64,000 nucleotides of DNA, taken from Bacteroidota bacterium. Its GTDB lineage: Bacteria; Bacteroidota; Bacteroidia; UKL13-3. Below the pieces are notes generated by a model, which saw only the letters and a list, made by a program, of their open reading frames with translations, was not told where the DNA came from and made no database searches. Positions 1-64,000 of the stretch are shown piece after piece. Position 1 is the first letter of the stretch. Each line of letters opens with the position of its first letter. Where the stretch lies: contig CANGVA010000006.1 in the NCBI GenBank assembly GCA_947457395.1, positions 1 to 64,000 on the forward strand. The letters run 5' to 3'. A program made the translations under genes and the position numbers.

Positions 1-50
1 CAAGGGGTGGAAATCAAGCAAGATGATTGCAGCGTTAATAAACGGAAACG

Positions 51-103
51 GGTCACAGGCCCGTCCCGACAAGTCGGGATGAGAAATCCTGTTGCCTCCA
101 CCA
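51..103 (+). tRNA. tRNA 3'-end-like fragment with a palindrome in its T-loop
   Basis: Bases 88-103 read as the 3' end of a tRNA: T-stem CCTGT (88-92), acceptor strand TGCCTCC (93-99), discriminator A and CCA (101-103). The partner T-stem ACAGG sits at 55-59, preceded by GGGTC, as in many tRNAs. The T-loop should be 7 nt, but 28 nt separate the stems and they contain TCCCGACAAGTCGGGA (64-79). No matching acceptor strand GGAGGCA, D-arm or anticodon arm is visible upstream. I therefore read this as a tRNA remnant or an integration (att) site, not a functional tRNA. A tmRNA end is unlikely because the acceptor strand differs from the usual AGCTCC. Confidence 0.4.
64..79. repeat. CCCGA palindrome, copy 1
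   Basis: TCCCGACAAGTCGGGA, inside the T-loop of the tRNA-like fragment. Copy 2, identical, forms the terminator at 109-124. Confidence 0.6.
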
Positions 104-108
104 CTTAA

Positions 109-130
109 TCCCGACAAGTCGGGATTTTTT
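109..130 (+). terminator. Terminator made from a repeated palindrome
   Basis: TCCCGACAAGTCGGGA (109-124) is followed by a run of T. It is identical to the palindrome in the T-loop of the preceding tRNA-like fragment, so one repeat type serves as a terminator here and interrupts an RNA stem-loop there. Confidence 0.55.
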
Positions 131-250
131 GTGCCATGCCATTTACCGTAAACAACTTATTGCCATAGCGATAGCATTTTACCCGGCCTTATTACCAGAT
201 TGGCAGCTACTAAGCACGCAATACAAAAATAATTTGTAAAAATACGACCA
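131..250. other. Non-coding stretch between tRNA-like fragment and first cassette
   Basis: I see no credible gene here. The only open frame, on the minus strand across 157-348, overlaps the attC-like inverted repeat and resembles no known protein. Confidence 0.4.
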
Positions 251-347
251 AAACTATAGTTTAGCATATGGGCTGGACGTTCGTATATACACTCAAAATG
301 GGCTTTATACACGAACAGGTATAGCGCATATAAGCGAGTTAGCCACA
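251..347 (+). other. attC-like recombination site J0
   Basis: The inner arms at 279-289 and 306-316 are inverted repeats with one mismatch around a 16-nt loop. The site ends in GTTAGCCACA (338-347). That decamer is the exact reverse complement of TGTGGCTAAC at 1886-1895, just after the next gene. In an integron cassette the bases after the crossover G pair with the R'' box at the cassette's own 3' end, which is this arrangement. The left R'' box of J0 is not certain. Confidence 0.55.
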
Positions 348-366
348 ATTATAAAACCAAACGTAT

Positions 367-1884
367 ATGTCATTATTCAAGAAAAAACATACGACCGAAA
401 ACTTGTATTTCGGAAACCCTGAAGCTGAAAGTGAAAATAATTTTAAAGCAAAAATCCAATTAGAAGATGTATTCATTGATTACTTAAATGTATTAAATGA
501 ATTGGAGACTGAGAAATTTATGGTCACTGGAAGAAAAGGAAGTGGGAAATCCGCTATAGGTCAAATAATTCACAAACGTTCTAAAAATAAGTCTAATGTA
601 TTCTGCGAATATATAAGAAAGAGCGATATAGACTTGGAACAAATTGTTCAGTTATCAGCAGAAATAGGCGATACAATTCAAAAAGAATTATTGTTTAAGT
701 GGATAATCCTTACCCGACTATTAAAATTAATAACTCAGAATCAAGCTGTACAAGATTTAAAAGATATTAAACTAATAAAACATTTTTTAGAGAAAAACAG
801 TGGCTTTGTAAATATAGACAAGTATGAAATTAAAGAAATTTTACAAGCAACGGGTTTTGAAATATTTACAGAGAAACTAATGCACTTTTTTACTCTAAAG
901 AAAACAAGAGAAACAAGGCTTACAGGTTCTAAAGCGCCATTTTATAAATTAATTCCACATCTAGAAGAAGTAATCACCACAATTCTTACAAGCAATGCTG
1001 ATAGATTTCAAGGCAATAGTTATAAGATTATTTTTGATGATTTAGATATTGAATTTAAAGCAGAAAGTGATAAAAGTGTTGAAACACTTTTAAATCTAAT
1101 AAGAATTTCTAAAAATTATAATAACAACCTATTCTCAGATAATGAAATTGATGCTAAAGTGATTATTTTATTACGTGATGATATTTCTGATATACTCATT
1201 AAGAAGAGTGCAGATATGGCAAAAGTATTTGAAAGTTACAATATTCCATTAATCTGGTTTGACCATGATTTACACAGACGTGGTGAAAATTTAACCATGT
1301 TAAAACAATTTATTGATAAGCGCATTGAAATTGCTTTACGAAATGAAAATATAGTACTTGATAGAAACCCTTGGGATTTTTTATTTGAACCTTCATCAAG
1401 TTATAACGATACAAGTTTTAAATATGTAATTGACCATACTTTCCAAACACCTAGAGACTTGATTTTATTCATGCAGGGGCTTTCTAAATATCGTTTTGAA
1501 ATACCACTTCAAATTAATGAATTGAATACTTTAATTGGTAATTATTCAACAAAAGCTAAAGGCGAATTAGATAATGCACTTACAATTCATTTTAAAGTGA
1601 ATGAAATTGATAACTTATTTCGCATTTTAAGAGTACTATCTAGAAAAAGTGAATTTGATTTCACAGACTTTGAAACTGAATTTAACAAATATGAATTTGC
1701 AATGAATGCACCAAAATGTTGTGAACTATTATTTGAGTATTCTTTGGTTGGAAATAAAAAGCTAAACAATAGTATGGTATTCTTTAAGCACAGAGAAAAT
1801 AATGAAACTCACTATAACATTGACTTTGAAAAGTATTTTGTTATTCATAGGATATTGAAAATTTATTTCATGAATAATAAATAA
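367..1884 (+). CDS. P-loop ATPase, Sll1717 family
   Basis: This 505-residue protein has a Walker A motif GRKGSGKS at residues 55-62 and a Walker B-like IIFDDLD near residues 221-227. The N-terminal LYFGNPEAESE followed by a GRKGSGKS loop is the layout of the Sll1717/FunZ-like P-loop ATPases. Members are large NTPases of unknown function, often found in variable, defence-rich DNA. There are no membrane segments, so it should be cytoplasmic. The C-terminal half has no domain I recognise and may be an effector or sensor. The gene is markedly AT-rich compared with the core genes downstream and stands alone between two attC-like sites, so it looks like a transferred single-gene cassette. The ATG is 20 bases after the J0 crossover. 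A defence role is inference. Confidence 0.75.
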   Translation: MSLFKKKHTTENLYFGNPEAESENNFKAKIQLEDVFIDYLNVLNELETEKFMVTGRKGSGKSAIGQIIHKRSKNKSNVFCEYIRKSDIDLEQIVQLSAEIGDTIQKELLFKWIILTRLLKLITQNQAVQDLKDIKLIKHFLEKNSGFVNIDKYEIKEILQATGFEIFTEKLMHFFTLKKTRETRLTGSKAPFYKLIPHLEEVITTILTSNADRFQGNSYKIIFDDLDIEFKAESDKSVETLLNLIRISKNYNNNLFSDNEIDAKVIILLRDDISDILIKKSADMAKVFESYNIPLIWFDHDLHRRGENLTMLKQFIDKRIEIALRNENIVLDRNPWDFLFEPSSSYNDTSFKYVIDHTFQTPRDLILFMQGLSKYRFEIPLQINELNTLIGNYSTKAKGELDNALTIHFKVNEIDNLFRILRVLSRKSEFDFTDFETEFNKYEFAMNAPKCCELLFEYSLVGNKKLNNSMVFFKHRENNETHYNIDFEKYFVIHRILKIYFMNNK

Positions 1885-1885
1885 C

Positions 1886-2025
1886 TGTGGCTAACATTGG
1901 TTTTGCGTCAGTGTGGCATTTGTACTAGGCTGAACATTTGTACTTTCTATTAGCTTTTGTACTAAATTCGAACTTTAGTGCTTTCTATTCCACACCGAAC
2001 GCAAAGCCAAAAACCGTTAGCGGTT
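1886..2025 (+). other. attC-like recombination site J1
   Basis: This is a long imperfect palindrome of about 140 bp. GCTAAC (1890-1895) faces GTTAGC (2016-2021), TTGG (1897-1900) faces CCAA (2007-2010), TTTGCGT (1902-1908) faces ACGCAAA (1999-2005), and GTGTGG (1911-1916) faces CCACAC (1990-1995). The spacers are asymmetric, as in attC sites. The loop carries three TTTGTACT repeats and the 13-mer AACTTTAGTGCTT (1971-1983), which also occurs in J2. The right box GTTAGCGGTT (2016-2025) is the exact reverse complement of AACCGCTAAC at 2772-2781. Confidence 0.7.
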
Positions 2026-2147
2026 ATGCTATGACGACCGTGCAACCTCAAACAGAATTGAAAATAAATAAAAACTGACAACTAAAATAAATCGGACAAG
2101 CTGAACACCGACAAACAAAGTAGGCACTAACAAAAAATAATTTAACC

Positions 2148-2747
2148 ATGACAATCGTAAAAAAACTTATGACAGGTGTGTTATTCATCGCAATTACAAT
2201 AACACTTTTTTCCTTTGACTTGCCGACAGGTTGGTTCAAAGCAGGTAGCGACCCTAAAAGCTATGACATGGGTATTGACAAAGGTGCTGGACAAAACGGC
2301 AAAAACACAGCGACCATTAAATCAAACGCTAAAAAAATTAAAGGCTTTGGGACTTTAATGCAAAACTGTTTACCCGACAATTATCTTGGCAAGAGAGTTC
2401 GTATGACAGGAATGGTTAAAACAAAAGATGTTTCTGATTGGGCAGGTCTTTGGTTACGTGTTGATGAAAAAAGTTCAAACAATTCTCCAAGTTTTGATAA
2501 TATGAAAGATGGGAAAAAAGATAGGTCAATAAAAGGCACAACTGACTGGACGAAATATGAAATTGTTTTAGATGTTCCTCTTAATTCTTCTAATCTTGCT
2601 TACGGTGCCTTACTTGTAGGGACAGGACAAATTTGGTTTGACGACATAAAATTTGAAATTGTTGACAATAGTGTTGCGACAACAGGAAAGGATAAAGAAG
2701 CAATGATGCCTAATAAAGAACCAGTAAATCTCGACTTTGAAAAATAA
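2148..2747 (+). CDS. Secreted beta-sandwich protein, C-terminal-domain type seen in AraC-like regulators
   Basis: This 199-residue protein starts with a hydrophobic N-terminus (about residues 8-22) that looks like a signal peptide or anchor. The rest resembles a jelly-roll domain often annotated in Bacteroidota as part of a transcriptional regulator. Its hallmarks are GWFKAGSDPKSYDMGID near residue 28, GFGTLMQN, DWAGLWLRVD, GTTDWTKYEIVLDVP and IWFDDIKFE. Such domains look like carbohydrate-binding-module folds. No enzyme residues are apparent. It is the only gene of cassette 2, and the ATG lies 132 bases after the crossover. Ligand and role are unknown. Confidence 0.7.
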   Translation: MTIVKKLMTGVLFIAITITLFSFDLPTGWFKAGSDPKSYDMGIDKGAGQNGKNTATIKSNAKKIKGFGTLMQNCLPDNYLGKRVRMTGMVKTKDVSDWAGLWLRVDEKSSNNSPSFDNMKDGKKDRSIKGTTDWTKYEIVLDVPLNSSNLAYGALLVGTGQIWFDDIKFEIVDNSVATTGKDKEAMMPNKEPVNLDFEK

Positions 2748-2771
2748 CAATCATGCGGACAGAGAAGCACG

Positions 2772-2946
2772 AACCGCTAACATGCTTTTGGCGTCATACG
2801 GGGCATAATGCTTAAATTCAAGTGCAGCTTTTCAAATCAACTTTAGTGCTTGGTTGACAGTTTTCCCGCTAATGTGGGACAATTTGTGCTCCGATCCCGA
2901 TTGCTATCGGGAGCGCCACTGTGCCAAGCGGCAAACGTTATGGTAC
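2772..2946 (+). other. attC-like recombination site J2
   Basis: The left box AACCGCTAAC (2772-2781) is followed by TTTTGGCGTCA, as in J1 (TTTTGCGTCA). The right side has TGCCAAGCGGC and the box GTTATGGTAC (2937-2946). The arms TTGGC and GCCAA pair, but more weakly than in J1. The loop shares AACTTTAGTGCTT (2839-2851) with J1 and carries the palindrome TCCCGATTGCTATCGGGA (2895-2912). Confidence 0.6.
2895..2912. repeat. CCCGAT palindrome, copy 3
   Basis: TCCCGATTGCTATCGGGA, in the loop of attC-like site J2. Confidence 0.6.
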
Positions 2947-2968
2947 ATTCTATAAAAAAACGTACCCC

Positions 2969-3184
2969 ATGAATAAAGACCTATCCCATAGAATACGGAA
3001 AATCAGAGAACAAAAAAAATTAACCCAAGCGGATATTGCAGAAATACTAGGAATAACATCTTCTTCATATGGACAAATAGAAAGAAATGCTGAGTCAGCG
3101 AGCTTCAGAACCATAGAAAAGATTGCAATAGCCTTAGAGGTTAATATTAGTTTTTTGGTTGATAAAGATAACTCTGAAGTTTAA
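2969..3184 (+). CDS. XRE-family helix-turn-helix regulator
   Basis: This is a small DNA-binding protein of 71 residues made of a single Cro/C1-type domain. It has the recognisable run LTQADIAEILGITSSSYGQIE (residues about 17-37) followed by FRTIEKIAIALEV. The frame stays open upstream to 2921, but those 16 codons run through the right arm of the attC-like site J2, so the start was placed at ATG 2969. It is the first gene of a multi-gene cassette. A perfect 18-bp palindrome begins three bases after its stop codon and may be its operator. Family assignment is secure; targets are unknown. Confidence 0.85.
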   Translation: MNKDLSHRIRKIREQKKLTQADIAEILGITSSSYGQIERNAESASFRTIEKIAIALEVNISFLVDKDNSEV

Positions 3185-3187
3185 AAA

Positions 3188-3205
3188 AACAGGTTATAAC
3201 CTGTT
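3188..3205. promoter_or_regulatory. Perfect 18-bp palindrome, possible operator
   Basis: AACAGGTTATAACCTGTT is a perfect palindrome located between the XRE regulator and the next secreted protein. A looser GGTTAA...TTAACC pair follows before ATG 3254. It could be an operator bound by the upstream regulator. A terminator is less likely because no T-run follows. Confidence 0.45.
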
Positions 3206-3253
3206 GCATGGTTAAAGATTTATTACAAAAACTGTTAACCAATTAATAAATTT

Positions 3254-3742
3254 ATGAAAACCAAATTCTTATCAATTACTGTTGTAATGGTTATTACAGC
3301 ACTTTCAATCAATTCTGCAAATGCTTGGTATGCTGTCAGCAAATCAGGTTTCGGTTTGTTCGGCTATTCATCTGTAACTGAAAAACACTGGTCGTATCCT
3401 GTAGCAGGAGTTAAAGTTTGTGCAGCGGAATTAACATGCAGTGGAGGCGGTTTTAACAGTTGTAAATGGACAACTCCGTTAAGCGATTGTGAAAAAGGTG
3501 GAAAAGTTGTAGTTCATCAAAATCCCCCTGCTGATAAAGAGTTCCAAAATTATCCTGAAAACGCTGAACTATTTCAAGTTTGCCAACTAGTAGACCAGAA
3601 AATTCAAGGTGGTTCCAACCGCGGCACAATTATTTACATGAATGAAAAGCTAGTAAAATATAAAATAAATGATTTAGGTACAATTTATATTGAGGTCTAT
3701 ACTCAATCAGAGGCTATATCACTAGGTATTTGGCCATTATAG
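3254..3742 (+). CDS. Secreted protein of unknown function
   Basis: This 162-residue protein has a clear signal peptide ending in INSANA near residue 24. The mature part has five Cys residues (four of them between about residues 57 and 79), suggesting disulfide bonds in the periplasm or outside the cell, and it is rich in Gly and aromatic residues. I do not recognise the family. It lies 69 bases after the XRE regulator, downstream of a palindrome that could control it, and is followed by a strong terminator, so it may be the regulated target of that gene. Confidence 0.6.
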   Translation: MKTKFLSITVVMVITALSINSANAWYAVSKSGFGLFGYSSVTEKHWSYPVAGVKVCAAELTCSGGGFNSCKWTTPLSDCEKGGKVVVHQNPPADKEFQNYPENAELFQVCQLVDQKIQGGSNRGTIIYMNEKLVKYKINDLGTIYIEVYTQSEAISLGIWPL

Positions 3743-3756
3743 TTTTTAGAAAAAGA

Positions 3757-3784
3757 AAATGGGTAGCGAATTCGCTACCCATTT
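3757..3784 (+). terminator. Perfect 28-nt palindromic terminator
   Basis: The two halves (3757-3770 and 3771-3784) are exact reverse complements centred on GAATTC and end in ATTTG. The structure sits 14 bases after the secreted-protein stop. The next open frame extends upstream into it, so that extension was not accepted as coding. Confidence 0.7.
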
Positions 3785-3800
3785 GTTATTAAAATTCCCC

Positions 3801-5009
3801 ATGAAGAAAATATTAATTCTATTGCTTTTTATTTATTCAGTTCCGTCTTATGCTCAATTTTGGAAGTATGACTCAAGCTATCGAACAAACATTAATGTAG
3901 AACGAAGGGAGTTAATATACAAACCCAATAATTGTTTTTCGTTTATAGATTATTCTAAAGGAGTAATATACTTCAAATTGACGTCACGTCTTATGCATGA
4001 CAGAGATATAGTAAATGATGGAATAGGAATGAAGTTTTTTTCTTATAGTTTAAAAGAACAAAAAAAAGATTCTGGTTATATAAAAATACCATCAAAATAT
4101 ATTAATGAGATGAAACCACAAGACGTTCTCAGCGGTTTCGCTGCGAATGAGAAATTCGCTATCATTAAGCTTGTTAATAGTAAAATTCTATTGTTTTCTA
4201 AAATGAACATAAACTCTAATCAATTTCTGTTCAAATCTGAAATTGCAAATGAATTTTGTTTTAATGGGGAATTTTATCCTTTAAATGACGGACGGTTTTT
4301 ATTAGTAAATTACTACAACTACCATCCATTAGATTGCAGATATAAAACTGTCATTTCAATTCTAGATCCAGATAAAGGCAATTTAGCTAAAACAATTATA
4401 TTCGACAAAGTTGAAGGCATTGAACTCTCTCAAACGGCTCATAAATGGGTTGATGTATCTGCCAATAGGATCTTATTTTGCGAGCCAAAGAAAAAGCTTC
4501 TGAAAATATTTAATCACAGCTTAGATTTAATAGATAGTTTTAATTTAAATACCGAAATTAGTCAGACCAAGACAGAGGCATTATCTACATTAACTATTTT
4601 TGAAAAAACTGATTACATAGAAAAGACTTATTTAGTAAATGATTCGAATATATTGGTATCAATAAATGATGGAACGGGTGGCTCTCACAGAGATATTTAT
4701 ATTATTTCTCTCAGAGACAAAAAAGTAATTTGTACTATAGAAGACTTAGATATTTCTATGCCACACTCTGTTAATACGGAGTTGCCGAATAGAGACGGTT
4801 TTTGGCATAGTATTTTTTGGCAAAATATTCCTGAATTTCATTTTTTCAACAATAAGGTTATTTCACTAACTACAGTGTATTTTCCTGAATATTGGAAAGA
4901 AGTCGAAATAACTAATGATGAATACAGGGAACTCTTACGAAAGTATTCTGCGACACACACCGAACAATATGGCATTAACGTCTATAGAATTATCTGTTTG
5001 CATGATTAG
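3801..5009 (+). CDS. Secreted protein, probable beta-propeller
   Basis: This 402-residue protein starts at MKKILILLLF with a signal peptide ending near SYAQ (residue 18). The body has repeated hydrophobic beta segments with aromatic-Asp turns, such as FCFNGEFYPLNDGRFLLVNYY and KWVDVSANRILFCE. These resemble the 6-bladed TolB-like propellers of Bacteroidota, but no clear repeat signature can be counted. The frame is open 14 codons upstream, but those codons encode the terminator palindrome, so ATG 3801 was chosen. Its end overlaps the next gene by 8 bases, so the two are translated together. The propeller call is tentative. Confidence 0.5.
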   Translation: MKKILILLLFIYSVPSYAQFWKYDSSYRTNINVERRELIYKPNNCFSFIDYSKGVIYFKLTSRLMHDRDIVNDGIGMKFFSYSLKEQKKDSGYIKIPSKYINEMKPQDVLSGFAANEKFAIIKLVNSKILLFSKMNINSNQFLFKSEIANEFCFNGEFYPLNDGRFLLVNYYNYHPLDCRYKTVISILDPDKGNLAKTIIFDKVEGIELSQTAHKWVDVSANRILFCEPKKKLLKIFNHSLDLIDSFNLNTEISQTKTEALSTLTIFEKTDYIEKTYLVNDSNILVSINDGTGGSHRDIYIISLRDKKVICTIEDLDISMPHSVNTELPNRDGFWHSIFWQNIPEFHFFNNKVISLTTVYFPEYWKEVEITNDEYRELLRKYSATHTEQYGINVYRIICLHD

Positions 5010-5544
5010 GTTTATACTTATCTTTATAATCTTAACGACTATAAATAGTAAAATACAAAGTCAAATTCTTTTCAATAAGGACAGCATTGCCTTTGATACA
5101 TTCTATACAATTCCTAAAATTGGTTTAGAGGATGACTTTGTTCTCTTCATCCTGATTAATGAAAATAGTTGTAAAAACTGTTATATCTTTATCGATAAAT
5201 GTTTAAGTAGCTTTAGCCCTCTAAAAGATTCCTTCAATTTCAAAATTGCTGGCATAAACTACTTCAACGACTCTAATGAAATTATCGTTAAACAAATAGA
5301 AACAATTGGCTTAGTTACAACTGCTACAAATGCTATTCTGATCAATAAAAATGATTATCTGAACTTAATCAAGACCTTCCGGAACAGTAAGCCAGAACTA
5401 ATACTGTATCATAATCGACATTATTATTTAATAAATTACCATCAAATTTTCAACATTTATTCTGGGCTAAAAAATGGTTATGACTGCAAAAGTATATTGA
5501 ACAATTATGTGAGTGGGTTTTCTGCCTATTTCTCGCGACATTAG
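5002..5544 (+). CDS. Secreted thioredoxin-like protein with CxxC motif
   Basis: This protein of about 180 residues starts at ATG 5002 inside the last codons of the preceding gene. The N-terminus (FILIFIILTTINSKIQSQ) is a signal peptide or membrane anchor. The segment DDFVLFILINENSCKNC has a beta strand leading into CKNC, as in thioredoxin-fold redox proteins, and another Cys follows seven residues later. Pairs of secreted propellers and redoxin-like proteins occur in Bacteroidota. Enzymatic activity is not proven; CxxC in one position is the main evidence. Confidence 0.45.
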   Translation: MIRFILIFIILTTINSKIQSQILFNKDSIAFDTFYTIPKIGLEDDFVLFILINENSCKNCYIFIDKCLSSFSPLKDSFNFKIAGINYFNDSNEIIVKQIETIGLVTTATNAILINKNDYLNLIKTFRNSKPELILYHNRHYYLINYHQIFNIYSGLKNGYDCKSILNNYVSGFSAYFSRH

Positions 5545-5594
5545 TCTTTGAGAGAAACAACGTACCATGGCAGGCTAGGCAAAAGTGGCGGTTC

Positions 5595-5612
5595 TCCCGA
5601 TAGCTATCGGGA
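5595..5612. repeat. CCCGAT palindrome, copy 4
   Basis: TCCCGATAGCTATCGGGA, in the loop of attC-like site J3. It is flanked by GGTT and AACC, which extend the hairpin. Confidence 0.6.
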
Positions 5613-5628
5613 AAAACCAAAAGGCGTG

Positions 5629-5644
5629 TCCCGATTTTTCGGGA
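5629..5644. repeat. CCCGA palindrome, copy 5
   Basis: TCCCGATTTTTCGGGA, 17 bases after copy 4 in the same junction. Confidence 0.6.
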
Positions 5645-5728
5645 AGCTATTTTTTTTGCCAACGCACTGACACCGTTATGACCGAAAAACTTATCTTAAC
5701 CGACTGAAATAGAAAATATAATTTGTAG

Positions 5729-8700
5729 ATGATTTTAAAAGAATTGAAGCCAAGAAAGGCACTTAACAAAGCCTTTTTAAAAGTAAAACCGAACAGGACT
5801 GAAATTGAAGGTTTCAAGACTAATCTCATTACTTTACTCGACAGGACAAATGACACAGAAAGCGAAGAGTTTCATAAAAACTTAGTTTCAGACTTTCTTA
5901 AAGACACCTATTACAAACAAAACCATTTTATAAATACCAAAGGCCGCAACGACCTTGTTATTCATAACGGACAAAATGCAAACTCGACAGTTGGCGTAAT
6001 TCTCGAAGCGAAAAAGCCGACCAACAAAACGGAGATGATTTCTACCAAAAAACTGAATGCAAAAGCGTTTCAGGAATTGGTTTTGTATTACCTAAGAGAA
6101 AGAATTACACATAAAAATCTTGAAGTAAAACATTTGGTGGCGACCAACATCAATGAATGGTTCATTTTTGACGCTACCTTGTTCGACAGACTTTTTGCCC
6201 AAAACAAAAATCTTGTAAAGCAATTCAACGACTTTGAAGGGGGACGTTTGGCTGACACCAAAACGGATTTTTTCTACAAACAAATTGCCGAGCCGTTTAT
6301 TGACAGCATCACTTCTGAAATTGAATTTACCTACTTCAACATTCAGGACTTTCAAAAACCGTTACGCAATACCGACAAAGCAGACGACAATTCGCTGATT
6401 GCTTTATTCAAACTTTTATCGCCAGAGCATCTTTTAAAACTTCCGTTCACTAACGACAGCAACAGCCTTGACAAACGCTTTTACAGCGAGTTGTTGCATA
6501 TTATCGGCTTGACCGAAACCAAAGAAGGAAGTAAAAAACTGATTGAACGAAACAAAGCAGGTGAACGACACACAGGAACAATTCTTGAAGATGCAATCAT
6601 TCAGCTTGACAGCTTGGATAAACTAAGCAGACTTGAAAAACCAAACCTCCCGATAGCTATCGGGATCGGCAACACACAACAAGAACGACTTTTTAATGTT
6701 GCTCTTGAACTTTCAATTACTTGGATAAACAGGATTTTATTTCTCAAATTATTAGAAGCTCAGTTAATCACATATCACAAAGGCGACAAATCTTTTTCAT
6801 TTCTCAACCTTGACAAAATCAAGAACTATGACGACCTGAATAGTTTGTTTTTTCAGGTGTTGGCACGCAAGTATGACGAGCGAAACGAAGATGTAAGAAA
6901 GGCATTTGAAAAAACGCCTTATCTCAATTCTTCGCTTTTTGAGCCGACAGACATTGAGCAGGTTACTTTGTTTATCAGCAACCTGAAAGACGATAAAACC
7001 ATTCCGATTTTTTCGCAAACCGTGCTAAAAGACCAGCAAGGCAAAAAACGGACAGGCAATATTTCTACGCTTCAATATCTGTTTGAGTTTTTAGATGCTT
7101 ACGACTTTGGAGCAGAAGGCGGTTCAGCAATTCAGGAAGACAACAAAACACTGATTAACGCTTCGGTTCTTGGATTGATTTTCGAGAAAATAAATGGCTA
7201 CAAAGACGGTTCTTTTTTCACTCCCGGTTTCATCACCATGTATATGAGCCGTGAAACCATTCGCAAAGCCGTTGTGCAGAAATTCAACGAAACCAAAAAA
7301 TGGAACTGCACAACGCTTGAAGAACTTTACGACAAAATTGAAGACCGAAAAGAAGCCAATAACATAGTAAACAGCATCAAAATTTGCGATCCTGCCGTTG
7401 GTTCTGGACACTTTTTAGTTTCGGCACTCAATGAAATGATTGCTGTAAAAAACGACTTGAAAATTCTGCAAGACCGTGACGGAAAACGCTTGAAAGAATA
7501 TCAGGTGGAAGTGGTAAATGATGAATTGATTGTAACAGACGAAGAAGGAGAACTTTTTGAATACAACCCAAGCAACAAAGAAAGTCAGCGAATACAAGAA
7601 ACGCTTTTTCACGAAAAGCAAACCATTATTGAAAACTGCCTTTTTGGTGTGGACATCAATTCCAATTCCGTAAAAATTTGCCGTTTGCGTTTGTGGATTG
7701 AGCTTTTGAAAAATGCTTATTACATTAAAAGCTCCTCCCCTAACATAGGGGAGGTGTCCGAAGGACGGAGGGGTCAAGAACAACTAAACAATTTACCTCA
7801 CCTCAAAACCTTCCGCAAGGAACTCCGCAACAACCTTACACCGGCTGAAGCCAAACTCTGGACTATGCTTCAAGGCAAACAGATGGATGGAAGAAAGTTC
7901 AGGCGTCAACATAGCTTTGCCAATTACATACTTGACTTTTATTGTCCCGAAGAACGCCTGGCGATTGAATTAGATGGGCAAGGTCATTTTGAAGCCTCGC
8001 AGGCGGAGTATGACAGAGAAAGAGATTTGTTTTTGGAAACTTTCGGAATCAGAGTATTAAGATTTGAAAACAAATGGGTGTGGGATAATCCGGATGGGTT
8101 GCTGGATGAAGTGAAAAGTTATTTTGGAAAACAACCACCCCGTCCTTCGGACACCCCTCCTTACAAAGGAGTTGAAAATAACCACCCCGGCTCTATGAGC
8201 CACCCCTCCTTTCAAGGAGGGGAGCTTAGAGAGTTGCAAACCTTGCCAAATATTGACATCAACATCAAATGCGGAAACTCTTTAGTGAGCCGTTTTGCCA
8301 TTGATGCCGACCTGAAACAAGCCTTGAAAAAAAGTAAGTGGACAATTGACAGCTACCGAATAGCCGTTGATACTTACCGCAATGCTGAAAGCAAGGAACA
8401 GAAAAGAGAAATGGAACGGCTGATTGCCGATATTAAATCGGATTTTAGAAGTGAAATTTCATTGAACGACCCAAAAGTTCTTAAATTAAGAAAACTATCT
8501 GGTGAGTTATTTACAATGACCAATCAAGGGCAATTGTTTGAAATGAGCAAAAAGGAAAAAGCCGATTGGAACAAGAAAGTGCAACAACTGACCGAAGAAA
8601 CCAAAAAATTGGAAACCGAAATTGAAGAAATAAAGGCCAACAAGATTTTTGAAAACGCTTTTGAATGGCGTTTTGAATTTCCCGAAGTGCTAAATGATGA

Positions 8701-9865
8701 TGGCGATTTTGTGGGCTTTGATGTGGTGATTGGAAATCCGCCTTATCTCAGAGTAAGAGACGAATCAGAGCAAGTTAGAAAATATTATTTTGACAATTAT
8801 TCAGTTTCGGAAAACCAATTAGACTTATATCATTTATTTATTGAAAGGTCTTTTGCAATTGCAAACAAAGAAAGCGTTCATTCACTAATTGTTCCCAATG
8901 CCTTTTTAGCAAATCAAAACAACATCAGATTAAGGAAATTCATTCTTGATAATCTTTCAATTGATAGAATTATTGAAGTTAAGGATGATGTTTTTGAAGA
9001 AGCATCAGTAGAAGTATTGATTTTCATATTTAACAAACCTCGTGTTTCATCATTAAGTCAATATTTCATTGCTGAAAAAGGTAGTTTTTACTACAGGAAC
9101 AGTTTTGATACTAACACATTCCAAAACACACCTAACATCAACTTTACAGTTACGGTTGATACGAAAAGGCAGGACATTATTTCGAAAATCCTTAGAAAGT
9201 CTGTAAAAGTATCTGATTTATTCAACACTATTTCGGGCATAAAAGAATATCAAGTTGGAAAAGGGAAACCGCCTCAAAATGATGCCCAGGTAAAAGGAAA
9301 AGTTTTTAATGCAAATAGTAAAATTGACGATACTTACCTTCCAGAGCTAAGGGGTAAAAATTTATCAAAGTATTCATTTACTTGGGAAAACGAATATATA
9401 AGTTACGGAACGTGGTTAGCCGAACCTAGAGTTCCTGATTTTTTTGAAGGCGATAAAATATTAATTCGCCAAATTCCAGCAAAAGAATCTCTGATTGCTT
9501 CATTTATAAAAGAAACTTTTGTAGTTGACCAAACAGCATATATCGCAAAACCAAAATCAGAAATAGACATTTTATTTTATCTCGGCATACTAAACTCAAA
9601 ACTTCTCTTTTGGTATTTTCAGAATATCAATAATGAGTTCGACCAGTTGTTTCCAAAAATTAAAGTGAAGGAATTTAACTCATTGCCTGTGCCAAGTATA
9701 GAATACGCAAGTGAAGAAATCTCAAGTATTGTATCAAACATTTTAGGGCTTAAAGCAAGAGATAAAAAATATGACATTTCACAACTCGAAAACCAAATAG
9801 ACCAATTAGTTTATCAGCTTTACGGCTTGACGGAAGAAGAAATAAAAATTATTGAAAACTCATAA
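5729..9865 (+). CDS. Type IIG restriction-modification enzyme with embedded DUF559 domain
   Basis: This 1378-residue protein combines DNA cleavage and adenine methylation in one chain (Eco57I-like). The N-terminal nuclease signature is D75...E93-A-K95 (RNDLVI, ILEAKKP), a PD-(D/E)XK pattern. SAM-binding motif I DPAVGSGHF lies near residues 554-562 and catalytic motif IV NPPY at 1003-1006. The C-terminal part (about 1010-1370) is the probable target-recognition domain. Residues about 668-832, between ICRLRLWIELLKNAYYIK and LPNIDINIKCGNSL, are foreign to the family: they form a DUF559 (Vsr-like) domain with LTPAEAKLW, LDFYCP and AIELDGQGH. An in-frame palindrome adds six residues near 308. It is the only gene of its cassette. 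Whether the enzyme still works with the insertion is unknown. Confidence 0.9.
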   Translation: MILKELKPRKALNKAFLKVKPNRTEIEGFKTNLITLLDRTNDTESEEFHKNLVSDFLKDTYYKQNHFINTKGRNDLVIHNGQNANSTVGVILEAKKPTNKTEMISTKKLNAKAFQELVLYYLRERITHKNLEVKHLVATNINEWFIFDATLFDRLFAQNKNLVKQFNDFEGGRLADTKTDFFYKQIAEPFIDSITSEIEFTYFNIQDFQKPLRNTDKADDNSLIALFKLLSPEHLLKLPFTNDSNSLDKRFYSELLHIIGLTETKEGSKKLIERNKAGERHTGTILEDAIIQLDSLDKLSRLEKPNLPIAIGIGNTQQERLFNVALELSITWINRILFLKLLEAQLITYHKGDKSFSFLNLDKIKNYDDLNSLFFQVLARKYDERNEDVRKAFEKTPYLNSSLFEPTDIEQVTLFISNLKDDKTIPIFSQTVLKDQQGKKRTGNISTLQYLFEFLDAYDFGAEGGSAIQEDNKTLINASVLGLIFEKINGYKDGSFFTPGFITMYMSRETIRKAVVQKFNETKKWNCTTLEELYDKIEDRKEANNIVNSIKICDPAVGSGHFLVSALNEMIAVKNDLKILQDRDGKRLKEYQVEVVNDELIVTDEEGELFEYNPSNKESQRIQETLFHEKQTIIENCLFGVDINSNSVKICRLRLWIELLKNAYYIKSSSPNIGEVSEGRRGQEQLNNLPHLKTFRKELRNNLTPAEAKLWTMLQGKQMDGRKFRRQHSFANYILDFYCPEERLAIELDGQGHFEASQAEYDRERDLFLETFGIRVLRFENKWVWDNPDGLLDEVKSYFGKQPPRPSDTPPYKGVENNHPGSMSHPSFQGGELRELQTLPNIDINIKCGNSLVSRFAIDADLKQALKKSKWTIDSYRIAVDTYRNAESKEQKREMERLIADIKSDFRSEISLNDPKVLKLRKLSGELFTMTNQGQLFEMSKKEKADWNKKVQQLTEETKKLETEIEEIKANKIFENAFEWRFEFPEVLNDDGDFVGFDVVIGNPPYLRVRDESEQVRKYYFDNYSVSENQLDLYHLFIERSFAIANKESVHSLIVPNAFLANQNNIRLRKFILDNLSIDRIIEVKDDVFEEASVEVLIFIFNKPRVSSLSQYFIAEKGSFYYRNSFDTNTFQNTPNINFTVTVDTKRQDIISKILRKSVKVSDLFNTISGIKEYQVGKGKPPQNDAQVKGKVFNANSKIDDTYLPELRGKNLSKYSFTWENEYISYGTWLAEPRVPDFFEGDKILIRQIPAKESLIASFIKETFVVDQTAYIAKPKSEIDILFYLGILNSKLLFWYFQNINNEFDQLFPKIKVKEFNSLPVPSIEYASEEISSIVSNILGLKARDKKYDISQLENQIDQLVYQLYGLTEEEIKIIENS
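6648..6665. repeat. CCCGAT palindrome, copy 6, inside a coding region
   Basis: TCCCGATAGCTATCGGGA is identical to copy 4 but lies within the restriction-modification gene. It reads through in frame as part of LPIAIGIG. Confidence 0.65.
7731..8222 (+). mobile_element. DUF559 insertion element inside the restriction-modification gene
   Basis: The insert is about 492 bp, a multiple of three, and stays in frame. The left end is a hairpin CCTCCCC...GGGGAGG (7734-7754) and the right end a hairpin CCCCTCCT...AGGAGGGG (8203-8222). Internally, GGTGTCCGAAGGACGG (7753-7768) is exactly inverted at 8140-8155. AGCT abuts both outer ends but in different frames, so a target duplication is not established. 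The encoded DUF559 domain has an LDFYCP aspartate and the AIELDGQGH glutamate, which fit a PD-(D/E)XK nuclease. The host protein sequence resumes with no loss of the conserved LPNIDINIKCGNSL. Confidence 0.7.
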
Positions 9866-10002
9866 ACCGATAATATGCTACCACTTCACAGCCACACACA
9901 TTGCCAAGTCGCACCAGCCGACACGCAAGCCAAAACTTGGCAAAGAGTGTGTCTGTCCAACCGCAACAAAGACAGCGAAACCCAAGACAGACAAGAAGGG
10001 CA
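9866..10002. other. Spacer with inverted repeats after the restriction-modification gene
   Basis: GCCAAGT and ACTTGGC with ACACAC and GTGTGT arms (about 9905-9971) form a long hairpin. It could be the worn attC of the restriction-modification cassette, but no AAC box complementary to GTTATGACCG is present. The short open frames here match nothing I know. Confidence 0.3.
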
Positions 10003-10037
10003 GCAGCTAACAGCGTTTTGGCAAAAGTGGCGGTTCA
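10003..10037 (+). other. Half attC-like site J4 (left arm only)
   Basis: GCAGCTAAC (10003-10011) is followed by AGCGTTTTGGCAAAAGTGGCGGTTC. Bases 10018-10034 repeat the left arm of J3 (GGCAAAAGTGGCGGTTC). No right arm appears before the next gene starts at 10065. A GTTATCATG box at 10513-10521, after that gene, could be its displaced right end. Confidence 0.35.
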
Positions 10038-10064
10038 GTGCTTATATAATTCAACAATAAAAAC

Positions 10065-10478
10065 ATGTCACAAGAGAAAATAAAAATTACCGTATCAATT
10101 GCGGCCGCTAAGCAAAAAGTTTGGGACTATTACACACAGCCCATACACATTACCAAATGGAATTTTGCCCACCCAAGCTGGCATTGCCCGGCAGCAACAA
10201 ACGATATGAAAGTTGGTGGACGCTATGTGGCAAGAATGGAAGCCAAAGACGGAAGTTCCGGGTTTGACTTTGATGCTGTTTATACAGACATGCACCAAGG
10301 TGAATGTTTTACTTACGAATTTGGCGGACGAATGGCAACTGTTGCGCTTACCGAAACAAACGGTAAAACAGAAGTAACAATCACTTTCGACCCGGAAACA
10401 GAAAATTCAATTGAATTACAAAGGAGCGGTTGGCAAGCAATTTTAAACAACTTTAAAAACTACACAGAAACAAACTAA
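10065..10478 (+). CDS. SRPBCC-fold protein (AHSA1/YndB-like)
   Basis: This complete 137-residue START/Bet v1-like protein has the usual opening ITVSIAAAKQKVWDYYTQPIHITKWNFA, then DMKVGGRYVARMEAKDGS and a C-terminal helix with SGWQAILNNFKNY. AHSA1-like proteins bind hydrophobic ligands or Hsp90-type chaperones; the exact ligand cannot be read here. It has no signal peptide, so it is cytosolic. It follows the left half of an attC-like site by about 30 bases and is the last gene of the accessory region. Confidence 0.85.
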   Translation: MSQEKIKITVSIAAAKQKVWDYYTQPIHITKWNFAHPSWHCPAATNDMKVGGRYVARMEAKDGSSGFDFDAVYTDMHQGECFTYEFGGRMATVALTETNGKTEVTITFDPETENSIELQRSGWQAILNNFKNYTETN

Positions 10479-10682
10479 GGTGCATCTCCTGTTCTCGCGC
10501 ATCCCACAAACGGTTATCATGCCTAAGAAATGGTGTTGAGATTCATTCATCGCATGAGCAACTTCAGCCGGCAACTCATTTTAACCCACTCTCAGCGTTT
10601 TTAATATTAGCAGCAAGCTGTATTGTTTAACAAAACATCCAACTCCCAAAACCCAATCCCCAACCCCCAACACCCAACATCA
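10479..10682. other. Transition between accessory and core DNA
   Basis: This stretch contains CGGTTATCATGCC (10511-10523), which resembles an attC right box, then plain sequence with no gene, leading into C-rich imperfect repeats from about 10636. Confidence 0.35.
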
Positions 10683-10801
10683 AACTTCGAACTTCGAACT
10701 TCCAACTTCGAACATCCAACTTCGAACATCGAACATCCAACTTCGAACTTCCAACTTCGAACATCCAACTTCGAACTTCGAACACCCAACTCCCAATCCC
10801 C
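10683..10801. repeat. Seventeen-unit 7-bp tandem repeat
   Basis: Consecutive heptamers follow AAC(T/A)TC(G/C), for example AACTTCG, AACTTCC and AACATCC. Fourteen units fit this rule and the last three drift to AACACCC, AACTCCC and AATCCCC. Both strands stay open because the period is 7, but no real gene is implied. It marks the edge between the cassette region and the core genes. Confidence 0.85.
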
Positions 10802-10815
10802 GCTATAGCTTTCTC

Positions 10816-11313
10816 CTACTCAACCGGTATATAAAGTTTCCTTATTTTTTTTAACGGTCCGCTGCAATAGCTTTCGTGGCAATTGGCGCATTTGCCAATC
10901 ATCAGGTTATAATACTTGGTTTGCTCTTTGGGGTGTGCAAACAAGGCTTTGTATGCCTCCTGAAACAAACGTGCATTTTCATAAAATTTAGGTTCAAGCA
11001 CTGTAGGATCGGTTGGCTCTGCCAAATAAAAACGTATAAACGGGTAGCGCAAACTATCCAGGGTTTCGCCTCTTAGCAGTTGAGCCCGCATGCTATCCGC
11101 ATTTTGTGCCATTTGGCGCATCATCAGCGCCATGGGTTTGGCGTTATTGGGGTCTTTAATGGCGGTTGTATTACAGGCTGCTGCGCTATCTGCCATGGCC
11201 GTACTATCGGCAGCATGTTCGTTTTGTTGGGTTGTTTGCTGTTGTGTGCAGGCGGCCCACAGCAATATGCCTGTGCCTAGCATCAACAAAATATAAACGG
11301 TTTTCTTTTTCAT
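10816..11313 (-). CDS. Lipoprotein with single c-type heme motif
   Basis: This 165-residue lipoprotein has a lipobox ending in AAC near residue 22 after MKKKTVYILLMLGTGILLWAA, so it should be anchored in the cell envelope. Near the C-terminus CANCHESYC provides a CxxCH heme-binding motif, followed by GPLKKIRKLYIPVE. The domain between is helical, with Met- and Gln-rich segments. It resembles small monoheme cytochromes used in periplasmic electron transfer, but the partner is unknown. The frame extends 21 codons upstream into a terminator, so ATG 11313 was chosen. Confidence 0.75.
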   Translation of the reverse strand: MKKKTVYILLMLGTGILLWAACTQQQTTQQNEHAADSTAMADSAAACNTTAIKDPNNAKPMALMMRQMAQNADSMRAQLLRGETLDSLRYPFIRFYLAEPTDPTVLEPKFYENARLFQEAYKALFAHPKEQTKYYNLMIGKCANCHESYCSGPLKKIRKLYIPVE

Positions 11314-11332
11314 GTATGAGCTCATGTAGCAT

Positions 11333-11360
11333 AAAAAACCCGGATACACTCCGGGCTTTT
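11333..11360 (-). terminator. Terminator after the DUF4920 gene
   Basis: On the minus strand CCCGGA and TCCGGG form a stem with a 5-nt loop followed by a T-run. It separates the DUF4920 gene from the heme lipoprotein, so the two are probably separate transcripts. Confidence 0.7.
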
Positions 11361-11380
11361 CATGATGTATAAACAATAAC

Positions 11381-11875
11381 TTATTTAATAATTACACCGC
11401 TTGCCTCAAACACCAGTTCTTTTTTTGGTTCTTTAATGGCATCAATTTCCTCTTTGGTTTTGCCTGCATCTTTTGCATACTCTTTTAAATCGGCAACAGA
11501 GGTTTCTTCTATTTTAGCAATGCCCTGCACAATGGCAGCTTTGCCGGCAGCATCTTTGGGTACAAAAAATGCATAATCTTTAAACGTTACACGCAGGCTG
11601 CTGCTATCTGCGCTTTTTAAATCCATCCAGCAACCTTTTTTCTGGCACACGGCATCAACCGTAGCAGTTAGTTTTATAGGTAATTCTGTTTTATCGCCCA
11701 TCAATGCAGCAAGTTCTGAAATGGCTATGGCACTGTCGGCCGTAATTTTATCGCCAAAATAAGCCTCAGTTGCGGTTTGTGTAGAATCAGCGGTGGTGGC
11801 AGATTGCCCTTGTTGTTTGTTTCCGCAGGCCCAGATTAAGGTAGAAGCAGAAAGGATAGCAAATAATTTTTTCAT
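11381..11875 (-). CDS. DUF4920 lipoprotein
   Basis: This 164-residue lipoprotein has the signal MKKLFAILSASTLIWACG with the lipid-attachment Cys at residue 17. The DUF4920 core includes KLTATVDAVCQKKGCWMDL with CxxxxC spacing and RVTFKDYAFFVPKDAAG, typical of envelope proteins thought to bind metals or small molecules. The sequence between is rich in Ser, Thr and Ala. It is transcribed separately from the heme lipoprotein downstream. The function is unknown. Confidence 0.85.
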   Translation of the reverse strand: MKKLFAILSASTLIWACGNKQQGQSATTADSTQTATEAYFGDKITADSAIAISELAALMGDKTELPIKLTATVDAVCQKKGCWMDLKSADSSSLRVTFKDYAFFVPKDAAGKAAIVQGIAKIEETSVADLKEYAKDAGKTKEEIDAIKEPKKELVFEASGVIIK

Positions 11876-11931
11876 GATGATCGTTTAATTAACGGCTCAA
11901 AAATAAATGTTTTCCGTTTTATGCCATCAAC

Positions 11932-11939
11932 TATTTTTG
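11932..11939 (+). promoter_or_regulatory. -7 element of the subtilase promoter
   Basis: TATTTTTG fits the Bacteroidota TANNTTTG consensus and ends 9 bases before ATG 11949. No convincing -33 TTG is seen. Confidence 0.45.
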
Positions 11940-11948
11940 TAAGCATAC

Positions 11949-13595
11949 ATGATGTTTAAAAAGCTGCTGTTATTATGTCTGTTTTATGTTACCGTTTTGC
12001 CGGTGCAGGGCCAGTGGCTGGTTTGGTTTGCAGATAAAGGTGCACAGCAGGTGCAGGAGGCTGCCCGGTACCTTTCGGCAAAATCCTTGCAGCGCAGGTG
12101 CAGGCAACATATTGCATTTGCAGCAAATGATTTGCCCGTTTATATGCCCTATATCCATTTGCTGGAGCAGCAACACATCAAGGTTAGGCAAACATCTAAA
12201 TGGCTTAACATGGCTTATGTAGAAGCAACGGAAGAACAGGTGGCGCTGCTGCGCAACTTGCCCTGTATAAAAAAAATTGCAAAAGCAGGAACAGCCATGA
12301 GCACGCCATGCACTTTTCAGCAGGCAGCGGCCACACCATTTGATACGCTAACCAACAGTGCAAACCAGCTGGAGATGCTGGGATTACATTGCCTGCATGC
12401 CAACCGTTTTACAGGCAAGGGCATGGTTATTACGTTTGTAGATGGTGGATTTACGGCTGTTGATGAAGCATTGCCCTACAAACATATTTATGAGCAGAAG
12501 CGGGTGTTAGCCACCCGAAATTTTGTAACCCCCGGAAGAGATATTTATAAAATGGGTGGCGAAGGTGAGCATGGTTGCCGGGTTTTTTCTATTGCAGCCG
12601 GCTTATTGCCCAACCGTTTTTATGGGGCAGCCTATGATGCCTCTTTTATATTGGCAGTAACAGAAGATGCATTTAAAGAAAGCTCACTGGAGGAATTGAA
12701 TTGGGCTGCAGCAGCGGAGTGGGCAGATAGCATTGGCACCGATATTATCAACTCATCGGTTGGTTATTTTACCGGATTTACTTCGGGCACCGGTTATACC
12801 TATGCCGATATGGATGGCAAAACCACCATTGTTACCCGTGCAGCGCAGGTGGCAGCATCAAAAGGAATTTTGGTGGTAAGCAGTGTGGGCAATGAGGGAA
12901 CCAAAGACTGGAAATATTTGATTGCACCTGCAGATGGCGACAGTGTGCTGGCAGCCGGTGGGGTAGATGCATTGGGAGTATATGCACCTTTTAGCAGCCA
13001 AGGCCCTTCGGCTGATGGCCGAATAAAGCCCGATTTATGTGCAAGAGCAGATCAAACCATACAGATTGGTGCAGATGGCAGGGTAATTTGGGGTTGGGGT
13101 ACTTCTTTTTCTGCGCCTTTGCTAAGTGGGTTGGCTGCCTGTTTGTGGCAGGCAGATACAAGCTTAACCAATATGCAGTTGTTTAAAATTTTAAAAGAGT
13201 CGGCCACCAGGTATGCAAACCCCGATACGTTTTACGGTTATGGCATACCCTCTGCTACTGCTGCCTATAAAGCCATCACAGGAAAAAATTTGCTGCAAAC
13301 CACGGTAAAACCCGGTGATATAAAGGTAATGCCCAACCCGGTAAGGGGAGGCAAACTAACCCTTGGCATTGATGAAGGGGTAGCGGTATTGCCCAACCTG
13401 CAGTTGCTGTTGTATGATAGCCGCGGCAGAAAAGTAGCCGAAGAGCAGGTTGTATTGCAACCGCGGTTGTGGTTATATGAAATAAACCTGCAACCACTTT
13501 TTCATATGCAGGGTATTTATTATTTGCATATACAAAATCCGGCTGATGGGAGCCTGCTGCACAAACAAAAAATATTGATTTCAGAAAGCTTTTAA
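11949..13595 (+). CDS. Subtilisin-like S8 peptidase with T9SS C-terminal domain
   Basis: This 548-residue secreted protease has a signal peptide ending in VQG near residue 21. The catalytic triad is visible: Asp in TFVDGGF (about residue 165), His in GEHGC (about 201), and Ser in GTSFSAP (about 387), with the oxyanion Asn in VGNEG. The last 80 residues begin with the MPNPVRGG signature and end in a GIYYLHIQ strand, matching the type A sorting domain that sends proteins through type IX secretion. It should be exported to the cell surface or outside. An ATGATG pair allows a start one codon later. Confidence 0.9.
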   Translation: MMFKKLLLLCLFYVTVLPVQGQWLVWFADKGAQQVQEAARYLSAKSLQRRCRQHIAFAANDLPVYMPYIHLLEQQHIKVRQTSKWLNMAYVEATEEQVALLRNLPCIKKIAKAGTAMSTPCTFQQAAATPFDTLTNSANQLEMLGLHCLHANRFTGKGMVITFVDGGFTAVDEALPYKHIYEQKRVLATRNFVTPGRDIYKMGGEGEHGCRVFSIAAGLLPNRFYGAAYDASFILAVTEDAFKESSLEELNWAAAAEWADSIGTDIINSSVGYFTGFTSGTGYTYADMDGKTTIVTRAAQVAASKGILVVSSVGNEGTKDWKYLIAPADGDSVLAAGGVDALGVYAPFSSQGPSADGRIKPDLCARADQTIQIGADGRVIWGWGTSFSAPLLSGLAACLWQADTSLTNMQLFKILKESATRYANPDTFYGYGIPSATAAYKAITGKNLLQTTVKPGDIKVMPNPVRGGKLTLGIDEGVAVLPNLQLLLYDSRGRKVAEEQVVLQPRLWLYEINLQPLFHMQGIYYLHIQNPADGSLLHKQKILISESF

Positions 13596-13615
13596 GGCTA
13601 AGAAATAAAAAACAC

Positions 13616-13623
13616 TATATTTG
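13616..13623 (+). promoter_or_regulatory. -7 promoter element of tRNA-Cys
   Basis: TATATTTG fits TANNTTTG and ends 9 bases before the tRNA. A -33 TTG is not obvious. Confidence 0.5.
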
Positions 13624-13632
13624 CATCCCATT

Positions 13633-13703
13633 GGTCTCGTGGCCGAGAGGCTAGGCAAGGCTCTGCAAAAGCTTCTACAGCAGTTCGAATCTGCTCGAGA
13701 CCT
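13633..13703 (+). tRNA. tRNA-Cys (GCA)
   Basis: A complete cloverleaf is present. The acceptor pairs GGTCTCG with CGAGACC, and the D-arm pairs GCC with GGC. The anticodon arm AGGCT-CTGCAAA-AGCTT has anticodon GCA. The T-arm is AGCAG-TTCGAAT-CTGCT. The discriminator is T, and only CA of CCA follows, so CCA is probably completed after transcription. A -7 box lies just upstream and a terminator just downstream. Confidence 0.95.
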
Positions 13704-13709
13704 CAGGTA

Positions 13710-13737
13710 AAAGACCTCCGCATGCGGGGGTCTTTAT
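13710..13737 (+). terminator. Terminator after tRNA-Cys
   Basis: AAGACC...CCGC faces GCGG...GGTCTTT around AT, a strong hairpin with T-rich tails on both strands. It also serves the convergent yqgE gene. Confidence 0.75.
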
Positions 13738-13740
13738 TGT

Positions 13741-14319
13741 TTAGTTCCATTGCGGATCTTCCGGAGAATTGGCCATGTAGGCATAATCCTGGTTGAGGTT
13801 TTTAACCACCTTGGCCCACATTTGTTCAGGGTTGGCATTAAACATTAAAGAGGCCGGGGCATTGCCCAGCCACCAGGCTTTTTCTTCTATTTCTTCTTCC
13901 AGTTGCCCGGGTGCCCAGCCGGAGTATCCCACAAAAAATTTAAACTCCTCAGGTTTTACTACTTTCTGGTTTAGTAGGTCGTTTACGAGCTCAATATTGC
14001 CACCCCAGAAAATGCCATCTTTTATGGGTTGTGCACCCTCAATTAAATCGCCCACGGTATGTATAAAGTGCAGCGTATTGGGCTCCACCGGTCCGCCATA
14101 ATACAAAGGAAAATCATGATCGAGCAAACCCGGCACCACCTCATTGCTTTTGATGGTGAGCAGGCGGTTTAAAACAAAACCAACGGAGCCATCTTCATTG
14201 TGTTCCCCCAACAGCACCACTGCACGCCTAAATTGTGCATCGTTTAGGAAAGGTTCACTTATAAGAATGGAGCCTTTTTGAGGAGGCCCGAAAGAGGGCT
14301 GAACATTTTTTACTTGCAT
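13741..14319 (-). CDS. YqgE/AlgH family protein
   Basis: This protein of about 192 residues has the family start KGSILISEPFLNDAQFRRAVVLLGEHNEDGSVGFVLNR, then HDFPLYYGGPVE and IFWGGNIE, and FKFFVGYSGWAPGQLEEEI, all classic for YqgE. The function is unknown. Its gene is commonly adjacent to ruvX, which is not so here. The start was placed at MQVKNVQ. An upstream ATG at 14346 would add nine residues that are not conserved. Confidence 0.9.
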   Translation of the reverse strand: MQVKNVQPSFGPPQKGSILISEPFLNDAQFRRAVVLLGEHNEDGSVGFVLNRLLTIKSNEVVPGLLDHDFPLYYGGPVEPNTLHFIHTVGDLIEGAQPIKDGIFWGGNIELVNDLLNQKVVKPEEFKFFVGYSGWAPGQLEEEIEEKAWWLGNAPASLMFNANPEQMWAKVVKNLNQDYAYMANSPEDPQWN

Positions 14320-14459
14320 ATCAGTTGCTGCTTCTCGGGTTAACAATTATTTCACTTACTTCACTGAATTGATTGTAGGGTTTTCTTACAAGCAAAATAG
14401 CCGGAACAATCATTGAGATATTCACCAAACATCCACAGATAAAAAGAGTTTAATAATTT

Positions 14460-14467
14460 TACCTTTG
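14460..14467 (+). promoter_or_regulatory. -7 element almost touching the pdxH start codon
   Basis: TACCTTTG fits TANNTTTG and ends only 5 bases before ATG 14473, so transcription would begin within about two bases of the start codon. Confidence 0.45.
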
Positions 14468-14472
14468 TTTAT

Positions 14473-15123
14473 ATGAAAGAGCTATCAAAGTCTATTGCCG
14501 ATTTGCGGGTTGATTACAGCCTGAAAAAATTTGATGAGTCTGATTTGATTAAAAATCCGATGGAGCAGTTTGAAGTGTGGCTGGATGAAGCGATACAAGC
14601 CAATGTAAATGAGCCCAATGCCATGACATTGGCAACGGTGAAGGCAGATGGAGCCCCATCGGCAAGGGTGGTATTGTTAAAAGGCATATCAGAAAACGGT
14701 TTTGTTTTTTTTACCAACTATGAAAGCAGGAAGGGTCAGGAAATACTTCAAAACTCCAAGGTATGCCTGGTATTTTGCTGGCTTGAGTTGCAAAGGCAGG
14801 TAAGGATTGAAGGAGAGGCGATTAAAATATCAGCCGAAGAGTCGGATAATTATTTTAAAACGAGGCCTTTAGGATCGCAAATAGGGGCCCATGCCTCACC
14901 ACAAAGCAAGCAGGTTGAATCACGGGAGGAGTTGGAGCGCATGTATGCATCATTTGAAGAATTGTTTACGAAACAGCCCATCATCAGGCCGGAGCATTGG
15001 GGAGGCTTTAGGGTTAAGCCTCAGCAAATTGAGTTTTGGCAGGGCAGGCAAAACAGGCTGCACGACAGGTTTCTGTTTACCAAAGAAGAAAATAGCTGGG
15101 CATTTTGCCGATTGGCCCCATAA
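14473..15123 (+). CDS. pdxH: Pyridoxamine 5'-phosphate oxidase
   Basis: This 216-residue FMN enzyme oxidises pyridoxamine or pyridoxine phosphate to pyridoxal phosphate, the last step of vitamin B6 synthesis. The FMN-binding motif ARVVLLKG, then FFTNYESRKGQE and the PdxH signature WQGRQNRLHDR are clear, and it ends in RLAP. Its length is that of the family. A -7 promoter element directly abuts the start codon, suggesting a very short or absent leader. Confidence 0.95.
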   Translation: MKELSKSIADLRVDYSLKKFDESDLIKNPMEQFEVWLDEAIQANVNEPNAMTLATVKADGAPSARVVLLKGISENGFVFFTNYESRKGQEILQNSKVCLVFCWLELQRQVRIEGEAIKISAEESDNYFKTRPLGSQIGAHASPQSKQVESREELERMYASFEELFTKQPIIRPEHWGGFRVKPQQIEFWQGRQNRLHDRFLFTKEENSWAFCRLAP

Positions 15124-15192
15124 AACGACCTATAAATGACCATTTTTTGTGTATTTTAAGGCATAAAGGTATGTATGTCCTTAAAATAAACA

Positions 15193-15200
15193 TATTTTTG
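15193..15200 (+). promoter_or_regulatory. -7 element of the glycosyltransferase-4 gene
   Basis: TATTTTTG fits TANNTTTG and lies 35 bases before ATG 15236. Confidence 0.4.
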
Positions 15201-15235
15201 CAGCGTTCTATACTGCGACTGCATTAACACACACT

Positions 15236-16357
15236 ATGCAAAACATTGTACTTGTTTTTTTAACCAGCTTGTTAGTTGTTATTTTCGGGATACCTTCCAT
15301 TATAACGGTGGCTAAATTTAAGGGCCTCTATGATAAACCGGAAGCCCGCAAGCTGCATACACATAAAATTCCTCGACTTGGAGGACTTGCCATCATAGCA
15401 GGTTTTTCTATAGCAGCCAGTTTATGGGGTATTCCGGATGGCATGCCAAGGCTCCAATACCTGCAGGCGGCATTAATAATTCTGTTTTTCTCCGGTTTAA
15501 AAGATGATGTTATCATACTCTCACCTGCTAAAAAGCTCATGAGTCAGGTAGTGGCTGCCTTAATCACCATTGTGGGTGAGGATATCCGCATTAGCAGCCT
15601 TTATGGATTATTTGGCATAGATATCATCCCGATTTGGGCTTCTTATGCGCTTACCTTTTTTACCATTATTGTGGTTACCAATGCATTTAATCTGATAGAT
15701 GGGGTGGATGGACTTGCAGGCGGGTTGGGTTTTATAATTGCCACCACCCTGGGTTTGTGGTTTAATTTTATTGATCAAACGGGCTGGGCCATTCTTTCAT
15801 TTGGTTTGGCAGGCGCCTTGCTTGGATTTTTGGTGTTTAACTTTAATCCGGCAAAAATTTTTATGGGAGACGCAGGCTCGCTAACCACCGGATTTTTGTT
15901 GGCTGTGTTTACCATTAAGTTTATTGAGTTTAATAGCCCAACGGCTCAAAATCTATACAAGATTGCATCGGCCCCTGCTATAGCAGTGGCAATTTTAATT
16001 GTTCCCCTATTTGATACCTTACGTGTGTTTATTCTGAGGGTAATGAAGAAAAAATCTCCTTTTGAGGCCGATAAAAATCACCTGCACCATTTTTTGCTGC
16101 GCATGGGCCTTGGGCATAAAGAGGTTGCACTGGTTATGTATATTGTAAATATTGCTTTTGTTCTGGTGGCGTTTATGATGAAAAATAATTCAACCGCCAT
16201 GTTGTTGCTCATTATAGGCACACTGGCTGTTATCCTTGCCCAGATTCCGGTATACGTGCTCAATCATAAAATTGCGGAAATTGAGGCCGAGAACAATGAA
16301 ATTATTGCCAAGGAATTGGGAGAGCAGGTTCAAATTAACTCTGATCTTAAGAATTAA
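15236..16357 (+). CDS. WecA/TagO-like undecaprenyl-phosphate sugar-1-phosphate transferase
   Basis: This 373-residue membrane enzyme of glycosyltransferase family 4 (the MraY/WecA family) moves a sugar-1-phosphate from a UDP-sugar to undecaprenyl phosphate, starting polysaccharide or O-antigen assembly. Signatures are KIPRLGG near residue 43, the metal-binding DD in LKDD, NAFNLIDGVDGLAGG near residue 148, and FMGDAGS near residue 205. About ten membrane helices are visible. The specific sugar cannot be read. The 3' end overlaps the convergent rdgB gene by 11 bases. Confidence 0.9.
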   Translation: MQNIVLVFLTSLLVVIFGIPSIITVAKFKGLYDKPEARKLHTHKIPRLGGLAIIAGFSIAASLWGIPDGMPRLQYLQAALIILFFSGLKDDVIILSPAKKLMSQVVAALITIVGEDIRISSLYGLFGIDIIPIWASYALTFFTIIVVTNAFNLIDGVDGLAGGLGFIIATTLGLWFNFIDQTGWAILSFGLAGALLGFLVFNFNPAKIFMGDAGSLTTGFLLAVFTIKFIEFNSPTAQNLYKIASAPAIAVAILIVPLFDTLRVFILRVMKKKSPFEADKNHLHHFLLRMGLGHKEVALVMYIVNIAFVLVAFMMKNNSTAMLLLIIGTLAVILAQIPVYVLNHKIAEIEAENNEIIAKELGEQVQINSDLKN

Positions 16358-16928
16358 GCTGTTTTAAAAAGCGCGCCAGTTGTTCAAATGCTTTTGCGCG
16401 GTGGCTTATTTTATTTTTTTGTTCAAGCGTCATTTGCGCAAGTGTTATATCATACCCATCCGGCATAAAAACAGGATCATATCCAAACCCATTATCACCT
16501 AAAGTTTCATGAATGATTTTGCCCTCCAGCACACCGGTAAAATAATAGGCAACACCATCCAGCATCAGGCAAATAACGGTTTCAAAACGTGCTTTTCTGT
16601 TTGGTTTGCCGGCCATGTTTTTGAGCAGTAAAGCAATATTATCTGCATCATTTTTTTGTTCACCTGCATAACGTGCGCTGTGCACGCCCGGTTCTCCGTT
16701 CAGTGCATCAACAATAAGTCCGGTATCATCGGCAAAGCAATTGTAATGATAGGTTAAATAGATGTGCCTGGCTTTTAATGTAGCATTTTCTTTTAAGGTA
16801 AGGCCGCTTTCTTCTATATCATCATTGCACTTAATATCTGATAATGAAAGTACCTCAAAGGGTTCGCCAACCAGTGCATTAATCTCTTTGGCCTTGTTCA
16901 GATTTTGGGTTGCAAAAATAAGTCTCAT
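16347..16928 (-). CDS. rdgB: Non-canonical purine NTP pyrophosphatase (RdgB/HAM1)
   Basis: This 193-residue house-cleaning enzyme hydrolyses XTP and dITP to the monophosphates. Family motifs are FATQNLNKAKEI at the N-terminus, ESGLTLKENATLKAR, FADDTGL with the metal-binding acidic residues, GVHSARYAG, and GFGYDPVF followed by KISHRAKA. It is the second gene of a pair whose first gene (16925-17416) overlaps its start by four bases, so they are co-transcribed. Confidence 0.95.
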   Translation of the reverse strand: MRLIFATQNLNKAKEINALVGEPFEVLSLSDIKCNDDIEESGLTLKENATLKARHIYLTYHYNCFADDTGLIVDALNGEPGVHSARYAGEQKNDADNIALLLKNMAGKPNRKARFETVICLMLDGVAYYFTGVLEGKIIHETLGDNGFGYDPVFMPDGYDITLAQMTLEQKNKISHRAKAFEQLARFLKQLNS

Positions 16929-17416
16929 GGCAATTCAAACAGGTTCTTAATGCTGGCCCAAAGTTTGGTTTTTAAATCCCTTTCATCATGAAAAGCAGCT
17001 GCAGCATGCACCAGCAAATAACGGTAGCCTTCCTGTTGTTGCACCGTGTATAGAGGCTTTGCCAGGCCGGCTGTTTCTGCATAGGCATCGCAGCCCCAGA
17101 AAATTATTTTTTCAGGATGAAGTGACTGAAGTATGGTTTGCCAGTCAGGCGTATTGTTTTCAAATAAGTTAAGCAGCACAACATCTGTTAAAGGTAGTTT
17201 TAATCCGTTTGTAATGAGTGTATGAATCATCTTTTCATCGGCACCGCTCCAGTTCTGCGGCTGATGGTAAACAAAGAGCAATCTTTTTTGCGCACTTCCG
17301 CTAAATCGGAGCGTATTCTCAATTTTTTTATTTTCTTTGACGGGTGTAAATAAAGGCTCGTCAACCAAATAAATGCGTTGAAAAAGGTCTAGTGTTTGCA
17401 AATCAAAATCGCTCAT
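16925..17416 (-). CDS. Conserved protein of unknown function upstream of rdgB
   Basis: This 163-residue cytosolic protein has no signal peptide. It has alternating strands and helices (KRLLFVYHQPQNW, LTDVVLLNLFE, KIIFWGCDAY, YLLVHAAAAFH). The pattern loosely recalls small Rossmann-like folds or the DNA polymerase III psi subunit, but I do not recognise it. It overlaps rdgB by four bases. Its start codon lies only seven bases from the divergent ilvE start, so at least one of the two promoters must lie inside the other gene. Confidence 0.65.
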   Translation of the reverse strand: MSDFDLQTLDLFQRIYLVDEPLFTPVKENKKIENTLRFSGSAQKRLLFVYHQPQNWSGADEKMIHTLITNGLKLPLTDVVLLNLFENNTPDWQTILQSLHPEKIIFWGCDAYAETAGLAKPLYTVQQQEGYRYLLVHAAAAFHDERDLKTKLWASIKNLFELP

Positions 17417-17423
17417 ATAATAT

Positions 17424-18494
17424 ATGGAAAATACAACGGCAATTTCTATAAAAATTTCTAAAACTCCGCATTCGCGTATTGCAGAATGTGATTTTGATAA
17501 TATTCAATTCGGCACCATATTTTCTGATCATATGTTTAGGTGTGATTATGAAAACGGTGAATGGCAGCAGCCAAAGATTTTACCTTACGGTCCCATTACC
17601 TTGGCTCCTTCTTTATCGGCATTGCATTATGGCCAGGCTATCTTTGAAGGAATGAAGGCCTTTAAAAATCAGGTGAACCAGCCTCAGCTGTTCAGGCCGC
17701 TTGATAACTGGAAACGATTAAATGTTTCGGCTAAGCGCATGGCCATGCCGGAGGTTCCGGAAGAAATATTTATGCAAGGTTTGAAAGCATTGATAGATAT
17801 TGACCGCAACTGGATTCCTACCAAGGAAGGAAGTGCCTTGTATATTCGTCCGTTTTTATTTGCCACCGATGATTTTGTGGGTGTGCGTCCGTCAAGAAAT
17901 TTCAGCTTTATAATTTTTACCTGCCCGGTAAACAGCTACTACCCAAAACCTATTAAAGTACTTATTGAAGAAGGATATGTGCGTGCATCAAAAGGTGGTG
18001 TTGGTTTTGCAAAAGCTGCCGGAAACTATGGAGCTTCTATGCTGCCAACGCTGGAGGCGCAGCAAAAAGGTTTTGACCAGATTATATGGACCGATGGATT
18101 GTCCCACGCGTTTGTTGAGGAATCCGGCACTACCAATTTGTTTTTTGTTATCAATGGAAAAGTGCTTACGCCCAACCTGCATGATACCATTTTAAATGGC
18201 ATTACCAGAGACTCTTGCATCAAGGTACTTGAGCACAATGGCATTGCAGTAGAGCAAAGACAAATTGCTGTTGCTGAAATTATAGAGGCTGCCGAAAAAG
18301 GTTTGCTGGAGGATGCCTTTGGCACCGGCACGGCAGCATTAATTGCCAAGATTGATGCAATTAGTTTCAGGGATAAAACCTACCAATTGCCTCCGGCTGA
18401 GGGAAGAAAAATATCCAATTTACTGTACCGCCAACTGGAAGATATTCGCACATCTGCTGCAGAAGATCCTTTTGGTTGGGTAGTAACAATTTAA
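17424..18494 (+). CDS. ilvE: Branched-chain amino acid aminotransferase
   Basis: This 356-residue PLP enzyme makes the last step of Val, Leu and Ile synthesis. Motifs include ALHYGQAIFEGMKAF at about residues 66-80, IRPFLFATD, and the PLP-lysine region GFAKAAGNYGASM. VEESGTTNLFFVINGK and DAFGTGTAA complete the class IV fold. Length and order match the eukaryote-like group II enzymes. The gene is divergent from the 17416 gene with a gap of seven bases between start codons. Confidence 0.95.
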   Translation: MENTTAISIKISKTPHSRIAECDFDNIQFGTIFSDHMFRCDYENGEWQQPKILPYGPITLAPSLSALHYGQAIFEGMKAFKNQVNQPQLFRPLDNWKRLNVSAKRMAMPEVPEEIFMQGLKALIDIDRNWIPTKEGSALYIRPFLFATDDFVGVRPSRNFSFIIFTCPVNSYYPKPIKVLIEEGYVRASKGGVGFAKAAGNYGASMLPTLEAQQKGFDQIIWTDGLSHAFVEESGTTNLFFVINGKVLTPNLHDTILNGITRDSCIKVLEHNGIAVEQRQIAVAEIIEAAEKGLLEDAFGTGTAALIAKIDAISFRDKTYQLPPAEGRKISNLLYRQLEDIRTSAAEDPFGWVVTI

Positions 18495-18550
18495 ACGGGC
18501 TGCAAACGCAAAGGTGCAGTTGTAAAAATTCTGCATGTGTGCTTAACATA

Positions 18551-18558
18551 TAAATTTG
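18551..18558 (+). promoter_or_regulatory. -7 element touching the WYL regulator start
   Basis: TAAATTTG fits TANNTTTG and ends 4 bases before ATG 18563, so the mRNA may be leaderless. Confidence 0.45.
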
Positions 18559-18562
18559 CCTT

Positions 18563-19570
18563 ATGCCAAAAAATAAAAATGCAACCATCCGCTATCGCAT
18601 CATTGATAATGCATTGCGCAACAGGCAGAAGAAATATCCTACCAAAAAAGACTTGATAGAAGCCTGCAGCGGACTGGGAACAGTATCTGAGCGCACCATT
18701 GATAAGGATTTGTATGATATGAAGTATGATGAGGAGCTGGGATATTTTGCACCTATTGAATACAACAGAAAATTTAACGGTTATTATTATACAGATGCAG
18801 ATTTCTCTATCAATAAAATTCCGCTGAAGCAGGAAGACCTGTATGCGCTTGAATTTGCATGCGGTTTATTGAGGCAATTTGAGGGCATTGGGCCGGTTAG
18901 GCAGTTTATGCAATCGGTTAGTAAAATTGAAGACTTTATTAGTATGAAACGCATTGCCGGTGAGACACTAGATGATGTGATACAAACAGAAAAAAGCCTG
19001 AGTGCAAAGGGCAATGAATACCTGGGTACCTTACTGAAAGCAATTAAAGAACGTGATGAGCTGATTGTGCATTATCAGCGTTTTGGTGAAACAGCCCCCA
19101 AACATTATACCTACCATCCGTATGTGTTAAAGGAGTATAGGAACCGATGGTATGTTACCGGAAAAGATATCGGCAAAAAGCGAATGATTACGCTGGCACT
19201 GGAGCGCATAAAAGAGATACTGCCAACAGGAAAAAGCTTTGAGCCCGATACAAATTTTGAAGCGCGGAAATTCTTTAAGCACTCATTTGGTATATCAGTA
19301 ATTGATGACTTTAAGCCTGAAAAGATTAAGCTCAGGTTTGAGCCGGGCGAAGCACCTTATATAAAATCGCAGCCATTGCATGAAACGCAACAAATCATAG
19401 AAGATTCGGCAACTGCTTTTATCATAGAGTTGGAGGTAATACCAAGTTATGAACTTAAATCACAAATCTTAAGTTATGGCGATAAGGTTCATATTCTTGC
19501 ACCGGCAACTTTGCAAAAGGAGCATGTTGCTACGTTAACAAACGCTTTAAATAAGTATCGTAAGCATTAA
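18563..19570 (+). CDS. WYL-domain transcriptional regulator
   Basis: This 335-residue regulator has an N-terminal winged helix (residues about 8-55, with TKKDLIEACSGLGTVSERTI), then a long helical part and a WYL domain from about residue 150. Its core is ELIVHYQRFG, YHPYVLKEYRNRWYVTG and ITLALERI. WYL proteins bind small ligands or nucleic acids to control transcription, often in defence or DNA repair, but the Bacteroidota type is commonly chromosomal and of unknown target. It is monocistronic here. Confidence 0.85.
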   Translation: MPKNKNATIRYRIIDNALRNRQKKYPTKKDLIEACSGLGTVSERTIDKDLYDMKYDEELGYFAPIEYNRKFNGYYYTDADFSINKIPLKQEDLYALEFACGLLRQFEGIGPVRQFMQSVSKIEDFISMKRIAGETLDDVIQTEKSLSAKGNEYLGTLLKAIKERDELIVHYQRFGETAPKHYTYHPYVLKEYRNRWYVTGKDIGKKRMITLALERIKEILPTGKSFEPDTNFEARKFFKHSFGISVIDDFKPEKIKLRFEPGEAPYIKSQPLHETQQIIEDSATAFIIELEVIPSYELKSQILSYGDKVHILAPATLQKEHVATLTNALNKYRKH

Positions 19571-19596
19571 AACTTCTGCTGAAGTTTTGATGCAGG

Positions 19597-21267
19597 CTAA
19601 ATCTTTTTAAAACGCACACGGTGTGGCATGGTATCGCCCAGGCGTTGCTTTTTATTCTCTTCGTAATCGGTATAGTTGCCTTCAAAAAAGTACACCTGAG
19701 AGTTGCCTTCAAAAGCCAGTATATGCGTAGCAATTCTATCAATAAACCACCTGTCGTGTGAAATCACCACCACACAACCTGCAAAATTTTCAATGGCTTC
19801 TTCCAGTGCCCTCAGGGTGTTTACGTCAATATCATTGGTTGGCTCATCAAGCAACAACACATTGCCACCTTCTTTTAAGGTCATGGCCAGGTGCACACGG
19901 TTTCTTTCTCCGCCTGATAGCACACCTACTTTTTTACTTTGATCGGTGCCGCTGAAATTAAATTTAGAAATATACGCACGTGCATTGATCTGCTTGCCTC
20001 CAACAACCATTGTTTCTGTGCCACCGCTTATTACTTCAAACACACTTTTATCGGGCAGTAAGTCTTTGTGGCTTTGGTCAACATAAGCTATCTTAACAGT
20101 ATCCCCCACTTTAAATGTTCCGTTGTCGGGTTTCTCAAGCCCCATAATCATTTTAAACAAAGTGGTTTTACCCACGCCATTGGGTCCGATGATACCAACA
20201 ATTCCGCCTTTGGGAAGCGCAAACGAGAGGTTTTCATACAACAATTTATTGCCATAGGCCTTGCTCACATGATCTGCTTCTATGACAACATCACCCAAAC
20301 GTGGCCCCGGTGGTATGTATAATTCCAGTTGTTGTTCTTTTTCTTTTTGTTCCTCACTCAACATGCGGTCATATGCATTTAAACGTGCTTTTTGTTTAGC
20401 CTGTCTGCCTTTCGGGCCTTGCCTTACCCAGTCTAATTCTCGTTCAAGTGCTTTTGCTCTTTTGCTTTCTGCTTTCTCTTCAGCAGCCAGTCGTTTAGCT
20501 TTTTGATCCAGCCAGCTGCTGTAGTTGCCTTTCCACGGAATACCTTCACCTCTGTCAAGCTCAAGAATCCAGCCTGCAACATTATCCAGGAAATAACGAT
20601 CGTGGGTTACGGCAATTACTGTTCCCGGAAACTGATGCAGGAATTGTTCCAGCCAATCAACTGATTCGGCATCGAGGTGGTTGGTAGGTTCATCAAGCAA
20701 TAAAATATCGGGGTTGCTCAGCAACAACCTGCATAAGGCCACGCGTCTGCGTTCACCTCCGGAGAGCACACTCACAGGGGTATCCGGTTCAGGGCAACGC
20801 AGGGCATCCATTGCTTTTTCTAATTTATTATCCAGTTCCCATGCATCGTTCTGCTCAAGCAGTTCCATTACCACTGCTTGCCTATCAAGCACTTTCATCA
20901 TTTCATCAGCATCCAGATTCGGATCGGCCAATTTGTTATTAATTTCTTCAAACTCCTGCAGCATTTGTGTGATATGCGCTACACCTTCTTCTACAGATTG
21001 CCTCACTGTTTTATTTTCGTCAAGCTGTGGTTCCTGCTCCAAAAAACCAATCTTATATTCTTTGTCAAAAACTACCTCGCCCTGAAAGTTTTTATCTACA
21101 CCTGCAATAATGCGCAGCAAGCTGGATTTACCTGAACCGTTTAGTCCAAGCACACCTATTTTGGCACCATAAAAAAAGGAGAGGTAAATATTTTTTAGAA
21201 CCTGTTTGTTTGGCGGATAGGTTTTGCTAACCCCGGCCATTGAGAAGATGATTTTATTGTCTGTCAT
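19597..21267 (-). CDS. ettA: Energy-dependent translational throttle protein EttA (ABC-F)
   Basis: This 556-residue ABC-F ATPase has two nucleotide-binding domains. The first has GLNGSGKSS near residue 40 and LSGGERRRVALC; the second has GPNGVGKTT near 360 and LSGGERNRVHLA. The arm linker (about 240-325) carries KGRQAKQKARL, typical of EttA. ABC-F proteins bind the ribosomal E site and sense the ATP/ADP ratio. The length and linker match EttA rather than Uup or YbiT. It is a lone gene, convergent with the WYL regulator. Confidence 0.95.
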   Translation of the reverse strand: MTDNKIIFSMAGVSKTYPPNKQVLKNIYLSFFYGAKIGVLGLNGSGKSSLLRIIAGVDKNFQGEVVFDKEYKIGFLEQEPQLDENKTVRQSVEEGVAHITQMLQEFEEINNKLADPNLDADEMMKVLDRQAVVMELLEQNDAWELDNKLEKAMDALRCPEPDTPVSVLSGGERRRVALCRLLLSNPDILLLDEPTNHLDAESVDWLEQFLHQFPGTVIAVTHDRYFLDNVAGWILELDRGEGIPWKGNYSSWLDQKAKRLAAEEKAESKRAKALERELDWVRQGPKGRQAKQKARLNAYDRMLSEEQKEKEQQLELYIPPGPRLGDVVIEADHVSKAYGNKLLYENLSFALPKGGIVGIIGPNGVGKTTLFKMIMGLEKPDNGTFKVGDTVKIAYVDQSHKDLLPDKSVFEVISGGTETMVVGGKQINARAYISKFNFSGTDQSKKVGVLSGGERNRVHLAMTLKEGGNVLLLDEPTNDIDVNTLRALEEAIENFAGCVVVISHDRWFIDRIATHILAFEGNSQVYFFEGNYTDYEENKKQRLGDTMPHRVRFKKI

Positions 21268-21378
21268 GGTTTGAAATTACCCTTATTCGGGCGAATTTAA
21301 TCTAAATTCAGTTTTTCCTGTTTTTTCTCAGCAAATAATCGGTGCAGGACTTTTAAATTCGAATAAAATCACACAACT

Positions 21379-22005
21379 ATGAAAAAAGAACTTTGCCAGA
21401 TATCGGGGAAACTGATGGGTAAAAATCAGTTATTGCCTGCACTTGCCGTAAGTGATAGTTTGGTTTCATTCATTACCTCTCAGGGGTTTGAGTGGAACAA
21501 GGAAGGTTATATCTCTGTAAGTGAACTAAACAAGTTTGTAAAGCAAAAGCTGGAACAAATGGTTGAGGAGAATAAGGGGAAGCTGGATGTTCTGGAGAAG
21601 GATGTGTTGGAGAGTTTTTCTGATTATGATATCATGGCTGAAGATGTAGATACCGACTATGATAAAAAGCTAACAGCAGCTGATCGCGTTTCTGATATGA
21701 TTGCTGACTTTGGCGGATCATGGGCTTTTATACTTATTTTCTTTTCGGTTATCGCCTGCTGGATAGGCCTCAACGTATTTTTACCCCAGCGCGTAGATCC
21801 GTATCCATTTATTTTGCTTAATCTTATTTTGTCGTGTCTTGCTGCGGTTCAGGCTCCCATTATTATGATGAGCCAGAAGAGACAAGAGGCCAGAGACAGG
21901 CTGCGTTCAAAAAATGACTATAAAGTTAATTTAAAAGCAGAGTTAGAAATTAGGCAACTGCATGAAAAGATAGATCACCTTACCCGCCTGTACATGAAAA
22001 AATAA
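21379..22005 (+). CDS. DUF1003 membrane protein
   Basis: This 208-residue protein has the DUF1003 core: AADRVSDMIADFGGSWAFI, WIGLN, PYPFILLNLILS and QAPIIMMSQKRQEARDRLRS. Two membrane helices span about residues 110-160. A C-terminal coiled coil follows. The N-terminal 90 residues are an extension that includes CQISG and may bind metal. The function is unknown; transport or stress roles have been proposed for the family. It ends in a shared terminator with the stress-protein gene. Confidence 0.85.
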   Translation: MKKELCQISGKLMGKNQLLPALAVSDSLVSFITSQGFEWNKEGYISVSELNKFVKQKLEQMVEENKGKLDVLEKDVLESFSDYDIMAEDVDTDYDKKLTAADRVSDMIADFGGSWAFILIFFSVIACWIGLNVFLPQRVDPYPFILLNLILSCLAAVQAPIIMMSQKRQEARDRLRSKNDYKVNLKAELEIRQLHEKIDHLTRLYMKK

Positions 22006-22028
22006 AAAAGCCGGACAAGCCGGCTTTC
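22006..22028. terminator. Bidirectional terminator
   Basis: AAAGCCGG and CCGGCTTT form a stem with a 5-nt loop, with A/T runs on both sides. It lies between the convergent DUF1003 and universal-stress genes. Confidence 0.75.
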
Positions 22029-22045
22029 ACATTAGTTATACTTTT

Positions 22046-22924
22046 TTATACAGCAAATTCAGAAGAGATGCCGGTTCTTCTTGGTTTAACACACATAACC
22101 GGAATGCGCTCAGACTTGTTTACGATTTGTTGTGCTTCTGTTCCCATCAGGTATTCACCCAAACCTAAATCTTCCTGGTGTGTCATCACCAGAATAAGAT
22201 CAGCATTGATTGCCTCTGCATATTTTAATGTTTCTTCAGCAAAGCTTGCATCCAGATTGTTTAAAATATGGCGTGTAAATTTAACACCCTTATCCTCCAG
22301 CATATTTTCAACCTGACGCAGGGCAGCGGTTAGTCTGGTATTCCCTTGTTCATCATCGGTGTGATACGTTAAAATACGGATGGTTGATTGGTATGCTTTC
22401 CCTAAATGAATAGCCCATGATATTTTTTGGCGCGATTCCATGGTTAGATCAAGCGGGAATACAATATTTTTATAAGAGTTAGCTGTTTGAGCCGACTTTA
22501 CAACCACCACCGGAACGTTTGTTTGCATGATTACCCTGGATGCATTGCTGCCAATAATTTTCTCCATACCTGAGGCACCATTTGAGCCCATGATAATGCT
22601 ATCACATTTTAGTGCATCGGCTGCTTCGGCAATCATTTTATACACTTTTCCTTCACGCACATGTGTGCTTGCGTTTACCCCGTGTACTTTTTTAATATCC
22701 TGCGCCAGTTCATTTAAATTAGACAAAGCTTCTTTTTCTATCTTTTCCTTTTCATCACTTTTACCAAAGGATAGCAATCCTCTGAATAATCCATCTTCCA
22801 TAATATGAAGCAGTGCCAGTTGGTTATTAAAATGTTTGGCAACTTCAACTGCATGGTAAAGTGCATGGCGGGAAATATCTGAGAAATCAACAGGTACCAG
22901 AATGGTGTTTTTAGCAGAATCCAT
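22046..22924 (-). CDS. Tandem universal stress protein
   Basis: This 292-residue protein is two UspA domains in a row. The first begins ILVPVDFSDISRHALYHAVEVA and carries IIMGSNGASGMEKIIGSNASRVI, the nucleotide-binding GxxG...S type. The second ends with LILVMTHQEDLGLGEYLMG...RIPVMCV, which lacks part of that motif. It probably binds ATP through the first half only. Such proteins help cells survive starvation or oxidative stress. It is divergent from the nucleoside phosphorylase gene. Confidence 0.9.
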   Translation of the reverse strand: MDSAKNTILVPVDFSDISRHALYHAVEVAKHFNNQLALLHIMEDGLFRGLLSFGKSDEKEKIEKEALSNLNELAQDIKKVHGVNASTHVREGKVYKMIAEAADALKCDSIIMGSNGASGMEKIIGSNASRVIMQTNVPVVVVKSAQTANSYKNIVFPLDLTMESRQKISWAIHLGKAYQSTIRILTYHTDDEQGNTRLTAALRQVENMLEDKGVKFTRHILNNLDASFAEETLKYAEAINADLILVMTHQEDLGLGEYLMGTEAQQIVNKSERIPVMCVKPRRTGISSEFAV

Positions 22925-22997
22925 ATTTATTTTGGTTTAAAAAGTGACTGCAAAGATAATGTGCTGCATTATATTGCAACCTGATTTATATCACTTT

Positions 22998-23873
22998 ATG
23001 GCACGAAATATTGAAGAATCAGAACTCATACTAAATGCAGATGGCTCGGTTTATCACCTGCACCTTAAGCCGGAGGATTTAGGAGAACTGGTTATCTTGG
23101 TAGGCGATCCGGATCGGGTTGAACAGGTCTCTGTTCACTTTGACAGTATTGATACAAAGAAGCAAAAGCGGGAGTTTATTACCCATACCGGAAGGATAGG
23201 TAATAAGCGGCTTTCAGTTATTTCAACAGGTATTGGCACAGATAATATTGATATTGTTTTGAATGAATTGGATACGCTGGTGAATATTGATTTAGAAAAC
23301 CGAATTGTCAAAGCCAATCAAGTTTCATTACCTATTATTCGTATAGGCACTTCCGGCTCACTGCAACCCGATATTAAGGTGGATGATATTCTGTTATCTT
23401 CCTACGGGCTGGGTTTAGACTCACTGATGTTGTATTATGAATATGAAAGTGATTTGCAAACATCAAACATGCTGAACGAGATTTCTAGCCAATTAAACCT
23501 TGCGAATATCAGACCTTATTTGTTTAAAGCTCCGGGTAGGTTATCTGATTTTTTTAATGATGAAGTGAAACATGGCATAACAGCAACGTGTTGCGGTTTT
23601 TATGGTCCACAGGGTAGGGTGCTTAGGTCTGGTGCCAGATTTAATGATTTGATTGCCCGCTTGAATCAGTTAAAGGCCGGTGCCACGCGAATAACCAATT
23701 TTGAAATGGAAACAGCTGCTATTTATGGTATGGCAAGCATCTTAGGGCATCGTGCACTTTCTGTTAATGCCATTTTAGCCAATAGGATTGAGCACCGTTT
23801 TTCGTCAAATGGTTTAGCTACGATTGATAAAGCCATTAAAATGGTTTTGGATAAAGCAGAGCAGATTAGCTAA
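22998..23873 (+). CDS. Nucleoside phosphorylase (uridine phosphorylase type)
   Basis: This protein of 291 residues belongs to the PNP/UDP family, which splits nucleosides with phosphate for salvage. The phosphate-binding VGDPDRVEQVS (about residues 34-44), STGIGTDNIDIVLNEL, RIGTSGSLQPD and TNFEMETAAIYGMA near residue 230 define it. Substrate choice between uridine and other bases is uncertain. The start was set at MARNIEE because the 18 upstream codons are not conserved in the family. The end overlaps the convergent NUDIX gene by 8 bases. Confidence 0.85.
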   Translation: MARNIEESELILNADGSVYHLHLKPEDLGELVILVGDPDRVEQVSVHFDSIDTKKQKREFITHTGRIGNKRLSVISTGIGTDNIDIVLNELDTLVNIDLENRIVKANQVSLPIIRIGTSGSLQPDIKVDDILLSSYGLGLDSLMLYYEYESDLQTSNMLNEISSQLNLANIRPYLFKAPGRLSDFFNDEVKHGITATCCGFYGPQGRVLRSGARFNDLIARLNQLKAGATRITNFEMETAAIYGMASILGHRALSVNAILANRIEHRFSSNGLATIDKAIKMVLDKAEQIS

Positions 23874-24318
23874 GTAAATTTGATGGTTTGATAAAGCCAC
23901 AAACTTTTTTATCAATCGGGAAAGTGAGCATAGACTCGTGCAGTTGATGCAAGTCAACCCAGAAAAAGCGTAGTTTCTCTGTTCTGCCATTTACTACTAT
24001 TTCGTGCGCATCTTCCCGGATATCAATCTGGCCTTTTGCATTTACTGCATAGTAAACAGAAATAAGTTGATCGCCCGGTTTAAATGCACTTTGCTGAAAA
24101 AAGTCGGTAGTATAAACATGATGCGCTATTTCAACCTCAAGACCTGTTTCTTCCATAAACTCACGTATCAGGGCATCATGCAAACCTTCGCCAAACTCAA
24201 GTCCGCCACCCGGAAATTTTACGAACTCCATATTACCTGCCTGCTCGTGCACCAGCAGAATCCGGTTTTGGTGTTTCAGAATGCCATATACCCTAATACT
24301 AAACCGGTTTATCTGCAC
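23866..24318 (-). CDS. NUDIX hydrolase
   Basis: This 150-residue protein has a complete Nudix box: GGLEFGEGLHDALIREFMEETGLEVE, with the REXXEE metal-binding signature. It probably hydrolyses a nucleoside diphosphate linked to another moiety; the substrate cannot be told. It starts three bases after the end of the outer-membrane protein gene and is the last gene of a four-gene minus-strand operon. Confidence 0.9.
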   Translation of the reverse strand: MQINRFSIRVYGILKHQNRILLVHEQAGNMEFVKFPGGGLEFGEGLHDALIREFMEETGLEVEIAHHVYTTDFFQQSAFKPGDQLISVYYAVNAKGQIDIREDAHEIVVNGRTEKLRFFWVDLHQLHESMLTFPIDKKVCGFIKPSNLLS

Positions 24319-24320
24319 AA

Positions 24321-25109
24321 TTAATTATCATTTAAGATATGTGTTATACCGAAATTAATACCTGCAAAGTAAGGTCTTACGGACATGTTTGATTGGCTAA
24401 CGGAAAAGGGATATATGCCAAAAAGCGGCTGAATAAACAGGCTTATTTTTTTCTCATATCGGTACTCAGCCTTCAAACCAACCATCATATTAAGTGTAAA
24501 AGTTGCTCCGTCATATCCGGTAGAGTCAATATCAAAAGTATGGTTATTGTCTATGGAAAAATATTTAAGGTTAGCTGTCATTTTATGGTTTAGAAGGAAG
24601 TTTAATCCCACTCCGCCTGTTGCATGGAAGATCCATTTGTAATCGGAAGTTTGTTTGATTAAATAATTGAACATAACGGGAATTTGCAAATACTGATACC
24701 GATAGTTATAGGCAATACTTTTTCTGTTATCTGTTAGGTCCTCAATAATACCTCTTCCAATTCCCGGGTGAATTTTATCGCTAAATTTCGGATTGTCTTG
24801 AATGCGCTGGAAGCCCACATCAGCATATCCAATTCCCGCCTGCAGGCTCCATTTGGCATTAAGCAGATAATTAAACCATGCATGAAATCCGTAGGAGATT
24901 CGGTATGACTCATCCCTGCCAAACGAATCTGCTATCTGAGTATATGTTTTGTTGCCAAATCCCGGAGCTGCTCTTGTTATATCTGATCCGGTGAAAGCAC
25001 CGCATAGCATAGGCGCAACACTTATACCTGCACTCATTTTAATACGCGATTGTGCATGAGAAAAGAAGCCCAAACAAATTGTTATAAAGGTGAGGAGATA
25101 AGATTTCAT
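24321..25109 (-). CDS. Outer-membrane beta-barrel protein
   Basis: This 262-residue protein has a signal peptide ending in SHAQ (residue 19). The rest is a run of amphipathic strands with aromatic girdles, such as SLQAGIGYADVGF, YLQIPVMFNYLI and FTLNMMVGLKAEY, typical of porin-family PorT-like or outer membrane protein beta-barrel proteins. It ends in an NFGITHIL strand. No ligand can be read. It sits in an operon behind a PorV-like gene. Confidence 0.75.
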   Translation of the reverse strand: MKSYLLTFITICLGFFSHAQSRIKMSAGISVAPMLCGAFTGSDITRAAPGFGNKTYTQIADSFGRDESYRISYGFHAWFNYLLNAKWSLQAGIGYADVGFQRIQDNPKFSDKIHPGIGRGIIEDLTDNRKSIAYNYRYQYLQIPVMFNYLIKQTSDYKWIFHATGGVGLNFLLNHKMTANLKYFSIDNNHTFDIDSTGYDGATFTLNMMVGLKAEYRYEKKISLFIQPLFGIYPFSVSQSNMSVRPYFAGINFGITHILNDN

Positions 25110-25155
25110 CTGCAGTTAATTACAGACACAATTAAATAAATAAAAGTAAAAACTG

Positions 25156-26226
25156 CTAACTCTTTTTATTGATGTTGAGACGCAGAGAAATGATATTGCT
25201 ATAGGGAAGCGAACTTACACCACCTACATTAGAAAGGGCATAATCAATGGCAAGGTTGCTTATTTGCAAACCCACACCCAGGGTTGGTGTGTAATTATAT
25301 TTACTGGTGCCATCAAAGTCTTTCTCTTTCTGTATATTCATGATTCCGCTTCTGAGGAAAATAATGTTTTTGTATCCAAGTTCCATCCCCATGCGAGGAT
25401 CTATATTAATGATGCGATTAGAGACCAGCACATTTCTCTGACCATCAAAAGTAATATCGGCATTAATTTCCGGTTCAAAACTGAGTTTGTTGAAAAAATT
25501 GAATCTTCTGGAAATACCCATTATGGTGCGAGGTACTGTTATTTCAAGTGTATTTGCTGGAAGTTTGTTATTGGTTTGGAGCAAAACTTGTTTCTGGCTT
25601 TGCGAAAAACTGTACTCCCAAACATTGAATGTAGAAGTAACATCGCGAAAGCAAATACCCATTTTCCAGTTACGATATTTGTATTGGGCACCGGCATCAA
25701 ATCCAAAACCCCAGGCACCGGCAAATTCGCCCACAATGCGTCTGATGATTTTAACATTTGCACCAACATTCAGACCTTCTATGCCAAAATTTCTGGCATA
25801 GGAGCCCATGAATGCATAATCTACCGCAGAAAAACTTTGTATACGGGAATAATCAATCTGCCCATTTTGAAAAAGGTCCAATGTATTGGGTATATCATCT
25901 ACACCCACTCTGATAACGGTTAAAGCGGCAACACTTTTATCATTTAACCTATAAGCAAAAGTTCCGTAATCATGTTTAACAATGCCGGCAAATTGCTCAT
26001 TATGCATCACGGCTAATTGTGCCTGATCTTTTATATGTAGCAATCCCGCAGGATTCCAGTATGCAGCAGTTGCATCATTTACTCCGGCAACTACAGCACT
26101 ACCCATTCCTGCAGCCCTGGCACCTACACCCAATGACAAGAACTCATTGCTGTATTTAAGTGCCTGGCTATTTGCCGCAAAAGGCAACATGCCGATAAAC
26201 CACAAAAGAATTAATACTATTCTCAT
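25156..26226 (-). CDS. PorV/PorQ-family outer-membrane protein (PorV2-like)
   Basis: This 356-residue protein has a signal peptide ending in ANSQA near residue 21. The mature start LKYSNEFLSLGVGARAAGMG, followed by DATAAYWNPAGL, is the FadL-like barrel signature found in the type IX secretion proteins PorV, PorQ and their relatives. PorV helps move T9SS cargo to the attachment complex. Which subtype this is cannot be settled by eye; the end NIISLRLNINKKS fits. It lies in an operon overlapping the upstream gene by one base. Confidence 0.8.
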   Translation of the reverse strand: MRIVLILLWFIGMLPFAANSQALKYSNEFLSLGVGARAAGMGSAVVAGVNDATAAYWNPAGLLHIKDQAQLAVMHNEQFAGIVKHDYGTFAYRLNDKSVAALTVIRVGVDDIPNTLDLFQNGQIDYSRIQSFSAVDYAFMGSYARNFGIEGLNVGANVKIIRRIVGEFAGAWGFGFDAGAQYKYRNWKMGICFRDVTSTFNVWEYSFSQSQKQVLLQTNNKLPANTLEITVPRTIMGISRRFNFFNKLSFEPEINADITFDGQRNVLVSNRIINIDPRMGMELGYKNIIFLRSGIMNIQKEKDFDGTSKYNYTPTLGVGLQISNLAIDYALSNVGGVSSLPYSNIISLRLNINKKS

Positions 26227-26891
26227 TACGTAAAAATCTGTCTGAGGCTGTTCACCTGTTTTTCCGCGTCTGCAAAATAATCATTTTCCAGTTTCAACAA
26301 AGCGGCAAGGAGTTTGTTTCCGTCAGTTTCATCCATTGCCGGTAGTCCTACCCTCATCATAATTCTGTTTAACGAGTAAATGAACTTATTATTATTTGTA
26401 TAGTAATAAATATACTGCACACCAGTAAAATGCCTGTAAAACTGGAAAAATGCTTCAGAATCTGACATACCATAGTGAAGCAGGAATTGTTTTAGTTCGC
26501 TTGGCTCAACCAATAATAAAGATTCATAAAATGCATCAACTTTCTCAGGGTAGCAATTAACCAGCATCCGGTCAAGCATCAGTTCAAACGCAATATGCGC
26601 AATAAACCATTTTCGCTGTACCTGTTCGCTAAGTCCTGCCTCATTAACTGCCCGGGTAAAAATGTAAACGTGCGAGGTGAAGAATTCAGAAGCATGAAAT
26701 TTTTTGTCAGCAGCATAGTGTTTCACAGTTCCGGAATAGAGTTGTGTTTGTGTATCAGCGCTTGGGTGTGGCAGTGGAGGGTGATGAAAATGTTTAATCC
26801 ATCGCTTGCATACATCCGGAAGTAGCAAGCCTGTATTGTGATAATGATTTCCCGGAATATGGTCAATAAAATAATGAGATAAGTAGTTCAA
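26226..26891 (-). CDS. AcpH-like protein of unknown function
   Basis: This 221-residue helical protein begins MNYLSHYFIDHI and later has LLLPDVCKR, KKFHASEFF and IAFELMLDRML. This layout resembles acyl-carrier-protein phosphodiesterase (DUF479/AcpH) homologues with MNYLAH starts. The conserved His and Asp positions are only partly present, so activity is uncertain. It is the first gene of the envelope operon with PorV-like, barrel and NUDIX genes. Confidence 0.5.
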   Translation of the reverse strand: MNYLSHYFIDHIPGNHYHNTGLLLPDVCKRWIKHFHHPPLPHPSADTQTQLYSGTVKHYAADKKFHASEFFTSHVYIFTRAVNEAGLSEQVQRKWFIAHIAFELMLDRMLVNCYPEKVDAFYESLLLVEPSELKQFLLHYGMSDSEAFFQFYRHFTGVQYIYYYTNNNKFIYSLNRIMMRVGLPAMDETDGNKLLAALLKLENDYFADAEKQVNSLRQIFT

Positions 26892-26916
26892 AGTGTAAAA
26901 TCCCGATTAGTGATTT

Positions 26917-27069
26917 CTACCTATTCTTATTCTTGATTAATCCGTTCTTGTTGTATTTAGCTTTATAATGATGTTGGGGGTCGCTGAAGTTTGAGCATTT
27001 TTTTGCTTTGCATCCCAACATTCCTATTAGCAAAACCAATATGAATAAAGTTGTTATTCTGGATATCAT
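26917..27069 (-). CDS. Small lipoprotein, 50 residues
   Basis: The start MISRITTLFILVLLIGMLGC is a compact lipoprotein signal with Cys at residue 20. The mature part KAKKCSNFSDPQHHYKAKY, ending in GLIKNKNR, is basic and resembles tiny uncharacterised Bacteroidota lipoproteins with a Cys-rich start. It is too short to be noticed by standard cutoffs. The neighbouring AcpH-like gene starts 25 bases downstream, so it may lead that operon. Confidence 0.6.
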   Translation of the reverse strand: MISRITTLFILVLLIGMLGCKAKKCSNFSDPQHHYKAKYNKNGLIKNKNR

Positions 27070-27117
27070 AATTCAAATGACGTACATAAAATAATATTAA
27101 ACAAACAACCTCAACAA

Positions 27118-27146
27118 AAAAGTCCTGCCGATGAGACAGGACTTTT
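27118..27146 (-). terminator. Terminator after the histone H1-like gene
   Basis: AAAAGTCCTG (27118-27127) and CAGGACTTTT (27137-27146) form a strong hairpin with T-runs. Confidence 0.8.
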
Positions 27147-27167
27147 AAGTTAGATTCGGAAAGCTGA

Positions 27168-27359
27168 TTACTTTTTCTTAGCAGCTTTCTTAGCAGTTTT
27201 CTTAGCAGCTTTTTTAGGAGCAGCTTTCTTAGCAGCTTTCTTAGCAGCTTTTTTAGGAGCAGCTTTCTTAGCGGCTTTCTTAGCAGCTTTCTTAGGAGCA
27301 GCTTTCTTAGCAGCTGACTTAGTAGGAGCTGCTTTTTTGGTTGATTTTTTAGTTGCCAT
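27168..27359 (-). CDS. Histone H1-like Lys/Ala-rich DNA-binding protein
   Basis: This 63-residue protein is almost only Lys, Ala and Pro, in repeats such as KKAAPKKAAKKAAKKAAPK. Such tails resemble eukaryotic H1 and bacterial Hc1-like proteins and bind DNA non-specifically, helping compact the nucleoid. The repeats are encoded by near-identical codons. It has its own -7 promoter box (27389-27396) and terminator. Confidence 0.9.
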   Translation of the reverse strand: MATKKSTKKAAPTKSAAKKAAPKKAAKKAAKKAAPKKAAKKAAKKAAPKKAAKKTAKKAAKKK

Positions 27360-27388
27360 GTTTTATAACATTTGATTGATTACGAAAA

Positions 27389-27396
27389 CAAAGTTA
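27389..27396 (-). promoter_or_regulatory. -7 element of the histone H1-like gene
   Basis: On the minus strand this reads TAACTTTG, fitting TANNTTTG, about 30 bases before the start codon. Confidence 0.5.
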
Positions 27397-27850
27397 TGCA
27401 TGTGAATAAAAATATCAAATACTTCCTCACTATCAAGCCGAAAAAGTATGCATAAAAATATGTTGATAACTGTGGTTAACACGTGTGAAGTATTGATTTT
27501 ACTGATATCTTCATGATTCATCTATCAACAAAAAAAAATAAAAAAAAATTTACTGTTATTCAGTTTGTTACGTAAAAAACAGAGTTGCACTAAAAAAATA
27601 TTATAAAAATAAATTATCTGAATCGCTGAAGATAGCTGATTTTACTGTTGTTTACACATATAATGTATTTTTTATGACTTTACTTTGGTAATTGATTACC
27701 CCATCAATCATCAAACTTTAATCAAGTTGGTTTTAATAAATCGAAACCTATAAAATCAGTATAATTTTTTGTACAGCATATTTTATCCAATCAAATTTGT
27801 TGTTATGCTTTTTTACCAATTCCTTTGAAACAGATTATGCAAATACATTC
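27397..27850. other. AT-rich intergenic region with DnaA-box-like words
   Basis: About 450 bases carry no gene and are very AT-rich, including an A-run near 27,530-27,548. TGTTGATAA (27461-27469) and TGTGGTTAA (27471-27479) are each one base from a DnaA box on the reverse strand, and TTATCCAAT (27783-27791) is related. This is suggestive of a DnaA-binding site but weak. The cinA frame is open back to 27797, but ATG 27851 is the better start. Confidence 0.3.
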
Positions 27851-29122
27851 ATGATTGCACAACAATTAAATGCTGCCATCATTACCATAGGTGATGAAAT
27901 ATTGATAGGACAAATTACAGATACCAACTCTGCTTGGTTAGGCCAGGAGCTTGGTAATGCAGGCATCAGGGTTAATTACAGAATATCTGTTGGCGATAAT
28001 CAGTCACATATCATTCATGCATTAAATGAAGCAGCACAGTTTGCAGATATTATCATAACAACGGGAGGATTGGGTCCAACAAAAGATGATGTTACTAAAC
28101 ATACCTTCTGTGAATACTTTCATACAACACTTGTAGAAAACGAAGCGGTAAAGAATTGGGTAACCAAAATATTCAGGTTACGAAAGTTGCCTATTATTGA
28201 AAGCAATTTACAACAGGCTATGGTGCCGCAAAATTGTAAAGTACTGTTTAATCGCAGCGGAACTGCACCTGGCATGTGGTTTAATCATTCGGGTAAAGTT
28301 TACATTAGCATGCCTGGCGTTCCTTTTGAAATGAAAACTATTTTTACCGAGGAGGCATTACCTTTAATTAAGCAATCATTTACGTTACCATTTATTTTAC
28401 ATCGCACCATTCAAACCGCATCCATAGGCGAATCTTTTCTTGCAAAGAAAATAGCTGATTGGGAAAATAACCTACCACCTTTTATTCAGCTTGCATATTT
28501 ACCATCTATTGGTCAGGTTCGTTTAAGGCTTAGTGGTTATGGGATCAAACAACAGGAAGTGGAGGAGGAGATGAACAAACAGATTCAATCTCTTTATGAA
28601 ATTGCAGGTGAGTTTATTTTTGGTGAAGAAACCGATACGCTTCAGCAGGTAGTAGGAAAACAATTGCTGGATAAAAAACAATCATTGGCAACTGCCGAAA
28701 GTTGCACAGGAGGTTATCTTGCTCACCTGATTACTTCTGTTCCCGGAAGTTCAGCTTATTATAATGGCAGCATTATTAGTTATGCCAATGAGGTAAAAAT
28801 AAATGAACTGGGCGTTTCAGCAGACATCCTTGCAACAGATGGAGCAGTGAGTGAAGGATGTGTTAAGCAAATGGCAGAATTGGTAAAAATGAAATTACAT
28901 ACAGATTATGCAATTGCCACAAGCGGAATTGCCGGACCTTCCGGAGGAACAGACCAAAAGCCGGTTGGAACAGTATGGATTGCAGTAAGTGGTCCGAAAC
29001 AAACCATTGCCTCACAATTTAATATGGGCGATAGCAGGGAAAGAACCATTCATCGAACCGCTTTGCAAGGTCTGTTTATGCTGCGCCAGATGATATTAGC
29101 TGATGACAAGCCGCTTAAATAA
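27851..29122 (+). CDS. cinA: CinA-like protein (nicotinamide-nucleotide amidase)
   Basis: This 423-residue protein has the N-terminal molybdopterin-binding-like domain with AAIITIGDEILIGQITDTNSAW and TTGGLGPTKDD, and a C-terminal CinA domain with ATAESCTGGYLAHLITSVPGSS and YAIATSGIAGPSGGTDQKPVGTVWIA. The pair typically recycles NMN or handles ADP-ribose, and was first linked to competence. The extra upstream frame of 18 codons lacks family similarity, so ATG 27851 was chosen. Confidence 0.9.
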   Translation: MIAQQLNAAIITIGDEILIGQITDTNSAWLGQELGNAGIRVNYRISVGDNQSHIIHALNEAAQFADIIITTGGLGPTKDDVTKHTFCEYFHTTLVENEAVKNWVTKIFRLRKLPIIESNLQQAMVPQNCKVLFNRSGTAPGMWFNHSGKVYISMPGVPFEMKTIFTEEALPLIKQSFTLPFILHRTIQTASIGESFLAKKIADWENNLPPFIQLAYLPSIGQVRLRLSGYGIKQQEVEEEMNKQIQSLYEIAGEFIFGEETDTLQQVVGKQLLDKKQSLATAESCTGGYLAHLITSVPGSSAYYNGSIISYANEVKINELGVSADILATDGAVSEGCVKQMAELVKMKLHTDYAIATSGIAGPSGGTDQKPVGTVWIAVSGPKQTIASQFNMGDSRERTIHRTALQGLFMLRQMILADDKPLK

Positions 29123-29167
29123 TTTTGCCTGTGCCACTTAAATATTGGCATAAGTCACCCAAAAAAT

Positions 29168-29175
29168 TAAATTTG
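29168..29175 (+). promoter_or_regulatory. -7 element of the E2 gene
   Basis: TAAATTTG fits TANNTTTG and lies 53 bases before ATG 29229. Confidence 0.4.
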
Positions 29176-29228
29176 CCCCACTACTGCATATTATATATAT
29201 GTGGTTATGCATATCAAAATAAGAACTT

Positions 29229-30548
29229 ATGGCAGAATTTCAACTGGTAATGCCCAAAATGGGTGAGAGCATAGCAGAAGCAACCATTATACGCTGGGTT
29301 AAAAACGAAGGTGATACCATAGCAGCTGATGAAACCGTTTTAGAAATTGCAACCGATAAGGTTGACAGTGAAGTACCCAGCCCGAAAGGTGGGGTTTTGA
29401 AAAAACTTTTGTTCAAAGAAAATGATGTTGTAGCCGTAGGTGCAGTAATTGCTATTATCGAAACAGAAGCTTCTGCTGCAGCCACACCGGCAACCTCAAC
29501 TGCTCCATCCGCTCCTGCCAAGGTTGAAACACCGGTAGTACAAGTAGAAAAAACAATTACTGCTGCTGAGCAACTGGCTAAACCGGCTCTAACCGGTGGT
29601 TCTCGTTTTTATTCTCCGCTGGTACTAAATATTGCTAAGGAAGAAAACATCAGCATGGCTGAGTTGGAAACCATTGCAGGAACAGGAAACGAAGGCCGTG
29701 TTACCAAGCGCGATATCCTTGCACACGTACAAAATAAAGGTGTTGCAGTGCCTACTGCTAAATCTACGGCAACGGATCATAAAGCATCGGTAAGTGCACC
29801 GGTTAGTATACCGCAGCCACCCAAGGTTTCATTGTCTGGTGGAGATGAAATTATTGAAATGGACCGCATGCGTAAACTTATTTCCGACCATATGGTGATG
29901 AGCAAGCATACCTCTCCGCATGTTACTTCGTTTGTAGAAGCTGATGTAACAAATATGGTTCTGTGGAGAGACAAGGCCAAGAAAGTTTACGAGAAGCGCG
30001 AAGGAGAGAAAATTACGTTTACTCCAATGTTTATAGAATGCGTAGTAAGAGCCATCAAAGATTTTCCGATGATTAATGTATCGGTTGATGGTTACAATAT
30101 TATTAAAAGAAAAGCCATTAATGTAGGCATGGCTGCTGCGCTTCCTTCAGGCAACTTAATAGTGCCGGTAATTAAAAATGCCGACATGATGAACCTTGTT
30201 GGATTAACTAAAATGGTAAATGATCTTGCTGCTCGTGCAAGAAATAATAAACTGGCTCCTGAAGAAATTTCCGGAGGCACCTTTACTTTAACCAATGTGG
30301 GTGGCTTTGGCAATGTAATGGGAACACCTATTATCAACCAGCCGCAGGTAGCCATTATGGCAACAGGTTCTATTAAGAAAAAACCGGCAGTTATTGAAAC
30401 AGAAATGGGTGATGTGATTGCCATACGCCATATGATGTTCTTATCACTCAGCTATGATCACCGGGTGGTAGATGGATCTTTGGGCGGCTCATTCCTCAGA
30501 CGTGTAGGCGACTATATGGAGCAGTGGGATGTGAACAGGGATATTTAA
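29229..30548 (+). CDS. 2-oxo acid dehydrogenase E2 (dihydrolipoyl acyltransferase)
   Basis: This 439-residue protein has an N-terminal lipoyl domain with the lipoylated Lys in EIATDKVDSEV (about residue 43). A Pro/Ala linker leads to a peripheral-subunit-binding domain with FYSPLVLNIAKEE and GNEGRVTKRDI, and then the catalytic domain ending in SYDHRVVDG (HxxxDG). It transfers acyl groups from the E1 reaction to CoA. E1 and E3 are not nearby, so whether it serves pyruvate, branched-chain or 2-oxoglutarate cannot be decided. Confidence 0.9.
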   Translation: MAEFQLVMPKMGESIAEATIIRWVKNEGDTIAADETVLEIATDKVDSEVPSPKGGVLKKLLFKENDVVAVGAVIAIIETEASAAATPATSTAPSAPAKVETPVVQVEKTITAAEQLAKPALTGGSRFYSPLVLNIAKEENISMAELETIAGTGNEGRVTKRDILAHVQNKGVAVPTAKSTATDHKASVSAPVSIPQPPKVSLSGGDEIIEMDRMRKLISDHMVMSKHTSPHVTSFVEADVTNMVLWRDKAKKVYEKREGEKITFTPMFIECVVRAIKDFPMINVSVDGYNIIKRKAINVGMAAALPSGNLIVPVIKNADMMNLVGLTKMVNDLAARARNNKLAPEEISGGTFTLTNVGGFGNVMGTPIINQPQVAIMATGSIKKKPAVIETEMGDVIAIRHMMFLSLSYDHRVVDGSLGGSFLRRVGDYMEQWDVNRDI

Positions 30549-30587
30549 CAAAACCCATAATTTTTTAAATCCGGTAATAGGTTACCG

Positions 30588-31499
30588 TTAACCCATTCTG
30601 CTTCGCTTAATTAAAAAAGGCAGCAGTACCTGACTAAAGTCGTTTCCTACATGTGCTTGAATAAAATCAATTTTAAATTGCGCACATTTTAGTTTCAGCT
30701 TATGCCTGAACTGGGTCATTGCCTCAAGGTATTTTTCTTTTATCTGCGCAGGGAATAGCTTTAATTTTTCACCGGTTTCACTGTCAATAAACAGGTAAGG
30801 CCTGTTGCTAAAGTCAAAATCGGTTTCCAGTTTTTTATCCTCCACATCAAATACAATCACTTCGTGTTTATTATATTTGAGATGTTGTAAGGCAGCAAAT
30901 AAATCTTCTTCGGCACCTGCACTCTGAAACATATCGCTGAAAATAACCACCAGCGATCGTTTATGCATAATTTCTGCCAATTGATGCAGCGCATGGGCAA
31001 GTTTGCTTTGTTTATTTCGTTTATCTGTACTTAGGGTTTCTTCCAGCTTGGTAAGTAGCATTTTTTGATGAGACATACTGAGCTTGCAACCCGAATGAAA
31101 TTCAACACCGTCATTTATCAGACTTAAGCCACAGGCATCTCTTTGCTTTTTGAGCAGGTGCATCAGCGAAGCAGCGGCATAAACAGAGAATCTTAATTTG
31201 TTTACACCTTCCTGCGGAAAAAACATGGATCCTGAAGTATCAATAATTAACTGACAGCGAAGGTTTGTTTCCTCTTCATATCGTTTCACAAATAATTTAT
31301 CTGTTCTGCCAAACAGCTTCCAGTCTATATGCCTGGTAGATTCACCTGTATTGTAAAGTCTATGCTCAGCAAACTCAACGGAAAAGCCATGAAAAGGACT
31401 CCTGTGTAGCCCGGTTAAAAACCCTTCTACAACCTGTTTGGCCAAAAACTCCAGATTTCCTGTTTGCAACAACTCTTTTTCTGTGATACTAACCGACAT
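30588..31499 (-). CDS. DUF58 protein
   Basis: This 303-residue cytosolic protein has the DUF58 hallmark GESTRHIDWKLFGRTDKLFVKRYEEET followed by a VWA-like MIDAS start LIIDTSGSM and later LVVIFSDMF. DUF58 proteins often sit with MoxR ATPases and are thought to help assemble envelope complexes. No moxR gene is next to it in this window. Confidence 0.9.
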   Translation of the reverse strand: MSVSITEKELLQTGNLEFLAKQVVEGFLTGLHRSPFHGFSVEFAEHRLYNTGESTRHIDWKLFGRTDKLFVKRYEEETNLRCQLIIDTSGSMFFPQEGVNKLRFSVYAAASLMHLLKKQRDACGLSLINDGVEFHSGCKLSMSHQKMLLTKLEETLSTDKRNKQSKLAHALHQLAEIMHKRSLVVIFSDMFQSAGAEEDLFAALQHLKYNKHEVIVFDVEDKKLETDFDFSNRPYLFIDSETGEKLKLFPAQIKEKYLEAMTQFRHKLKLKCAQFKIDFIQAHVGNDFSQVLLPFLIKRSRMG

Positions 31500-31602
31500 G
31501 CTTCAAATGTAAACTTCTATTTTTTAATAAACGAATTCACATAACCTTAACATGGCGGTGAGTTTTACGTAATATCCGACTAACACTTTCGTAATCATAA
31601 AA

Positions 31603-33366
31603 ATGCAATATATGGCAGCGAAAGAATTAATTTCAACAGAGGATTTCTCACATTCTATAGGCTTAAAGAAGTTGAAGATGGCTTCGCTTGCACCGGCCCT
31701 AATGAAATTGCTTAAACTTAAAAAGGTAAATAAACTATACGAGAAAAATATTGAGCAGCATGGAGTTGATTTTGCAGAAGCTATTTTAAAGGAGCTGGGT
31801 GTGGCTTTTGAGTTTAATGATGACGAACTTAAAAATATACCGGCTAATGAGCCGTTTGTGGTAGTTAGTAATCATCCGTATGGCGGTATTGATGGTTTAA
31901 TGATGATTGCCCTGCTTGCCCGTATCAGGCCAGATATAAAAATAATGGCAAACTACCTGCTTCAGCAGATTAAACCGCTTGAGCAGTATTTTGTATCGGT
32001 TGATCCTTTTGATAAAAAGAAGGGAAATGATGTGAATTTGCGTGGAATAAAGAAGTGTATGCAGCTATTGCACAACGGACACCCTGTGGTTATTTTCCCT
32101 GCAGGCGAGGTTTCTTCTTTAAAAGTAAATAACCTAAAAATAAGCGATAAGGTATGGAATCCTGTTGTAGGAAAACTTATTCTTAAATCCGGTGTGCGTG
32201 TGGTGCCGGTTTATTTCAGCGGGTATAATAGTTTGCTGTTTAATATACTTGGCTTGCTTCATCCTGCGTTGCGCACAGCCCGCCTGCCTTCTGAGTTGTT
32301 TAATAAGCGAAAAGAAAAGGTTGTTATAAGAATTGGAAAGCCGGTAGCTTTCAAAACAATTGATGCATTTAAGGACCCTAATGATTTGATGCGTTACCTC
32401 AGAGCAAAAACCTATGCATTGGGCTCCGGTTTGGATGTACATGATTTTTTTGGTAAGCGGATACTGCCAGTTTTAAGTAAGCCTGTTGCAATTATTGCTG
32501 AAACGCCACAAGAACTAATTATAAAGGAAATAGATGCCATCAAATCAAGGTCATTGTTATGCTCACACGAGCATTTTGAGGTATATATTTCCGGTGCTCG
32601 TTTTATTCCGCACACATTACGAGAGATCTCCCGTTTGCGAGAAATCACTTTTAGAAAAGTGGGTGAGGGCACCAACCGCAGTTGCGATGCAGATGAGTAT
32701 GATTTACATTATAAACATTTATTTATTTGGGATAATCAGGCAAAACTCATAGTTGGGGCCTACCGCATAGGGGTGGGCGATGTATTATACAGGCGCTATA
32801 AAAAAGAGGGATTTTACCTGAATGAGCTATTTAAAATAAGCAGCGCTTTTACACCCATACTTAAAGAATCGCTGGAGTTAGGACGTTCATTTGTGAGGGA
32901 GGAGTACCAGAAGAAACCATTTAGCCTGATGCTGCTCTGGAAGGGCATCAATGAGTTTATTAAGCGTGAGGACAACCGCTTTCAATTCCTGATTGGCCCG
33001 GTTAGTATCAGTAACAGTTTTTCTTCATTAAGTAAAGATTTGTTGGTTGATTTTATTCAGCAGCATCACTTTGATCCGGAATTAGCCCGCATGATAAAAC
33101 CACGCAAGCGTTTTAAATATCAGCACAAGGGAGAGGGGAAAGAACTGCGAAACAGCAAAGTAATAGATATAAAACTACTTGATCAGATGATATCAGAAAT
33201 TGAAGTAAAGCATACCAAAGTGCCTGTATTGTTAAAAAAATATTTGAAGCAAAATGCCAAAATTATCGCATTTAATATAGATCCAAAGTTTAGTAATTCA
33301 CTAGACGGATTTTTGGTAATGAAACTGAATGATATACCTAAAGATACCTTTGAAATGATTGGCTAA
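31603..33366 (+). CDS. Fused acyltransferase for ornithine/glycine lipid synthesis (OlsF-like)
   Basis: This 587-residue protein joins two acyltransferase domains. The N-terminal half is PlsC-like: SNHPYGGIDGLMMI, FPAGEVSS and VVPVYFSGYN. The C-terminal half is the hemolysin/GNAT N-acyltransferase type: YISGARFIPHTLREISRLREITFRKVGEGT, then GAYRIGVG and ELGRSFV. This is the architecture reported for OlsF of Serratia and Flavobacterium, where the N-terminal part O-acylates and the C-terminal part N-acylates an amino acid. Whether the amino acid is ornithine or glycine cannot be told. The H-to-D spacing (HPYGGID) is one longer than HX4D. Confidence 0.85.
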   Translation: MQYMAAKELISTEDFSHSIGLKKLKMASLAPALMKLLKLKKVNKLYEKNIEQHGVDFAEAILKELGVAFEFNDDELKNIPANEPFVVVSNHPYGGIDGLMMIALLARIRPDIKIMANYLLQQIKPLEQYFVSVDPFDKKKGNDVNLRGIKKCMQLLHNGHPVVIFPAGEVSSLKVNNLKISDKVWNPVVGKLILKSGVRVVPVYFSGYNSLLFNILGLLHPALRTARLPSELFNKRKEKVVIRIGKPVAFKTIDAFKDPNDLMRYLRAKTYALGSGLDVHDFFGKRILPVLSKPVAIIAETPQELIIKEIDAIKSRSLLCSHEHFEVYISGARFIPHTLREISRLREITFRKVGEGTNRSCDADEYDLHYKHLFIWDNQAKLIVGAYRIGVGDVLYRRYKKEGFYLNELFKISSAFTPILKESLELGRSFVREEYQKKPFSLMLLWKGINEFIKREDNRFQFLIGPVSISNSFSSLSKDLLVDFIQQHHFDPELARMIKPRKRFKYQHKGEGKELRNSKVIDIKLLDQMISEIEVKHTKVPVLLKKYLKQNAKIIAFNIDPKFSNSLDGFLVMKLNDIPKDTFEMIG

Positions 33367-33369
33367 CTA

Positions 33370-34761
33370 CTACTTTTCTTTAAGCAGCAGTTCTGTTTTT
33401 AGTTTGGGAAATATTCTTCTTAGCAACTGATCATTGGCAGTTTTGTACGCATCAATACCCGCATTTTCCGGTGTGGTTTGAAAGCCTTTTATTTCTATCA
33501 ATGCATCTTTAAAAACTTCGGCATCGTTTGCATTATCAACCAATGAAAGGTATAGGTTTAATGATGCCTGATGCATATTGCCCCAAATGATACCAAGAGA
33601 TTTGGTATTGGCACTTAACTTAATGAGATAGTCTGCATCTTCCTTATTCCTAACAAAATTACACCCTGCACTATCTATTAGTAATTTTTTCAATACCGGT
33701 TCCACATAGTTCATCGGAAGGCTTGCCGATAAATTCTTTTCATCGGTTTCCATAAACATTTTAATGGGCTCAACATTTACACGAATACTGGTGCTGGGCA
33801 CATCCAGTGAGAGTAAGATATTTCGTAACGACTGGCTCAGGCTGTCTACCATGATTGCCTTATTTAAATCGGTAGAGATGCGCACAAGCTGAACAGGATC
33901 TTTTGCCAAAATACGAGCAATAGAGAATGAGGCCATTCCCTGGTGGTCGGTTTCTGTTTGTGCACCATATTCCATTCGGCCCTGGTCATTGCTTAGTTTC
34001 ATAGGCATAAACGGTACCGGAGGTTTTTCTGCGCCTGCATTGTTTAAATAGGCAAATACATCAAAAGGAGTTGATACAGGCTTGCCAACTTTCCCTTTAA
34101 GGCTGCTTACCTGACTTTGAAAGGTTACTTTATATAATTGAGATTGCATGCTGCTCAGAATTTCATTTACCAGATAAACCTGCTTGCCATTATGCACCGA
34201 TTGTATGTCCTCATTTAAGAACTCTTGCAGGGCTGCCAGTGCTTTTACTTTAGATCTGAAAGCCTGCATATAATTATTGCGTATATCAAAAGATTCTGCC
34301 CGCTGAAAAAAATCTTCGGCTCTTTCTTTTGCAATCATGAGTCTTCTTCTTCTGGCAGCTGCAAATTCCTCTTTTGAAAGTCGGTAGTAAATCCAAAAGT
34401 TATCTGTATCCTCCCAGCTATCTACTACCTGAAAATTTTCTATGGTATTAAGAGCAGATATTTTAGACTCTGATTCAAATTGTTGCTTAAACTCAGAGTT
34501 GTTCTGGTATTGAGATAACACTGAATTACTAGCTACGGTTACCTTAATTTCAGCTATCAAATCATTCAATGCATTTTTCTTGGCTATTTGCTGAAAATCG
34601 ATTGGGTTATTTTTTTTGGAAGCAATGCCCACACCCACATAATAGGCCATATTAACCGGGCGGTTAAAAACCCACTCGGGTTTGGTTTTTATATGCTTAC
34701 GTGAGGTTCCGCACGACAGCATAACCAAACTGCATAAACATAATAGGGCAAGTTTTTTCAT
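33370..34761 (-). CDS. LPP20-family lipoprotein, large
   Basis: This lipoprotein of about 463 residues has a signal MKKLALLCLCSLVMLSCG, attachment Cys at residue 17. The body begins PEWVFNRPVNMAYYVGVGIASKKN, the LPP20-type fold, with an ALNDLIAEIKVTV helix, a long central helix and a C-terminal half of beta-rich repeats. Proteins of this family sit on the inner face of the outer membrane and are of unknown role. The next gene upstream on the same strand is a smaller LPP20-like lipoprotein, so the pair may form one complex. Confidence 0.75.
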   Translation of the reverse strand: MKKLALLCLCSLVMLSCGTSRKHIKTKPEWVFNRPVNMAYYVGVGIASKKNNPIDFQQIAKKNALNDLIAEIKVTVASNSVLSQYQNNSEFKQQFESESKISALNTIENFQVVDSWEDTDNFWIYYRLSKEEFAAARRRRLMIAKERAEDFFQRAESFDIRNNYMQAFRSKVKALAALQEFLNEDIQSVHNGKQVYLVNEILSSMQSQLYKVTFQSQVSSLKGKVGKPVSTPFDVFAYLNNAGAEKPPVPFMPMKLSNDQGRMEYGAQTETDHQGMASFSIARILAKDPVQLVRISTDLNKAIMVDSLSQSLRNILLSLDVPSTSIRVNVEPIKMFMETDEKNLSASLPMNYVEPVLKKLLIDSAGCNFVRNKEDADYLIKLSANTKSLGIIWGNMHQASLNLYLSLVDNANDAEVFKDALIEIKGFQTTPENAGIDAYKTANDQLLRRIFPKLKTELLLKEK

Positions 34762-34772
34762 ATATGTATTTA

Positions 34773-34806
34773 AAAAAACCACAGCCGCTGTGCAGCTGTG
34801 GTTTTT
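34773..34806 (-). terminator. Terminator between the two LPP20-like genes
   Basis: AAAAACCACAGC and GCTGTGGTTTTT form a hairpin with a long T-run on the minus strand. Transcription of the small gene may end here, with partial read-through to the larger gene. Confidence 0.8.
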
Positions 34807-34824
34807 GAGAGGTAGCTGAGAGAA

Positions 34825-35421
34825 TTAGTAGCCTCTTTCTTTAGCTAGTTTATCCATCTCGCTGTTAAAAATTTCCTCAAATTTTTTGCGATCATAGTCT
34901 TGCTGCAATTTTTGGTTATTGCTGATGCTCTTGTTAATACCGTTGAGTACGGTTTCTTTATTCGCTTCAACTGCAACCCACCAGGTATACGTACCATTGG
35001 TTTCTCTGAATTGTTTTTCACCAATAATGCGCACATCTGTCAAGATTTGATTGGTAACTTCTCTCGACATTTCTTCAAATTTGTTAGAGAACTCCTGTGT
35101 GCTTGCAATCTGGCGCTGGTTGGTGTACTGCTCCGTTACTTTTTTTACGGTGGTTTGTATCAAACTGGCCATTTCAGATTTGGCGTTTTGCAGAGCTATT
35201 TTTTTGGCTGTGCTCAAATCCATACTATTACCTAAGGCTTTAGATCTGAAGTATTCCTTATCGCTTTGATATTCTTTACCGGTAAAAGGTACGCTAATTT
35301 CTACCGCCCCTGTTTGTGATTGCAGGCTGGGTGCTTGTTTTTTAGATTTACATGACTGTGCACCTATAATTGCTAGTGCAGCTAAGGCTGAAAGTGTCAG
35401 CGTTGTGATCTTGTTTTTCAT
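34825..35421 (-). CDS. LPP20-like lipoprotein, small
   Basis: This 198-residue lipoprotein has signal MKNKITTLTLSALAALAIIGAQSCKS with Cys near residue 24. Residues LSTAKKIALQNAKSEMASLIQTTVKKVTEQY, with the following helix and TYTWWVAVEANKE, are the LPP20/DUF-type core of envelope lipoproteins. It has no enzyme motif. Its paralogue lies downstream, separated by a terminator. Confidence 0.75.
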   Translation of the reverse strand: MKNKITTLTLSALAALAIIGAQSCKSKKQAPSLQSQTGAVEISVPFTGKEYQSDKEYFRSKALGNSMDLSTAKKIALQNAKSEMASLIQTTVKKVTEQYTNQRQIASTQEFSNKFEEMSREVTNQILTDVRIIGEKQFRETNGTYTWWVAVEANKETVLNGINKSISNNQKLQQDYDRKKFEEIFNSEMDKLAKERGY

Positions 35422-35477
35422 ATTGGTTTAAACTTATAAATTGATTCTTTACAATAGTAGTGCCAAAAAAACCAAAC

Positions 35478-36236
35478 CTACATTTCTTTTCTTAACAATC
35501 TGCAGGTATGCATGTATCCTTTTTCAAAAATAGCCTTTGCCGATGATATTTTAAACAGGTGGTAATCCATCAAATCGGGCGGTTCTATGTAGATATCACA
35601 TTTTTCAATATTGTTTTTTACGTTGGCGCGGATGGCCAGGTGCAACACCCGGTCGGTATAATTGCGAAACGACTTGAATCTAGTAACCTCATGCACCGGA
35701 TTTACATTGATGCCAATTAATTGCTCACATTTGTTTTCAAGCGGTTCAACAGGCAGGTTGTTCATCAATCCACCATCCACATACATATTGCCGTTAATGG
35801 TATATGGCTTCAGTATCATGGGTATGGCTGATGATGCCAGCACGGCATCAATGATACTTCCTTCGTAGAAAAATTCTGTCCGTGCTTTGGTAAAGTTGGT
35901 GGCACTAACCGTGAGGGCAACGGGTAGATCCTCCAGATTTTTGTGTTTTAAATGCTGCTGAAAAACTTTTTTTAAACCATGTGCTTTGAGCACACCAAAT
36001 GCAGGTCTGTGAAAACGAAGTATTTTATAAATGTCAAGCGAGGCAAACAGGTCATAAATTTCATCAGGCTTATGGCCATCGGCATAAAGCGCTCCCACAA
36101 TGGCACCGGCACTTACTGCGGAAATGGCTTCCGGATAAATGCCATGCTCGTTTAGTGCTTTAAGTACACCTATATGGGCAAACCCGCGCGCACCGCCTCC
36201 CGATAGTACAAGACCAGTTTGATATTTCCTTTGCAT
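35478..36236 (-). CDS. Patatin-like phospholipase
   Basis: This 252-residue protein of the RssA/patatin family has LVLSGGGARGFAHIGVLKAL for the oxyanion hole, a nucleophile Ser in SAVSAGAIVGALYADG, and the catalytic Asp in DGGLMNNLPVE. The usual GTS before the nucleophile is AVS here; the Ser and following AGA are kept. It likely hydrolyses acyl chains of lipids at the cytoplasmic or membrane face. Its start overlaps the FadL-like gene by one base, so they form an operon. Confidence 0.9.
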   Translation of the reverse strand: MQRKYQTGLVLSGGGARGFAHIGVLKALNEHGIYPEAISAVSAGAIVGALYADGHKPDEIYDLFASLDIYKILRFHRPAFGVLKAHGLKKVFQQHLKHKNLEDLPVALTVSATNFTKARTEFFYEGSIIDAVLASSAIPMILKPYTINGNMYVDGGLMNNLPVEPLENKCEQLIGINVNPVHEVTRFKSFRNYTDRVLHLAIRANVKNNIEKCDIYIEPPDLMDYHLFKISSAKAIFEKGYMHTCRLLRKEM

Positions 36237-37786
36237 TAAAATCTGATTCCGGTTGTAAGTGCAAAGTTGTAAGCGGTAAAGCGGTTTTCACCAACAGGCG
36301 CTGCCTTTCCCTGAAGTGTGTAGGGCTGAATATAATCTGTTCCGGTAAGTGCTGATATAGCAAAGTCTACAAACATACGGTCGAACACCATACCAAATCC
36401 ACCGCTGTACAACTGCCTCTGTAAGTTTGTTTCATTTACATTAAATACAGCTATTTTATAAGGGCTTCCTATTAATCCCCACCCTGCACGTAAGCGATAA
36501 GAATCAGCCAGGTTACCGCTTGCATCATCAAACTTAAATTCTGCACCAATGCGATAGTTCATGCTTTGCTGCAGGTTATTGCGTGCTGCCTGATTGGTAT
36601 TGCTGTAATCAATATTATTAGATTTAAATTGTGCAGAGGCATAGTCAACCATTTCTACATCTGCACTGATGAGTCCAAAGGAAGAGAATACAAAGGCCAT
36701 GCTACCGGTATAGCGCGCAGGTGTTAATACTTGGTACTCTACAAAATCCTTGCTCTGCGGATCGTAGGTATTGGTGGTATTGGTAAAAAATCCGGTGGTG
36801 GTATATCTGAATTCATCTCTGATATTAATGCGCGCAGGTGTTTGTGCCGAAACTCCGAATCTGAAGAAATCAACCGGTTTCACAATTACACCAAACCTGC
36901 CACTTACCCCTGAGCCGGCTGCACTGATATCTGAAGTTATGCGTGCACCTTTATAAAAATTAATATGATCGGCAGCCACAACCTGCTCATCAAAACTTTC
37001 TGTTTTTTCATATCGGATATTTGTAAACACAAGGGAGGCACCAACATATACTATATTGCTAATATTGGCTCCGGCAGATACATTGTATTCATAAATAGCA
37101 CCTCTCATACTGCCCTGTATGGATTGTCTCAGGTTGTAATTGGCTGCATTAGCTAGTCTGGAGGTGTAGGAATTGGTAGAGTTAGGCATGGTGTCTATTA
37201 AATAAGTTGTCCATGCCTGAGCACCTAAATCATTCCGATAATTATTCAGTGGGTCATTAACATTGCTGTTTCGGTATTGTGAGACATCTGTTCCGTTGGC
37301 CTGTTCAACCAGATAGTCCAGCACAGAACTATTGGTGTTGATGCCGTTGATGGTAAAATTTTGCTGAAAAGAACCTACACGGTTTAGGCCGGCTGCAAAG
37401 TTAATGCTTACCAAACCGCTCACGCGGTCTTGCCCCATATCGTTATATACTTTGCTAACCACAAATCCCATACTGGGAATATGAAAACCTGTGCGGCTGT
37501 CGCTTGCGCTAGTACCAAAATAGTTGGCGTTGCTTATGTCGGCATTAATACCCATAGAAAGGTGGGCTTCATTTCTTCTGTATAAACCCAGTCCGGCCGG
37601 ATTAATTTGCAGTGTAGAATAATCGGCACCAACAGCACCAAATGCATTACCCATGCCTTGTGAACGTGCAGTTCCCATGGTTTGGTTTTGTGAAAACCGA
37701 AGCAAGTCTGATACATTTTGTGCAGATGCAGCAGGAATTTGAAAGGCAAGCAGGGCGCCTGCCATGAAAACAGGAATGATTTTCAT
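36236..37786 (-). CDS. FadL/OmpP1-like outer-membrane transporter
   Basis: This 516-residue protein has a signal peptide ending in ASAQ (residue 23). The mature start GTARSQGMGNAFGAVGADYSTLQINPAGLGLYR is the FadL-family hatch sequence, followed by a long set of beta strands and a C-terminal NFALTTGIRF strand. FadL-type channels admit hydrophobic compounds such as fatty acids. The operon partner is a patatin, which fits a lipid uptake or turnover role. Confidence 0.85.
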   Translation of the reverse strand: MKIIPVFMAGALLAFQIPAASAQNVSDLLRFSQNQTMGTARSQGMGNAFGAVGADYSTLQINPAGLGLYRRNEAHLSMGINADISNANYFGTSASDSRTGFHIPSMGFVVSKVYNDMGQDRVSGLVSINFAAGLNRVGSFQQNFTINGINTNSSVLDYLVEQANGTDVSQYRNSNVNDPLNNYRNDLGAQAWTTYLIDTMPNSTNSYTSRLANAANYNLRQSIQGSMRGAIYEYNVSAGANISNIVYVGASLVFTNIRYEKTESFDEQVVAADHINFYKGARITSDISAAGSGVSGRFGVIVKPVDFFRFGVSAQTPARINIRDEFRYTTTGFFTNTTNTYDPQSKDFVEYQVLTPARYTGSMAFVFSSFGLISADVEMVDYASAQFKSNNIDYSNTNQAARNNLQQSMNYRIGAEFKFDDASGNLADSYRLRAGWGLIGSPYKIAVFNVNETNLQRQLYSGGFGMVFDRMFVDFAISALTGTDYIQPYTLQGKAAPVGENRFTAYNFALTTGIRF

Positions 37787-37823
37787 GATGTGCTATGTTT
37801 GTTTATATACACTTTAATATTAA

Positions 37824-39032
37824 TTATCTCGGGCGGGTTGCAGGTCTGCTCATGCCGCCACCGCCACCACCAATAGATCTGCCACCGCCACCCCCAATGT
37901 TTCTGCCTCCGCTGTTTGCAGGTGGGGTACTGTATCTGGGTGTGGAAGGAGGGTTGTATGTTGGAGGCAACGTGCCGTTTGATGGAGCCGATAAGTTTCC
38001 GTTATTCGGCAGATATCGATTGTCTCGCGGTGCCATCTGTTGCTGGTTATCTCTTTGCGTATTGGCAGGAGGTGCAGGCCTGTATTGCTCATAGCCTTTT
38101 TGTGTGGCTTGTTGCTGTTGCACAGATTGTTGGTAGCTGTTGTATGCGGGTGGTGCAGCAGCCTCCTGGCTGGCCGGAGGAATATATACAATGCGGCCAT
38201 TTATGTTTTCTAACCTGGCTGCACCTGTTGCCTGCGGCTGACCGATGCTGCGGGCGGCATCTGCTCCTGCTGGGTTGATGGTATTCATACCCGGATTTGA
38301 AGGCGGTGTGCTTGAACCCATAGAAGGTCTGGGTCTGCCCAATGCAGGCGTGCTTGCAGTTGATTCACCATCACGGTAGATGATGATGGGCCTGTCCCAT
38401 CCCCAGCCGCCCCACCATGGATCGTACCAAGTGTTACAGCCCCAGTTATTCCAACCCCAACCATTGTTCCAGTTATTCCAACCCCAACCATTGTTCCAGT
38501 TATTCCAGCCCCAACCATTGTTCCAGTTATTCCAACCCCAACCATTATTTAAGCCAATGCTCCATGATGGTCCCCAACCTCCCCAGTTATTCCAGCCCAA
38601 ACCAATATTCCAGTTATTCCATAATCCATTATTTGCTCCGTAAAGCCTGCGCAACCTACGATTTTCTCTACGTGCTTCTCTGGCAGCTTCTCTTTCATCA
38701 AAAGGGGGACGTGGATTAGGGTCATAAAATCCAGACAAATGAGGATATAATTTATACAATGAGTCTTGTTTTGCTTTATAATCCGGGTAACCAAGGGCTG
38801 CATTCGGATTTGCTGTCTCGTCAATGCTGTTTGTAGGCCTCGGGTCACCATATTGAGGCGGATGCTTGCGTATAAGAGAGTCAACATCTACATCCTTAAT
38901 TATGATTGCCTTATTGCCGCGTTGTTTTCTGCTGTAATAAACGTCATCCTCGGTATTGCCAAATTGCTTGGCAGTTCCGCAAGAGGCAATGATGAGGAGC
39001 AGTGCCGTTAATATGCTAATGATTCTATTCAT
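37824..39032 (-). CDS. Lipoprotein with WGWNNW repeats and Pro/Gly tail
   Basis: This lipoprotein of about 402 residues has the signal MNRIISILTALLLIIASCGT, Cys at residue 18. A charged part (REAAREARRENRRLRR) is followed by a 9-residue repeat NGWGWNNWN, present about four times, encoded by a 27-bp tandem repeat at about 38,440-38,555. The C-terminal part is a Pro/Asn/Gln-rich tail ending in a Gly-rich GGGGRSIGGGGG. Such surface-exposed aromatic repeats are typical of Bacteroidota envelope proteins of unknown role. The frame extends to 39098 but the Met at 39032 precedes a perfect signal. Confidence 0.7.
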   Translation of the reverse strand: MNRIISILTALLLIIASCGTAKQFGNTEDDVYYSRKQRGNKAIIIKDVDVDSLIRKHPPQYGDPRPTNSIDETANPNAALGYPDYKAKQDSLYKLYPHLSGFYDPNPRPPFDEREAAREARRENRRLRRLYGANNGLWNNWNIGLGWNNWGGWGPSWSIGLNNGWGWNNWNNGWGWNNWNNGWGWNNWNNGWGWNNWGCNTWYDPWWGGWGWDRPIIIYRDGESTASTPALGRPRPSMGSSTPPSNPGMNTINPAGADAARSIGQPQATGAARLENINGRIVYIPPASQEAAAPPAYNSYQQSVQQQQATQKGYEQYRPAPPANTQRDNQQQMAPRDNRYLPNNGNLSAPSNGTLPPTYNPPSTPRYSTPPANSGGRNIGGGGGRSIGGGGGGMSRPATRPR

Positions 39033-39139
39033 ACATGAATATTTTACTGATACAAAATAACAACTAAAAACTATTTTTGTCCGCAAGACATAAAACAATT
39101 GACAAATAATATTCCAAACTTATCATTTCGTAAAAAATA

Positions 39140-40618
39140 ATGGAAATTAAGAAGGTAAAACGCAGCGAAGACTACAGTGCATGGTACAACAATCTGGTTA
39201 AAAATGCTGATTTAGCAGAGCATTCAGCGGTTAAGGGCTGTATGGTAATTAAACCCTATGGATATGCCATTTGGGAAAAAATGCAGGCTGAACTGGACAG
39301 AAGATTTAAAGAAACAGGACATCAGAATGCTTATTTTCCATTATTTGTTCCTAAAAGTTTGTTTGAGGCGGAAGAAAAAAATGCCGAAGGTTTTGCCAAA
39401 GAATGCGCGGTGGTTACACATTATCGTTTAAAAACAGATCCTGCCAATCCGGGCAAACTCATGGTAGATCCGGAAGCAAAACTGGAAGAAGAACTGGTGG
39501 TTAGGCCAACCAGCGAAGCCATTATCTGGAATACGTATAGAGACTGGATACAATCCTACCGCGATTTGCCTATTTTAATTAACCAATGGGCCAATGTGGT
39601 TAGATGGGAAATGCGCACCCGTTTGTTTTTGCGCACGGCCGAATTTTTATGGCAGGAAGGACATACCGCACATGCAACCAAAGAAGAAGCGTTAGCAGAA
39701 ACCAAACAAATGTTAGAGGTATATGCTGATTTTGCAGAAAACGTATTGGCTGTGCCGGTAATAAAAGGAGTTAAAACAGAAAATGAGCGTTTTGCCGGTG
39801 CCGATGAAACATATTGCATAGAAGGTTTAATGCAGGATGGTAAGGCTTTGCAGATGGGTACATCACATTTTTTGGGGCAAAATTTTGCCAAAGCTTTTGA
39901 AGTAAAATACGTTACCAAAGAAAACAAACAGGAATATGTTTGGGCCACTTCATGGGGTGTGTCTACCCGTTTGATGGGTGCACTGATTATGAGCCATAGT
40001 GATGATGAAGGGTTGGTTTTACCTCCCAATCTTGCACCTATTCAAATTGTGATTGTGCCCATCTATCGCAAGGATGAAGAAAAAGTATTAGTGATAGAGA
40101 AAGCCCGTGCCATACAACAATTGTTAAGAGCAAAAAATATTTCTGTGAAACTGGATGATAGAGATAATATGACTCCCGGATTTAAGTTTGCCGAGTATGA
40201 ATTAAAAGGTGTGCCTGTTAGGATTGCCATTGGCCCGCGTGATCTGCAAAATGGAACAGTTGAAGTGGCCAGACGTGATACCAAAGAAAAACAGGTGATG
40301 AGCATGATTGATTTGGAGCATAAAATGGAGCACCTGCTTACACAAATTCAATCTAACCTTTATCAGCGTGCATTGGATTTTAGAGACGAGCATATTACTG
40401 CGGTAAATAGTTGGGAAGAATTTAAGAATGTACTTGAAAATAAAACTGGTTTTATTAGCGCACACTGGGACGGTACCGGTGAAACAGAACAGAAAATAAA
40501 GGAAGAAACCAAAGCCACCATACGTTGTATTCCGTTAAACAATATGGAAGAAAAAGGCACCTGCGTCTACTCAGGCAAACCAAGTAGTCAGCGTGTATTA
40601 TTTGCCAAGGCTTACTAA
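39140..40618 (+). CDS. proS: Prolyl-tRNA synthetase (ProS type 3)
   Basis: This 492-residue class II tRNA synthetase charges tRNA-Pro. Family motifs are [17 protein letters not shown] near residue 32, [11 protein letters not shown] (motif 2 region), [16 protein letters not shown] and the motif 3 [17 protein letters not shown]. The C-terminal anticodon-binding domain spans about residues 300-380 and is followed by the extra C-terminal zinc-like domain of eukaryotic/archaeal-type ProS. There is no editing insertion. Confidence 0.95.
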
Positions 40619-40637
40619 TCATTTAATAAACTATCTT

Positions 40638-41318
40638 ATGGAATCAAAGATTAAAGATATTCAGCACCTGCTTTGTGAGAAATCTAACACCAAGCAACAG
40701 GCGTTTCAGGTTACCCTCAATACATTTGCCACTTTAAAAAAGGTAATGAAAGAAGTGGCGGATGATTTATTTCCTTGCTTGGCCGAAGATGCACCGAGAG
40801 TGGAGATTAAATATACCGAGAAAGGCGATTTTGAAGCGCATCTGAAATTTTCTGGTGATACACTGGTGGTGATGATGCATACCAATATTTTTGATTTTGA
40901 CGAATCGCATTACGTGTTAAAAAATCCATATATAAAGGAAGACCCCATGCGAGAATTCTGTGGATTAATTCAGGTATATAATTTTTTAGCAGATTCTATT
41001 AAATACAACCGTGAGCAGGATATAGGCTACCTGATTGGACGTATTTTTGTGAATAAGGAAAAACATTTTTTTATTGACGGGAAACGACCACTTTCCTTTC
41101 TATACAGTGATATTGCAAAAAATCAGATTACGGAAGAGGTGCTTAGGAATATAATAGAAGAGGCGATGCTGTTCTGTTTGAATTTTGACTTACTCGCACC
41201 TCCGTTAGATGCAATTAATTATATTAGTGTGGAGCAAAAAAATCTGATGAGTTATTCATCAGGGATGCCAACCGGAAAACGATTAGGCTTTATGATGAGT
41301 AGTGAACCTGAGGATTAA
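40638..41318 (+). CDS. Conserved Bacteroidota protein of unknown function
   Basis: This protein of 226 residues begins MESKIKDIQHLLCEKSNTKQQ. It is acidic and cytosolic, with long amphipathic helices and a beta part VEIKYTEKGDFEAHLKFSGDTLVVMMHTNIFDFD. I do not recognise a catalytic motif. It starts 20 bases after proS ends, so the two are probably co-transcribed. The frame opens upstream inside proS, so ATG 40638 was chosen. It is convergent with folA, one base apart. Confidence 0.7.
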   Translation: MESKIKDIQHLLCEKSNTKQQAFQVTLNTFATLKKVMKEVADDLFPCLAEDAPRVEIKYTEKGDFEAHLKFSGDTLVVMMHTNIFDFDESHYVLKNPYIKEDPMREFCGLIQVYNFLADSIKYNREQDIGYLIGRIFVNKEKHFFIDGKRPLSFLYSDIAKNQITEEVLRNIIEEAMLFCLNFDLLAPPLDAINYISVEQKNLMSYSSGMPTGKRLGFMMSSEPED

Positions 41319-41319
41319 A

Positions 41320-41820
41320 CTAAAGGGCTATTTTTCGCTGATAAACCTGAAAGGAATAATCATGTTTATTTTTCTCATCAGCTGTGTGTTTTTCATCTTT
41401 AGTGCACTCCCAATCATGTGTTGGTAGCGCTGGGAAAAAGGTGTCTGCATCAAATTGGTGGTGTATCCGGGTAAGATAAATTTTATTGGCAATGGGCAGG
41501 GTTAATTCATAAATAGTACCTCCACCGGTAATAAACAGCTCGGTTTCACCTGATGCCTCAGCATGGTTTATGGCATCATCCAGATGGGGAAAAACAAAAC
41601 ATCCTTCAATTGCTAAACTTGTTTGTCTGCTTATAACAATATTGGTTCTGCCGGGCAGCGGTCTTCCGATACTTTCATATGTTTTCCTGCCCATAACAAT
41701 GGTATGGCCAAGTGTTGTTTGTTTAAAGTATTTTAGATCGGCAGGTAGATGGCATAGCAATTCGTTGTTTTTGCCAATTCCGTTTTTTTCATCTGCTGCC
41801 GCTATAATCGATAGAATCAT
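41320..41820 (-). CDS. folA: Dihydrofolate reductase
   Basis: This 166-residue enzyme reduces dihydrofolate to tetrahydrofolate with NADPH. The N-terminus MILSIIAAADEKNGIGKNNELLCHLPADLKYFKQTT contains the family signature (NGIG, substrate loop LPADL). TIVMGRKTYESIGRPLPGRTNIVISR is the cofactor site and FITGGGTIYEL follows. The C-terminus has the usual strand HKHDYSFQVYQR-like end. The length matches chromosomal folA. Confidence 0.95.
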   Translation of the reverse strand: MILSIIAAADEKNGIGKNNELLCHLPADLKYFKQTTLGHTIVMGRKTYESIGRPLPGRTNIVISRQTSLAIEGCFVFPHLDDAINHAEASGETELFITGGGTIYELTLPIANKIYLTRIHHQFDADTFFPALPTHDWECTKDEKHTADEKNKHDYSFQVYQRKIAL

Positions 41821-41865
41821 TGGGGTGCTTTTTGCTCACAATGATACATAAACTAAGATAAAGTC

Positions 41866-44800
41866 CTAATAAGTTTTAATAACCTTTATAGCCTTTAGAC
41901 CATTTAGTTTTATAATATAGAGGCCCTGCTCCAAGCTTTCGGTATTTACTTCAATCGGGTCTCCCTGGTTAACGATGTTAACAGATTTAATTAATCTTCC
42001 TTCTTTGTCATAAAGCTGTAGTTCACCACCAGTATTGGTTTCAGGGCAATTAATATAGAGTTTATCTGTGAAAGGATTTGGATAAGCATTTAATACCGGT
42101 AAGGTTGGTGTCAGATTATTTTCATCGTTATTTAAGATACTTTTTACATCAGTAATGCTGAACTTGCCGTCTGTATCAACCTGTTTAATTCTGTAATAAA
42201 CAAATCCTATAGGTAAGTTGCCTATATAATCGGTATATCCATATTTCATTAATTCATTAGAGTTTAGTTCACCTTTTATTCGTGCTATACTTGTAAATGT
42301 AATTCCATCGGTAGAACGCTCCACATAAAACCAGTCATTATTAATCTGTGATGTTACACCAAAGCTAATCCCTACTTCCGTACTATTGTTTTTAACTAAA
42401 TCAAACGTGTTCCATTTTACCGGTAGTGGTATGGAACTAAATAACCCCGCATCTGCACCAATATCTGCAGGGGTTAACGAATTCCTGATTTGCCCGTCAA
42501 AATCAACTGTTACAGCGGCAATCAAGCTGCCGTTAGATTCGATTGGTGTTGTGCCGAATACATGCAAATCAACTGTTTGGATATTGCCTGTCGGATTGAT
42601 AAAATTCGGATTTACAATTCCACTCACACCGTCTCCTCCACTTGCATTGCGCCATGCAAGGATGGAGTCATAAATGAGATTCCCTACTTCTGCAAGGCCG
42701 GTTCCGTTACCAAGCCTGAAATAGCAATTGTGATTAGCAGTGAATGCATTAGTTGTGCTTAATCCGATTGTAAAATTCTTTCTGATGGTTCCTGAAGTAA
42801 AAGTGCGCTGATTTACCAGAATATTATTGGTTAAGTTCAGAGAGCCGTTGCCATTACGTCTGAGGGCATATGAATTTGAAACGCTATTTATTATCGTACC
42901 ACCAATGTATATAGAATTATGCCAGAAGGAAGTGTTGTCCCCGGTGTTGATATCTATACCGCAAATTAATGCAGGGGCATCAACAGCCAAGCCTGAAGCA
43001 TTGATGCCCAGACGGACCATATTATTAGTTAGCCTGAACTCACCGTCTTGCAAAAGCATGCCCGTAATTTGGGTATTGGAATTATTTGAAATGGCATTAA
43101 AGGAGTGAATAAAATTTCGTGTAACATCGTATAAAGCTATAGAGGTACTATTAATGATGATGCCACCAATATTTGCTAAACCTAATGCACTTAGATTATT
43201 AATATCCCTGATTATATTGCCTGAAATAGCTGTATTTTGTTGATTGATGAATGCAGCGTTTGTTATCTGCATACCTTTAACCGGATAAAAATTATTCCCA
43301 ACAGAAGGGCTAAAAGCGTTGAGGCGCTGAACAATATTGTTGCTTATATTAACTGCTCTGGTTTCAAATGCATCAATACCCACAAGGCGGTCTATATTGG
43401 TGGAGGCATTAAAATTATTTCTTAACCCACTAATGGTGTTGCCTGTTATACTTATTGATTCGTTTCTTAATGCAAACTGCTGAAAGAGTGTTGTTGATAT
43501 GCCAACTAAACTTTGTTGGGTAGCAGAGGCTGTGTTTGCGGCTATGATACTGTTATTTGTTGTTAGGCTTCCAATCAGGTTGTTACTAATTGTACCAGAA
43601 CTTTGCATGCAAATGCCAATAAACTGAAATCCATTGCCGGAGCCCGGTCCGGTCATATTAATACTTCCTATTGAGTTGGAATTACAGGTAACAGTTGAGG
43701 TATCAGGGGCGTCAATAATAATTCCGGTTGCCAGCATGAGAGAAGATCCTTCATTAATAATAGAAATACTCGTATTGCCGGTATCCCTGCCAATACTATT
43801 GTTCGATATGTTTACTCCGGTTGCTTTTGCTGTACTACTAAATCTGATACCACAAAATGCAGGGAAAACACCGAATGTAGCAGAACTGCCAAGAAAAAAG
43901 TTACGTATTATATTGTTGGTAATTTCAAAACCAGTGGTACTTTGTAAAGAAATATCAATTGGAATAATTGCATTAAAATCACTTACCGGCCCCAGTTCCC
44001 ATGGTGACCCCGTTGCTGTTGAGTTGCTTCCGCCAATAATATTATTGCTGATGATGAATGATGATGCGTTAGCTGCATTAACTCTAATACCACCTAACGT
44101 GTACGGCCCGCCAAAGCTTGAAGCTGCAGAGATTGACTGCGTTTGAAAAATACTGTTGTTACTTATATTAAAGTTGTTATATGCGCCATCGATATAGATT
44201 GCTGCATTTGAAAAAAAGAAAAATCGTAGGTTACCGGCAAAATCATACAGGATATTATTACTAATAGTATTATTCTGACTTATTACATTAGTTGGTGCAT
44301 AGAATGTAATAAGACCTGAAGGCGGGTTAATGCCGAATATCTCATTATTTACTATAGCATTGTTGTTGGCGCCTGTTAAGTATCCAAACACGGGAGTAAA
44401 GACAATATTACTTGAAGCCGGAAATGCTCCGGAGCCGTTATCATTTAAACCAATACGACAGAACCTGATGGTATCATTTGAACAATCATCGAAATAACTG
44501 ATAGTGTTTGAACCATTATTACATAGTAAGGTTAGTGCTCTGCTGGAACCGGTTCCTCCGGGTCTGCCATCTATAATAAAATTACTTGTTGTGTTAACAG
44601 TAAATACAGCTGTATTTGCCGGAGAAGATAAAACCAAAGAGCTTACATTGGAGGCTGGGCGTATAGTTAAGGTACGATTGGGAGCTGTTCCTAGGCCTGT
44701 AACATTTATAGGATAGGTTTCTAATGAATTATTGTAGGTAGGATTTAGCTGAATAACAACCGGACCTGCCATGCCCTGAGTGCGCAATGCATTTAGGGCA

Positions 44801-45828
44801 GCTGAAATACTGTTATAATTTCCGGGTACATTAAGTGTTCCGCTAAGGGTGCCTGTAAGTGTAGATACAGAACCTGTTAAAGCAGTGCTCAGGCGGCCTT
44901 CATTAACGGCAAAAATTCTATAGAAATATGTTGTTCCGCTGATTAGATTAGAAACAGTGTAGAAACTGCTATTGGCAGAAGTCGTTCCCTCAAAAATAAA
45001 GTTTATATTATCAGTGGAACGATAGATTACAAAGCCTGTTTCATTCGTCACATTGTCTGTCCATGTAATACTCATGGAAGTAATGGTTCTTGAATTGAAA
45101 CCAAAGTTTATAGGTGCTGTAACCGTGGCATTAGAAAAACGATAAATCTGACCGGTAGCCGGTTTGCCATTGATATTGTTTGTTGAAATGGATGAACTTG
45201 AGGTCGGGTTGCTGCCTGCACTTGTTAATGATATGAATGCAGTATTTGAGTTAATGTCCTGACCTCTGATACCAATAGATGCACTTGCGCCTGCAACGTT
45301 GCCCGGTTCCTGAGCATATTCAAATTGTATAATACCTGTTCCTTCAAATAATTTAACCTGAAATGTGATGACAGGGGTATTGGTGTTCCAGTTCCATTCT
45401 GCATTTCTCCATTCTGCTGTAAAAACGCGATTGGGAGCAGAGCCGGATGTTTGATGCCTGAAACTACCGCTGCTCATGTCCAGATCATCCCATAGCGGAG
45501 CCACCAGGTCTGATGGCAATGAAAAGGAGTTGAAATTGTTAGAAGCAACCGGACTAGTAGAAGTATTGGTACCCAATATCAACCATCCATTGGTGCTAGC
45601 CTGAACGCTGGTAATCCGTCTTCCAAGGTAAAAGAAATCAAAACCTAATTGGATAGAAGGATATAAACCTTCATTCGCACTGCCACTCGCGAGTGCAGGG
45701 GCGGTTGCTGAAGTTGGCAAATAGTTAAAAGTTCCGTTTAATGAGCTGAAAAAATAATTCCCTATGTTTTGTGCGGATAACTTTGCGCAGAAGAATAGTA
45801 TTATAATAATGATTGACAGTTTTTTCAT
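41866..45828 (-). CDS. Large T9SS-exported beta-helix protein with FN3 domain
   Basis: This 1320-residue secreted protein has a signal peptide ending in LSAQ (residue 19), then a nidogen-like part with FSLPSDLVAPLWDDLD, a fibronectin type III domain (about residues 237-325) with TWTDNVTNETGFVIYRS, and a right-handed parallel beta-helix of about 650 residues with many ISNN and ITNNII turns. The C-terminus has PVKWNTFDLVKNN, then the type A sorting domain NAYPNPFTDKLYI...GLYIIKL. It probably sits on the cell surface and may bind glycans or act as an adhesin; no lyase active site is evident. Confidence 0.85.
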   Translation of the reverse strand: MKKLSIIIIILFFCAKLSAQNIGNYFFSSLNGTFNYLPTSATAPALASGSANEGLYPSIQLGFDFFYLGRRITSVQASTNGWLILGTNTSTSPVASNNFNSFSLPSDLVAPLWDDLDMSSGSFRHQTSGSAPNRVFTAEWRNAEWNWNTNTPVITFQVKLFEGTGIIQFEYAQEPGNVAGASASIGIRGQDINSNTAFISLTSAGSNPTSSSSISTNNINGKPATGQIYRFSNATVTAPINFGFNSRTITSMSITWTDNVTNETGFVIYRSTDNINFIFEGTTSANSSFYTVSNLISGTTYFYRIFAVNEGRLSTALTGSVSTLTGTLSGTLNVPGNYNSISAALNALRTQGMAGPVVIQLNPTYNNSLETYPINVTGLGTAPNRTLTIRPASNVSSLVLSSPANTAVFTVNTTSNFIIDGRPGGTGSSRALTLLCNNGSNTISYFDDCSNDTIRFCRIGLNDNGSGAFPASSNIVFTPVFGYLTGANNNAIVNNEIFGINPPSGLITFYAPTNVISQNNTISNNILYDFAGNLRFFFFSNAAIYIDGAYNNFNISNNSIFQTQSISAASSFGGPYTLGGIRVNAANASSFIISNNIIGGSNSTATGSPWELGPVSDFNAIIPIDISLQSTTGFEITNNIIRNFFLGSSATFGVFPAFCGIRFSSTAKATGVNISNNSIGRDTGNTSISIINEGSSLMLATGIIIDAPDTSTVTCNSNSIGSINMTGPGSGNGFQFIGICMQSSGTISNNLIGSLTTNNSIIAANTASATQQSLVGISTTLFQQFALRNESISITGNTISGLRNNFNASTNIDRLVGIDAFETRAVNISNNIVQRLNAFSPSVGNNFYPVKGMQITNAAFINQQNTAISGNIIRDINNLSALGLANIGGIIINSTSIALYDVTRNFIHSFNAISNNSNTQITGMLLQDGEFRLTNNMVRLGINASGLAVDAPALICGIDINTGDNTSFWHNSIYIGGTIINSVSNSYALRRNGNGSLNLTNNILVNQRTFTSGTIRKNFTIGLSTTNAFTANHNCYFRLGNGTGLAEVGNLIYDSILAWRNASGGDGVSGIVNPNFINPTGNIQTVDLHVFGTTPIESNGSLIAAVTVDFDGQIRNSLTPADIGADAGLFSSIPLPVKWNTFDLVKNNSTEVGISFGVTSQINNDWFYVERSTDGITFTSIARIKGELNSNELMKYGYTDYIGNLPIGFVYYRIKQVDTDGKFSITDVKSILNNDENNLTPTLPVLNAYPNPFTDKLYINCPETNTGGELQLYDKEGRLIKSVNIVNQGDPIEVNTESLEQGLYIIKLNGLKAIKVIKTY

Positions 45829-46183
45829 GTTTGTACCAACACCGGTAGTTATTATTTGTTTGATTGTATGTATTTTATGACATTTTACAACAAGCTACTG
45901 CTCTTAATGTTTTGATTTATAGGAATTAGTGATATAACTGATTTGTATTTAATTCATTTGCCAGATGAGCTGATTTTGGGCACAAAGCTTAGTCGTTTCT
46001 TGAGTTCTTTACACGGTTCAATCTCATAAATTATTTTCAGAACCAACAAGCAGTTGTAGGATGAAGAAAATTAACCATCAAACTAAAACCAGGTTATAGT
46101 TACTTAATATAGTGTTTTCAATGAGTCAGAATCAACCATTAATGGTGTTTTAGCATCAAAGAGGCATAGTTTGCCTAGGGTAT
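45829..46183. other. Intergenic stretch without recognisable feature
   Basis: This stretch of 355 bases lies between the giant surface protein and pntB. It is AT-rich, with no open frame of note and no clear RNA. A short palindrome ACCATTAATGGT (46136-46147) is followed on either strand by few T bases, so a terminator is only weakly supported. Confidence 0.4.
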
Positions 46184-47638
46184 TTACTGCAATGATTTTA
46201 TCTCACTCACCAACTCAGTGAGGGCTTTTTTTGCATCACCAAACAGCATGCTTGTTTTTGGACGGTAAAATAATTCATTTTCAATACCGGCATAGCCGGC
46301 TTTCATGCTTCGTTTATTTACAATCACATTTGCTGCATTTTCTACCTCCAGAATTGGCATGCCAAAAATAGGAGAGGCTGGATCTGTTTTGGCTGCAGGG
46401 TTCACCACATCATTGGCGCCAACTACCAGTACCACATCTGTAGTAGCAAATTCAGGATTGATTTCTTCCATCTCTATGAGTTTATCATAACTCACATTAC
46501 TTTCTGCAAGTAATACATTCATATGTCCGGGCATGCGTCCAGCTACCGGATGTATAGCATATTTTACTTCCACACCTTCTGCTTCAAGTAAGGTTTCCAA
46601 CTCGTGCACCACATGCTGTGCTTGAGCAACGGCAAGGCCATAACCCGGAACAATTACTACTTTCTTTGCATACTTCATTAATATGGCTGCATCAGACTTG
46701 GTAACCTCCTTAATGCTACCCTGAACGCTGCTTGAACTACCTGCTGCTGCAGTGCTGCCGCCACCAAAATTACCAATTAACACATTCAGCAGTGATCGGT
46801 TCATAGCATTACACATCACAATAGTGAGCAAGGTACCTGCCGAGCCAACCAGAATGCCACCAATGAGCATTACCTTATTATCGTATAAGAAACCACCGCA
46901 GGCTGCTGCCACACCTGTAAATGAATTAAGTAATGAAATTACAACAGGCATATCTGCACCACCAATAGGCATCACGAAAAATACACCATATATCAAGGCC
47001 AATGCCAGTACCAGATAAAACTCAGTTTGAAATTCTTCTGATCTCATGCCAACTACATTGTAAGCAAAGAATAAAATAACAAGTAATAAGCCAATGCTTA
47101 GGTATTGCTGCAAAGGGAACGATTTATCTTTAACCTTTCCGCTTAGTTTACCCCATGCAATCATACTGCCTGAAAAGGAAACAGAACCAATAATTAACCC
47201 GGTGATAATGGTAAGCAGCAAGCCTGTTTTCTCGCCTCCGGAATTCGCTGTTAAAAATAAGTTGATATCAGTTGGACTGACTATTACGCTTGTGATATGC
47301 TGGAACTCAATTATGGATATCAGCATCGCACATGCTCCGCCCATACCATTAAATAAACTCACCATTTCCGGCATGGCTGTCATTTGCACGCGTTTAGCAG
47401 CAACCCAACCTATGATAGTTCCTACTAAAAGTCCGCCAAAAATAAAAGGCAGATTTTTTAATGATTGCCCATCCGGTCCTTTGTATAAAAATATGGTGCC
47501 AAAAATGGCTATTGTCATTCCTATGGCTGCATATATATTGCCCTTTCTGGCTGTTGCCGGATTACCCAGAAATTTTAATCCTGCTATAAATGATACCGAA
47601 GCAAGAAGGTATATTACCTGAAGTATGTTATTTCCCAT
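46184..47638 (-). CDS. pntB: NAD(P) transhydrogenase subunit beta
   Basis: This 484-residue protein has nine or so membrane helices (about residues 1-275) and a C-terminal NADP-binding domain with VVIVPGYGLAVAQAQHVV and VKYAIHPVAGRMPGHMNVLLAE, then NDVVNPAA and MKAGYAGIENELF. It couples hydride transfer between NADH and NADP+ to proton flow. It ends the operon pntA1-pntA2-pntB. Confidence 0.95.
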   Translation of the reverse strand: MGNNILQVIYLLASVSFIAGLKFLGNPATARKGNIYAAIGMTIAIFGTIFLYKGPDGQSLKNLPFIFGGLLVGTIIGWVAAKRVQMTAMPEMVSLFNGMGGACAMLISIIEFQHITSVIVSPTDINLFLTANSGGEKTGLLLTIITGLIIGSVSFSGSMIAWGKLSGKVKDKSFPLQQYLSIGLLLVILFFAYNVVGMRSEEFQTEFYLVLALALIYGVFFVMPIGGADMPVVISLLNSFTGVAAACGGFLYDNKVMLIGGILVGSAGTLLTIVMCNAMNRSLLNVLIGNFGGGSTAAAGSSSSVQGSIKEVTKSDAAILMKYAKKVVIVPGYGLAVAQAQHVVHELETLLEAEGVEVKYAIHPVAGRMPGHMNVLLAESNVSYDKLIEMEEINPEFATTDVVLVVGANDVVNPAAKTDPASPIFGMPILEVENAANVIVNKRSMKAGYAGIENELFYRPKTSMLFGDAKKALTELVSEIKSLQ

Positions 47639-47722
47639 GATTTAATATTTCAAAATTTATTTTAAATAATCTAAGGATAGCGGCTTTATGATTATGTTTT
47701 TAAGCCAGCCAAAACTGTTTAT

Positions 47723-48025
47723 TTATTTTTTCTTCTTAAACATCTCAAGCATACGGTCTGTTACCACAAATCCACCCACCACATTGAGTGTCCCTAGCAC
47801 CACAGCAAAAAAACCAAGAATGAGTGATGATGTATGTTCAGCCTGACCCATTACTATGATTGAGCCAATAATAACCACACCATGAATAGCATTTGCACCA
47901 CTCATGAGAGGCGTGTGCAAAACAGAAGGCACATGTCCGATTAACTCTATACCAACAAAAACCATGAGTATAATGAGGTAGAGCATTTGAATATGGTTGT
48001 TAATGAATTGAAGTGTGGTTTCCAT
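47723..48025 (-). CDS. pntA2: NAD(P) transhydrogenase subunit alpha part 2
   Basis: This 100-residue membrane subunit starts at METTLQFINNH. Three helices (LYLIILMVFVGIELIG, AIHGVVIIGSIIVMG, LILGFFAVVLGTLNVVGGF) form the alpha-subunit membrane part that is fused to PntA in other bacteria. The separate gene is common in Bacteroidota. The frame opens 30 codons upstream but in sequence that is unlike the family and overlaps the pntA1 end, so ATG 48025 was chosen. Confidence 0.9.
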   Translation of the reverse strand: METTLQFINNHIQMLYLIILMVFVGIELIGHVPSVLHTPLMSGANAIHGVVIIGSIIVMGQAEHTSSLILGFFAVVLGTLNVVGGFVVTDRMLEMFKKKK

Positions 48026-48027
48026 AA

Positions 48028-49152
48028 TTATGCTGTTTGTAAAAGTGAAGGATGAACGATTTTTCCCTGATGTGTAATAAGTGTACCTTTTGTTATTTCC
48101 TCTTCCATTTCCCATTTAAAGCCATCTTTAGTGGCAAGGTGGGTCATCAGATTCTGGATATTTTTTGCATATAGTTCACTTGCATTCTGAGGTAAGGTGG
48201 ATGGTAAATTACTTTGCCCGATAATGGTAACGCCATGCTTAACAACTGTCTTATCTAATTCGCTAAGTTCACAGTTGCCGCCCTGTTCAACGGCCATATC
48301 AACTATCACGCTACCTAGCTTCATTTTGCTAACCTGCTCTGCCGTGATTAAGGTAGGTGCTTTTTTGCCCATTACCAATGCAGTAGTAATAACCAAATCA
48401 GCCTGAAACAAACTCTTATCAACGGCTTCTTTTTGTTTCTGTAAATAATCAGCCGATACTTCTTTGGCGTATCCACCTTCTACTTTGGCAGCTTCTGCAC
48501 CTTTTACCTCAATAAATTTACCTCCAAGTGATTCAACCTGTTCTTTTGTTTCCGGTCGCACATCGGTTACCTCAACAATAGCCCCCAATCTTTTGGCAGT
48601 GGCCACTGCCTGCAAACCTGCAACACCTGCTCCGTAAATTAGAACCCTGGAAGGAGTGATGGTTCCTGCTGCGGTCATCATCAGCGGAAAAATTTTACCC
48701 AGTGCATTGGCGCCTATTATAACTGTTTTGTACCCGGCTAGGTTACTTTGCGAGCTTAGCGCATCCATGCTTTGGGCGCGTGATATTCTTGGAATGGCAT
48801 CCATTGAAAAAGAACTGATTCCTTGCTGTGCAAGTTTTCCAATGAGTTCAGAATGGTGAAGGTGATAGAGAAAGCAAATTAACACACTTCCATTTTTCAT
48901 GGACATCAATTCCTGCTCGGTTGTGGCATTTACCTTCATCACAATATCTGCATCTTTAAGCAGTGATGTTTTATCCGATATGATGGTACATCCTATTTGC
49001 TCATAAGCTTTATCAGAAAAATTTGATGCGTAACCTGCATCCTGCTCAACAAAACATGTATATCCTTGTTTAATAAATTGCTGGGCAACGGCAGGAGTTA
49101 TAGCCACGCGCTTTTCTCCTGATTTGCTTTCTTTCAATACAGCTATTTTCAC
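48028..49152 (-). CDS. pntA1: NAD(P) transhydrogenase subunit alpha part 1
   Basis: This 374-residue protein is the NAD-binding domain of the transhydrogenase. It has the family start MKIAVLKESKSGEKRVAITPAVAQQF, the NAD fold VLIYGAGVAGLQAVATAKRLGAIVEVTDVRPETKEQVESLGG, and VIVDMAVEQGGNCELSE. Its stop lies two bases before the pntA2 start, showing tight coupling. No membrane helices are present, which confirms that these were split off. Confidence 0.95.
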   Translation of the reverse strand: MKIAVLKESKSGEKRVAITPAVAQQFIKQGYTCFVEQDAGYASNFSDKAYEQIGCTIISDKTSLLKDADIVMKVNATTEQELMSMKNGSVLICFLYHLHHSELIGKLAQQGISSFSMDAIPRISRAQSMDALSSQSNLAGYKTVIIGANALGKIFPLMMTAAGTITPSRVLIYGAGVAGLQAVATAKRLGAIVEVTDVRPETKEQVESLGGKFIEVKGAEAAKVEGGYAKEVSADYLQKQKEAVDKSLFQADLVITTALVMGKKAPTLITAEQVSKMKLGSVIVDMAVEQGGNCELSELDKTVVKHGVTIIGQSNLPSTLPQNASELYAKNIQNLMTHLATKDGFKWEMEEEITKGTLITHQGKIVHPSLLQTA

Positions 49153-49232
49153 TCTGGTGGTTATTAATTATTTTCTAACTAAGTGCAAAAAATTCACTTT
49201 TCCAAGAATCGGATAAACTTAATATTTGGCCA

Positions 49233-50138
49233 ATGCTTAAAATAGCCTATCATCCTGTTTATGCGCACCCGCTTCCGGAGGGGCATCGTTTTCCAATGGT
49301 AAAGTATGAACTCATACCGGAGCAATTGCAGAGAATGGGAATTATTGATACAAAGCAAATTTTTGCACCTGATAAAGTAGATCGTGATACATTGCTATTA
49401 ACGCATGCAGAAGATTATTTAGATAGCCTTATTAACTTAAGCCTTGACGCTTCACATATCAGGCGCATCGGATTTCCGCTAACTTCCGAATTGGTAGAGC
49501 GTGAATTCATCATTACGCAGGGAACAATTGATTGTGCTAAATTTGCTTTGCAGTATGGGGTATCATTCAACGTAGCCGGAGGCACACACCATGCTTTCTC
49601 AGATAAGGGTGAAGGATTTTGTTTGCTCAATGATATGGCGGTGGCAGCAAATTACCTGCTTAATCAAAAACTGGCAAAGCAAATTTTAATTATTGATCTG
49701 GATGTGCATCAGGGAAACGGCACAGCAGCTTTATTTGCAACTAATCCAAATGTGTTTACTTTTAGTATGCACGGCAAGCACAATTATCCGTTTTTTAAGG
49801 AGCAATCAGATTTGGATGTGGCATTGCCTGATAGCATAGCAGATGAGGAATACTTGGATGAATTGAACGAAAGTTTAGAACTAATCCAAACAAAGTGTCA
49901 GCCGGATTTTGTTTTTTACCTGGCAGGTGTGGATATTTTAGAAACGGATAGATATGGTAAATTAAAGGTTAGTATGGCAGGCTGCCGGAAGCGTGATGAA
50001 TTGGTTTTTCAATATTGTAAAACCCTTGGAGTGCCAGTGGCAGTTGCAATGGGCGGTGGATACAGTCCGAAAATCTCAGATATAGTAGATGCCCATTGTC
50101 AGACCTATGCTGTGGCAACTGAATTTTTTTTTAATTAA
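49233..50138 (+). CDS. Histone deacetylase-family protein (AcuC-like)
   Basis: This 301-residue protein of the arginase/deacetylase fold has LTHAEDYLDSL, GGTHHAFSDKGEGFCLLNDMAVAANYL (His pair in HH), and LIIDLDVHQGNGTA (DxDVHxxNGT metal site), followed by GVDILETDRYGKL and MGGGYSP. It probably deacetylates acetyl-lysine proteins or polyamines. It is divergent from the pnt operon. Confidence 0.9.
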   Translation: MLKIAYHPVYAHPLPEGHRFPMVKYELIPEQLQRMGIIDTKQIFAPDKVDRDTLLLTHAEDYLDSLINLSLDASHIRRIGFPLTSELVEREFIITQGTIDCAKFALQYGVSFNVAGGTHHAFSDKGEGFCLLNDMAVAANYLLNQKLAKQILIIDLDVHQGNGTAALFATNPNVFTFSMHGKHNYPFFKEQSDLDVALPDSIADEEYLDELNESLELIQTKCQPDFVFYLAGVDILETDRYGKLKVSMAGCRKRDELVFQYCKTLGVPVAVAMGGGYSPKISDIVDAHCQTYAVATEFFFN

Positions 50139-50222
50139 TACTAGCTAGGGTATTGTATTTTAATGAAGCGTTTTATTATTTCACCCCCGAATATGGTTAA
50201 ACAATATTTAAGTAAACAAGAC

Positions 50223-50251
50223 TTGACAATAAGAATAAAATTTTAACTTTG
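50223..50251 (+). promoter_or_regulatory. Bacteroidota -33/-7 promoter
   Basis: TTGACA (50223-50228) is followed 15 bases later by TAACTTTG (50244-50251), a good -33/-7 pair upstream of the small acidic gene at 50278. Confidence 0.55.
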
Positions 50252-50277
50252 TTACATAAGAAACAGCGCTACCCAAA

Positions 50278-50475
50278 ATGACTAAGCAAAAGAAAACTAA
50301 TTCTCAACCCGCCTCAGGTAAGACACCAAAATCGGAATCAAAAGGTGCCAAGGAAACTCCTAAGAAAAAAATGATGGAGGATGAAGACATGGATGATATG
50401 GACATGGATGACATGGACGTTGATTACGATAAAGGATTTAGTTTTGATGACGAGGATGAGGATGATGATTTTTAA
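50278..50475 (+). CDS. Small acidic protein of unknown function
   Basis: This 65-residue cytosolic protein has a Lys/Ser-rich N-terminal half (MTKQKKTNSQPASG) and a very acidic C-terminal half with MEDEDMDDMDMDDMDVD and EDEDDDF. It resembles small disordered acidic proteins found in Bacteroidota near or apart from other genes. It has its own promoter pair. I see no domain. A chaperone or nucleic-acid mimic role would be only a guess. Confidence 0.7.
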   Translation: MTKQKKTNSQPASGKTPKSESKGAKETPKKKMMEDEDMDDMDMDDMDVDYDKGFSFDDEDEDDDF

Positions 50476-50492
50476 AGTTGCCCCTTGATTAG

Positions 50493-51059
50493 CTAAGGCA
50501 ACACTATTACAGGAGACTGCACAATATTGCTCTTATGCAATGCCCTGTCATATACCCATACATTGATTAATATCGTATCACTTCTTTCATTATAGAAAGG
50601 CAGAAAGAATTCTGCCTCCATGGTGCCTCTAATCGCCTTGAATTTGCCATCAGGTGTTATGTTTTCAATGCGCGCAGAAAATCTAAGTGTATCTTTACTC
50701 TCAGGATTTATAAGTGGTATCCAAGTTCCGTTTTTTCTTTCTAAATATTCAACATGAAAATTATCGAAGTAAGGGTTAATGTTGCGGTTAAAAGTATCAG
50801 GAATATAATTGAATGGTGGGAATGTATCCTCCGGGTTGAGACCAATATCACCATCACCATCCTTGTAGCCAATGGTAACCTTTATGAGGGTATCTTTCGT
50901 AATAGGCTCCAACATTAAGCTGTAATCCTTAAAGCTAATCTCAGGAATATTCGGGTATATTTCACTTTCTTTGCACGCATTCAATCCTAGTAATGCAGCA
51001 ATAAATGCTAGCTTACAGATTATAACTATGGCTGAAATACCTTTTGATATTAACCGCAT
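50493..51059 (-). CDS. Lipoprotein of unknown function
   Basis: This 188-residue lipoprotein has the signal IVIICKLAFIAALLGLNACKES, attachment Cys near residue 29. The mature part has YKDGDGDIGLNPEDTFPPFN, a motif common in Bacteroidota surface lipoproteins with a Ca-binding-like DGDGD, and then a beta-rich domain ending in VQSPVIVLP. The start at 51059 overlaps the divergent LuxE-like gene by 32 bases. Confidence 0.65.
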   Translation of the reverse strand: MRLISKGISAIVIICKLAFIAALLGLNACKESEIYPNIPEISFKDYSLMLEPITKDTLIKVTIGYKDGDGDIGLNPEDTFPPFNYIPDTFNRNINPYFDNFHVEYLERKNGTWIPLINPESKDTLRFSARIENITPDGKFKAIRGTMEAEFFLPFYNERSDTILINVWVYDRALHKSNIVQSPVIVLP

Positions 51060-51990
51060 ATTTCATTCGAAAATAACGAATTTTGATGAATTGGCACAGC
51101 TAGCATATAATTTTCAGTGTCAAGAAAATATCATTTTCAGCAATTTTATAAAACTTGCTCAAGCTCCATCAGCGCAAACTTTTTTACCGGTAGATTTTTT
51201 CAAATCACATCAGGTTATTTGCAAGGGATTTCCTACAGAAATAATCTTCACAAGCACTGGAACCAGCGGACAAAAGCCATCAGCGCATCATGTGTCGTCC
51301 GTTGCAATCTATGAAAAAAGTTTTATGAATGCATTCAGACATTTTTATGGCAACCCGTCTGAGTATTGTTTTCTTGCATTGCTGCCTTCTTATATGGAGC
51401 GTAAAGGGTCATCCCTGATTTACATGACACAAAAACTCATGGAGCAAAGCGGGCATCCATTGAGTGGTTTTTATCTAAATGATTTTGACAGTTTATCTGA
51501 TACTTTATTAAAGCTTAAGAACGAACGGGTAATCCTATTAGGTGTAACCTTTGCTTTACTAGATTTTGCTTCTGCTTATAAACTTGAGATGCCGGAATTA
51601 ATTGTGATGGAAACAGGGGGAATGAAAGGCAGGAGGGAGGAACTCACCAGGGCAGAGGTTCACTCAGTGTTAAAAAATGCATTTGGTGTGCAACATATAC
51701 ATTCAGAATATGGAATGACGGAATTACTTAGCCAGGCTTATGCTAAAAGGGATGGGAGATTTCATTGTCCACCTTGGATGAAGGTGATGATAACAGATAT
51801 AAATGATCCATTTAGTAAGCTACCTGAAGGAAAAACAGGGGTTATCAATATCATTGATCTTGCAAATTTTTATTCTTGCTCGTTTATACAAACAGCCGAC
51901 TTGGGTAGATTATTTCCCGATGGTAGTTTTGAAGTTTTAGGCAGATTAGATAACAGCGATATGAGAGGTTGCAGTCTGATGTATTTATAA
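51028..51990 (+). CDS. LuxE-domain acyl-protein synthetase-like protein
   Basis: This protein of about 320 residues starts at MAEIPFDINRIFHSK. It has the adenylate-forming pattern TSTGTSGQKPSAHHVS, VMETGGMKGRREELTRAEV and HSEYGMTELLSQAY, typical of LuxE/acyl-activating enzymes. It probably activates a carboxylic acid to an acyl-adenylate or passes it to a Cys. The partner is unknown. It starts inside the divergent lipoprotein gene, and its 3' end is 8 bases from the end of the tolC gene of an exporter operon. Confidence 0.8.
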   Translation: MAEIPFDINRIFHSKITNFDELAQLAYNFQCQENIIFSNFIKLAQAPSAQTFLPVDFFKSHQVICKGFPTEIIFTSTGTSGQKPSAHHVSSVAIYEKSFMNAFRHFYGNPSEYCFLALLPSYMERKGSSLIYMTQKLMEQSGHPLSGFYLNDFDSLSDTLLKLKNERVILLGVTFALLDFASAYKLEMPELIVMETGGMKGRREELTRAEVHSVLKNAFGVQHIHSEYGMTELLSQAYAKRDGRFHCPPWMKVMITDINDPFSKLPEGKTGVINIIDLANFYSCSFIQTADLGRLFPDGSFEVLGRLDNSDMRGCSLMYL

Positions 51991-51998
51991 GAATACTT

Positions 51999-53441
51999 TT
52001 AGTCGAACATTTGCACTCCGGAGCTCCACTGCAGCATAACTTTTGCTTTAGCGTATTTTGCTTTTATTTCCACCAGTTTTGCCTGTGATTCAATCAAGCT
52101 TCGCTCACGCTGATTAACAAGGAAAAGTGAGCTTTCTCCATTATCAAATCTGATTTCCTCTGCATTTCTCAAGGTGTTGGCATTATTTACCAGTGTTTGT
52201 TGAATATTGATGAGATTAGCCAGATTTTGTAGGTCATTATAGGAAGCCAGTACATCATTCACAATTTCTCTCTTGGTTAACTGAAACTCAAAATCTGTTT
52301 GTTTAAGCTTAAAATTGGTAGCTTGCAATTTACCTCTTTCTTTCCTTAGGAATATAGAAGAGTAAAAGCTTACACCAAATTTATAATTGTTCATGAAAAT
52401 ATTTTCAACCCCATCGCTAGTACCACCTGAGTAAGATCGGAAAGGAAAGTAATCAAATGTGAGACGTGGCTTTAGCATTTCTCTGTTCAATTTTCGATCT
52501 ACCTCTAATGATGCAATCTTATTGTTTAGTTTGAGTAATTCGGGATGAATTTGCTGAGAACGGCTAATCAAACTTTGTAATGAATCACTGCTTAAATTAT
52601 ATAACTCATTTCCGGAGCTGGACGGCACAACACCAGGCTTAAGTGCAAGGGGTTCATTGCCATCATTCCAAAGATAGTTTGATAGAAGTAATCCTGCATT
52701 TGCAAAATCAAGTCTTGCCTCCAACAATAAAACCTCTCTTCTTTTGTATTCAATCATGGCTTCAACAGAATCAATTGGTTTTTCTTCTCCCAGTTTAATC
52801 CGGTTGATTATAAAGTTAAGGCGGTTTTCCGCGAGTTGCACATTAAGTTGCATAAGCAAAACCACTTCATAAGCTTGTTGCCAGTTCCAGTAATCCTTGG
52901 CAGATTGAAGCAAAAGCTTATTTATGATTTTAATTTTTTCGGCCTCTGCTAAATTTTGCATCACCTGAGCCTGACGCAAAGCAGCCCTTCGCGGATCAAA
53001 CATGAGTCCTTGGCCAATAGGTAAACTCAAACCTGCGTAATATAATTCATAACCTTTATATGCATTTGAGGTGGGGTCTAGTTTACCCAATTCAGGATTT
53101 AAGTTTAATCCACTGCTCATCTCTGCGCCTGCCTTCAAATCTATACCTATAAGTGTTGGTACTTTTAACTGCGGCATGAAATAACTAAAGGAGTTTACAT
53201 CATTTGATGTTTTATTCCGATAGTTAACATCAATTACCGGGTCAAATGCACCCCTTGCTGAACGCAATTCTGCCTTGGCTTGGTCCGTGAGCAGCCTTGC
53301 TTGCTTTGCTATGGGATGGTAAGCTATTACCTGGCGGTAAAAATCCTGAAATGGCAATAGTGTGGTATCGTTTTGGGCATTAGATAAGAATTGCAAGATG
53401 CATAATAAAATAAGGAAGAGGCCTCTTTTAACTTTATTCAT
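51999..53441 (-). CDS. TolC-family outer-membrane efflux protein
   Basis: This 480-residue protein has a signal peptide ending in LSNAQ (residue 22). Two TolC repeats are visible: AYHPIAKQARLLTDQAKAELRSARGAFDPVIDV and HPELLKLNNKIASLEVDRKLNREMLKPRLTFDY, each followed by long coiled helices. It forms the outer-membrane tunnel of a type I exporter. The gene is last in the operon ABC-HlyD-TolC with gaps of four and two bases. Confidence 0.9.
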   Translation of the reverse strand: MNKVKRGLFLILLCILQFLSNAQNDTTLLPFQDFYRQVIAYHPIAKQARLLTDQAKAELRSARGAFDPVIDVNYRNKTSNDVNSFSYFMPQLKVPTLIGIDLKAGAEMSSGLNLNPELGKLDPTSNAYKGYELYYAGLSLPIGQGLMFDPRRAALRQAQVMQNLAEAEKIKIINKLLLQSAKDYWNWQQAYEVVLLMQLNVQLAENRLNFIINRIKLGEEKPIDSVEAMIEYKRREVLLLEARLDFANAGLLLSNYLWNDGNEPLALKPGVVPSSSGNELYNLSSDSLQSLISRSQQIHPELLKLNNKIASLEVDRKLNREMLKPRLTFDYFPFRSYSGGTSDGVENIFMNNYKFGVSFYSSIFLRKERGKLQATNFKLKQTDFEFQLTKREIVNDVLASYNDLQNLANLINIQQTLVNNANTLRNAEEIRFDNGESSLFLVNQRERSLIESQAKLVEIKAKYAKAKVMLQWSSGVQMFD

Positions 53442-53445
53442 CTGA

Positions 53446-54813
53446 TTATTTATCCTCTTTAGATTTTGTCATACCGCTACTTGCAGATTCAATATTTTTA
53501 ACCATGTCTGGCGGAAAGCCATTAAACTGACGCCATAACTCATAACCGAGCATTACGTTGTTTAGCATGGCCCAGCCATAAACACCAGAACCGGCTCTGA
53601 TTAATTCAGGCCAGACAACATCATCGGGATCAGGTGTTATCAGAACCCTAAACTTACCATTGGCACTGTTTACTTTATCAATCACTTTTACTACGCCACC
53701 AAATGTTCCTACAGATGCATTGGGCCAACCTGAAAAAACGAGTGCAGGCCATCCATCAAATTGCACTCGAACTTTGCAACCTTCATAGAGCAAAGGCAAA
53801 TCAACAGCTTTTACATATAACTCAACAGCAAGTTTGGCTGTAGCCGGAAGTATAGATACTACTTCTTCGCCTTCTTTAATGGTTTCTCCAATGCCTGCCT
53901 TAAGTGCTTTCACCACAAATCCATCTTGAGGTGCTCTGATAATATAAAGGTCACTGCGCGTCTGCAGATTTGAATATTCTATGCGCATTTTTGCAATATC
54001 TGCTTGCGACTCAAATAAATCTCCTGCTGTTTCACTCAGATTAGACTCTGCCTTTGAAATCTTATCAAGATAATCTGCTTCAATTGAGTTTAACTCTATT
54101 TCGCTATTAATAAGTTCTTGTAGTGCAGTATTGTATTTATTTTCTGCAGAAATTAATTTGGCTTGTGCCTCTTGGTTTTTGTTGGTTCTGTTTTGTAACT
54201 CAGTTAATGAGGCTAATCCCTGATTATAGAGTTTTTCTAAACGTGCAAACTGATCCTCTGATAATTTTTGGTTGAGCTTAGCCGCTTCATAATCTGCTTT
54301 TTCGGCCTGTACTTTAAATCTGAATTGCTTTACTTTATTTTTAGCCTGTTGCAACTTAAAATTCAGCCCAGACTTTAATGCACCAACTTGTTTTTGAAGT
54401 GCATTTATTTTTTCTTGCTTTGACTTGACGGCATCCATTTTATTCTCAATCTGAGTATTGGTTCGTGCAAGTATTTGCGGATCGAAGAATTTTTCTTTTA
54501 CCTCAGAGATGATTAGAAGCGTATCGCCCTTATTAACCTGTTGGCCCTCCCTTACATTCCATTTCTCAATTCGTCCTGCAAGTATTGAATTTACTGATTG
54601 TGGCCTGTCTTGCGGCATAAAAGGAGTAATCTTACCATATCCCTGAACATTTTGTTGCCACGGTAAAAACATGCAGGCAATAAGAAAAGACAGTACACCC
54701 AACATCCAGCGCCTGATAATATTGAATTTGCCTGGTGTATTAAGCAATCTTGAAGAATATAAGTGCTCTATACCCGCCTCATTGTCTAATTTTTTTTCTG
54801 ATAGGTTCAGCAT
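53446..54813 (-). CDS. HlyD-family membrane-fusion protein
   Basis: This 455-residue protein has an N-terminal membrane helix (RWMLGVLSFLIACMFLPW, about residues 35-52), then a lipoyl-like half VNSILAGRIEKWNVREGQQVNKGDTLLIIS, a long coiled coil (about residues 120-285), and the second half SDLYIIRAPQDGFVVKALKAGIGETIKEGEEVVSI. It bridges the inner-membrane ABC unit to TolC. It overlaps nothing; four bases separate it from the TolC gene. Confidence 0.9.
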   Translation of the reverse strand: MLNLSEKKLDNEAGIEHLYSSRLLNTPGKFNIIRRWMLGVLSFLIACMFLPWQQNVQGYGKITPFMPQDRPQSVNSILAGRIEKWNVREGQQVNKGDTLLIISEVKEKFFDPQILARTNTQIENKMDAVKSKQEKINALQKQVGALKSGLNFKLQQAKNKVKQFRFKVQAEKADYEAAKLNQKLSEDQFARLEKLYNQGLASLTELQNRTNKNQEAQAKLISAENKYNTALQELINSEIELNSIEADYLDKISKAESNLSETAGDLFESQADIAKMRIEYSNLQTRSDLYIIRAPQDGFVVKALKAGIGETIKEGEEVVSILPATAKLAVELYVKAVDLPLLYEGCKVRVQFDGWPALVFSGWPNASVGTFGGVVKVIDKVNSANGKFRVLITPDPDDVVWPELIRAGSGVYGWAMLNNVMLGYELWRQFNGFPPDMVKNIESASSGMTKSKEDK

Positions 54814-54815
54814 GG

Positions 54816-57038
54816 TTATATTCTGTTAAAAATATCTGTATTATTCAATTCTTGATAGGTGCCTGTTGTCAAAACTTTACCTTTATCCATCATAATTAGT
54901 CTGTCGCATTTTTTCATAATTTCACGATCATTGGATATAATTACTATTCCCCATGAATTGGTAGGGTCAAATAATTGTTGCAGTATATTTTCTTTCTCAT
55001 TCCTTTCTGCATTATAAAAAAACTCGTCAATTAGCAGTAGTTTTGGTTTACCGGCAATACTTCTTGCAAGTAAAAGTTTTTCTTTATTACTTTTAGATAA
55101 CACATACCCACCTGCCTGTAAATGTGTTTTAATACCATTAGGCAATGAAAAAATAAATGAATGAAGCTGAACTTTCTTTATTGCATCTAAAATATCGGCA
55201 ACGCTGATGTCATCTCTTCCTAAACTAATATTTTGTTCTATAGAACCTTCAAAAATGTCCTGATCAGACAAGTTATCGGCAATGGCTGAGCGGTATGAAT
55301 GTAGATTTACTTCATAAAGAGGCATGCCATTTATCATCAATGACCCACTGTAATCAAAGTATAATCCGGATAATATTTTTACAAGTGTGCTTTTGCCTGA
55401 TCCATTATAACCGCATATGCAAATCTTTTCACCGGTTTTGATTTCAAGGTGAATATTCTCGATAGCCGGGTGCAACGTATCAGGATAGGTATAAGTAATA
55501 TTATGTAGCGTTAAGTTAAAATCGGTTTGGTTATTCGATGTTTGCTCAATGTTCATGCCCTGATTGTGTTCCAATTCAATATCAGTTACATGGCCAACTT
55601 TATCTGCAGCTGTTATTAGATCATAAATACTTTCCAGTATGGAAATCAGCTTCTCAACCGATGCCAGTACCAGTAAGATGATAACTTCTGCTGCAACAAA
55701 CTGTCCGAGATTAATTTGCTTTTCAACAACCAAAATTCCACCCAGTATCAGAAGGCCACCTGTTATAAACGTTTTAAATGCAATAATGGCTTTAAACTGT
55801 TTTACCAGTATTTTAAAATGTGCCTGTCTGTATTTCAAATATTGATCAAGCAGTTTATCTGTTTTATACATGGGCAATGGCGTGCTGCCTGCCAGTTTAA
55901 ACGTATTCATTGAGCGGGCAAGTTCCTCCAGCCAGTAGGCAACTTTGTATTTATATTTGGAGGCATTCAGATTTGTTTCTACCGCTTTCGGACCGGTGCT
56001 GTAAAAAATAACTACAATCAGTGCCACAATTAACAGGCCGAAAAAGATAAAAAGTGGATGGTATAATGATAATAAAAGCAGACCGAAAATAATTTGTACA
56101 CCTGCTGTACTCAAATCAATCAGAATTTTTGGAAGCGATTTTTGAATAGCCATGATATCAAAAAAACGATTCATTAATTCAGGAGCATATTGATTATGCA
56201 ATGCCTCAATTTTAATACGTGGTATACGGAAAGTAAATTCAACAGAGGCTTTTGCAAATAACCGCTGCTGCAATATTTCCACAACACTAAGCTGCAGCAC
56301 CTGTAACCACCCTGAAACAATGGTTGCTAAGATAACAAGCACCATAAGCACAATTACCGAGTTGATAAAAAGACCACCCGAAATGAGTCCGATAATTGCT
56401 TGAATGCCTAAAGGCAGACTTAAACTAACCATACCCATCATGATGGCATAGAAGTAAATATAGCTGATGTCTTTTTTCTCTGTCTGTAACAGACGAAAAA
56501 TCCTTTTTATCGGATGTATGTAAGCGCCCTTACGATGCGTTGCAGAGAGCAAACTTGGTATAGGATAGCCGGTAATAAAGATAATTTCACCTTCAGCAAC
56601 ATTATCCCATTCAGGCGTATTTGCTAAATACTGCTGTTTGATTAAATATGCTTTATCTGCTGTAAGTTTTGCAAGATTTTGTTCGTTCCATTCAAAAGGT
56701 TCTTTTGTTCCATTGATACTGTGCTTTTCACATTTTTTAGTCTTAACATGCGTGCTCAGTACAACAGGATTTAAGCTGTTTCCTTTTTCAAAAATAATAA
56801 GAGGTAAACTACTCGAGGCCATTTGTTCCATAAATGCCTGAAGCGGCATGTGATGCAGATTAAAAGCAAAATGACTGGAGTCAGTTAGAATATTGAGTAT
56901 TTTTACAAGTTCGTCTACTCGCTGTGGCAGGGGGTTGTTATATTCAGGGTTTTTCTCTGTAAGCTCAAATTTGTCAGGATCTTTTCCTGAGAGTTGAGCA
57001 TAGGTTAGCAACAGCTGTAATATGGTTGTTTGGTTCAT
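54816..57038 (-). CDS. ABC-type exporter with degenerate ATPase motifs
   Basis: This 740-residue transporter has an N-terminal domain of unknown type (about residues 1-200, without peptidase-C39 Cys/His residues), a six-helix membrane domain (about 200-490), and an ATPase domain. Walker A is intact: GYNGSGKST (about residue 549). The signature should be LSGGQ but reads LSKSN, and the H-loop His is replaced by Asn (IIISNDRE). Walker B LLLIDEFF keeps the Glu. It probably exports a peptide or small molecule with HlyD and TolC, but catalysis may be weak or need a partner. Confidence 0.85.
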   Translation of the reverse strand: MNQTTILQLLLTYAQLSGKDPDKFELTEKNPEYNNPLPQRVDELVKILNILTDSSHFAFNLHHMPLQAFMEQMASSSLPLIIFEKGNSLNPVVLSTHVKTKKCEKHSINGTKEPFEWNEQNLAKLTADKAYLIKQQYLANTPEWDNVAEGEIIFITGYPIPSLLSATHRKGAYIHPIKRIFRLLQTEKKDISYIYFYAIMMGMVSLSLPLGIQAIIGLISGGLFINSVIVLMVLVILATIVSGWLQVLQLSVVEILQQRLFAKASVEFTFRIPRIKIEALHNQYAPELMNRFFDIMAIQKSLPKILIDLSTAGVQIIFGLLLLSLYHPLFIFFGLLIVALIVVIFYSTGPKAVETNLNASKYKYKVAYWLEELARSMNTFKLAGSTPLPMYKTDKLLDQYLKYRQAHFKILVKQFKAIIAFKTFITGGLLILGGILVVEKQINLGQFVAAEVIILLVLASVEKLISILESIYDLITAADKVGHVTDIELEHNQGMNIEQTSNNQTDFNLTLHNITYTYPDTLHPAIENIHLEIKTGEKICICGYNGSGKSTLVKILSGLYFDYSGSLMINGMPLYEVNLHSYRSAIADNLSDQDIFEGSIEQNISLGRDDISVADILDAIKKVQLHSFIFSLPNGIKTHLQAGGYVLSKSNKEKLLLARSIAGKPKLLLIDEFFYNAERNEKENILQQLFDPTNSWGIVIISNDREIMKKCDRLIMMDKGKVLTTGTYQELNNTDIFNRI

Positions 57039-57201
57039 TGTTAATTAATCAGAGGACGTAGCAAATTTGCGGACAACTTTTTTGTCAAAACTATATTAAA
57101 CACAAGATATATCAATGACCTGTGTATTTTTTCCATATTCGAAAATAAAAATCTGTTTATCAGCAGGTTAAATTTAAATTTTTTCTACAGGTGGGAAACC
57201 A

Positions 57202-57209
57202 TAAATTTG
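57202..57209 (+). promoter_or_regulatory. -7 element of pckA
   Basis: TAAATTTG fits TANNTTTG and lies 31 bases before ATG 57241. Confidence 0.45.
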
Positions 57210-57240
57210 CCGCTCTAAACTACTGACTAACTAATTGACT

Positions 57241-58836
57241 ATGACAACCAATGACATTGTAGAAAAGGTTTTAAGCAAGGCTGGTAAGGCTTATGTGAAC
57301 TTAACTGCAGCAGAACTTGTGCAGCATGCCATTATTAACGGGGAGGGTGTTCTTACAGATACCGGAGCCTTAATGGCAGACACAGGTGAGTTTACCGGGC
57401 GCTCGCCAAAGGATAAATTTTCAGTATGCGATGCTAAAACCGAGCATACGGTTTGGTGGGGTGATGTGAACCAAAAATTTGATCCGGCCAAATTTGAATC
57501 CTTGCTAAATAAGGTATTGGATTACTACGCAGGTAAAAAACTTTATGTAAGAGATGCCTTTGCATGCGCTGATCCCAGATATAAGCTTAACATCCGCGTA
57601 ATTAACGAAACTGCCTATCATAACTTATTTTGCCATAACCTTTTTCTTAGGCCAGCGCCTCAAGAATTGGTTGATTTTAAACCAGAATGGCTAATACTCA
57701 ACGCCCCTGGCTTCAAAGCTGATAAGGCAGTTGATGGCACACGCCAACATAATTTTTCGATCATTGATTTTAGCCGAAAAATCATACTCATTGGGGGCAG
57801 CGGTTATACCGGTGAAATGAAGAAAGGAATCTTTACCGTATTAAACTACATTTTACCTGAAGAGAAAGGTGTTTTATCTATGCACTGCTCTGCAAATATT
57901 GGCAAAGGTGGTGATACTGCTGTATTTTTCGGATTATCAGGTACAGGTAAAACAACACTTTCAGCAGACCCTGAGCGCAAATTAATCGGTGATGACGAAC
58001 ATGGATGGGCTACTGATAGTGTATTTAATTTTGAGGGTGGTTGCTATGCCAAGTGTGTTGATTTAACAAAAGAAAAAGAACCACAGATATACGATGCCAT
58101 TCGTTTTGGCTCCCTTGTAGAAAATACCCGCTTTTATAAAGATACCACCACGGTTGACTACACCAATATTAGTGTAACGGAAAACACACGTGCAGCTTAT
58201 CCTATTTATCTGATAGATAATATTGCTGTTCCTTCTGTAGGTAAAGCTCCTGATAATATTTTCTTCTTAACTGCTGATGCGTTTGGTGTGCTTCCCCCTA
58301 TTTCAAAATTAAATGTTGGTCAGGCTATGTATAGCTTTATTAGCGGATATACTGCAAAGGTTGCCGGAACAGAAGCAGGCGTAACAGAACCACAGGCCAC
58401 ATTCTCTGCTTGTTTTGGCAAGGCATTTTTACCTTTACACCCGGGCAAGTATGCTAAAATGCTTGGGGAAAAGCTTAAAGCGAATCCCAATATTAACGTT
58501 TGGCTGGTTAATACCGGCTGGACAGGAGGTCCTTATGGTGTAGGTTCACGTATGAAATTATCATTCACCAGAGCTATGATTACGGCAGCGTTAAACGGTT
58601 CTTTAAATCAGGTTCAGTTTGAAGCCCATCCTGTATTTGGTTATATGATGCCTTCATCTTGTCCTAATGTGCCGGCTGAGTTGTTAAACCCTCGTAATAC
58701 ATGGAATGATAAAGCTGCATATGATGCACAGGCAAATAAATTGGCAAATATGTTTGTAGCCAACTTTGAGCAATTTGCAGCAGGCGTAGATGCCGAAATT
58801 TTAGCTGCTGCTCCAAAAGCAACGCAATATGCATAA
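57241..58836 (+). CDS. pckA: Phosphoenolpyruvate carboxykinase (ATP)
   Basis: This 531-residue enzyme converts oxaloacetate and ATP to phosphoenolpyruvate, the first committed step of gluconeogenesis. TGRSPKDKFSV (substrate site), MHCSANIGKGGDTAVFFGLSGTGKTTLS (kinase loop about residues 220-247) and DDEHGWATDSVFNFEGGCYAK are all present. The length equals the family standard. The preceding TTG (57235) would add two residues, but ATG is a more likely start. Confidence 0.95.
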   Translation: MTTNDIVEKVLSKAGKAYVNLTAAELVQHAIINGEGVLTDTGALMADTGEFTGRSPKDKFSVCDAKTEHTVWWGDVNQKFDPAKFESLLNKVLDYYAGKKLYVRDAFACADPRYKLNIRVINETAYHNLFCHNLFLRPAPQELVDFKPEWLILNAPGFKADKAVDGTRQHNFSIIDFSRKIILIGGSGYTGEMKKGIFTVLNYILPEEKGVLSMHCSANIGKGGDTAVFFGLSGTGKTTLSADPERKLIGDDEHGWATDSVFNFEGGCYAKCVDLTKEKEPQIYDAIRFGSLVENTRFYKDTTTVDYTNISVTENTRAAYPIYLIDNIAVPSVGKAPDNIFFLTADAFGVLPPISKLNVGQAMYSFISGYTAKVAGTEAGVTEPQATFSACFGKAFLPLHPGKYAKMLGEKLKANPNINVWLVNTGWTGGPYGVGSRMKLSFTRAMITAALNGSLNQVQFEAHPVFGYMMPSSCPNVPAELLNPRNTWNDKAAYDAQANKLANMFVANFEQFAAGVDAEILAAAPKATQYA

Positions 58837-58863
58837 GCCGAAACTCGCTTAACTAATGTAAAT

Positions 58864-58904
58864 AAAAAATCCGCTGCAGAAGTTAGTTGCAGCGGATTTT
58901 TTAT
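58864..58904. terminator. Bidirectional terminator after pckA
   Basis: AAAAAATCCGCTGCA and TGCAGCGGATTTTTT form a long stem around an 8-base loop. It ends pckA and also serves the convergent subtilase gene. Confidence 0.85.
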
Positions 58905-58930
58905 TGTGCGCTAATTGTGCTGTTATGCAT

Positions 58931-60550
58931 TTATTTTTTACTCCTAGACTCAGCCATTTTAACGGCACTGTACACATTCACAATAGCACCTGTTCTGCAA
59001 AGAGATTTCATTGGTATTGTTTTTGGTTTTCCCCCAAACAGGAATAGTTTCTTCTTACCTGCTTTCGCTCCCGGTATAATCACATTACCTTTAACAGGAA
59101 TAGCAGAAGCCATTATAATTTGTTTTACTTCGGCCGCAGTAAATTGCGGATAGTATGAACGTATAATTGCAGCAACACCTGCAGTTACCGGTGCGGCCAT
59201 ACTGGTTCCATTGTAGGTATCATAGGCCGAAAAAGGCACGCATGAGTAAATATCAACTCCCGGAGCAAAAACATCAACGTTGGTTGCTCCATAGTTAGAA
59301 AAAGGTGCTGCTATGTATTTACCACTTTTCCAGTTTGATGCACCTACCTCAATCCAGCTGTCCGACTCTTTACCATCTTCAAATTTATCTGTTGGGAAAT
59401 TGGGCAATGTATCTGTGTTTTTGCTATCATTTCCTGCAGCATGAATCATGAGCACATCTTTGCTTTGCGCATATTTTATGGCATCATCAACTGCTACTTT
59501 ATATGGCGAGTAAGATTTACCAAAACTCATATTAATGATGCTTGCACCATTATCCGTAGCATACCTGATTGCATTTGCTACATCCTTGTCTCTTTCATCA
59601 CCATCGGGAACCACACGTAAAACCATAATTCTTACATTATCTGCTACACCTTTCATGCCAATATCATTCGTTCTAACTGCCGCTATTATTCCGGCAACAT
59701 GCGTTCCGTGCTCTCCTTTAGGTCCGCTCACATAATTACTCCCGTAAAATCTCTCGTTCACATCATCATAGTTGTCGCCAATCAAAACCCTAGGGTTAAA
59801 CTCCTGATTATAACCAAACTTAATGCCTTTGGCAAAGTAGTCTATTGGGCCATCCAGTTCATCAGCCAGTGGTTTTAATGAAGTGCCTTTTTTGGCAAAG
59901 CCTTTAATCATATTTAGAAACTGGTTTTCCATTGGGTTTTCAAACTTGATATTCGCAAGTTGTTTTTCTGTGGGCTTATCTGTTCCGGTTTCTTTGATAA
60001 CCTTATTAATTACATTCTTTATGGTTTCATAAATTTCAAGCATTCTTTTCTGCTCGGCATATTTCTCCTCATATTCTTTTTTCACTGAAAGATATTTTTG
60101 ATAATCCGACTTTGCATCTTGTTCAATTTTTAATGGATCGGTTGTTGCATATTTCTTTTTGTACATGGTATAAACACGGGTAATTTCGTACGAATCTTCT
60201 ACCACGTTAGTATCCTTACCTCCAATAAAACTCCAGCCGTTTACATCATCAACATAGCCGTTTTTGTCGTCATCTATGCCATTGCCGGCAATTTCATTTT
60301 TATTGACCCAAATTACATCTTTCAAATCTTCATGATTAACTTCAGTTCCACCATCAATTACTGCTACTACAACAGTTTTTGACGGTTTGTCTTTAAGTAA
60401 TTCTTTATAAGCTTTTTCTGTGCTAACCCCAGGAGCTTTATCCGCCTTTGGGTCTAAATTAAACCAGTTAGGTGGAGCTGACTTTTGTCCGTAACTGAAG
60501 TTGGTAATAATTGCCATAAAGGCAACGAGAATTAATTTTCTGGTGTACAT
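58931..60550 (-). CDS. Subtilisin-like S8 peptidase (second)
   Basis: This 539-residue secreted protease has a signal peptide ending in FSYGQ (residue 22). The catalytic Asp is in VAVIDGGTEVNHEDL (about residue 66), His in GEHGTHVAGI (about 283), Asn in IHAAGNDSKN, and Ser in NGTSMAAPVTAG (about 449). A long helical insert separates Asp and His. No type IX sorting domain is visible, so it may be periplasmic. It is convergent with pckA. Confidence 0.9.
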   Translation of the reverse strand: MYTRKLILVAFMAIITNFSYGQKSAPPNWFNLDPKADKAPGVSTEKAYKELLKDKPSKTVVVAVIDGGTEVNHEDLKDVIWVNKNEIAGNGIDDDKNGYVDDVNGWSFIGGKDTNVVEDSYEITRVYTMYKKKYATTDPLKIEQDAKSDYQKYLSVKKEYEEKYAEQKRMLEIYETIKNVINKVIKETGTDKPTEKQLANIKFENPMENQFLNMIKGFAKKGTSLKPLADELDGPIDYFAKGIKFGYNQEFNPRVLIGDNYDDVNERFYGSNYVSGPKGEHGTHVAGIIAAVRTNDIGMKGVADNVRIMVLRVVPDGDERDKDVANAIRYATDNGASIINMSFGKSYSPYKVAVDDAIKYAQSKDVLMIHAAGNDSKNTDTLPNFPTDKFEDGKESDSWIEVGASNWKSGKYIAAPFSNYGATNVDVFAPGVDIYSCVPFSAYDTYNGTSMAAPVTAGVAAIIRSYYPQFTAAEVKQIIMASAIPVKGNVIIPGAKAGKKKLFLFGGKPKTIPMKSLCRTGAIVNVYSAVKMAESRSKK

Positions 60551-60673
60551 ATGTATATGATTGTTTTTTCAAAAGTAAATGAAAGTAATCAATTGCGCCT
60601 TCTTCTTATATATATGGTAAAATTAATGGGTTAAACGAAGCATTTCATTGATGACATTTTCACTGCGGGCAAT

Positions 60674-60982
60674 CTAGCCTTTATTATTGCACACAACGAT
60701 CGATCTTTCCATTAATGCCGGATATGCTGCTTTTGCTTCGATCAGATAAGCTTCACTCAATAGTTTGTTGGTAAATTGAGTTTGCTTTACCAACTCATTC
60801 TTTCTGATAATGGCCTCTGCCGGCAATTTAAGTTTATACAGTAATTCCTTAATTTCTTGTTTATTAAGAGACTGTTTTTGATATTTTGTGAGATGAAAAT
60901 GTCTAAACGTATTCTGAACGGAATCCTGTACTTTTCTGCTTTTGCTGCAGTGGGTATAATGATATATAGTAGCATGTATCAT
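60674..60982 (-). CDS. ArsC/Spx-family protein, interrupted by amber codon
   Basis: This 102-residue protein has the active-site start ATIYHYTHCSKSRKVQD (CxxS, Cys 12) and ends in ALMERSIVV, the usual ArsC-like strand, then CNNKG. TAG (60674-60676) stops it early. The same frame then runs on for 16 codons, IARSENVINEMLRLTH, to a TAA at 60623, and this tail looks like the missing end of the family. A full-length product would be 119 codons. Whether it is a pseudogene, a read-through or a sequencing slip is not decided. Homologues reduce arsenate or act as Spx-like regulators; here the Arg needed for arsenate is not confirmed. Confidence 0.65.
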   Translation of the reverse strand: MIHATIYHYTHCSKSRKVQDSVQNTFRHFHLTKYQKQSLNKQEIKELLYKLKLPAEAIIRKNELVKQTQFTNKLLSEAYLIEAKAAYPALMERSIVVCNNKG

Positions 60983-61107
60983 ACAAAGTTAGAAAAGATA
61001 AAAGCTTTTTAATTCAATATGATCTGCTTGAAAATAATCTAGGAGGTGTATCTACCTAATTTAGATTCATCTGACAGATGACTAGTGATTTATAACTGAC
61101 CTAAACA

Positions 61108-61196
61108 CAAAACCCCCGATAACGGGGGTTTTGCAACCTAAGAAAATTAACCCTTACCCACCAGCAATTATCTAATCGCCTTTCAGAGTAAAGACA
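61108..61196 (-). ncRNA. Candidate small RNA B
   Basis: On the minus strand a -7 box TATCTTTG (61200-61207) is followed about 90 bases later by a terminator. The sequence between has no open frame with a start codon inside it. The 3' part ATTTTCTTAGG precedes the GC hairpin, which resembles ATTGTTTCATAGG in the sister RNA A. No known family was recognised. Confidence 0.35.
61109..61132 (-). terminator. Terminator of candidate small RNA B
   Basis: AAAACCCCC and GGGGGTTTT form a stem around GATAAC. On the minus strand it closes the transcript predicted to begin near 61195. Confidence 0.75.
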
Positions 61197-61199
61197 ATT

Positions 61200-61207
61200 C
61201 AAAGATA
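61200..61207 (-). promoter_or_regulatory. -7 element of candidate small RNA B
   Basis: Reads TATCTTTG on the minus strand. No -33 TTG was found at the usual distance. Confidence 0.35.
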
Positions 61208-61274
61208 GCATCTGTTGCATATGCAGATATTTTTTTTGATGAACGGAAAAATATAAACTTAAAAGGTATAAAAA

Positions 61275-61377
61275 ATGAAACCCCCCGATTAAAGGGGGCT
61301 CCACTAGCCTATGAAACAATTGCACCTCTACTCATTGATGCAATATTTTAAGTCCTGTAGACCTAACTAAAACAGGT
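61275..61377 (-). ncRNA. Candidate small RNA A
   Basis: On the minus strand a -7 box TAATTTTG (61379-61386) precedes about 100 nt that can fold into three hairpins: CCTGT/ACAGG, ATTGCA/TGCAAT (loop of 14) and a CCCCC/GGGGG terminator followed by TTTC and T-rich sequence. No protein-coding start is plausible. It follows the 3' end of the RND gene (61446) by about 70 bases. It might instead be the 3' UTR terminator region of that gene. Confidence 0.4.
61281..61299 (-). terminator. Terminator of candidate small RNA A
   Basis: CCCCC (282-286) and GGGGG (294-298) pair. On the minus strand the stem is followed by TTTCATTTTT. It is the first of two terminators downstream of the RND pump gene. Confidence 0.6.
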
Positions 61378-61378
61378 G

Positions 61379-61386
61379 CAAAATTA
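61379..61386 (-). promoter_or_regulatory. -7 element of candidate small RNA A
   Basis: Reads TAATTTTG on the minus strand, fitting TANNTTTG. A -33 TTG is not clear. Confidence 0.35.
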
Positions 61387-61445
61387 AGTCGTATTAATTA
61401 AACTGACGTATGTGGATTGTAAATTCTTTGCAAGAAAATGAATTT

Positions 61446-64000
61446 TTATTTTTCTTTTCTTGTGGAATTAATGCCAAGTTTTTCTTTTATTTTCTCATTC
61501 AAAAACAACATTACTGGAACCAAAATTAAGGTGAGGAAGGTTGCAAATCCCAGTCCAAAAATCATGGTCCATGAAAGTGGACCCCAGAATGCAACACTAT
61601 CTCCACCGAAAAATATATGAGGATTCCCTTCACTGAACAGTTTCACAAAATCAATATTTAACCCAACTGCAAGTGGTACCAATCCTAAAATTGTTGCAGT
61701 AGCTGTTAATAAAACGGGAGTCATACGTGTTCTTCCGGCTTCCACCAATGCTTCTTTGAGCGGCATGCCCTGATTAAGTAGTATTTCTGTAAATTCAACC
61801 AAAAGTATACCATTACGAACTACAATACCTGCAAGTGCAACGATACCAACACCGGTCATAATAATGGAAATTTCCATTTTAAAAATGGAGAAGCCAAGCA
61901 ATACACCTATGAGTGATAATAAGATTTCGCTTAATATAATAATCGGCTTAGAAATGGAATTGAATTGTGTTACCAGTATAAGAAATATTAAGCCCAATGC
62001 TACCAGCATGGCTTTGCCTAAAAATGCACCTGTTTCTTTTTGCTCTTCCTGCTCTCCACCCATCTTTACGGTAACTCCTTGCGGCAGTGGATAACGGTTG
62101 ATTAGCTTATCAATTTTTGCAACAATTTCATTGGCATTGTAACCTGTTAAGACATTTGATGAAATGGTAATCATTGGCTTTTCATCTGCACGCTTAATAC
62201 CACCAAAAGTATTGTTGTATTGAATGCCTGCAACAGATGACAGCGGAATTTGTCTGATCTGGCCACCCATATTCATGTCCCTGAAAGTAATCTTCATATT
62301 CATTATCGCATTCATGTTGGTACGTTGATCTTTTCTGGCTCTTATCTGAATAGGATATTCATCATTTGCGTCTTTAAATTTACTTGGTTTATCTAAGCCG
62401 AATATGGCTTTGCGCAACTCCATTCCAACCTGAGCAGTGCTTATGTCTTCTCTGTTGGCACGCTCCCTGTCAACCATTATTAATACCTCCGGTTTGTTTG
62501 ATTGTACATCTGACTTCAGTTCTTCAACTCCTGGAATCTGAAGCGAATCAAGGTAATGTTTGATTTCGGCTGCTGTTTTTACCAAGGTGTCAATTTGATC
62601 GCCTGTTATTTCTATTGCAATTGGTTTACCTGTTGGTGGGCCTCCTTGTTCTTGTTCAACAATAATTTCAGCACCGGGGATGCCTTTTACCTCATTGCGT
62701 ATAAGATCCAGATATTTTGCTGTTGATTCTCCATTGCGTTTTGCAAACTCTACAAAGGCAACCGTAACTTTTCCTAAATGCGGATTGGCATTAAAGTTTG
62801 TTTCAAACTGTTGCGGATCACCTGCCCCAACTGCTACATTGGAGATTACTGATTCGACAATCGGATTATTTTCGCCAACAACTTTATAAACTCTGTCTTC
62901 AACAATTTTGGTTATAGAATCGGAATATGCCTGATGCGTACCTATGGGCAGAGTGATGTAAGTGTAAACGAAGTTTGGCTCGGCCTGAGGGAAGAAGACC
63001 ACTTTAGGAGAACGCACTGCTGTTAAAGCAATGGTTAAGAAAAACAATACGATGGTTCCTAATGCCATCCAGATGGGGTTCTTTTTATAAAGAGTCCACT
63101 CAATAAATTGCTTGTACTTGTTTTGCACCTTTGGCCATGTTCTATCCTGAAAGTGCTTAATCCATTTATGAAGCACAAATCTATTGAGTGAATAAAGACC
63201 AAACATGGTGATTACAAAATTGCCGAAACCAAAATTTCCACCCAGATAAGAGAGTAAGGATACTGCGCCAAAAATGATGGTAATTATTTTATATTTTTTT
63301 GTGTTTCTGCGCTCGTTTTCTTCTTCCTCATGTGTTTTCATAAAGTCAACTGCAAAAACAGGATTAATTATATAAGCAACCAGCAAGGAGGCTAGCAGGG
63401 TTACAATGAGTGTTACAGGCAAAAAGAACATGAACTTGCCAATAACACCCTGCCAGAATGCCAAGGGAATAAATGGCGCAAGTGTGGTCATGGTTCCTGA
63501 AAAAACAGGAAGAAATACTTCGCCTGCAGCAAGTTTTGCAGCTTTCTTAATAGGCATTTTGCCGTTACCAAAAATACGGTGTGTGTTTTCAATTACCACA
63601 ATAGCATCATCCACTACAATTCCAAGGGCAAGAAGAAATGAAAACAGTACAATAAAGTTTAATTTAAAACCAATTACAGGAAAAACCAGAAAAGCCACTG
63701 CACATGATAGTGGAACAGACATGGCTACAAAGATTGCATTGGTTGCACCCATGAAAAACATGAGTATGATGGTAACAAGTATAAATCCAATGATAATTGT
63801 ATTTATCAGATCATGTAAAGTTACTCGTGTTTTTTCTGACTGGTCTCCGGTGATGGTTATTTTTAGACCAGGAGGAAATATGGTTGATTCATATTTTTCA
63901 GAGATGGTTCTAATTCTATCTGATGCCTCAAGCAGATTTTCACCGCCACGTTTAATAATATTTAGTGTAATCACGTTTTTATGGTCCAGGCGTGCATAAC
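61446..64000 (-). CDS. RND-family efflux permease, N-terminus beyond window
   Basis: At least 850 residues of a large inner-membrane proton antiporter are visible. Membrane motifs such as FLLALGIVVDDAIVVIENTHR (charged Asp pair used for proton relay), the LPIGT periplasmic part and the C-terminal GIVVRNGILLVEF and RMTPVLLTATATILGLVPLA match AcrB/MexB-like pumps. It exports drugs, dyes or metals with a membrane-fusion partner and TolC-like channel, which must lie upstream. The frame continues through the window edge (about 8 more codons read YARLDHKN before the annotated GTG), so the real start is not visible. Confidence 0.9.
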   Translation of the reverse strand, partial: YARLDHKNVITLNIIKRGGENLLEASDRIRTISEKYESTIFPPGLKITITGDQSEKTRVTLHDLINTIIIGFILVTIILMFFMGATNAIFVAMSVPLSCAVAFLVFPVIGFKLNFIVLFSFLLALGIVVDDAIVVIENTHRIFGNGKMPIKKAAKLAAGEVFLPVFSGTMTTLAPFIPLAFWQGVIGKFMFFLPVTLIVTLLASLLVAYIINPVFAVDFMKTHEEEENERRNTKKYKIITIIFGAVSLLSYLGGNFGFGNFVITMFGLYSLNRFVLHKWIKHFQDRTWPKVQNKYKQFIEWTLYKKNPIWMALGTIVLFFLTIALTAVRSPKVVFFPQAEPNFVYTYITLPIGTHQAYSDSITKIVEDRVYKVVGENNPIVESVISNVAVGAGDPQQFETNFNANPHLGKVTVAFVEFAKRNGESTAKYLDLIRNEVKGIPGAEIIVEQEQGGPPTGKPIAIEITGDQIDTLVKTAAEIKHYLDSLQIPGVEELKSDVQSNKPEVLIMVDRERANREDISTAQVGMELRKAIFGLDKPSKFKDANDEYPIQIRARKDQRTNMNAIMNMKITFRDMNMGGQIRQIPLSSVAGIQYNNTFGGIKRADEKPMITISSNVLTGYNANEIVAKIDKLINRYPLPQGVTVKMGGEQEEQKETGAFLGKAMLVALGLIFLILVTQFNSISKPIIILSEILLSLIGVLLGFSIFKMEISIIMTGVGIVALAGIVVRNGILLVEFTEILLNQGMPLKEALVEAGRTRMTPVLLTATATILGLVPLAVGLNIDFVKLFSEGNPHIFFGGDSVAFWGPLSWTMIFGLGFATFLTLILVPVMLFLNEKIKEKLGINSTRKEK

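Follow-up and report, generated by a model that had tools for sequence, protein, structure and literature searches.

A hairpin-marked tRNA-Val tail at the start of a Bacteroidota contig, very probably the downstream border of a GIY-YIG nuclease cassette

The window analysed in this study is a stretch of 64,000 nucleotides whose base 1 coincides with the start of contig C6 in a draft genome of 2.54 Mb. The following features were recognized at its start, all on the plus strand:

2..82, plus strand: 3' end of a GIY-YIG endonuclease gene, comprising the last 26 codons and the stop (translation KGWKSSKMIAALINGNGSQARPDKSG, then stop), with the 5' part lying past the contig end
50..59, plus strand: piece of the displaced tRNA-Val comprising the variable loop and the T-stem 5' half (GGGTCACAGG), with the same letters as the intact gene on contig C28
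60..85, plus strand: 26-nt insert with the palindrome TCCCGACAAGTCGGGA (64-79) replacing the T-loop TTCGA, the same kind of swap as in 46 of 53 remnants elsewhere
86..103, plus strand: displaced tRNA-Val copy, 3' half of the T-stem, acceptor 3' strand and CCA (ATCCTGTTGCCTCCACCA), identical to the tRNA-Val on C28
104..130, plus strand: second tRNA-Val trailer with an intrinsic terminator (stem 109-124), matching at 100% identity the trailer behind the intact gene on C28
136..149, plus strand: copy of the start of the GIY-YIG gene (14 bases, ATGCCATTTACCGT), followed by unrelated sequence; the same letters lie behind the intact tRNA-Val on C28 and in genome G001

The letters described in the initial annotation were all present, namely the pieces of a tRNA tail, a palindrome between the two T-stem halves and an identical palindrome in the terminator that follows; the second tRNA block was exact, and the first begins at 50 rather than at 51. 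Two features had escaped that annotation, the start of the contig at base 1 and the coding capacity of 2-82. The translation of the latter is comparable to the end of the tRNA-Val-linked GIY-YIG protein at locus L116 (...VKLWKSRKRVEQLIAGSAHPA), and since a GIY-YIG C-terminus is encoded at 2-82, the end of the nuclease gene overlaps with the tRNA remnant and the palindrome. The insert CCCGTCCCGACAAGTCGGGATGAGAA (60-85) stands exactly where the T-loop belongs. The 18-mer at 86-103 occurred once in the window (0.02 expected with up to three mismatches), and the palindrome at 64-79, whose identical copy at 109-124 precedes TTTTTT, had five matches in the window with up to two mismatches, against 0.01 expected. 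No tRNA or tmRNA spanning positions 1-103 was found with ARAGORN or Rfam, in agreement with the earlier view that the 5' half of the tRNA is missing here.

The intact tRNA with the same 3' end, which the initial annotation had proposed to look for, was found at the end of contig C28 (tRNA-Val(TAC), C28:131-208, minus strand, 3' end GGGTCACAGGTTCGAATCCTGTTGCCTCCACCA), with the same terminator behind it. Behind this tRNA come CTTAATCCCGACAAGTCGGGATTTTTTGTGCC and then ATGCCATTTACCGT..., with which a GIY-YIG gene begins; the gene is cut by the contig end, and its encoded N-terminus matches PF01541. Window positions 85-140 and C28:94-149 were 100% identical, and elsewhere in the genome the 18-mer occurred only in the C28 tRNA-Val itself, directly in front of the GIY-YIG gene. 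Most likely, C28 and C6 therefore flank one cassette or a short cassette array; under this inferred join, the assembly would have broken at C28/C6 because the middle of the cassette is missing between them. The start of the window is thus very probably the downstream border of a cassette with the order tRNA, terminator, GIY-YIG gene and displaced tRNA tail, and the suggestion of the initial annotation that the remnant may mark one end of an inserted element was partly borne out, in this form.

Two uninterrupted cassettes were found on contig C13 of the same genome:

C13, first cassette: tRNA-Ala(GGC), terminator, GIY-YIG gene, GAGGTCATCGG, hairpin-rich insert of 85 nt, TTCGACTCCGTTATCCTCCA, terminator
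C13, second cassette: tRNA-Asp(GTC), terminator, GIY-YIG gene, GGTCGCGGGTTC, CCCCGAGTACTCGGGG, CGTCCGCACCG, terminator, start of a second GIY-YIG copy

Moreover, partial copies with hairpins in the D- or T-loop were present at tRNA-His, at three tRNA-Leu genes and at tRNA-Pro, some of them as tandem arrays at contig ends, and no GIY-YIG gene was seen at these copies within the stretches read. At tRNA-His(GTG) (C14:1-300 and C32:6700-7037; L198 and L199), tandem units of 92 bp consist of GGGTTCGA, a hairpin, CCATATTCCACCC and a terminator, with a 5' tRNA-His copy carrying a D-loop hairpin upstream and no GIY-YIG gene in sight; these arrays are possibly nuclease-less derivatives of the same element. 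At tRNA-Leu(GAG) (C7:134688-134963 and C10:94600-95153; L200 and L201), units of 65 bp hold the tRNA 5' end and a D-loop hairpin; on the other side lie complete pseudo-tRNA-Leu copies whose D-loop carries this same hairpin. In a looser self-comparison, the raw count of tRNA genes of the genome with an extra partial self-copy within 700 nt was 11 (chained exact matches scoring at least 16). Many of the assembly breaks of the genome, at the ends of contigs C1, C5, C6, C7, C8, C10, C14, C16, C28, C29 and C32, lie in tRNA-associated repeats or GIY-YIG genes. A tyrosine recombinase gene (C11:21820-22308) lies about 0.8 kb from tRNA-Lys(TTT) (C11:23090-23162), which has an exact 18-nt 5' self-copy upstream, and this pair is a candidate for a true integrase-tRNA island.

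The REP sequences and the Rickettsia palindromic elements are short palindromes of one family dispersed over a genome, some of them inside genes. The pattern TCCCGA..TCGGGA occurred 36 times in the present genome and once for the backwards control and, in contrast to those elements, many of the 36 palindromes sit in extra tRNA copies. Palindromes of this pattern were also seen on C18 and C19 and at window positions 2895-2912, 5595-5612 and 5629-5644; the latter three are inter-ORF segments of the cassette array in the window and may be attC-like loops. In addition, the palindrome TCCCGATAGCTATCGGGA at 6648-6665 lies inside an ORF of 1378 aa (5729-9865), to which, as judged by eye, it adds ...LPIAIGI..., in the manner of palindromic elements that sit in frame within protein genes. 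The repeats of E. coli tyrT, with rtT RNA, are tandem repeats behind a tRNA gene, each of which includes the last tRNA bases; to our knowledge, they hold neither a nuclease gene nor arm hairpins. The rtT RNA family (RF00391) had no match in the window, in which cmscan at the gathering threshold gave tRNA-Cys only.

The cassette GIY-YIG proteins are about 80 aa long. Three relatives scored 54-59 bits against PF01541, the window itself holding the C-terminus only, and the catalytic residues Y6, Y17, R27 and E63 were invariant in 14 relatives. In the comparison of genomes G000 and G001, dN/dS was 0.16 for the Ala-linked gene and 0.15 for the Asp-linked gene. Because the Y, Y, R and E residues are invariant and both ratios are low, the protein is under purifying selection. 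In Pfam, these proteins fell under the generic GIY-YIG model, one of them also weakly under T5orf172, and the two proteins tested against NCBIfam had no match; by sequence, the nearest solved structures were UPF0213 and SLX1. A phage or virus origin was considered and rejected, with just two weak partial matches in viral contigs and, in a tblastn search of 50,697 phage records with one member, none at E 1e-3.

Linkage to tRNA genes was a property of this subfamily. A profile of the tRNA-linked proteins split the GIY-YIG matches of relatives into two score classes, and a same-strand tRNA lay at most 300 nt upstream, mostly at 18-94 nt, in 53 of the 82 high-scoring loci, against none of the 23 low-scoring ones, which belong to another GIY-YIG subfamily; some of the high-scoring loci lacking a tRNA are later array units or lie at contig edges. 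A scan of genome contigs for the subfamily, with a 3-row alignment as query, gave 80 named loci (49 with an upstream tRNA) spanning Flavobacteriales, Cytophagales, Sphingobacteriales, Chitinophagales, Bacteroidales and others, together with a few bins labelled Fidelibacterota, Magasanikbacteria (in the mirror form), Chromatiales and Ignavibacteria. Furthermore, a separate phylum-wide sample had a match in 125 of 296 genomes and 75 of 140 genera (E <= 1e-17), and the 28 held-out phylum loci comprised 22 with an upstream tRNA, 2 in the mirror form, 20 with a remnant and 18 with an arm hairpin. The mirror form, in which a hairpin-marked 5' part of the tRNA precedes the GIY-YIG gene and the intact tRNA follows, was represented by loci L090, L119, L287 and L308. 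Tandem arrays were frequent, and the largest, at tRNA-Asn in G021, had eight units with a period of about 410 bp.

The general anatomy of these loci is an intact tRNA, its trailer and terminator, the GIY-YIG gene, a 5'-truncated copy of the tRNA and a second trailer, the displaced copy carrying a palindromic hairpin in the T-loop and/or in place of the anticodon arm. Of the non-redundant loci that have a tRNA upstream (n=81), 53 had a collinear copy of that tRNA downstream; when tRNAs of other isotypes were used for comparison, the figure was 14 of 856. The tRNA 3' end was reached by 50 of the 53 remnants, which mostly start at or after the D-loop, and a hairpin stood in an arm in 46, situated in the anticodon/variable region in 20, in the T region in 15, in both in 9, in the D region in 1 and in D and T in 1. 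When the class I loci with a copied 3' end (n=66) were scored, two appeared to retain both the anticodon arm and the T-loop, and both proved on inspection to be artefacts of the test. The hairpin stems were mostly of the form YCCCGA..TCGGGR or TCCG..CGGA. Among the variants at Ala (n=9) and Met (n=7), all six stem pairs were kept, with both-sided changes at two pairs each; this kept pairing does not reveal its cause, because palindromes can template themselves.

Several observations bear on the question of movement. After removal of near-duplicates, the nearest relatives in different orders were linked to the same tRNA isotype in 22 of 72 pairs, whereas 5.7+-2.7 were expected, a value reached in 0 of 5000 shuffles. 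On the tree, isotype needed 35 changes, compared with 85 for shuffled labels, the shuffles ignoring relatedness. An isotype that follows the nuclease lineage is the pattern that would be expected from target recognition. In addition, genome G002 has tRNA-Ala, terminator and accA in a row with no cassette, and the same site is filled in G000 and G001.

The tRNA-Asp locus was compared between G000 and G001. Identity was 933/1000 in the upstream region, 75/75 in the tRNA, 43/65 in the first trailer, 202/246 in the GIY-YIG gene, 40/41 in the remnant and 48/50 in the second trailer, and in G001 a G000-like trailer lies behind the displaced copy and a different trailer behind the intact tRNA. From this alignment, one lineage appears to have undergone an exchange of the stretch between the tRNA and the remnant, which is bordered by the two tRNA copies. 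Between the same genomes, dS was 0.74 for the Asp-linked GIY-YIG gene, 0.31 for the neighbouring accA and 0.11 for the Ala-linked gene; the excess of the Asp-linked gene, at about 50 synonymous sites (52), is suggestive. The patch was not repeated in other pairs: some were near-identical throughout, and the remainder had diverged too far, were interrupted by contig ends or had no tRNA call. Behind another tRNA-Asp (L323, in G011), two tandem tail copies with degenerate hairpins and terminators were seen, with no GIY-YIG gene; this site adjoins accA, and the same site holds a cassette in G000, G001, G044 and G060.

The reading that we favour, and regard as reasonably probable, is that of a free-standing homing-endonuclease cassette that targets bacterial tRNA genes in the manner of SegB and of the mitochondrial mORFs, the homing itself being what we infer from these patterns. 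Under this proposal, the nuclease would recognize its own tRNA gene and cause a double-strand break, and repair against a cassette-bearing allele would copy in a fresh tRNA tail, a trailer and the nuclease gene. The native tail and trailer would be pushed downstream and serve as the right-hand homology arm, and recombination between the repeated tails would then give rise to arrays. The cassette would be tolerated in an essential gene because the new tail keeps the tRNA working. In the most speculative step, the hairpin would destroy the recognition site in the displaced tail, and such self-immunity is a tentative suggestion, which we hold to be possible rather than probable. Protection of the host by a recoded, cut-proof tRNA was ruled out; the cassette does not shield its host in this way, because the intact tRNA-Asp of the filled site in G044 shares all 75 nt with its counterparts at the empty sites in G009 and G011. 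It is likewise possible, rather than probable, that, phylum-wide, these are minimal selfish elements made of an ~80-aa nuclease and a spare tRNA tail, which parasitize tRNAs isotype by isotype and in which the swap of an arm for a hairpin prevents recutting.

The main competing explanation, which we consider unlikely on balance, is local tandem duplication, in which a nuclease gene came by chance to lie behind a tRNA and unequal recombination or slippage duplicated it together with the tail. The surplus tails would then be debris that takes up dispersed palindromes, and the nuclease would either ride along as a passenger or promote amplification, as SegB does in phage T6. The trailers speak on both sides of this question, the tRNA itself being too conserved to show origin. 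The trailer after the tRNA and that after the copy were at least 80% identical in 27 of 48 loci, which would fit local duplication, and less than 60% identical in 16 of 48, which would fit import; such foreign trailers are not accounted for by duplication. The start of the GIY-YIG gene was also copied in 15 of 48 loci, as at window positions 136-149, and this, like the existence of long arrays and the hairpin arrays at tRNA-His and tRNA-Leu with no GIY-YIG gene in the DNA read, argues for duplication. However, duplication leaves the tracking of isotype across orders unaccounted for, together with the empty and filled site, the patch bounded by tRNA and remnant (one case) and the hairpins at the T-loop or anticodon arm in nearly all copies.

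A further explanation, which we regard as improbable, is that the GIY-YIG transcript ends in the hairpin-armed tail as a functional RNA element, retained for its action as a processing signal, stabilizer, terminator or decoy. The fully paired stems of the Ala and Met variants are consistent with such a role, as are the swapped hairpins, often about as long as the arm that they replace. Nevertheless, the swapped arm varies by locus (anticodon 20, T 15, both 9) and the copy lacks the 5' strand of the acceptor; self-templated repair can keep palindromes paired, so that covariation in these small samples is no proof. Finally, the attachment-site remnant of a tyrosine-recombinase genomic island proposed in the initial annotation is highly improbable. 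In its favour, islands classically attach at tRNA tails, and integrations of this type have commonly left partial tRNA copies behind (PMC9897764). However, the genome has four PF00589 integrases, all of them on contigs other than C6 and C28, the 18-mer expected as a direct repeat at the far end of the island is carried by the C28 tRNA-Val alone, complete loci of the same architecture hold only GIY-YIG gene(s) between tRNA and tail, and an att site gives no reason for a hairpin in the T-loop or in place of the anticodon arm.

The closest known systems to the proposed homing cassette are SegB and the mORFs. SegB of phages T4 and T6 is a free-standing GIY-YIG homing endonuclease found in tandem tRNA-nuclease units, and its authors ask, for their enzyme, why the intact gene escapes destruction (PMC13096335). 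The Bacteroidota loci resemble it in that a GIY-YIG gene lies beside tRNA genes of many isotypes with no intron or intein involved, and in that tandem units join the nuclease 3' end to the interior of a tRNA. Unlike SegB, the Bacteroidota nuclease is a single domain of about 80 aa encoded on bacterial chromosomes, and its gene is trailed by a displaced, 5'-truncated and hairpin-marked tRNA tail; its lineage follows the tRNA isotype, whereas no isotype preference has been reported for segB (PMC13096335). The mORFs of fungal mitochondria occur in atp6 of Allomyces and in atp6, atp9, cox2 and nad3 of Glomus (PMC3630166). There, the endonuclease ORF brings a replacement 3' end for the host gene, which is restored as a hybrid, and the native end is displaced downstream; the corresponding architecture was seen in 53 of the 81 loci. 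The hosts differ, being bacterial tRNA genes here and mitochondrial protein genes there, and the Bacteroidota loci differ further in the hairpin mark on the displaced end and in the presence of arrays and of a mirror (5') form. Hairpin-marked displaced ends appear in neither of the accounts of SegB and the mORFs that were consulted (PMC13096335, PMC3630166).

In conclusion, the feature at the start of the window is ordinary for its genome and its phylum in that its recurrence is wide, and the recurring element appears not to have been described previously. In the open-licence literature, preprints excluded, no paper on tRNA-linked GIY-YIG cassettes in Bacteroidota was found, nor was a nuclease cassette in tRNA genes found described as such for bacteria. 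If the homing reading is true, about 4 in 10 of the sampled Bacteroidota genomes (125/296) would bear a selfish nuclease cassette inside the translation apparatus, and there would be an explanation for partial copies of tRNAs and for assembly breaks that fall at tRNA genes. The cassettes would also provide many natural GIY-YIG nucleases with guessable targets, and it would become testable how a selfish element can live, with neither introns nor inteins, in a gene that is essential and non-coding.
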